IMG/VR virus record: IMGVR_UViG_3300047552_000680
Coordinates: 1 to 21,720 of that record
Direction: 5' to 3' (one strand)
DNA length: 21,720 bases
From: a virus
The translations under genes were made by a program, and so were the position numbers. Under the pieces are notes generated by a model that saw only the letters and a program-made list of their open reading frames with translations, made no database searches and was not told the origin of the DNA. Below, piece after piece: positions 1 to 21,720 of this stretch; position 1 is the stretch's first letter, and the number at the start of each line of letters is the position of its first letter.

Positions 1-230
1 ATGTAGCGTCCAGCCCATTCAAGATGGTCCAATGGAACTCCATCCTTTGCCTGAACGTCTGGTATGACAATATGACGCCTGTATCCATCGTTCCTTGATG
101 GAGTTCCATCACCCAATGCACGCCTTATCCGCCTTGCAACGCCGCGCCGGTCCATATCCAGAACGTTTGCCGTCTTTCTATAGCTGTGCGTCTGTTCGTA
201 CACGTCAAGAATCTCTTGCGTCGTTGGCAT
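1..230 (-). CDS. HTH-metallophosphoesterase, N-terminal part (cut by window edge)
   Basis: This leftward gene starts at the ATG at 228-230 and stays open to the window edge, giving 76 codons. Residues about 4-40 look like a small helix-turn-helix segment (QEILDVYEQTHSYRKTA, then an Arg-rich helix). After a short linker comes HIVIPDVQAKDGVPLDHLEW, which resembles the first metal-binding strand of phage calcineurin-like phosphoesterases, where a D-x-Q or D-x-H motif opens the fold. In such phage proteins the enzyme is thought to act on nucleic acid ends or phosphodiesters. The start lies one base after the stop of the upstream gene, so the two are probably translated together. The catalytic half is outside the window, so the enzyme class is inferred from this opening motif alone. 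Confidence 0.6.
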   Translation of the reverse strand, partial: MPTTQEILDVYEQTHSYRKTANVLDMDRRGVARRIRRALGDGTPSRNDGYRRHIVIPDVQAKDGVPLDHLEWAGRY

Positions 231-231
231 G

Positions 232-708
232 TTAGCCAAGCTCCCTATCAGCGCACTCCGCCGCGAGTGCCGCATACGCGATAGCATCAAGATAGTCGTC
301 TTGCTTGTACGCGCCGCCAGCGGACCGTGAGAGCTTTAGAAGCAGCATAAACGTCCAACCTTGCGTCTCGGTCAGGCTTGTTCCATAGAGCGCGTTAAAA
401 GCCAACACAGCGCCACGCATTGACCGTTCGCCGGATGCTTTGTCGCGTTCTTTTCCGCGCTGGTTGATGAGAGAACGCGCCGTCTCAAGCAAGTCATCTG
501 CGGTCACGATTTCGCGCTCGAACGTAATCGCCGGTTCGTCGTACGTGTAGTCGCACACGGTGCAGACATACTTAAACCCTTCCATCGTACGCATAGCGCC
601 ACAAACCGGACATGGCGACTCATCGCGCGTTCGCACTTCTTCCTCGTAATCTTTGTGCCCTTTGGTTAGCATTTGTTTAACCCACAGAACCTTTGTTGAT
701 GTATTCAT
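232..708 (-). CDS. Zinc-ribbon plus DUF6378-like phage protein
   Basis: A 158-residue protein. Residues about 33-53 hold a zinc-ribbon pattern, CPVC followed 13 residues later by CTVC. Residues about 72-155 resemble the DUF6378 family of phage proteins: a helical segment beginning LLETARSLINQRG and the end GGAYKQDDYLDAIAYAALAAE, where a D-D-x-x-D-A-x-A-Y pattern resembles all-alpha NTP pyrophosphohydrolases. The biochemical role of that family is not established; a nucleotide-related role is only suggested by fold. The ATG overlaps the stop of the upstream 51-residue gene (ATGA), and the downstream phosphoesterase gene starts one base after this stop, so the three form one translational unit. 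Family assignment is from memory of the consensus. Confidence 0.6.
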   Translation of the reverse strand: MNTSTKVLWVKQMLTKGHKDYEEEVRTRDESPCPVCGAMRTMEGFKYVCTVCDYTYDEPAITFEREIVTADDLLETARSLINQRGKERDKASGERSMRGAVLAFNALYGTSLTETQGWTFMLLLKLSRSAGGAYKQDDYLDAIAYAALAAECADRELG

Positions 709-860
709 TTAGTCGGAATCACTTCTGTTTCTGAGCGCGGATACCCGCAATCAATCACGAAGTACGACAGAACATCCTCTAAACTCATTTCGATTGGAAA
801 CAATTCAGACTCTACGTATTCGCCAGCTACGTAGACGCTCCATTTTCGCATTCTAGCCAT
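705..860 (-). CDS. Small hypothetical protein, 51 aa
   Basis: A 51-codon gene with ATG at 858-860 and a TGA that overlaps the ATG of the zinc-ribbon gene in the form ATGA. The product, starting MARMRKWSVYVAGEYVESE, is a compact mixed alpha/beta sequence with no membrane segment. It has one Cys, near the C terminus. I do not recognise a family. The coupling overlap and the codon usage resembling its neighbours support a real gene. An AGGG sequence sits about ten bases upstream of the start. Confidence 0.55.
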   Translation of the reverse strand: MARMRKWSVYVAGEYVESELFPIEMSLEDVLSYFVIDCGYPRSETEVIPTK

Positions 861-893
861 GACTAGCTACCCTAGTACCTGTTTTATATAAAC

Positions 894-910
894 GCGGCTT
901 ATATAGCCGC
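894..910 (-). terminator. Inverted repeat, possible weak leftward terminator
   Basis: A 6-bp perfect stem (GCGGCT with AGCCGC, 5-base AT loop) lies between the 70-residue membrane gene and the 51-residue gene. On the minus strand it is followed by GTTTATATAAAAC, which is T-rich but not a clean T tract. It could attenuate leftward transcription or shape a processing site. The weak tail keeps confidence low. Confidence 0.35.
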
Positions 911-932
911 ACAGACGCCTTAGAATTGATTT

Positions 933-1145
933 TTAGTGTGTACTTGAACCCTGCTCGCCCAAATCAGGAGCTACAAGTTCCTTATTCATCAATTCACGGT
1001 AATGTTCTTCCGTGTTCCTGCGCGCTTCATGGTCTTCGCAGAAGTAAATGATACGAAGCCCCAAGACCGTCCATCCGAGAATTGCAAGGACAAACAGAAT
1101 CGCTATAACGTACGTCTTTGCGAACGACTCGCTACCGGCTTTCAT
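933..1145 (-). CDS. Small single-pass membrane protein, 70 aa
   Basis: A 70-residue protein with one hydrophobic segment at about residues 12-34 (VIAILFVLAILGWTVLGL), followed by a charged tail rich in Glu and Arg. A short basic N terminus (MKAGSESFAK) precedes the membrane segment, and the tail may form a short amphipathic helix. The ATG overlaps the stop of the upstream 46-residue gene (ATGA), so the two are translationally coupled. No family is recognised. Small phage membrane proteins of this shape can act in lysis control, superinfection exclusion or host takeover, but nothing in the sequence chooses among these. Confidence 0.55.
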   Translation of the reverse strand: MKAGSESFAKTYVIAILFVLAILGWTVLGLRIIYFCEDHEARRNTEEHYRELMNKELVAPDLGEQGSSTH

Positions 1146-1282
1146 TTTTTAAACCCTGCCATGTTCGCGCATGCAAGTGATGCAGGATGCTCCAGGCACT
1201 TTTCGCGCTTGTGAATCGTTGTTGCAACGTTAAGAATCGACACGGCTACCATAGCGCCAATAAACCACATGACAACTGCCAT
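1142..1282 (-). CDS. Small single-pass membrane protein, 46 aa
   Basis: The start chosen is the ATG at 1280-1282, because it is preceded at good distance by a clear Shine-Dalgarno (AGAAGG) and lies 4 bases after the rusA stop. A longer reading from 1378 would overlap rusA by over 90 bases and is not needed. The product, MAVVMWFIGAMVAVSILNVA and on, has one membrane segment at residues about 1-22 and a short basic tail with two cysteines about 10 residues apart. Its stop overlaps the next ATG. No known family is recognised. Confidence 0.55.
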   Translation of the reverse strand: MAVVMWFIGAMVAVSILNVATTIHKREKCLEHPASLACANMAGFKK

Positions 1283-1286
1283 AAAC

Positions 1287-1658
1287 TTACCTTCTTTCAC
1301 TTGGAAGAACCTCAATTGAGACATAAACAAAGCCTTTCTTTTCGCTATCGACCGGACCGCGATAGACGTGGATTTCATCTATCTGGCTATCGTCTGGGTA
1401 GACTTCAGCGTGCTGTAAAGCATCAAAAAGTGCCTTCATCCTGTTATCGCAGTCAGTGCGCCGCCTGTCCGGCGCACTGAGCCACACGTTGATAGTCAGC
1501 CTTTGTTCTGCGTTGTATAGCCCGCGATACTCGCGAAGCATGCGAACGACATCAGCGCGGAACTCGCGCCCTTTCTTTGATATTACCATTCGCCCGCCCC
1601 AGTTTCGCCAGTACGTGTTGACGCTTGGCGGGAACGGTAGAACAGTTTGGAACGACAT
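1287..1658 (-). CDS. rusA: RusA-like Holliday junction resolvase
   Basis: A 123-residue protein, close to the usual 120 residues of RusA. RusA enzymes are Mg-dependent homodimeric nucleases that cut four-way DNA junctions symmetrically. The typical N-terminal strand and PP loop (VLPFPPSVNTYWR) is present, as are the acidic active-site residues: D69 and D71 in RTDCDNRMKALFDAL and D90 in the following DDSQIDEI segment, matching the three conserved aspartates of the family. In a phage this would resolve recombination or replication intermediates before packaging, in line with the Sak4-like ATPase and DUF669 protein encoded on the other strand. The start is fixed by a TGATG overlap with the upstream gene. 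Confidence 0.93.
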   Translation of the reverse strand: MSFQTVLPFPPSVNTYWRNWGGRMVISKKGREFRADVVRMLREYRGLYNAEQRLTINVWLSAPDRRRTDCDNRMKALFDALQHAEVYPDDSQIDEIHVYRGPVDSEKKGFVYVSIEVLPSERR

Positions 1659-1909
1659 CAGTTAGCAACTCCGCGATTCTTCGGCGCGCAATCCCACTCC
1701 ATGTAGATTCGCTGGTAGAGGTATTGCATGATGTGAAGGGCCGGAACCACCTTTTGCTTGTCGTAACTAACGGAATTTTCAGCTTCGACGCACGGATGGT
1801 TAAACACTGCGAAAGCCTTTTCGACCAATTCCAAGGTTGTCATTTCACCGAGTGTTCTCGCAACCCTTTCTACGATTTCGTCTTGCGTCAATTCCAAATC
1901 ACTTGTCAT
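1658..1909 (-). CDS. Hypothetical protein, 83 aa
   Basis: An 83-residue soluble protein with a helical N-terminal half (ELTQDEIVERVARTLGEMTT) and a C-terminal half containing PALHIMQYLYQRIYMEWD. No family is recognised. The TGA shares a base with the rusA ATG, and the start overlaps the end of the upstream 48-residue gene by 11 bases; a G-rich Shine-Dalgarno (GCGGGG) sits about 8 bases upstream. Tight coupling to rusA may mean a shared role, but the sequence does not show one. Confidence 0.55.
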   Translation of the reverse strand: MTSDLELTQDEIVERVARTLGEMTTLELVEKAFAVFNHPCVEAENSVSYDKQKVVPALHIMQYLYQRIYMEWDCAPKNRGVAN

Positions 1910-2045
1910 TACAAAGCCCCGCGAATGCGCTCAGTACGATGAGCGCGATGGTTGCCAACACATACAACGTCATGATGAAGCAGAATGCCATATAGGCCGC
2001 AACTCCTACAAACGCCAACACGAATGCGTTTATCACGCTGAACAC
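1899..2045 (-). CDS. Very hydrophobic small membrane protein, 48 aa
   Basis: The GTG at 2043-2045 is taken as the start because GAGGTG precedes it at proper distance and it sits two bases after the stop of the upstream gene; an in-frame ATG further upstream lies inside that other gene. The product is almost wholly hydrophobic over residues about 3-42 (for example LAFVGVAAYMAFCFIMTL and LATIALIVLSAFA), enough for two membrane passes. It resembles small holin-like or exclusion proteins only in general shape. Confidence 0.5.
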   Translation of the reverse strand: MFSVINAFVLAFVGVAAYMAFCFIMTLYVLATIALIVLSAFAGLCNDK

Positions 2046-2047
2046 GG

Positions 2048-2200
2048 CTACACCTCGCTGATAAAAGAAAGCGCCGCCACGATGCGCCGGTAGCTCATGA
2101 CAAGAACCAACGTACCGTACGCGGCGACTGAGAGCGCCGAAAGCGTGACAACCAGAATCCAGAAGTACACGCTTGACCAACCAAGAATCTCGACCACCAT
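2048..2200 (-). CDS. Small membrane protein, 50 aa
   Basis: ATG at 2198-2200, with GGGGGA about 8 bases upstream; TAG at 2048-2050. The 50-residue product has one or two membrane segments (VYFWILVVTLSALSVAAYG, then LVLVMSY) and a short amphipathic tail. It is the first of a leftward run of tiny membrane proteins. No family is recognised. Spacing of two bases to the next gene suggests co-translation. Confidence 0.5.
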   Translation of the reverse strand: MVVEILGWSSVYFWILVVTLSALSVAAYGTLVLVMSYRRIVAALSFISEV

Positions 2201-2214
2201 GAAGGAATCCCCCG

Positions 2215-2242
2215 CAAGTACCCTACAAGTACCCTACAAGTA
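2215..2242. repeat. 11-bp tandem repeat ahead of small membrane genes
   Basis: CAAGTACCCTA occurs twice in perfect tandem (2215-2225, 2226-2236) and begins a third time. It lies between the 93-residue gene and the 50-residue membrane gene, just upstream of the latter's ribosome binding site. It may be a protein or RNA control site, or simple slippage. Confidence 0.6.
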
Positions 2243-2246
2243 AGTT

Positions 2247-2528
2247 TTATTCTACCGCATCAATTTCGTCGTCGATTTCCGTAAGGCACGCTTCCAGGTT
2301 TTCTACTTCGGTCAGGACCGCCGCGAGCGTTTCAACCATCAAGAGTGCCCTGGTCTTCGTTCCTGCATGCGTCCAATCTTCTGAGTGAAGGTACTTTTGA
2401 AGTTCCGCAACCTGTTCTTGAAGATGCGCGCAATACCAGACGGATGAATGTTCGGTTTCGTTGTGAACGATTTCGTGCTGAATCATTGCCCGCCAGATGT
2501 CACCATAAGCTCCGCGCACATTACCCAT
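2247..2528 (-). CDS. Hypothetical helical protein, 93 aa
   Basis: The ATG at 2526-2528 is chosen because GAGGG stands 8 bases upstream; a longer upstream reading lacks such a site and runs over the predicted promoter. The product (MGNVRGAYGDIWRAMIQHEI and on) is mostly helical, and its C-terminal half has a heptad-like pattern with acidic ends (LTEVENLEACLTEIDDEID), so a coiled coil is possible. No family is recognised. It is the first gene downstream of the leftward promoter at 2591-2620. Confidence 0.55.
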   Translation of the reverse strand: MGNVRGAYGDIWRAMIQHEIVHNETEHSSVWYCAHLQEQVAELQKYLHSEDWTHAGTKTRALLMVETLAAVLTEVENLEACLTEIDDEIDAVE

Positions 2529-2590
2529 TTTTAGACCCTCTGTGTTATGCAATACGTGTGCCAATCCGGCTACGCCAGACTGTAGAGCAC

Positions 2591-2620
2591 AGTGTAGCAC
2601 ACAAGACTTCCACAACACAA
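2591..2620 (-). promoter_or_regulatory. Leftward sigma70-like promoter
   Basis: On the minus strand TTGTGT (-35, 2615-2620) and TACACT (-10, 2591-2596) are separated by 18 bases, and TG stands just upstream of the -10. Transcription would start near 2584 and run into the 93-residue gene and the small membrane genes. Both boxes depart from consensus, so the call is tentative. Confidence 0.45.
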
Positions 2621-2723
2621 CGCGCAATTTCGTATAGTTTGCAGTATGTGTGTTGGCATGATTTGTGTATGTCGAAAAAATGGCAAGAATACAGCGAAAA
2701 TACCCCGCCCCTCTGTTTCGCGC

Positions 2724-2914
2724 ATACTCTTGAACTCTTGGCTGTAAGCCGCGCCGTTACTGGGTTTCTTCGATATCCCCTTGATGTATTCTTGCTGTAC
2801 CCTTGATTCGCAACCGGATAGAACAGTACACCATGAGTACGTGAAGGGTATACCCTTTTTTTTATATATATTATTATAATAATCAAGCAGTTAAGAGCAA
2901 GAGTACAAGAGTAT
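2724..2914. repeat. Inverted pair of CTCTTG-containing 17-mers
   Basis: ATACTCTTGAACTCTTG at 2724-2740 recurs inverted at 2898-2914 with one mismatch. Each arm itself contains the 7-mer ACTCTTG twice, with an 8-base period. Between them CCCTTGAT occurs at 2778-2785 and 2800-2807 (22-base period, two helical turns), followed by the AT-rich tract. The arrangement suggests iteron-like binding sites. Confidence 0.55.
2844..2863 (+). other. Perfect 14-bp palindrome followed by T8
   Basis: AAGGGTATACCCTT is a perfect palindrome without a loop, running straight into eight T residues. As a terminator it would need a loop carved from the stem centre, leaving about 5 bp. It could instead be a dimeric operator or part of the candidate origin. 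Confidence 0.4.
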
Positions 2915-3021
2915 AGTAAAAAAAGGATGGCGGGCTATTTTTTGGTGCATGTTGTTTATTAACAACACCTAGTTTCGGATACGAACAACTACTAAGGTGC
3001 GGCATATTGTCGCAGTTGCAT

Positions 3022-3051
3022 AAAAAAAGTGCGACATATTGTCGCACTTTT
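3022..3051 (-). terminator. Rho-independent terminator of the primase-helicase gene
   Basis: A 12-bp perfect stem (AAAAGTGCGACA at 3025-3036 with its complement at 3040-3051, 3-base loop). On the minus strand it is followed by a run of seven T residues. It lies about 30 bases beyond the stop of the primase-helicase and has A/T flanks on both sides, so it may act in both directions. Confidence 0.8.
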
Positions 3052-3083
3052 GAGTCACTATTTACTCAGTGTAATTAGTATTT

Positions 3084-5105
3084 TTACTCTTTGAGTTTAG
3101 TGAACCACACGTTGCCCTCCTTTTTTGCGTCCACATCAACCAGTTTTCGAGCCCGCTTATAGACCGACTCCGAGTATCCGGCGTCGTATGCTTCCTGCTC
3201 AATGGCTTTAGAAGCAACCCAAGTCCGCCCAATGCGCTCAGTAAGCCACGCAGCACACTGCGCGACCGCGCTTGAATAGCCGCTTTCCGACTTGACATCA
3301 TCAGGCACGCCTGTCGTCATGCGTTCCACAAACTTCGTAATGTTCTCATCAGTCTCAAACGCTTCCCCCCATTTGGTAATAGCAGTCTTAACAACCGCGC
3401 CGCCTGAACCTTGAATCGTTGTAGGCTCTACCGTGTACGTGAAGCCTAGTCCTACCTTGGAGTAGTTCGCTTTTGACGCAATGAAGACCGACGGATTGCC
3501 ATTCTCGCCACGTTCAAGACTAAAGACGGTGCGTGGTACCGACACGAACGCTGTCGAGCCTAAAACACGCTCTGCGGCGGCTGTGCCTTGGCTTCCCTTC
3601 CGGAGATGGGAGACGCCGAGGATTGCAAAGTTATGCGTCTGCGCGATTTCGCGCAACCGGATGAGCGAGCTTCGAACGTCCGCATTGCTGTTGGAGTCAC
3701 CGAGAATGCTATCGGCAATGTTGTCGATGACAAGAAGGTCGATGTTGCCGCGCTGTACACATTCCTCGCCAAGCGCTTCAAAGTCGTGTCGTGGGTCGAA
3801 CACGCGCAGCGCGCCTGTCTTACTGTCCGATATCGCTTCGGCCTCATAAAAGCACATGTCATCGCCACCGGAGGCTAGGAACTTCGCACCGATGCACGTC
3901 TCGTACGAATCCTCCGCGCTGTAGTACAGGACAGAACACTTCTCTACAACATGCCCATCGGGAAGCGTACGTTCTCCGGTAAGCGCCGCTGCGAGTGATA
4001 TCCAGGCTGTCGTCTTACCGGACGCTGGTGAACCCGCCAATATCGTGATTTCGCCGCGCGGTATGTACGGTTCCCATAACCAATTGGGATTGTAGATTTC
4101 GCGCCCGTACGCAGGCTGTACGCGTATCCGACCAATCCGGCTATCGTCTGGCGTATCAGCTAGATTGATTTGGTTGATGTCGTAATTTTCCCATTCTGAC
4201 GACACGTCGTACCTAGCCTGCACGCCGCGCGAGCGTTCGCGCTTCGAGTTATAGAACACGCTTTCAACACTCAGTCCGCTTCCAGGGCGAAAGCCGTTCC
4301 ACTTCTGGCGGCACTCGCCCGGTCGATACTTCTCGCTTTTGAAGCTCCATTCGTCCCATAGGTCGAAGCCTTCCTGCCCCAACTCGCACAGAGCAAGCCC
4401 ACACTTTATCCACGTGTCCCGGTCGTCATAGTCGAGATAGCGCAACGCGTCTCGGATGTCACGCAGCAACTTTGCATCAGCAAATCGGTACGCACTCACG
4501 CCGACCGATGGCCGCTCCGTAACTTCGCGCCCTAAGTCCCGAATCCAATCTGGCAGCGGTCCAGGCGCATTGCCTTCTAATGGCGAACTAGACGCTTCCC
4601 ACTCGTACGTGCCGCCAGACTTGTGGTTGCTCGGCTCTAAAAGCACGTACTTGTTAAGCAGCATGTCAACTCCGGGTCCGAGCGTACCTGGGAGCGACGA
4701 CAGGTCTTCCGGCTTAAGGAAGAAGTAATGCTCGCCGCTTCCTCCGCTGAACTGGTAGACATCCGTACTCAGTGCGCCATGCTTAGCGGTCAGCGCGTCA
4801 AGCGTTTCGGCGCCGCCGTTACGAGGGTCGATGTCTACACAGCACAAGCCTGACTTTGCGAGATTGACCGCGATGTTGGCATAAGGGACCATCAACCACC
4901 AGTTGCGAATAGTCGCAACATCTATAGACGCATCTGCCATTCCTTTTGGTGTCAGAGTTCCGATTGGATGCTTGCCAACCGATGAGCAATCCGGCTTACC
5001 GCAGGCGCATGTGCCGTCTTCTTTAGCCCACCACACGGGGAAGATGTGGTAGCCTTTCTGCGAGTACGCCAGCGCATACTCTAATTTCGTTGTCAATTCA
5101 GTCAT
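3084..5105 (-). CDS. Primase-polymerase/helicase fusion (replication initiator)
   Basis: This 673-residue protein combines priming and unwinding. Residues about 8-190 form a bifunctional primase-polymerase domain: a Cys cluster ending in GKHP (C33, C35, C40, H46), the catalytic VDIDP motif with D91 and D93, and GEHYFF with H126. Residues about 212-290 resemble the primase C-terminal PriCT-2 domain. From about 343 on comes a RepA/RecA-type hexameric helicase, with Walker A GSPASGKT (358-365), YSAEDS (395-400) and Walker B LLVIDN (D461). The linker carries WENYDINQINLADTP (305-319), also found in the DUF669 protein. It would start and drive phage DNA synthesis. No good Shine-Dalgarno precedes the ATG. 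A divergent control region with a DnaA box lies upstream and a strong terminator downstream. Confidence 0.92.
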   Translation of the reverse strand: MTELTTKLEYALAYSQKGYHIFPVWWAKEDGTCACGKPDCSSVGKHPIGTLTPKGMADASIDVATIRNWWLMVPYANIAVNLAKSGLCCVDIDPRNGGAETLDALTAKHGALSTDVYQFSGGSGEHYFFLKPEDLSSLPGTLGPGVDMLLNKYVLLEPSNHKSGGTYEWEASSSPLEGNAPGPLPDWIRDLGREVTERPSVGVSAYRFADAKLLRDIRDALRYLDYDDRDTWIKCGLALCELGQEGFDLWDEWSFKSEKYRPGECRQKWNGFRPGSGLSVESVFYNSKRERSRGVQARYDVSSEWENYDINQINLADTPDDSRIGRIRVQPAYGREIYNPNWLWEPYIPRGEITILAGSPASGKTTAWISLAAALTGERTLPDGHVVEKCSVLYYSAEDSYETCIGAKFLASGGDDMCFYEAEAISDSKTGALRVFDPRHDFEALGEECVQRGNIDLLVIDNIADSILGDSNSNADVRSSLIRLREIAQTHNFAILGVSHLRKGSQGTAAAERVLGSTAFVSVPRTVFSLERGENGNPSVFIASKANYSKVGLGFTYTVEPTTIQGSGGAVVKTAITKWGEAFETDENITKFVERMTTGVPDDVKSESGYSSAVAQCAAWLTERIGRTWVASKAIEQEAYDAGYSESVYKRARKLVDVDAKKEGNVWFTKLKE

Positions 5106-5142
5106 TTACGTATTTACAGGTAGTTGATGATAGGATGATGGC

Positions 5143-5168
5143 GCGCACAGAACTGCGCACAATGAACT
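5143..5168. repeat. 12-bp near-tandem repeat, possible operator
   Basis: GCGCACAGAACT at 5143-5154 is followed at once by GCGCACAATGAACT at 5155-5168, the same element with a two-base insertion. It sits in the divergent region between the primase-helicase and the XRE-type regulator, where an autoregulated operator would be expected. Binding by that regulator is inference. Confidence 0.45.
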
Positions 5169-5172
5169 AAAC

Positions 5173-5201
5173 TTATCCACAGAAGTCTTGTCTTATCCAT
5201 T
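5173..5201 (+). promoter_or_regulatory. DnaA box and a second box-like site
   Basis: TTATCCACA at 5173-5181 is an exact match to the bacterial DnaA box. A second site, TTATCCATT at 5193-5201, has the same orientation with two mismatches, exactly 20 bp (two helical turns) away. Host DnaA could bind here to influence initiation or expression of the divergent genes. Confidence 0.55.
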
Positions 5202-5239
5202 AGAACAGACTTCGCAGGCACGGTCAGAGGGCCATTGCC

Positions 5240-5827
5240 ATGAACGCAGACACAGATGATAGTAAAAAGGTTCCCGCTACGTCTAGCGGAGTTTCGCAGA
5301 AACCAGACAGGTACGGCGATTTCTATCCCACCGAGTGGGGTAAGCGCGTTAAGCGTATGCGCCACTTGCGCGGTTGGACATTGGAAGAAGTAGCCAAGCG
5401 GATCGGCGTGAAGAAGACGACCGTTTCGCAGTGGGAAACAGGCCGAATCCAGAAACTGGAAGGCGACAACATGCTTGCTGTGTGCAAGCTGTTTGGAACA
5501 ACTCCGGAACAACTGCTCTACGGTGAGGAACAAACCGGAAATCGACCGCTAGTCAATCAGTTAGAGCCGCCTAATCCTGGCGACCCGTACATTGACGTAC
5601 TCACAGAGCGCCTGCATAAGCTTCCGGTTCGCGAGCGTCTAACAGTGCTAGCCCAGATTTCCGCGTTGCTTGATGCACAATCTGGCGAAAAAGTAAAGGA
5701 ACAAAGTCACAGTAACGGACTGCACCGCGCGATAGAATCGTACACGCTCCGTCGCAGAAAGGACGACGACGAAGGGGGAAACAGCAACAATCTTTCTAGT
5801 GACGATGACGAAGCAATCAGTATTTAA
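5240..5827 (+). CDS. XRE-family transcriptional regulator
   Basis: A 195-residue protein with a Cro/CI-type helix-turn-helix at about residues 32-95. The core TLEEVAKRIGVKKTTVSQWE is followed by LAVCKLFGTTPEQLL, the usual fourth and fifth helices. The rest is a helical region (PVRERLTVLAQISALL) and a highly acidic Ser/Asp-rich tail. There is no LexA-like peptidase domain, so it is not a self-cleaving CI repressor. AGAGGG lies 8 bases before the ATG. It is transcribed away from the primase-helicase across a region with repeats, which suggests that it controls both directions. The operator has not been shown. Confidence 0.85.
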   Translation: MNADTDDSKKVPATSSGVSQKPDRYGDFYPTEWGKRVKRMRHLRGWTLEEVAKRIGVKKTTVSQWETGRIQKLEGDNMLAVCKLFGTTPEQLLYGEEQTGNRPLVNQLEPPNPGDPYIDVLTERLHKLPVRERLTVLAQISALLDAQSGEKVKEQSHSNGLHRAIESYTLRRRKDDDEGGNSNNLSSDDDEAISI

Positions 5828-5832
5828 CGGAG

Positions 5833-6087
5833 ATGGCTACAGTTGTTGGATTTTCTTCTTCATGGGACCGCGAGAACTCTGAGGCTCTAGCGTCCCTGAT
5901 CGAACGACATGACCAGCGCGACATTCTTGGTGTTGCTTACGTGGTGATAGGCCGCAACGGGCATCATGAGTACCGCGCCTCTGGTCAGGTTCTGGAACAG
6001 CCGGAACTCGCCTCTGGCTTACTCAATAGGCTGGTCTGGTCGCTGATGTCGCATAGTGAGTGCGACACGAATCGATGTAAGGGCTAG
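5833..6087 (+). CDS. Hypothetical phage protein, 84 aa
   Basis: An 84-residue protein that begins 5 bases after the regulator. The middle (DILGVAYVVIGRNGHHEYRASG) looks like two beta strands and a turn, followed by a helix (LASGLLNRLVWSLM). Proteins of this general pattern occur often in early regions of phages, but no function is known to me. GGAG touches the ATG with almost no spacing, so initiation may depend on translation of the regulator. A terminator-like hairpin follows. Confidence 0.55.
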   Translation: MATVVGFSSSWDRENSEALASLIERHDQRDILGVAYVVIGRNGHHEYRASGQVLEQPELASGLLNRLVWSLMSHSECDTNRCKG

Positions 6088-6098
6088 CAAAAAACCAT

Positions 6099-6133
6099 AA
6101 GCAAACGGCCGTCCCACTGGCGGCTTTTTGCTT
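6099..6133 (+). terminator. Terminator after the regulator operon
   Basis: AAGC-AAA and GCCG (6099-6111) pair with CGGC and TTT-GCTT (6121-6133) around a 9-base loop, giving an interrupted stem with T-rich right arm. It closes the two-gene regulator operon; the T tract of five is short. Confidence 0.55.
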
Positions 6134-6153
6134 AAAGTCTGATGTGTAGCGTA

Positions 6154-6182
6154 TTGCACTCTGCGAAACTTTGTGAAATACT
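6154..6182 (+). promoter_or_regulatory. Sigma70-like promoter
   Basis: TTGCAC (6154-6159) and AATACT (6177-6182) are separated by 17 bases, with TG just upstream of the -10. It stands between the terminator of the regulator operon and the 56-residue gene and would start transcription near 6189. Confidence 0.55.
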
Positions 6183-6220
6183 AGCACCACGTTGAGAGAA
6201 CAAACAAACCGGAGGGGACG

Positions 6221-6391
6221 ATGAACGCACAAGCAGTAGATTTCAAACACTTGGACCGTATGCAGCGCCGCGTCATGGCGCGCGAAAGCTGGGTTACGAA
6301 GTCCGAATTTTTCGCAGAGTCCGAACAGGAACAGCGCCAGTATTACGAATGGATGCGCAAGCAGTGCGGCGAACTGGCGGACTTGATCTAA
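6221..6391 (+). CDS. Small hypothetical protein, 56 aa
   Basis: A 56-residue gene with its own promoter, a strong Shine-Dalgarno (GGAGGGG, 3 bases before ATG) and a terminator after it, so it appears to be a single-gene transcription unit. The product is soluble, highly charged and helical (RMQRRVMARESW, then SEQEQRQYYEWMRKQ). No family is recognised. Such independently transcribed small charged proteins are often early host-takeover factors in phages; that is an inference from context only. Confidence 0.65.
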   Translation: MNAQAVDFKHLDRMQRRVMARESWVTKSEFFAESEQEQRQYYEWMRKQCGELADLI

Positions 6392-6401
6392 CACCACCCA
6401 C

Positions 6402-6434
6402 GCGCCAAGGACGGCGCATTACCGATTTTTTTTT
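6402..6434 (+). terminator. Probable terminator after the 56-aa gene
   Basis: GCGCC and GGCGC (6402-6406, 6413-6417) form a short GC stem with a 6-base loop. The nine-T run begins only 8 bases later, which is further than ideal. The placement right after the gene supports the call. Confidence 0.5.
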
Positions 6435-6480
6435 GCATAACAAGTCTCGCACGACACACTTTACGACATTTTGGTGACTT

Positions 6481-7194
6481 ATGAACGCATTACTCGCTCT
6501 ATCTGTTGTCGTGATTGTTGCGCATCATGATGACGAAATTCTATGGTTTGAGCCGTGGCTTGACCAAGCGTCAGAAGTAATCGTGATGATGCCGACAACT
6601 CCTACGTATGACGAAGTTAGGCAAAAGGAGCAGCAGTTATACGGCACCAAGGTTAAAAATCTATGGGGCCGTACAGAGGACGTGGATTACCTGGACTACT
6701 GGGTAGACAAGGAAGCAAGAGCGGACTCAATTAACTACCATTCGTTGAAGCAACTGCTTAGAAAGCATTTTAAGAACAGCGAAAACACGACGTTTCTAAC
6801 CCACAATCCATGGGGTGAGTACGGACATTATCACCATAAACTGCTTTACAAAGTGGCGCGCGACTTGGCCATCGAGTATAAGAAGACTTTGATTGTTGAC
6901 GGCGTACGCTACGACGACGGATACACGTACAACTTAACGCCAACTTCGCAGTTTATGAGTTACGATATGTGTAGATTCAGCGAGGTTCGCTCATTATTTC
7001 AGTCGGCTGTGTTTCCAGGCACATCGCTCGACGCTTGGACGTGGAACGATACAGACAGTGCGGTGCCTGGATACTCGCAAGACGTTCCGTATTCTCAGGT
7101 AATTGTTAATGGCGCACCTGTAGATATGGAAGAGCTTGAAAGATACGAAACAGACGCGCCGTTGCCATGGGTTGGCGCTCCAACGCCACAATAA
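6481..7194 (+). CDS. PIG-L-type (LmbE-like) deacetylase
   Basis: A 237-residue protein with the two hallmarks of the PIG-L/LmbE zinc deacetylase family: AHHDDE at residues 14-19, directly after the first hydrophobic strand, and THNPWGEYGHYHH at 107-119, which supplies further zinc-binding histidines. Family members remove acetyl groups from N-acetylglucosamine units of GPI precursors, mycothiol, bacillithiol or antibiotics. The substrate here is unknown; host surface glycans, thiol cofactors or modified nucleotides are possible. The N-terminal hydrophobic run is the first beta strand rather than a clear signal peptide. It stands between terminators and away from replication genes, so it may be an accessory gene gained separately. 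Confidence 0.82.
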   Translation: MNALLALSVVVIVAHHDDEILWFEPWLDQASEVIVMMPTTPTYDEVRQKEQQLYGTKVKNLWGRTEDVDYLDYWVDKEARADSINYHSLKQLLRKHFKNSENTTFLTHNPWGEYGHYHHKLLYKVARDLAIEYKKTLIVDGVRYDDGYTYNLTPTSQFMSYDMCRFSEVRSLFQSAVFPGTSLDAWTWNDTDSAVPGYSQDVPYSQVIVNGAPVDMEELERYETDAPLPWVGAPTPQ

Positions 7195-7236
7195 AAGTGC
7201 ATTCCTTACATACAGACAGTTAAAGAGAATATCAAC

Positions 7237-7491
7237 ATGAAAACGCATACCTGCACCGAGTTTCGAGACCCTAACGGCGGTCAGTTCTCTATCGACACGA
7301 ACGAAAATTCGTACAACACGGTCATGACGGCGTGGAAACTCGCATATCATTATTTTTGTTGCGAACCGCGAGATTCGCAAAACTCACTCGATGTCGTAAG
7401 AATGGTCCGTGATTACACCAAGTTCTGTCTGAAGGAATCGGTCATCATTGTTCGCGACGCGCGCAACCAAGCAGGGGTCGGAGAGCGGTAG
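7237..7491 (+). CDS. Hypothetical protein, 84 aa
   Basis: An 84-residue soluble protein with four cysteines (C6, two adjacent in YFCCEP, and one in KFCLKE). It begins with EFRDPNGGQFSIDTNENS and continues helical. AGAG stands about 10 bases before the ATG. The next gene begins two bases after its stop. I do not recognise a family. Confidence 0.5.
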   Translation: MKTHTCTEFRDPNGGQFSIDTNENSYNTVMTAWKLAYHYFCCEPRDSQNSLDVVRMVRDYTKFCLKESVIIVRDARNQAGVGER

Positions 7492-7493
7492 CA

Positions 7494-7682
7494 ATGAACT
7501 ACGCCAGACAGCCGTTAGACTATTACTCGGTCACTGAAGCCGACATTCTTGAACAGTTGAACACAATCACGGAAGACGTTGACGCATTGCTAGAGCGCGG
7601 AAGGGAATTGCGCTCCAGGCTTGGCGTGTTGCGGTTAAAGCTTTGCAGGCTTGGAACCCAAAGCAATGCCCGTGCGGTATAG
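7494..7682 (+). CDS. Small coiled-coil protein, 62 aa
   Basis: A 62-residue protein whose central part (EADILEQLNTITEDVDALLE) and following RGRELRSRLGVLRLKL fit a helical heptad pattern. Hydrophobic positions repeat every three or four residues, suggesting a short coiled coil or helical hairpin. GGAG lies about 10 bases upstream. It overlaps the following lipoprotein gene by 17 bases. No family is recognised. Confidence 0.45.
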   Translation: MNYARQPLDYYSVTEADILEQLNTITEDVDALLERGRELRSRLGVLRLKLCRLGTQSNARAV

Positions 7683-7863
7683 CCTCGTACTGTTTGCGAC
7701 ACTGGCGGCATCATGTGGCGGTCGTGAAGACCCAGAACTGAGCCGCCATGAGAAGGCGTTCAACGGTACGTACATGGTGCCAATGCCGTGGCAAGAACCA
7801 CGTAAAGACTACGAAAACCCGGAAGACGCGCAGCATTTGCGGAGTGTTCCGGGGAGAGGATAG
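7666..7863 (+). CDS. Small predicted lipoprotein, 65 aa
   Basis: The ATG at 7666 gives [19 protein letters not shown]: a short basic start, a hydrophobic stretch and a lipobox-like AASC with cysteine at residue 17. The mature part is about 48 residues, hydrophilic and with several prolines ([14 protein letters not shown]). Signal peptidase II processing would leave a small membrane-anchored periplasmic or outer-membrane lipoprotein. Phages use such proteins as outer spanins (Rz1) or as superinfection-exclusion lipoproteins; no inner spanin is seen beside it, so exclusion is at least as likely. A TTG start 15 bases upstream is possible. The start overlaps the coiled-coil gene. Confidence 0.5.
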
Positions 7864-7867
7864 AAAC

Positions 7868-8428
7868 ATGAGCGAATCAGTCAACATTAAAGAAGTTCTG
7901 GAAAAGCATCTAAAGTATCTCAATTGCGATGCTGATGGTGAACGTGCGGACCTTAGCGGTGCGGACCTTCGCTGTGCGAACCTTCGCGGTGCAGACCTTC
8001 GCGGTGCGGACATTAGCTATGCGAACCTTAGCGGTGTGGACCTTAGCGGTGCGGACCTTCGCTGTGCGAACCTTCGCGGTGCGGACATTAGCGGTGCGAT
8101 ACTACCAAACTTTTCTGTATGCCCAGAAATAGGAGCATTTGATGCATACAAGAAAGTAGGCATTGATACGATTTTGCATCTAAGGATACCAGCGGACGCA
8201 AAACGCGTATCTTCACTTGTTGGAAGAAAATGCAGAGCGTCAAAAGTGAAAGTTCTCGCCGTTGTTCACGGAAGCACTACGGACATGACTTCGAGACACG
8301 ATTGCATATTCCAGTACAAGGTAGGAAAAATGCACGAACCGTCTAACGGTTTTGATGACGACATTCGCGTCGAATGCGCAGCCGGAATACACTTCTTCAT
8401 GACGCTAAAAGAATCGATGGAGTACTAG
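7868..8428 (+). CDS. Pentapeptide-repeat protein with DUF5758-like C terminus
   Basis: A 186-residue protein. Residues about 27-80 are about eleven pentapeptides of the A-(D/N)-L-x-x type, such as [15 protein letters not shown] and ADISG, which would form a short right-handed beta helix of nearly three coils. Residues 82-186, with [19 protein letters not shown] and [13 protein letters not shown], resemble the DUF5758 domain often found after pentapeptide repeats in phage proteins. Some pentapeptide proteins (Qnr, MfpA) mimic DNA and bind gyrase; this array is much shorter, so a gyrase role is uncertain. A 45-bp stretch of the repeat DNA is duplicated exactly 90 bp apart. GGAGAGG precedes the ATG. 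Confidence 0.75.
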
Positions 8429-8433
8429 CAGAC

Positions 8434-8667
8434 GTGCGCAAATTCAAGCCAGCATCAAAGGATTGGACAAAACGACTACAAGCAGCGTTCGCGCTACTCG
8501 TTAGCGCCGACGATGAACTGTACAGTTCCGAAGTCTTCACGCTTGGCTACTCGCAAGGCGATCCGTATGCGGTCTCAGAAGCTGACGCGCTGCTTGATTT
8601 TTCGGAGCGAGCGCACCGATTGTTTAACTACCTGTTGAGCGATTTCCTTGTTGACGAAAAGGTGTAG
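8434..8667 (+). CDS. Hypothetical protein, 77 aa (GTG start)
   Basis: The GTG at 8434 is preferred: it follows the previous stop by 5 bases and has GGAG upstream. An in-frame ATG at 8374 would overlap the pentapeptide gene by 55 bases. The product is helical and charged (TKRLQAAFALLVSADDELY, then DALLDFSERAHRLFNYLLSD). No family is recognised. The promoter for the next gene lies over its last codons. Confidence 0.45.
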   Translation: MRKFKPASKDWTKRLQAAFALLVSADDELYSSEVFTLGYSQGDPYAVSEADALLDFSERAHRLFNYLLSDFLVDEKV

Positions 8668-8678
8668 CGTGCTATACT
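8651..8678 (+). promoter_or_regulatory. Sigma70 promoter
   Basis: TTGACG (8651-8656) and TATACT (8673-8678) are 16 bases apart, close to consensus at both boxes. Transcription would begin near 8685 and cover the 59-residue gene and the recombination genes behind it. This is the best sigma70 match noticed in the window. Confidence 0.75.
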
Positions 8679-8706
8679 GTGCGTTACTTGCCTACAGGAA
8701 ACGCAA

Positions 8707-8886
8707 ATGGAAGACGGTGAACGGTCGGTGCATGAACACTGCGGCATTTTGTTCTTTCATTTCAACAGCAGGCGCGATGCTGACGAGTTCTATGATGTCG
8801 CAGTTTCTAAAGGGCTAGCTTGCTCAAGGTACGGATTCACAGTAGAGGTATTGCACAATCATGACGATGAAGAAGTTACCGTTTAA
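8707..8886 (+). CDS. Small hypothetical protein, 59 aa
   Basis: ATG at 8707 with AGGAA 6 bases upstream and a strong promoter just before it. The 59-residue product includes HCGILFFHFNSRRDADEFYD, a strand followed by a helix, and ends in an acidic stretch. It reads like a small ferredoxin-like or regulatory fold but no family is recognised. Its 3' end overlaps the following gene by 26 bases. Confidence 0.55.
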   Translation: MEDGERSVHEHCGILFFHFNSRRDADEFYDVAVSKGLACSRYGFTVEVLHNHDDEEVTV

Positions 8887-9241
8887 GCTCGAAACGTACC
8901 GCGCTGGCGGTTACAAAGTCGTAACGAAAGACGGAATCCAGGTTCACGAACTGTACGAGTTCTCATCAACGCCTGGAGTCATACACGGAGTTATTGACGG
9001 CGCAAGGACGGCTTCCGCGTGGGACATGGAAGGACGCAACATTTACGAGACGATGGAAGACCGAGACTTGCGTCTTGTTCCTGATATCAAGCCAGGGTGG
9101 GTCAACGTGTTTGTGGTTAACAACAGGGTTTCTGTTGGTGCCGTCTGGGATTCTGAAGCGACAGCATTGGAAGCAAAGGATTTAACTGTTTCAGGGAAAG
9201 CGCAATACATCAAAACCATTCAAATCACCGCAGAGGTATAG
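8861..9241 (+). CDS. Hypothetical phage protein, 126 aa
   Basis: A 126-residue, mainly beta-strand protein. The N-terminal half ([20 protein letters not shown]) and the segment [20 protein letters not shown] are of a kind often met in phage early regions, without assigned function. The ATG at 8861 has AGAGGT about 12 bases upstream; an ATG two codons later is equally possible. It ends just before the HNH-like gene, whose GTG begins 2 bases after the stop. Confidence 0.55.
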
Positions 9242-9243
9242 CG

Positions 9244-9795
9244 GTGCCAAAATTTGCAGACCTAACCAAAATGTCGTTTGGGCACCTAACCGCGCTTGAA
9301 AATATAGGAAAGAACAAGCATAAGCAGACGCTATGGGTTTGTGTGTGCGAATGCGGCGAAATGGTTGTTAAAAGCCAGTCAGAACTTGCAAAAAATTACA
9401 CAAACCACATACGTATGAGTTGCGGGTGTAAGAAGCCGGAAATTGGAGCGGAAAACGGGAAAAAAGGTGCCGAAAAGGTGCGCGCATCGAAAACAAAGCA
9501 CGGACAAGCTCTTGGAACAGGTCAGTATAAAAACGAATACGCGATATGGAAATCAATGAGGCAGCGGTGCAGCAATCCAAAAAGCCAGGATTGGCACGGG
9601 TACGGCGGTAGAGGAATTAAAGTGTGCGAAAGATGGGATTCTTTCTCTAGCTTCATAGAAGACATGGGAAGCAGGCCATCAAAGTCATACTCATTAGACC
9701 GTATTAACAACGACGGAAATTACGAACCAGGGAATTGTAAGTGGTCAACTTGCAGCGAGCAGGCGTTAAACAGGCGTCCCAAATCTTCAACCTAG
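9244..9795 (+). CDS. HNH-like endonuclease/DNA-binding protein, possibly selfish
   Basis: A 183-residue protein starting at GTG. Residues 33-62 hold cysteines (CVCEC, then CGC) that could bind zinc. Residues about 98-170 ([19 protein letters not shown], then [13 protein letters not shown] and [18 protein letters not shown]) match a common class of phage proteins annotated as HNH endonucleases. These are thought to be homing-type enzymes, although the central histidines of a canonical HNH are not obvious here. It is richer in A and Lys codons than its neighbours and interrupts the run between the early genes and the Sak4-like ATPase, as a mobile gene would. The second half is the diagnostic part. 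Confidence 0.7.
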
Positions 9796-9816
9796 AACAG
9801 AGAGAACACATAGAGC

Positions 9817-10566
9817 ATGGCAACCATTAGTCTTAACAGTATCGTAAGCAAGCGCGAGAAGCGTCCGATACGAATGGTTTTGTACGGCGTTGATTCTGTA
9901 GGAAAGACTTATTTTGCTACAAAATCCGAAAAACCAATTTTTCTCTGCACCGAAGACGGTGCGCATAACTATGATGTTCCGCGATTTCCAGTGCTTGAAT
10001 CGCACAAAGACATCATGGATGCGATAGGTGTTTTATACGATGAGCAAAACGACTTTAAGACCGTTGTACTTGATTCAGTGGATTTTGCAGAATCGTTAAT
10101 GCGCCGCTCCGTATGTTCGGAGCAGAATGTTCCTAGCATTGAAAGCTGCGGATATGGACGTGGATGGGTTTATGTTCGCGAGAAGTTTGACGAAATGCTC
10201 ATTGGCTTAGATGCGCTATGGATGAAAGGTTACAACATCATCCTCATCGCGCACAGCGACAAAGTAGCAACAGACGACCCGACAGTTGCCGAGCGGTACG
10301 ACCGTTTTACGCTGAAGCTCGACAAAAAGAACGAACCGAAACTCAGAGAGTGGTCGGATATCGTCGGCTTTTGCAACTTCGACACCATCGTTCGCGAATC
10401 GAAAGACGGACTAGCAACAGTAAAGCGCGCGGTTTCGTATGGCAAGCGATTGCTTCACCTGGAACGCTCCGCAGCATTCGACGCCAAAAATAGGTTTGGA
10501 TTGCCAGCAAAGATGCCGCTCGACTTTAACGAGTTTTACAAAGCATACCTTGACGCAATCGCATAG
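9817..10566 (+). CDS. Sak4-like RecA-fold ATPase (recombination)
   Basis: A 249-residue single-domain P-loop ATPase. Walker A is GVDSVGKT at 24-31 and the Walker B strand is KTVVLDSVD with D86. A later YNIILIAHSDK resembles the sensor region of RecA-like folds. Phage proteins of this type (Sak4, AAA_24) are minimal RecA relatives that bind single-stranded DNA and promote annealing with a partner SSB. Here the next gene encodes a DUF669 ssDNA-binding protein, the usual neighbour. Together with RusA and the PD-(D/E)XK nuclease it makes a recombination module. AGAG sequences precede the ATG. Confidence 0.82.
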   Translation: MATISLNSIVSKREKRPIRMVLYGVDSVGKTYFATKSEKPIFLCTEDGAHNYDVPRFPVLESHKDIMDAIGVLYDEQNDFKTVVLDSVDFAESLMRRSVCSEQNVPSIESCGYGRGWVYVREKFDEMLIGLDALWMKGYNIILIAHSDKVATDDPTVAERYDRFTLKLDKKNEPKLREWSDIVGFCNFDTIVRESKDGLATVKRAVSYGKRLLHLERSAAFDAKNRFGLPAKMPLDFNEFYKAYLDAIA

Positions 10567-10594
10567 TTTCCAAGTAGACAGAGGCATTAAAAAG

Positions 10595-11113
10595 ATGACG
10601 AATTGGGCAGAATATGACATTAACCAAATCAACCTTGCAGACACTCCGCCCGCTCCGCAAGGTGACTTCGAACCGTTGCCGGAAGGAGTATACAAAATAG
10701 TTCTGATTTCGCACGAACAGAAGGCGACAAAGGCTAATGACGGATTGATTATCGCCTTGCGGTTTGACGTAACGGAAGGAAAGTACGCCGGTCGCGTTCT
10801 TTGGGTTAACGCCAACATCGTTAACAAGAGCGAGAAGGCGCAGGAAATCTCGCGCCGCTTGTTGTCTTCCTTGTTCAACGCGTGGGGATATCCGCCAGAA
10901 GCGCCGATGCGCGATACGCTTGATGCTGGCATTGGTAGAGAGGTTATCGCAAAGGTTGCGGTACGTGCAGCGTCGAACGGGTACAAGGCATCGAACGAAA
11001 TCAGGACGTTTTATGCGACCGATGAGAGCGCTCCGAAAGTCGCTGTAGCTACGAACAACGTAGCGCAAGCGAGCGCAACGGCAGACGGTGGGAAGCGCCC
11101 TTGGGAACGGTAA
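10595..11113 (+). CDS. DUF669-like single-stranded DNA-binding protein
   Basis: A 172-residue protein, of the usual size for phage DUF669 proteins, which act as single-strand DNA-binding partners of Sak-type recombinases. Features of the family include LPEGVYKIVLISHEQKATK, ALRFDVTEGKYAGRVLW and NIVNKSEKAQEISRRLL. The start at 10595 has AGAGG upstream. Its N terminus, WAEYDINQINLADTP (residues 4-18), repeats a motif in the linker of the primase-helicase. The repeat is exact at the protein level from Tyr to Pro, but the codons differ, so this N-terminal peptide is likely functional, perhaps a docking site. A strong terminator follows the gene. Confidence 0.78.
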   Translation: MTNWAEYDINQINLADTPPAPQGDFEPLPEGVYKIVLISHEQKATKANDGLIIALRFDVTEGKYAGRVLWVNANIVNKSEKAQEISRRLLSSLFNAWGYPPEAPMRDTLDAGIGREVIAKVAVRAASNGYKASNEIRTFYATDESAPKVAVATNNVAQASATADGGKRPWER

Positions 11114-11133
11114 ACGTTAATTAGCTGGAACTT

Positions 11134-11163
11134 AGCCTGCGGCTAACCCCGCAGGCTTTTTTT
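11134..11163 (+). terminator. Strong rho-independent terminator
   Basis: AGCCTGCGG (11134-11142) pairs perfectly with CCGCAGGCT (11149-11157) around a 6-base loop, followed by seven T residues. It ends the Sak4/DUF669 transcription unit. Confidence 0.92.
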
Positions 11164-11172
11164 ACTACGAAA

Positions 11173-11385
11173 ATGATTCCACGAAAAAGCACGCCTATCA
11201 CTCTGCGTCACGAAACAACTGGTGAACTCAAAACATTCCGCACAAAAGGAGACGCTATAAAGTTCCTGCACATATCAGCAGGCGCGTACATCTGGCGCGC
11301 GCGCTACTCGATAAAAGGTTGGTTTATACATCACTCCGATGATTCTAAGAAACAACCAGAAACGTACGCTCACAAAACTCTATGA
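11173..11385 (+). CDS. Small NUMOD1-like DNA-binding protein, 70 aa
   Basis: A 70-residue basic protein. The stretch TTGELKTFRTKGDAIKFLHI with SAGAYIWRARYSIKGWFI is reminiscent of NUMOD1-type modules: a short strand, a helix-turn-helix and the ending KGW or KGY. These modules usually sit at the C terminus of homing endonucleases, where they recognise DNA. A free-standing copy could be a remnant of a homing endonuclease or a small regulator. It overlaps the helicase start by 47 bases and follows the terminator directly, so its own promoter is not evident. The family match is weak. Confidence 0.45.
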   Translation: MIPRKSTPITLRHETTGELKTFRTKGDAIKFLHISAGAYIWRARYSIKGWFIHHSDDSKKQPETYAHKTL

Positions 11386-12913
11386 CTGGTTCCGTTGCAA
11401 TGCAGAGGGCAATCCTGTTGTTGATGCTTGTGTGGCATCTGGGAAATCCGTTCTCATCGCACAACTCTGCAAAGACGCGGCCTTTGGTTTCGACACAAAC
11501 AGCCGCGTACTGATGATAGTTCCGTCTAAGGAACTGTGCGAACAGAACTTATCAAAGCTCGAAGTGTTAGCGGCGGAACTTGTTATTGGTGTCTGCTCCG
11601 CATCGCTAGGCCGCGATGAAACGTACGCAGATACGGACGTGATTATCGGAACCATTGGCACGCTATCACGGCGCGGCGCAAAGCTTGGCAAGTTTGAGCT
11701 TGTCATAGTTGATGAGTGCCATTTGATTTCTAGGGAAAACTCAGGCGTTTACCGCCAACTGATAAACACGCTAACCCAAATAAACGCCCATTTACGCGTG
11801 ATTGGGTTTACAGGAACGCCGTACCGTGGAAACGGAATCTGGCTAACTGACGGCAAAGATAGGCTGTTTACGGACATCGCAGCGCGCCTTACGATGCGCG
11901 AATTGCTTGACGATGGCTACCTGTCACCATTAGTCAATGCGGAAACAGGAACGCACATATCTGGCGACGGATTGCGCATATCGGCTGGCGACTACGTGAT
12001 TTCAGACTTGGCGGCGCGTATCGACCAGCCAGGAATCAACGAGACGATATCCGAAGAAATCGTGCGGATAGGACAAACGCGTAATCGTTGGCTTGTGTAC
12101 GGTGTAACGCGCAAGCATGCAACGCATTTGCGAGACGCCATCCGCTCGTTTGGCGTGTCCTGTGAACTGATTACAGGAGAGACTCCAAAGAAAGAACGCG
12201 AGTCAATCATCAAGGCATTCCGTGCCGGTCGGATTCGGTGCATATCGAATGTAGCGTGTCTGACAACCGGCTTTGATGTTCCGGAACTCGATTACATCGC
12301 GCTCGTTCGAAACACGCGATCACCAGTGTTAGCCGTTCAGATTGCCGGTCGCGGCATGCGCCTTGCGCCTGGAAAGGAAAACCAGATTAAGGGCAGGAAA
12401 GCCCCTGAGAGGCGCGACAACGTACAAGCTAACGTAACCACTAAGGTCTGCGACAACTGCGGCGCTGTGAACCCAATAGCGGCCACGAATTGCCATTGTT
12501 GCGGCCAAGTGTTTACCCGCCCTGTATCCAAGGTCAACACGCGCGCATCAAACGCGCCGATACTGAGCAACGGACAGCCGGACATTAAAGAATGGACAGT
12601 TGACAGAATGCTATGCTTTCCGAAGCGTTCAGCATCCGGCAACGATTACTTGCAGATTGTCTTCCACTGTGGATGCGAGCGCGTCACGGACTGCCTGATG
12701 ATTGGCGCGCACGGTTTTGCGGGCCACATGGCGGAAACGAGATGGAGACAGTACACGGACGCCAGCGAGTACCCGCGAAACGCTGGCGAAGCCTATCGCC
12801 TGTTGCAAGAGAGTGTGGTACAGTTGCGCCGCGTTGCGTCTGTTACAGTTGACGTAGCGAAGCGTTATCCAGAAATCAAGAGCGTTACTTATGAAATTCC
12901 AGACTTTGCTTGA
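11339..12913 (+). CDS. SF2 DEAD/DEAH-type helicase with zinc finger (RadD-like)
   Basis: A 524-residue superfamily 2 helicase. The first RecA domain has Q-motif-like residues (RNNQKRTLTKLYDWF), a relaxed Walker A ACVASGKS (30-36), DECH (125-128) and FTGTP (157-161). The second has TTGFDVP (309-315) and QIAGRGMRLAPG (334-345). A four-Cys zinc finger follows at 371-388 (CDNC, then CHCC). This layout matches RadD/YejH-like phage helicases, which remodel branched or stalled DNA. In that family the segment after motif VI usually contains a strand of the LDFAGN type and an RHGP turn. Here APGKENQ passes straight to KGRKAPERR, so about 15-20 residues seem to be missing. It overlaps the next gene by 23 bases. 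Confidence 0.85.
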   Translation: MILRNNQKRTLTKLYDWFRCNAEGNPVVDACVASGKSVLIAQLCKDAAFGFDTNSRVLMIVPSKELCEQNLSKLEVLAAELVIGVCSASLGRDETYADTDVIIGTIGTLSRRGAKLGKFELVIVDECHLISRENSGVYRQLINTLTQINAHLRVIGFTGTPYRGNGIWLTDGKDRLFTDIAARLTMRELLDDGYLSPLVNAETGTHISGDGLRISAGDYVISDLAARIDQPGINETISEEIVRIGQTRNRWLVYGVTRKHATHLRDAIRSFGVSCELITGETPKKERESIIKAFRAGRIRCISNVACLTTGFDVPELDYIALVRNTRSPVLAVQIAGRGMRLAPGKENQIKGRKAPERRDNVQANVTTKVCDNCGAVNPIAATNCHCCGQVFTRPVSKVNTRASNAPILSNGQPDIKEWTVDRMLCFPKRSASGNDYLQIVFHCGCERVTDCLMIGAHGFAGHMAETRWRQYTDASEYPRNAGEAYRLLQESVVQLRRVASVTVDVAKRYPEIKSVTYEIPDFA

Positions 12914-13958
12914 GGCAATCGAAGAATCGCAGCCTACCGAAAGTTGGCGCAGTCATTTCGGTATGTCGCAGATTGGCGCGAAAGACCATCGGTTGCTTTG
13001 GATGTCGTACCGTTGGTGCCTTCCGCCACGATTTAGCCCGCTAACCAAGCGCATCTTTTCACTCGGTAACGCCATCGAAACAGAGATTATCAAACTGTTG
13101 CGCAACATTCCAGGCGTCACCATTCACGAAGTAGACCCAGAATCCGGCAAGCAATTCGGATTTAGGCACCTTGGCGGATTGTTCTGCGGTTCGTGCGACT
13201 TCGTTGCACTAGGCATTCCTGAGTTTCCAGATGAATGGATTATTGGCGAATGCAAGAGCGTGTCGTCAAAGCGGTTCAAGGAACTGAAAAAGAAAGGCGT
13301 CAGAGAATGGTCGTCAGAGTATTGGGCACAACTCCATTGTTACGTCGGAAGCGCCGGCCTAAAGCATGCCGTATTCATCGCGTACTGTAAGGACGATAGC
13401 GAGCTTTATATCGAGTTCGTTGAACTAGACGAACGGCTTTTCCTTTCTCTCGTTGCCAAGGCCGAACGGATTATTACCGCTCCCGATGCTCCGGAATCTA
13501 CTTGGCCTGATGAAACGTACTACGAGTCGCGATGGCTAGGCAACGAAGGCGCTGCTATCTATTGGGGTATCCAACTACCGCAACAGGTTCATTGCCGGAA
13601 CTGTCGGCACGCAGCACCAGACACAGAGTCCGGAAAATGGCAGTGTAAAATAAAAGAATGTTCGCTTGATTTCGAACAGCAAAGCCAAGGATGTCCGTCG
13701 CATAACTTCATACCGTCACTTGTGCCTGCGACGTTGCGCAAAGTTGCGCATGACTATGTAGAGTACGAAACAAAGGACGATAAGACCGTATTTTGGAATA
13801 CGGAACATACTGGCGCGATACATCACAACGCATTTACATCAAAAGAACTAGCAGCAATGTCTATTGGCGGTTTGCTTGGTTATCGGATTCAAGACGAAGA
13901 ACTACAAGCCATCCGCACGGAATTTGACGCGCAAATTATTGGAGAACAAGCACAATGA
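12891..13958 (+). CDS. PD-(D/E)XK nuclease with Cys cluster (Cas4/RecB-like)
   Basis: A 355-residue nuclease of the PD-(D/E)XK superfamily. The core is GSCDFVA with D103, then IGECKS with E120 and K122, then QLHCY with Q147 and Y151; this is the signature of the RecB/Cas4-like branch. A C-terminal cysteine group (C235, C238, C252, C257, C268) with a final His may bind zinc or an iron-sulfur cluster. Phage members are exonucleases or endonucleases that trim DNA ends for recombination, and here it lies directly behind a helicase, as in end-processing pairs. The start overlaps the helicase and the stop overlaps the RNR start (ATGA). Confidence 0.85.
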   Translation: MKFQTLLEAIEESQPTESWRSHFGMSQIGAKDHRLLWMSYRWCLPPRFSPLTKRIFSLGNAIETEIIKLLRNIPGVTIHEVDPESGKQFGFRHLGGLFCGSCDFVALGIPEFPDEWIIGECKSVSSKRFKELKKKGVREWSSEYWAQLHCYVGSAGLKHAVFIAYCKDDSELYIEFVELDERLFLSLVAKAERIITAPDAPESTWPDETYYESRWLGNEGAAIYWGIQLPQQVHCRNCRHAAPDTESGKWQCKIKECSLDFEQQSQGCPSHNFIPSLVPATLRKVAHDYVEYETKDDKTVFWNTEHTGAIHHNAFTSKELAAMSIGGLLGYRIQDEELQAIRTEFDAQIIGEQAQ

Positions 13959-15841
13959 CATCACTCCCTACTCCGTATCAGGAGTATATCGCGCTATCCA
14001 GGTACGCCAGATGGATACCAGAAAAAAACAGGCGCGAGTATTGGCCGGAAACAGTTGACCGATACATTGATTTCTTCTCAAAGAGATTCCCAGAAATACC
14101 GCAAAAGACACTAGACAAGGCGCGAAATGCGATTGTTTCGCTTGACGTAATGCCATCTATGCGCGCCATTATGACAGCCGGAAAGGCTCTAGAACTGTCA
14201 GAGCTTGCCGGATATAACTGCTCCTATCTGGCAATCGACAGTATCCGCTCTTTTGATGAAGTTTTGTTCGTTCTGATGAACGGAGTAGGAGTCGGCTTCT
14301 CTGTAGAGCGTCAGTACATTACGCAGTTGCCTGAAGTACCGGACGAATTTAGAAAGACGGATACCTGTATTGTTGTCGCAGACTCGAAGCGTGGATGGGC
14401 AACGGCTCTCAAGGAACTCATCGCGCTACTGTTTAGCGGTCAGATTCCATCTTGGGACTTGTCAAAGGTGCGTCCAGCTGGAGCTAGACTGAAAACCTTC
14501 GGCGGTCGTGCGTCAGGACCTGCTCCGCTTGATGATGTTTTTAAGTACACGGTTGCCATGATTACCGGCGCGAAAGGCCGAAAGCTTTCGTCTATTGAGT
14601 GTCATGACCTAGTGTGCAAGATTGCAGAATGCGTTGTCGTTGGTGGCGTCAGGCGCAGCGCGCTAATCAGTCTGTCAAACCTGTCAGACGAGCGCATGCG
14701 CAATGCGAAGTCTGGTCAATGGTGGAACGACCACACGGAGCGAAGCCTTGCGAACAACTCGGTTGCATACACCGAAAAGCCAGACATCGGCATCTTTATG
14801 TCGGAGTGGCTTTCGCTGTATCGGTCAAAGTCTGGCGAGCGCGGAATTTTCAACCGTAAGGCGGCAGAGAACTTGACGCCTGAAAGGCGTGAACCATATG
14901 CGTATGGGTACGGAACCAACCCTTGCTCCGAAATCGTTTTACGCAGCAATCAACTGTGTAACCTAACCGAAGTCGTAATACGCAAAGACGACACGCTTGA
15001 TACGCTGTTAGACAAAATTGAGATTGCAACCATACTCGGTACGCTTCAATCGACTCTGACCAACTTCAAATATGTTAACCGCAAGTGGAAGGAGAATTGC
15101 GAAGAAGAACGGCTGCTTGGCGTAAGCCTTACCGGGATATGCGACCATCCCGTACTAAGCACTGTATCTAATGAAGCCGAAGGCTGGCTACGCGGAATGC
15201 GCGAGTATTCAAAAGTTGTCAATGCTCAGTGGTCCGAAACACTCGGCATTAACAAGTCCGCTTCCATAACATGCGTGAAGCCTTCTGGCACGGTGTCGCA
15301 ATTAGTTGATTCAGCTAGCGGCATCCATCCGCGCTATTCGCCGTATTACATTCGAACAGTACGCGCGGACAAGAAGGACCCGCTCGCTATCATGATGCGC
15401 GATGCTGGTGTTCTGTGCGAAGACGACGTGATGCGCCCAGACTCGACGTACGTATTTAGCTTTCCGGTAAAAGCGCCAGAAGGAAGCGTGATGCGTGATG
15501 ATAGGACCGCGTTAGAGCAGTTAGAACTATGGAAGCAATATCAGCTCAATTACTGCGAACACAAGCCAAGCATTACGGTTTACGTGAAGGAGCACGAATG
15601 GCTTAACGTCGGCGCGTGGGTATACGACAACTTTGACATCGTGTCAGGTATATCGTTCCTGCCGCACTCTGACCATACGTACCGCCAAGCCCCGTATCAG
15701 GAGTGCACTGAAGACGAATACAACAAAGCAGTTGCAGCGATGCCAAATCTTGATTGGCTAAACCTTGGAGAGTACGAGAAAGACGACAACACGGAAGCAA
15801 TGCAAACGCTTGCATGTACTAGCGGTCACTGTGAGATATGA
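13955..15841 (+). CDS. nrdJ: Class II (B12-dependent) ribonucleotide reductase
   Basis: A 628-residue adenosylcobalamin-dependent reductase of the monomeric RTPR type, converting ribonucleotides to deoxyribonucleotides for phage DNA synthesis. The active site is clear: N322, C324 and E326 in NPCSEI, C335 in SNQLCNLTEV and C89 in YNCSYL, matching Asn406, Cys408, Glu410, Cys419 and Cys119 of the Lactobacillus enzyme. The C-terminal redox pair is CTSGHC (C621, C626). It is about 110 residues shorter than the 739-residue model enzyme, with shortening between C89 and C324 that could trim the insertion carrying the allosteric site. No intein is present. It needs host or medium B12 and works with ThyX and MazG just downstream. 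Confidence 0.93.
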   Translation: MTSLPTPYQEYIALSRYARWIPEKNRREYWPETVDRYIDFFSKRFPEIPQKTLDKARNAIVSLDVMPSMRAIMTAGKALELSELAGYNCSYLAIDSIRSFDEVLFVLMNGVGVGFSVERQYITQLPEVPDEFRKTDTCIVVADSKRGWATALKELIALLFSGQIPSWDLSKVRPAGARLKTFGGRASGPAPLDDVFKYTVAMITGAKGRKLSSIECHDLVCKIAECVVVGGVRRSALISLSNLSDERMRNAKSGQWWNDHTERSLANNSVAYTEKPDIGIFMSEWLSLYRSKSGERGIFNRKAAENLTPERREPYAYGYGTNPCSEIVLRSNQLCNLTEVVIRKDDTLDTLLDKIEIATILGTLQSTLTNFKYVNRKWKENCEEERLLGVSLTGICDHPVLSTVSNEAEGWLRGMREYSKVVNAQWSETLGINKSASITCVKPSGTVSQLVDSASGIHPRYSPYYIRTVRADKKDPLAIMMRDAGVLCEDDVMRPDSTYVFSFPVKAPEGSVMRDDRTALEQLELWKQYQLNYCEHKPSITVYVKEHEWLNVGAWVYDNFDIVSGISFLPHSDHTYRQAPYQECTEDEYNKAVAAMPNLDWLNLGEYEKDDNTEAMQTLACTSGHCEI

Positions 15842-16275
15842 CCCAATGCGTCTATAAGTGCAAACTTAACCAAGCCCGTACCCACTGTGCCGGATGCGGG
15901 CGAACAATAGAAGATATCATTGAATCCGGAAACCATAAACGAATCATGGAAAAACCTATGAACTTTGACGACTACCAGAAAGAAGCGCGCACTACTGCCA
16001 TTTACGATGACATCGACTATCCACGGCTTGCGCTTGCCGAAGAAGTCGGCGAGCTACTCGGAAAGATTGCCAAAGCAAAGCGAGACCATCGTGGCTATAT
16101 CAACGAAGGAAGACTGTACGACATCAAAAAAGAAGGCGGCGACATCCTATGGCAACTCGCCGCAGTCCTAGGCGACTTGGGTATTAGCATGCAGGAGGTT
16201 GCCGAAATGAACATTAAGAAGCTACGAGACCGCCAACAGCGTGGCGTTCTTAGTGGGAGCGGGGATAGCCGGTAA
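15838..16275 (+). CDS. mazG: Zinc-motif (DUF1289-like) fused to MazG-type NTP pyrophosphohydrolase
   Basis: A 145-residue protein that joins two parts in one frame. Residues 4-30 hold CVYKCKLNQARTHCAGCGRT, with the C-x3-C-x8-C-x2-C-G-R-T spacing of DUF1289-type zinc motifs. Residues about 42-137 are a MazG-like all-alpha NTP pyrophosphohydrolase: EEVGE (E68, E69, E72), then E99 and D102 in KKEGGDILW, the EExxE...ExxD metal site. Such enzymes hydrolyse non-canonical or excess NTPs, or affect (p)ppGpp. ATGA overlap with the RNR and TAATG overlap with thyX place it inside the nucleotide operon. Internal methionines (37, 41) could produce a MazG-only form. Confidence 0.82.
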   Translation: MTQCVYKCKLNQARTHCAGCGRTIEDIIESGNHKRIMEKPMNFDDYQKEARTTAIYDDIDYPRLALAEEVGELLGKIAKAKRDHRGYINEGRLYDIKKEGGDILWQLAAVLGDLGISMQEVAEMNIKKLRDRQQRGVLSGSGDSR

Positions 16276-16937
16276 TGAGCACAGCGCGACTCATCGCCAT
16301 TACTCAGCCGGTGGCGCCGGAACTCGACGGATTGGACCTGCAAGGTGTCATTGCCTACTGTGCGCGCGTGTCTAATCCGTCGAACCAGGAGAACAAGGAA
16401 AGTGCCGCTCTTGTCGATTACATGATAAAGCACAAGCATTGGTCGCCGTTTGAAATGGTGTCGGCTACTATCGAAATCACAACGACGCGCGACATTGCGC
16501 GGCAAATCCTGCGGCACCGAAGTTGTTCGTTTCAAGAGTTTAGCGCGCGATACTCGGACCCGACGCAACTCGGATTCACAATGCGCGAAGCAAGAATGCA
16601 AGACAAACAGAACCGCCAGAACTCGCTAGAGACTGACGACGAACGCATTAAGGATGATTGGACCGCAATGCAAGACCACGTTATCAACGAGTCCCACTAT
16701 GCCTACGATTGGGCTATAAACGCCGGAATAGCCAAGGAAGTGGCTAGGTCTGTACTACCAGAAGGGTTAACCTCTTCGCGCCTCTATATGTCGGCTACGC
16801 TGCGGTCCTGGCTGCACTATTGCGAGCTTCGTACCGGACCAGAAACGCAAAAGGAACACAGACAGGTAGCAACGGACTGTGCCGCCGTACTTGCGCCACA
16901 CTGCGCACTGTTCGAACGTTTCGCAAATTGTGGTTGA
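16275..16937 (+). CDS. thyX: Flavin-dependent thymidylate synthase
   Basis: A 220-residue ThyX, which methylates dUMP to dTMP using methylene-tetrahydrofolate, FAD and NADPH. The signature RHRX7S is present as RHRSCSFQEFS (R80, H81, R82, S90), followed by ARY. An N-terminal HWSPFEMVSATIEI and a C-terminal LPEGLTSSRLYMSATLRSW with the TQKEHR segment correspond to the substrate- and flavin-binding parts of the family. Length is normal. The start overlaps the mazG stop by one base. With the class II RNR it forms an oxygen-independent route to dTTP. Confidence 0.95.
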   Translation: MSTARLIAITQPVAPELDGLDLQGVIAYCARVSNPSNQENKESAALVDYMIKHKHWSPFEMVSATIEITTTRDIARQILRHRSCSFQEFSARYSDPTQLGFTMREARMQDKQNRQNSLETDDERIKDDWTAMQDHVINESHYAYDWAINAGIAKEVARSVLPEGLTSSRLYMSATLRSWLHYCELRTGPETQKEHRQVATDCAAVLAPHCALFERFANCG

Positions 16938-16951
16938 CAAGTATCGCCAAG

Positions 16952-16976
16952 GCGCGCATGCTACACCCATGCGCGC
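16952..16976 (+). promoter_or_regulatory. Stem-loop just after thyX
   Basis: GCGCGCAT (16952-16959) pairs with ATGCGCGC (16969-16976), an 8-bp perfect GC stem with a 9-base loop and no T tract. TTGACA occurs at 16934-16939 without a convincing -10. The stem covers a possible ATG at 16969, so it may hide that start or act as an RNA-stabilising or processing hairpin. Confidence 0.4.
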
Positions 16977-17154
16977 TAACCACGATTCGGACATGAACGC
17001 AAACCACGAACACATCAACTGGCAAGCTCTCGTTGAGTCGATGACGTGCAGACCGCAGCCTACAACTCCGCCAGATATTTTCGGATGGTTAAAAGGAAAG
17101 GACGATGGACCTGACGACAGTAGTCACAATTTTGATTGTACTGATTTGGATTAA
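16969..17154 (+). CDS. Small hypothetical protein, 61 aa (start uncertain)
   Basis: Reading from ATG 16969 gives 61 residues beginning MRANHDSDMNANHEHINW; an in-frame ATG at 16993 would give 53. Neither has a clear Shine-Dalgarno, and the first lies within a hairpin. The product is hydrophilic, with a Pro-rich middle (RPQPTTPPDIFGWLKG) and an acidic end. Its last 50 bases overlap a membrane-peptide gene. No family is recognised. Confidence 0.4.
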   Translation: MRANHDSDMNANHEHINWQALVESMTCRPQPTTPPDIFGWLKGKDDGPDDSSHNFDCTDLD

Positions 17155-17200
17155 CTACGACTTGGGAAAAGACTGTGAAGACGACGACTTGGACGCTTGA
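17105..17200 (+). CDS. 31-aa membrane peptide
   Basis: ATG at 17105 with a very good Shine-Dalgarno (AAGGAAAGGA, 2-3 bases upstream) and TGA at 17198-17200. The product begins MDLTTVVTILIVLIWINYDL and ends in a strongly acidic tail (CEDDDLDA). One membrane segment with an acidic cytoplasmic or periplasmic end is predicted. It is too short for homology-based naming; it resembles other tiny phage membrane peptides. Confidence 0.5.
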   Translation: MDLTTVVTILIVLIWINYDLGKDCEDDDLDA

Positions 17201-17255
17201 AGAAGAATCGGAAATCGACAAAGTAGCGGGCAGAGGATACGACATAAATGGATGA
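17175..17255 (+). CDS. Possible 26-aa charged peptide
   Basis: GTG at 17175 with GGGAAAAG just upstream; the TGA overlaps the ATG of the next gene (ATGGATGA). The product is MKTTTWTLEEESEIDKVAGR and six more residues, hydrophilic. It partly overlaps the membrane peptide in another frame. The spacing pattern supports translation, but the length makes this a weak call. Confidence 0.25.
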   Translation: MKTTTWTLEEESEIDKVAGRGYDING

Positions 17256-17700
17256 TTCAACGCTAAAACGAGTCGGTCGCGCTGTTCTAATGCAAGCGTT
17301 TGACGATTACGTATGCTTGCAAAACGCCGAGACGCTACGTGATTACTACTCGGAAAGCAGTACAGCTCCAGTCGGAAACAGGTTTCGTGACAAGTTCGAC
17401 TACTTTCAGGGTGTCATAGAAGAAACGCACGACTCGGTTGATTGGTTCCTTTCTGAGGACAACACGCCGTTTTCGTTTGTTCAACTCTGCAATATGTTCG
17501 GATTAGACCATGAATACATCAGGCGACACCTTGACTCCGTTAGTGAGAGAACCACTCCACGGTTCGTACGCCCAGAAAACTATAGCGGACTTCTGGTTGA
17601 CGCATCTTCCTCCAATCAATTTGTGGAACATCGGTCAATTACAGAGTTGTTTCCTTGCTCCGTACAAGTCGATATGTTCGAAGGGGAATTTGCATTGTGA
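17248..17700 (+). CDS. Hypothetical protein with HTH-like segment, 150 aa
   Basis: A 150-residue protein. The region TPFSFVQLCNMFGLDHEYIR with RHLDSV looks like a helix-turn-helix of the kind seen in several phage and bacterial proteins of unknown role (pattern FSF..lC..lGLd...iR..L). The N-terminal part (LMQAFDDYVCLQNAETLRDY) is helical. GAGG is upstream of the ATG, and the TGA overlaps the GTG of the STAS gene (GTGA), so both are probably made together; a regulator and its partner is possible but not shown. Confidence 0.55.
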   Translation: MDDSTLKRVGRAVLMQAFDDYVCLQNAETLRDYYSESSTAPVGNRFRDKFDYFQGVIEETHDSVDWFLSEDNTPFSFVQLCNMFGLDHEYIRRHLDSVSERTTPRFVRPENYSGLLVDASSSNQFVEHRSITELFPCSVQVDMFEGEFAL

Positions 17701-18089
17701 TTACTAAAACGATTGAGGCCCCTAGGTTCATGACTACAAAGGCAGCCACATACTTTTGCGGATGCGTTCGGAACGCATTGTATGGAGGGTACAGCGTATC
17801 AATCGACATGCGCCACGTAGAAGCAATCGACGCAACAGGACTGCGTGAGCTTGTGAACTGCTCAGTTCTTGCGACGCACAAGAACGTAGAACTTAAGATT
17901 GTAGAACCGTCGAAGAACGCGCAGGCAATTATCGAGTTGACACGCATCGATTATTTGTTGCCGTTCATCCAACAAGCTGAGAAACAAGAACAGGAGAGCG
18001 AGTCTCCGATTGTAATGACTCTGATGACAGCACTATTCTGCGTGTATGTTGTGCTGATGATATACGCGTTTTTCAACGGTTTCGACTAA
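17697..18089 (+). CDS. STAS-domain protein with C-terminal membrane anchor
   Basis: A GTG start at 17697 is chosen for its GTGA overlap with the upstream stop and an AAGGGGAA Shine-Dalgarno; it yields 130 residues. Residues about 17-92 resemble a STAS domain as found in anti-sigma factor antagonists: VSIDMRHVEAIDATGLREL, then LKIVEPSKNAQAIIELTRID. T47 in IDATG falls where SpoIIAA and RsbV carry the serine that their kinase phosphorylates. Residues about 105-126 (IVMTLMTALFCVYVVLMIYA) form a membrane segment at the C terminus. It could interfere with host partner-switching regulation or with a STAS-using transporter. Sequence identity with named families has not been measured. Confidence 0.65.
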   Translation: MITKTIEAPRFMTTKAATYFCGCVRNALYGGYSVSIDMRHVEAIDATGLRELVNCSVLATHKNVELKIVEPSKNAQAIIELTRIDYLLPFIQQAEKQEQESESPIVMTLMTALFCVYVVLMIYAFFNGFD

Positions 18090-18090
18090 T

Positions 18091-18300
18091 ATGACGATGA
18101 GTGTAATTCGCCATCTTCTGGGCGCGCTTCGTGCGTTGGACAGTGCAGACGGTCGCGAATCAGGCGCGTATTGGCTAGTTCTTGAAGCGATATCGAGAGT
18201 TGAACACCATGAATCAACGTCTGGCAATAATCAACACTGGGATTATATTCCTGGCACTTCTTATGGTAGCGGACGGAGTGACAACACTTTACGGGTTTAG
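18091..18300 (+). CDS. Possible small protein, 69 aa
   Basis: ATG one base after the STAS stop. The N-terminal 45 residues (MSVIRHLLGALRALDSADGR, then AYWLVLEAISRVEHHES) read as two helices, plausible for a small phage protein. The last third overlaps the DUF5658-like gene by 92 bases and is Ser/Gly-rich. The immediate coupling supports it; the long overlap counts against it. Confidence 0.4.
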   Translation: MTMSVIRHLLGALRALDSADGRESGAYWLVLEAISRVEHHESTSGNNQHWDYIPGTSYGSGRSDNTLRV

Positions 18301-18529
18301 TACTGGCATTGCGTCAGAGGCTAACCCGCTCGTAAGCGCAACCATGAAGCTTGTTGGAGTCTATTGGGCAATCGTAATTTTTAAGCTTGCATGTCTCGCG
18401 ATGTGTGGTATGCTGTACGGCATGCGCGAAATGTTTGCTGTTTCTTCTGTAAGAATGACGGCCCTAGCCGCTCTAGTGGCGGTATACGGGTACGCGGTAA
18501 CTAGTAACATTGGAATTATCTTGTCATGA
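18209..18529 (+). CDS. DUF5658-like membrane protein, 106 aa
   Basis: ATG 18209 with GAGAG upstream is taken over an earlier in-frame start. The 106-residue product has three to four hydrophobic segments (IINTGIIFLALLMVADGVTT, then VYWAIVIFKLACLAMCGML, then MTALAALVAVYGYAVTSNIG). The motif VADGVTTL...EANPLV is typical of DUF5658 proteins, small integral membrane proteins of unknown function. The stop overlaps the clamp ATG (ATGA), so its translation is linked to the sliding clamp. Confidence 0.6.
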   Translation: MNQRLAIINTGIIFLALLMVADGVTTLYGFSTGIASEANPLVSATMKLVGVYWAIVIFKLACLAMCGMLYGMREMFAVSSVRMTALAALVAVYGYAVTSNIGIILS

Positions 18530-19620
18530 ATGTACGGTTTGCGAAACACTCTGTTCTTAGCGCTATACAGCGCGCAGCATCCGTTGCGCCGAGTAAGTCG
18601 CCTATCCAGACGCTTTCGAATGTCTTGCTTGAGTCTAGCGAACACGGACTAAAAATCACCGCAACGGATTTGGAAACGCAGATAGTTTCATCAAGCGAGG
18701 TTGACGTAGTAGAACAAGGATGCGCATGCGTATCAGCTAAGAAGCTATACGACGTCGTTAAGTCGCTTCCAGATGACGCAACGATTAGCGCATCCGAGAA
18801 AGATGGAAAGCTTATCGTCAAAGCAGGTCGTTCGCGTTTCTCTCTCGCTACTATTGACCCGTCAAACTTTCCAGTTTTCGACACTGGAGCGAAGCTAGTA
18901 TCTGTTGAACTCGATTCTGACGTGCTGCGCTACTTGATTGATAGCGTTGACTTCGCGTCAGCTAAAGACGACGTTCGGTACTACCTGAATGGAGTTTTCC
19001 TGACTTCCAATGGTGGAACAATCACGGCAGTAGCGAGTAATGGTCACCGTCTCGCTAAGAACGAAATCGAAGTTGTGTGTGAACCGTTTTCGGCTATTGT
19101 TCCGAGTAACGCAGTAGCATCTATAAAGAAGACCGCGAACGGTTCAACGATTACGTTGTCCGTCGGGGAACGGTCGATTGCAGTAAGCACGGAATCAGAA
19201 AACCTTGAGGCAAAGCTAATCGAAGGAAAGTTTCCTGACTTTAACCGCGTTATTCCTGCACCGAATTCTTTTGTCGCTGAAGTAGAGGTTAACCGGCGCT
19301 CGTTCGTTGACGCACTAAAGCGTGCTTCTATCCTATCCGAGGAGCGTACCGGAGCAATTGTGCTATCGGCTAACCAGGAAGCCATAAGCATTACATCAGC
19401 GAACAGTTCTGACGAAAGCGCTAGCGAGTCTGTTGATGTAGTTGCGTTGTTCGGAGAACAAATTGAACGCGTAGGGTTTAACGTTAACTACCTTATCCAA
19501 GCGATAAGTTCAGTTGCGTGCGAGAACGTTAAGCTAATGGTTAGCGACAAAGGAACTGTTGTAATAAGCTCAGAGAACTTTCCGTTCTGGAAGACAGTAA
19601 TTATGCCGATGCGAGTCTGA
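18526..19620 (+). CDS. dnaN: DNA polymerase III sliding clamp (beta subunit)
   Basis: A 364-residue protein, normal for bacterial beta clamps, with the three-domain pattern: SVLSAIQRAASVAPSKSPIQ near the start, TDLETQI in domain 1, LNGVFL and SNGHRLA in domain 2, and EGKFPDFNRVIP leading into domain 3, ending in VIMPMRV, the usual C terminus. The clamp forms a ring around DNA and holds the polymerase. No DNA polymerase is encoded in this window, so it may recruit the host polymerase or one encoded elsewhere. It starts within an ATGA overlap and directly precedes the tRNA-like array. Confidence 0.95.
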   Translation: MNVRFAKHSVLSAIQRAASVAPSKSPIQTLSNVLLESSEHGLKITATDLETQIVSSSEVDVVEQGCACVSAKKLYDVVKSLPDDATISASEKDGKLIVKAGRSRFSLATIDPSNFPVFDTGAKLVSVELDSDVLRYLIDSVDFASAKDDVRYYLNGVFLTSNGGTITAVASNGHRLAKNEIEVVCEPFSAIVPSNAVASIKKTANGSTITLSVGERSIAVSTESENLEAKLIEGKFPDFNRVIPAPNSFVAEVEVNRRSFVDALKRASILSEERTGAIVLSANQEAISITSANSSDESASESVDVVALFGEQIERVGFNVNYLIQAISSVACENVKLMVSDKGTVVISSENFPFWKTVIMPMRV

Positions 19621-19621
19621 T

Positions 19622-19690
19622 ATGATTGAACAAATGCCTTTATTGTTGTTATGCCTAGCCGCCTTCTGGTTGTTTGTGGCAGTTAGGTAA
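19622..19690 (+). CDS. Possible 22-aa hydrophobic peptide
   Basis: ATG at 19622, one base after the clamp stop, and TAA at 19688-19690. The product MIEQMPLLLLCLAAFWLFVA plus two residues would be a single membrane helix. No convincing Shine-Dalgarno; translation would rely on coupling to dnaN. Weak call. Confidence 0.25.
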   Translation: MIEQMPLLLLCLAAFWLFVAVR

Positions 19691-19699
19691 TAGTTTTAC

Positions 19700-19801
19700 G
19701 GAGCGGCGCGAGGATAGGCACAACGTGACGACGGGGCTATCCGATCCGTCTTGGCCAGACGGCGCGAAGTGCCAGCGCCCTAACGGGCGCCCGCTCCACC
19801 C
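19700..19801 (+). ncRNA. tRNA-like unit 1 (cloverleaf, alanine-type GGC loop)
   Basis: Acceptor GGAGCGG (19700-19706) pairs with CCGCTCC (19791-19797), followed by A, CC and C. Inside are three hairpins: GGATAG/CTATCC (19712-19742), CCGTC/GACGG (19746-19762) with a 7-base loop TTGGCCA that puts T before GGC, and GCGCCC/GGGCGC (19775-19790), which abuts the acceptor as a T-arm does. The T-arm loop is only TAAC, and the first arm has a 19-base loop, so this is not a standard tRNA. Confidence 0.5.
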
Positions 19802-19856
19802 AATCCGCGACAGATGCGGACGACTGGCCCGGTCGTAATAATGGGCGCTGATTTAC

Positions 19857-19941
19857 GGAGCGGCAGCGTGCGGACACGCCGTAAGCGGTAAAAGGGTCGC
19901 AACCTTACGCCTGCCGGGTTCGACTCCCGGTCTCGCTCCCA
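19857..19941 (+). ncRNA. tRNA-like unit 2 (cloverleaf, CGC loop, encoded CCA)
   Basis: GGAGCGG (19857-19863) pairs with TCGCTCC (19933-19939). Arms: GCGTG/CACGC (19866-19879), CGTAAG/CTTACG (19880-19909), and a textbook T-arm CCGGG-TTCGACT-CCCGG (19914-19930). Within the middle arm AAGG/CCTT can close a 7-base loop GTCGCAA with T before CGC (an alanine anticodon). CCA is encoded at 19939-19941 if the acceptor is read two bases further in (AGCGGCA with TCTCGCT, one mismatch). The two readings are alternatives. Confidence 0.55.
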
Positions 19942-19985
19942 ACGGGCCGAAAGGTCGCCGGATAACGTAACCGGCACTGATTTAC

Positions 19986-20040
19986 GGAACCGTGCGACAG
20001 TTCGATTCTGTCAGCGCGCATCTGGTGACACGGTTCCACC
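19986..20040 (+). ncRNA. tRNA-like unit 3 (55 nt, T-arm on the 5' side)
   Basis: GGAACCGTG (19986-19994) pairs perfectly with CACGGTTCC (20029-20037), followed by ACC. The only strong internal hairpin is GACAG-TTCGATT-CTGTC (19996-20012), a classic T-arm sequence, but it follows the 5' acceptor strand instead of preceding the 3' strand. The remaining 16 bases (20013-20028) appear single-stranded. There is no anticodon arm. Confidence 0.5.
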
Positions 20041-20046
20041 TTTTAC

Positions 20047-20262
20047 GGAGCGGCATCGCGGACAGTGACGCGAGTGTATACGTGCCAGACACGGCAAAGG
20101 GTCCAAGCTGACGCTCTCGGTGACGAGAGGATCGGTCAGTGCCTAGCAGATAAGGGCTGCGTTTTAACGGCTTAACGGGCTTCTGGCGGTAGGTGGCATC
20201 CCGGTTATATCGCCACCATCTTATGTGCCACAGTCGGGTGCAATTCCCGACCCGCTCCACCA
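20047..20262 (+). ncRNA. tRNA-like unit 4 (216 nt, multi-hairpin body)
   Basis: GGAGCGG (20047-20053) pairs with CCGCTCC (20252-20258), followed by A and an encoded CCA (20260-20262). A T-arm-like hairpin, GTCGGG-TGCAATT-CCCGAC (20233-20251), abuts the acceptor; its loop has G where tRNAs have the second T. The long body contains hairpins CGCG/CGCG (20057-20072), CTGAC/GTCAG enclosing CTCTC/GAGAG (about 20108-20139), GCAG/CTGC (about 20146-20160) and GGTGGC/GCCACC (about 20192-20217). Too long for a tRNA and too short for a typical tmRNA. Confidence 0.5.
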
Positions 20263-20335
20263 AATCGGACGTGATGAAACCGAGATTGCATCGCGCACCC
20301 GCGTAGCTTGCTACGGGCCGACTCGGCGGCCACCA
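20263..20335 (+). other. Hairpin-rich spacer ending in ACCA
   Basis: Three hairpins follow unit 4: TCGG/CCGA near 20266, GTAGC-TT-GCTAC inside CCC/GGG near 20298-20317, and GCCGA/TCGGC at about 20317-20327. The stretch ends GGCC-ACCA at 20332-20335, like the 3' end of the other units, but no matching 5' acceptor strand is visible. It may be a decayed seventh unit. Confidence 0.3.
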
Positions 20336-20340
20336 TTTAC

Positions 20341-20393
20341 GGAGCGGCGGCAGATTTGGGCCGCGTGCAGTTCGAGCCTGCACCGCTCCACCA
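20341..20393 (+). ncRNA. tRNA-like unit 5 (53-nt mini-tRNA)
   Basis: A compact unit: GGAGCGG (20341-20347) with CCGCTCC (20383-20389), all seven pairs perfect, then A and encoded CCA (20391-20393). The T-arm TGCAG-TTCGAGC-CTGCA (20366-20382) stands exactly next to the acceptor. Between the 5' strand and the T-arm there are only 18 bases, which form one small hairpin (CGGC/GCCG, 8-base loop). It therefore has one arm where a tRNA has two, and no anticodon. Confidence 0.6.
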
Positions 20394-20397
20394 TTAC

Positions 20398-20471
20398 GGA
20401 CCAGCGACGATACCTGGAGTTTGCGGCGCACTGATACGTCGAGCCGGTGAGATTCCGGCACGGGTCCACCA
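20398..20471 (+). ncRNA. tRNA-like unit 6 (74 nt, closest to a tRNA)
   Basis: GGACCAG (20398-20404) pairs with CGGGTCC (20461-20467), one mismatch, then A and encoded CCA (20469-20471). T-arm-like GCCGG-TGAGATT-CCGGC (20443-20459) has an altered loop, and one extra base separates it from the acceptor. A middle arm CGGCG/CGTCG (20424-20441) has an 8-base loop CACTGATA, one more than normal. The D-region holds CTGGAG but only a 3-bp stem. A functional tRNA is possible but unusual; an anticodon cannot be assigned safely. Confidence 0.5.
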
Positions 20472-20486
20472 CAAACGGGGAAGGCA

Positions 20487-20735
20487 ATGACTCTGTTCGA
20501 TGAATTCAAGAAAAAGGCGGGCAATGCAGTATCAGACGCAGCCGAGATATTGCGAGCTACTGATTATCACAATGAATCTAAACACTTGCGATGGGGCCAT
20601 GCCTGCGACAATTCAGCAGACGCGGTCAGGCGAGCCGAGTATGTAGCACAGGCTGAACGGCTTGTGATACGCGAATGCAAGGAAGAAATTCTGAAGCTGG
20701 CTGCGAGACTCGCAATCGAGTCAATCGGGATTTAA
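20487..20735 (+). CDS. Hypothetical helical protein, 82 aa
   Basis: ATG 20487 lies 16 bases after the last tRNA-like unit, with GGGGAAGG upstream. The 82-residue product is helical (MTLFDEFKKKAGNAVSDAAE, then RLVIRECKEEILKLAARLAI). The IRECKEE segment is loosely similar to the REECA motif of the next three genes, and the start (MTLFDEF) resembles theirs, so it may belong to the same small family. No function is known. Confidence 0.55.
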   Translation: MTLFDEFKKKAGNAVSDAAEILRATDYHNESKHLRWGHACDNSADAVRRAEYVAQAERLVIRECKEEILKLAARLAIESIGI

Positions 20736-20768
20736 GCCAGGACTTGCCAACCCAACAGGAGAAATGCA

Positions 20769-20993
20769 ATGACATTCGATGAATTCACGGAAAAGTTAAA
20801 GGATGCCGCATGGAGGGCTACTTGTGATGCTCGGTATGACGGTATCGAGAAGTTGTACCACGAAATAATGAACCAGGACCGAGCGGCGCGCGAGGAATGC
20901 GCGAGGATTGCGGAATCGTGGGAGCACGCGCAAATGGACGTTTCCGGTGTGGTTGCAGGAATCGCAGACGAAATTCGGGAGACGATGAAATGA
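20769..20993 (+). CDS. REECA-motif small protein, 74 aa
   Basis: ATG 20769 with AGGAG about 8 bases upstream. The product starts MTFDEFTEKLKDAAWRATCD and contains DRAAREECARIAESWEHAQM, then IADEIRETMK at the end. The AREECA-(A/R)-I segment followed later by IRE-T recurs in many phage small proteins of unknown role. ATGA overlap with the next gene indicates one operon. Function unknown. Confidence 0.6.
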   Translation: MTFDEFTEKLKDAAWRATCDARYDGIEKLYHEIMNQDRAAREECARIAESWEHAQMDVSGVVAGIADEIRETMK

Positions 20994-21247
20994 CGTTTGA
21001 TGAATGGCTCGACTCAATAATCCCTCGAGACGACCACACATGGCGCGAAGCGATGGACGAGGAACAGATAAACGCTGCACACAACGCATGGAACGCCTGC
21101 AACAGAGCGGCCCGCGAGGAATGCGCGGCGATTTGCGACAAAATTGCGGAGTCCTATGAAAACACCGGGCAAGAGTGGATGACTGGAGTCCACTCAGCGA
21201 AACGATGCGAACGGGCAATCATGGAGACTATAAGTGGACAGACTTGA
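20990..21247 (+). CDS. REECA-motif small protein, 85 aa
   Basis: ATG 20990 overlaps the previous stop (ATGA), giving 85 residues. It begins MTFDEWLDSIIPRDDHTWRE, parallel to the MTFDEF start of its neighbour, and contains CNRAAREECAAICDKIAESY. The alignment with the 74-residue protein over both ends suggests local duplication. It overlaps the following gene by 14 bases. Function unknown. Confidence 0.6.
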   Translation: MTFDEWLDSIIPRDDHTWREAMDEEQINAAHNAWNACNRAAREECAAICDKIAESYENTGQEWMTGVHSAKRCERAIMETISGQT

Positions 21248-21506
21248 GCGAGTCGCGCGGGCGATATGTAAGGCTAGCCGATACGACGATAATAATCACG
21301 ATTGGACATGCTTCACGCCTCAAGCACAAGCCGCAATCGACGCGATGCAACCGGACATCGAAGCTGCGGACAGGAATGCCCGCGAGGAATGCGCGGCAAT
21401 CGTTGAGTCAATTGGAGATATTGAACCGGCATCATACGTTGCAGAAAAAATACGGGAGACGATCACGCCAGCATCACGCCAGGACGACGCGCAGAGCGCG
21501 GAGTAG
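21234..21506 (+). CDS. REECA-motif small protein, 90 aa (GTG start)
   Basis: GTG 21234 with GGAG 6-7 bases upstream. The N-terminal half (LERVARAICKASRYDDNNHD, then FTPQAQAAIDAMQ) is a domain common in phage small proteins with an A-x-A-A-I-x-A-M ending. The second half holds DRNAREECAAIVESIGDIEP and then KIRETI. It thus combines this N-terminal module with the REECA module of its neighbours. Function unknown. Confidence 0.6.
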   Translation: MDRLERVARAICKASRYDDNNHDWTCFTPQAQAAIDAMQPDIEAADRNAREECAAIVESIGDIEPASYVAEKIRETITPASRQDDAQSAE

Positions 21507-21568
21507 GCGCTTTGTCGGTTCCTAAAGGATGAAATCTAATAGCATTCCGGTATTGTACGGATGACTCC

Positions 21569-21720
21569 GTGAACGCTCAAACCGCAATAGGATCAGTCGC
21601 TAACAGGCTAACGGCATTCCGTAGACTTGCGCAATCGTCCGCAACGATCCACACTTTCACGCCAGAAATTACGCCAGGCGGGACAGTGGCAACGATACGC
21701 AAGAGGGGAACGACATGGCG
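21569..21720 (+). CDS. Possible gene start, cut by window edge
   Basis: A GTG at 21569 opens a frame that stays open to the window end, 50 codons of an Arg/Thr/Ala-rich sequence (MNAQTAIGSVANRLTAFRRL and on). No clear Shine-Dalgarno precedes it. An alternative is an ATG at 21715 in another frame, which has a very good Shine-Dalgarno (AAGAGGGG) and only two codons inside the window; if that gene is real, 21507-21714 may be mostly non-coding. A tiny 11-codon frame at 21529 is probably chance. Confidence 0.25.
   Translation, partial: MNAQTAIGSVANRLTAFRRLAQSSATIHTFTPEITPGGTVATIRKRGTTW

Follow-up and report, generated by a model that had tools for sequence, protein, structure and literature searches.

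A single gap between genes in a 21,720-base phage fragment, catalogued as a virus record and analysed here over its full length (the window), contains six tandem units (19695–20471, plus strand) that share tRNA-like ends. We judge it probable, at roughly 60%, that this array encodes a variety of small non-coding RNAs, transcribed together and then freed by host RNase P. Phages carry tRNAs, together with a few large RNAs whose purpose is unclear. The units follow a shared plan, namely a U-rich leader (TTTAC), a closing stem that opens with G, a body of about 35–200 nt and, in five of the six, a 3′ ACC; whole units span 53 to about 216 nt. The units and the adjoining genes are as follows.

18526–19620, plus strand: dnaN-like sliding clamp gene (phrog_947, 2.4e-74), the last larger gene upstream of the array.
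19622–19690, plus strand: 22-codon ORF between the dnaN-like gene and the array; the first unit opens 10 nt past it.
19695–19800, plus strand: unit 1; leader TTTAC; stem GGAGCGG/CCGCTCC (19700–19706 with 19791–19797), then ACC; a TAAC-loop hairpin lies against the 3′ stem, in the usual place of a T-arm; folding z −2.2.
19852–19939, plus strand: unit 2; leader TTTAC; stem GGAGCGG/TCGCTCC; T-arm at 19914–19930; CAA instead of RCC; folding z −1.3, no better than many shuffles.
19981–20040, plus strand: unit 3; leader TTTAC; stem GGAACCG/CGGTTCC, then ACC; T-arm at 19996–20012, on the 5′ side; folding z −2.6.
20042–20262, plus strand: unit 4, about 216 nt; leader TTTAC; stem GGAGCGG/CCGCTCC; T-arm at 20234–20250 against the acceptor; ACCA; folding z −2.6.
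20336–20393, plus strand: unit 5, the simplest (53 nt); leader TTTAC; stem GGAGCGG/CCGCTCC; one hairpin plus a T-arm at 20366–20382; ACCA; folding z −3.4.
20393–20471, plus strand: unit 6; leader ATTAC; stem GGACC/GGTCC, pairing over just 5–6 bp; T-arm at 20443–20459; ACCA; folding z −0.6, no better than many shuffles.
20487–20735, plus strand: 82-aa ORF downstream of the array, with a ribosome-binding-like GGGGAAGG directly 3′ of the array.

The original prediction had described a 13-nt repeat opening the units, and we located four exact copies of TTTACGGAGCGGC (at 19695, 19852, 20042 and 20336) as well as two near copies, TTTACGGAACCGT at 19981 and ATTACGGACCAGC at 20393; about 0.0003 exact copies per strand are expected by chance from the base composition. 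With three mismatches tolerated, the same pattern gives 14 matches compared with 7.5 expected and is weak by itself, so the signal rests on the exact copies together with their paired 3′ strands. A strict unit definition (TTTA[CT]G, a 7-bp stem and [AG]CC; chance rate 0.028 per 100 kb of strand) is satisfied by four of the six units (1, 3, 4 and 5). Closure of each unit by a complementary strand, usually followed by ACC or ACCA, as had also been claimed, is borne out, with ACC or ACCA after five of the six; unit 2 ends in CAA and unit 6 has only its short stem. The acceptor, said to be identical throughout, is GGAGCGG in units 1, 2, 4 and 5 and differs in units 3 and 6. A search for hairpins with a 5-bp stem and a TNNRANN loop returned the five T-arm-like hairpins foreseen (19914, 19996, 20234, 20366 and 20443), all of them inside the array and none elsewhere on the plus strand of the window, where 0.34 are expected per strand; in units 4, 5 and 6 the hairpin sits 0–1 nt from the 3′ stem, beside the acceptor as in a tRNA. 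The bodies were likewise correctly described as unrelated and of the stated sizes, with no resemblance to one another except for the T-arm.

The array matches no known RNA family among those searched. ARAGORN called no tRNA and no tmRNA genes over the whole window, or over the array at default settings, and with relaxed settings its predictions on the array were about as frequent as in shuffled sequences; neither a D-arm nor an anticodon arm was recognised in the units. No Rfam family reached its gathering score in the window, the tRNA family RF00005 gave no matches, and a lax search returned weak matches only, mostly around the T-arm-like hairpins (tRNA-Sec, FMN riboswitch and permuted tmRNA). 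The best scores against the tmRNA covariance models, standard or permuted, were 13.3 bits in the window and 22.6 bits in a related locus (L254), against a threshold of 47, and scans of the window and of relatives for ROOL, GOLLD and C4 RNA yielded no Rfam covariance match at threshold. We would therefore file the array with phage tRNA-like RNAs, and not as tRNA, tmRNA, ROOL/GOLLD or C4 RNA.

Eleven further phage records, one of them a sister contig of the window, carry arrays of the same architecture, sited between early genes and the integrase. The sister contig (29.5 kb) has 8,195 bases identical to the window and continues into integrase and tail genes. In a different phage (contig 3300043415_000095), related to the window phage in its thyX, integrase and tail module, TTTAC-GACACGG...CCGTGTC-ACC and TTTAC-GGAGCGG...CCGCTCC-ACC lie downstream of thyX. 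Alignment of a shared tail protein gathered 48 loci, and scanning these with the strict definition identified units in eight (L112, L116, L117, L211, L212, L215, L216 and L222), always on a single strand and near one common end of the locus, on the integrase side; three additional arrays (L219, L268 and L270) were identified by sequence. The units of the relatives sort by likeness of their bodies into the following types, which the arrays mix in varying order.

Type A: GGGCGGC...GCTGCCC, with hairpin loop TTTTTAAC.
Type B: GGGGCGG...CCGCCCC.
Type C: body resembling that of type D.
Type D: closing stems GACCCGG/CCGGGTC, GGCCGGG/CCCGGCC and GACTCCC/GGGAGTC, each fully paired.
Type E: longer, about 250 nt, with a strongly kept core GGGTTGCATGGCCCG..TTAAGTCGCAC; in L211, L212, L215, L254, L268 and L270.
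Type F: about 205 nt, with the acceptor of window unit 4 and a T-arm.

The bodies of types A–E are conserved across phages, and types A–D have no T-arm. Unit 4 has a counterpart of similar size in L254 (558–767) with an identical acceptor and a T-arm. L219, from a relative of the window phage, has unit 3 at 98% identity and, directly after it, a relative of unit 6 with a complete stem, GGACCCG/CGGGTCC; units 4 and 5 are absent and the 5′ part of unit 6 is divergent, from which it follows that whole units are gained or lost.

If the closing stems are held together by pairing, they should covary, and they do. We aligned 15 distinct closing stems and used as a control the same alignment with the partner slid by 1–3 columns. 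Pairing was found in 96.2% of cells, compared with 21–49% in the slid controls, a figure inflated by the fact that pairing was required to find most of the units; two-sided changes numbered 31, compared with 4–11, and the covariation score was 0.83. Cleaner evidence of covariation comes from the type D units, which were grouped by body, though they are few. For type E, the predicted consensus fold has two-sided changes at 12 of 59 pairs, from three sequences only, whereas the A/B and C/D alignments, in which the 3′ ends were misplaced, yielded no pairs on automatic consensus folding. A search that made no use of the leader, for two closed units 3–12 nt apart, found that every spacer at an array junction is short, U-rich and ends in TTTAC, TTTAT or TTTT (TTTTAC, CTTTTAT, CCTTTAT, CTTTT and TATTTAC among them); chance matches elsewhere have unrelated spacers. 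Taken together, the covarying stems and the absence of normal tRNA predictions and of any Rfam family over the region support the original prediction that RNA-like units form a family with a tRNA-like disguise and share a leader resembling a processing signal. A fixed acceptor sequence did not prove to be a trait of the family: the relatives instead keep the UUUAY leader, the G at +1, the pairing and the RCC.

Further searches concerned the distribution of such arrays and their possible likenesses. Tandem patterns built on the GGAGCGG acceptor matched other viral and bacterial contigs, none with a closed tandem unit, and the candidates read fully resemble coding DNA; a tandem TTTACGG pattern gave 97 stretches, of which the sister contig alone was real. 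A search by tail protein for prophages in genome contigs and 369 genomes of one class found none, and the annotations of named phages with relatives of the dnaN, terminase and integrase genes list no RNA array near those genes. Type E had seemed 16S-like, but when all units were locally aligned to E. coli rRNA the scores were at the level of shuffles. A type E hairpin resembles an anticodon arm with GGT (CTGACTGGTAATCAG in L254, CGACTGGTAATCG elsewhere), and type E has CCAGCGGGTAGC in common with BUCT708 and mEp390, which also have a longer conserved non-coding stretch in common. A hairpin motif, GTGACAGCCGGGAAAGACCGGCAC, lies in L254 (about 1258–1282) and L268 (reverse strand, about 905–929), and in the named phages MW862109 (39756), PP179333 (42990), OM816834 (32510), JQ182729 (27449) and MW202675 (51601), at unannotated or poorly annotated sites often close to repressor genes; in BUCT708 it is accompanied by several GGAAAGAC hairpins, and the loci L272–L274 gave no Rfam match. 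Beside the array position in L116 (reverse strand, about 850–1140) and L253 (reverse strand, about 9640–9840) there is a long GGCTACGGTGACGG-type minisatellite.

Within the window, the 22-codon ORF matched nothing in PHROGs and the 82-aa ORF nothing in Pfam or PADLOC. Promoter and terminator signals in or adjoining the array were not above chance, and the array is thus likely to be co-transcribed with the upstream genes, as an insert within a phage operon. Elsewhere in the window, 13955–15841 encodes a ribonucleotide reductase with a B12-dependent (class II) insertion domain, with thyX and dnaN-like genes downstream, and 6481–7194 a PIG-L-like de-N-acetylase domain slightly under the Pfam cut-off.

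Across the family the constant elements are the U-rich leader, the G at +1, the closing stem and the RCC; the base that follows RCC varies, and the terminal A of CCA is mostly not encoded. Because that last A is usually left unencoded, recognition by RNase P is more likely than the provision of ready ends for EF-Tu or aminoacylation. The 3′ RCC of a substrate pairs with GGU of the RNA of bacterial RNase P, which cuts hairpins, and even pseudoknots, bearing a 3′ RCC (PMC12710915), and the substrates of the enzyme include phage M3 RNA, C4 antisense RNA and tightly spaced T4 tRNA dimers (PMC11143913). In the array family the first pair is G-C in all 15 distinct closing-stem types, the leader is short and RCC is present in 14 of the 15. 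Since RNase P recognises such ends and has known substrates among phage RNAs, we propose that it releases each unit. Specifically, the array would be transcribed along with the neighbouring genes, and each unit would be a separate RNA whose ends form a stem like that of a tRNA acceptor, often with a T-arm or similar hairpin stacked on it, headed by a short U-rich spacer and trailed by an unpaired 3′ RCC. Host RNase P would cleave each unit ahead of the G that opens its closing stem, and 3′ enzymes of the host would trim the other end, giving a string of separate RNAs in which the ends would be a common processing cassette and the bodies variable effectors. We infer the transcription, cleavage and stability of these RNAs from sequence. 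The exact cut site in the units is uncertain because a C at −1 displaced the cut site in one pseudoknot substrate (PMC12710915).

A distant relative bears on where such arrays come from. EBPR siphovirus 2 (L129), whose tail protein is related at 28%, has three true tRNAs downstream of thyX, and the unannotated gap between its tRNA-Thr and tRNA-Arg (10315–10653) is filled with stem-closed elements, TTTAC-GTCTCG...CGAGAC-AACC and GAGGGCG...CGCCCTC-GCC. The location of these elements among true tRNAs after thyX suggests, without proving it, that the arrays derived from a tRNA cluster.

Counting against release of separate RNAs by RNase P are the missing RCC of unit 2, the poor pairing of unit 6 and the lack of a T-arm in types A–D, and two other explanations are its main rivals. 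The tRNA-like stems might serve only as RNase P cut points that separate genes on the early transcript, with the bodies as filler, which would suit the tight placement of the array between the preceding stop codon and the ribosome-binding site that follows, and the greater uniformity of unit ends than of bodies; a single unit would suffice for such a cut, however, yet arrays have as many as six, with large structured bodies, and the conservation of type A–E bodies between phages makes this explanation rather unlikely. Alternatively, former tRNA genes might be degenerating after duplication. The true tRNAs of EBPR siphovirus 2 and the T-arms still present in five units fit such decay, but two-sided changes keep the closing stems paired, the type A and B bodies are conserved, and neither the missing D-arm and anticodon arm nor the shuffle-like relaxed ARAGORN results favour it, so that we consider it unlikely.

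The acceptor stem, T-arm and ACCA of units 4–6, together with the weak permuted-tmRNA similarity (confined to T-arm and acceptor), might instead denote extreme but working tRNAs, or tmRNA-like adaptors, that take part in translation once charged. This is highly improbable given the absent anticodon arm, the lack of any default tRNA or tmRNA call and of a terminal A in most units, and the canonical cloverleaf shape of known bacterial tRNAs (PMC11551756). The gain and loss of whole units, with an integrase gene close by, could point to hairpin cassettes of single-stranded DNA, which a recombinase would move or which would be used in replication, and not to RNAs at all; we hold this to be very unlikely, as every unit is oriented alike within the operon, the T-arm loops follow the RNA T-loop consensus, and RCC and T-arm stacking suit RNA processing. 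As for short proteins, a 180-aa minus-strand ORF overlies the array (19982–20524) and short plus-strand ORFs run across unit borders, but searches of Pfam, PHROGs and PADLOC with the 180-aa ORF found no match, the plus strand of the array has 7–9 stops in each frame, and both type A and type B homologues differ by single-base indels, which leaves coding barely credible.

If the array is indeed a set of RNase P-released RNAs, what its bodies do is a more tentative matter. They might counter host factors that change fast, serving for instance as decoys for defences that bind or cut tRNAs, a guess made by loosely likening them to the phage tRNAs that give rescue when a retron or PrrC attacks (PMC11555353). 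Equally speculative is a cassette array whose small effector RNAs, each freed by host RNase P through a standard tRNA-like end, have exchangeable bodies that are swapped between phages for different host factors. A modular array of non-tRNA RNAs with a common RNase P-type end would, if real, be a new route to many RNAs per transcript, and, should the bodies be effectors, every array would amount to a ready inventory of RNA tools directed against the machinery of the host. The combination of UUUAY, G, a 7-bp stem and RCC offers a simple way to find further arrays overlooked by annotation.

We found no account of such an array in the literature searched; many subscription papers lay outside it, and a published description may exist. 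The tRNA clusters of phages (T4, T5 and EBPR siphovirus 2) are alike in their tandem units, acceptor stems, T-arms, short spacers and location in a gene gap, whereas the array units are 53–216 nt long, have no recognised anticodon or D-arm, mostly leave the last A of CCA unencoded and attract no tRNA calls. M3 RNA and the C4 antisense RNA of P1 and P7 are, similarly, small phage RNAs and are RNase P substrates (PMC11143913), as we infer for the array units, but they are single RNAs and not arrays of exchangeable units, and the array matches no Rfam family. The TYMV tRNA-like structure and tmRNA have an acceptor-like end recognised there by RNase P (PMC12710915); the tRNA-like structures of plant RNA viruses are, however, genome 3′ ends, and tmRNA is one tag-coding RNA, whereas the array has many different bodies and no tmRNA call. 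ROOL and GOLLD are structured phage RNAs of unclear function near tRNA islands (PMC12286853), but are far larger than the array units and have no Rfam match in the window or the relatives scanned. A possible functional parallel is provided by phage tRNAs that rescue from tRNA-cutting host defences (PMC11555353, PMC10264068), which are full tRNAs replacing a cut host tRNA, whereas the array units would be decoys at most.
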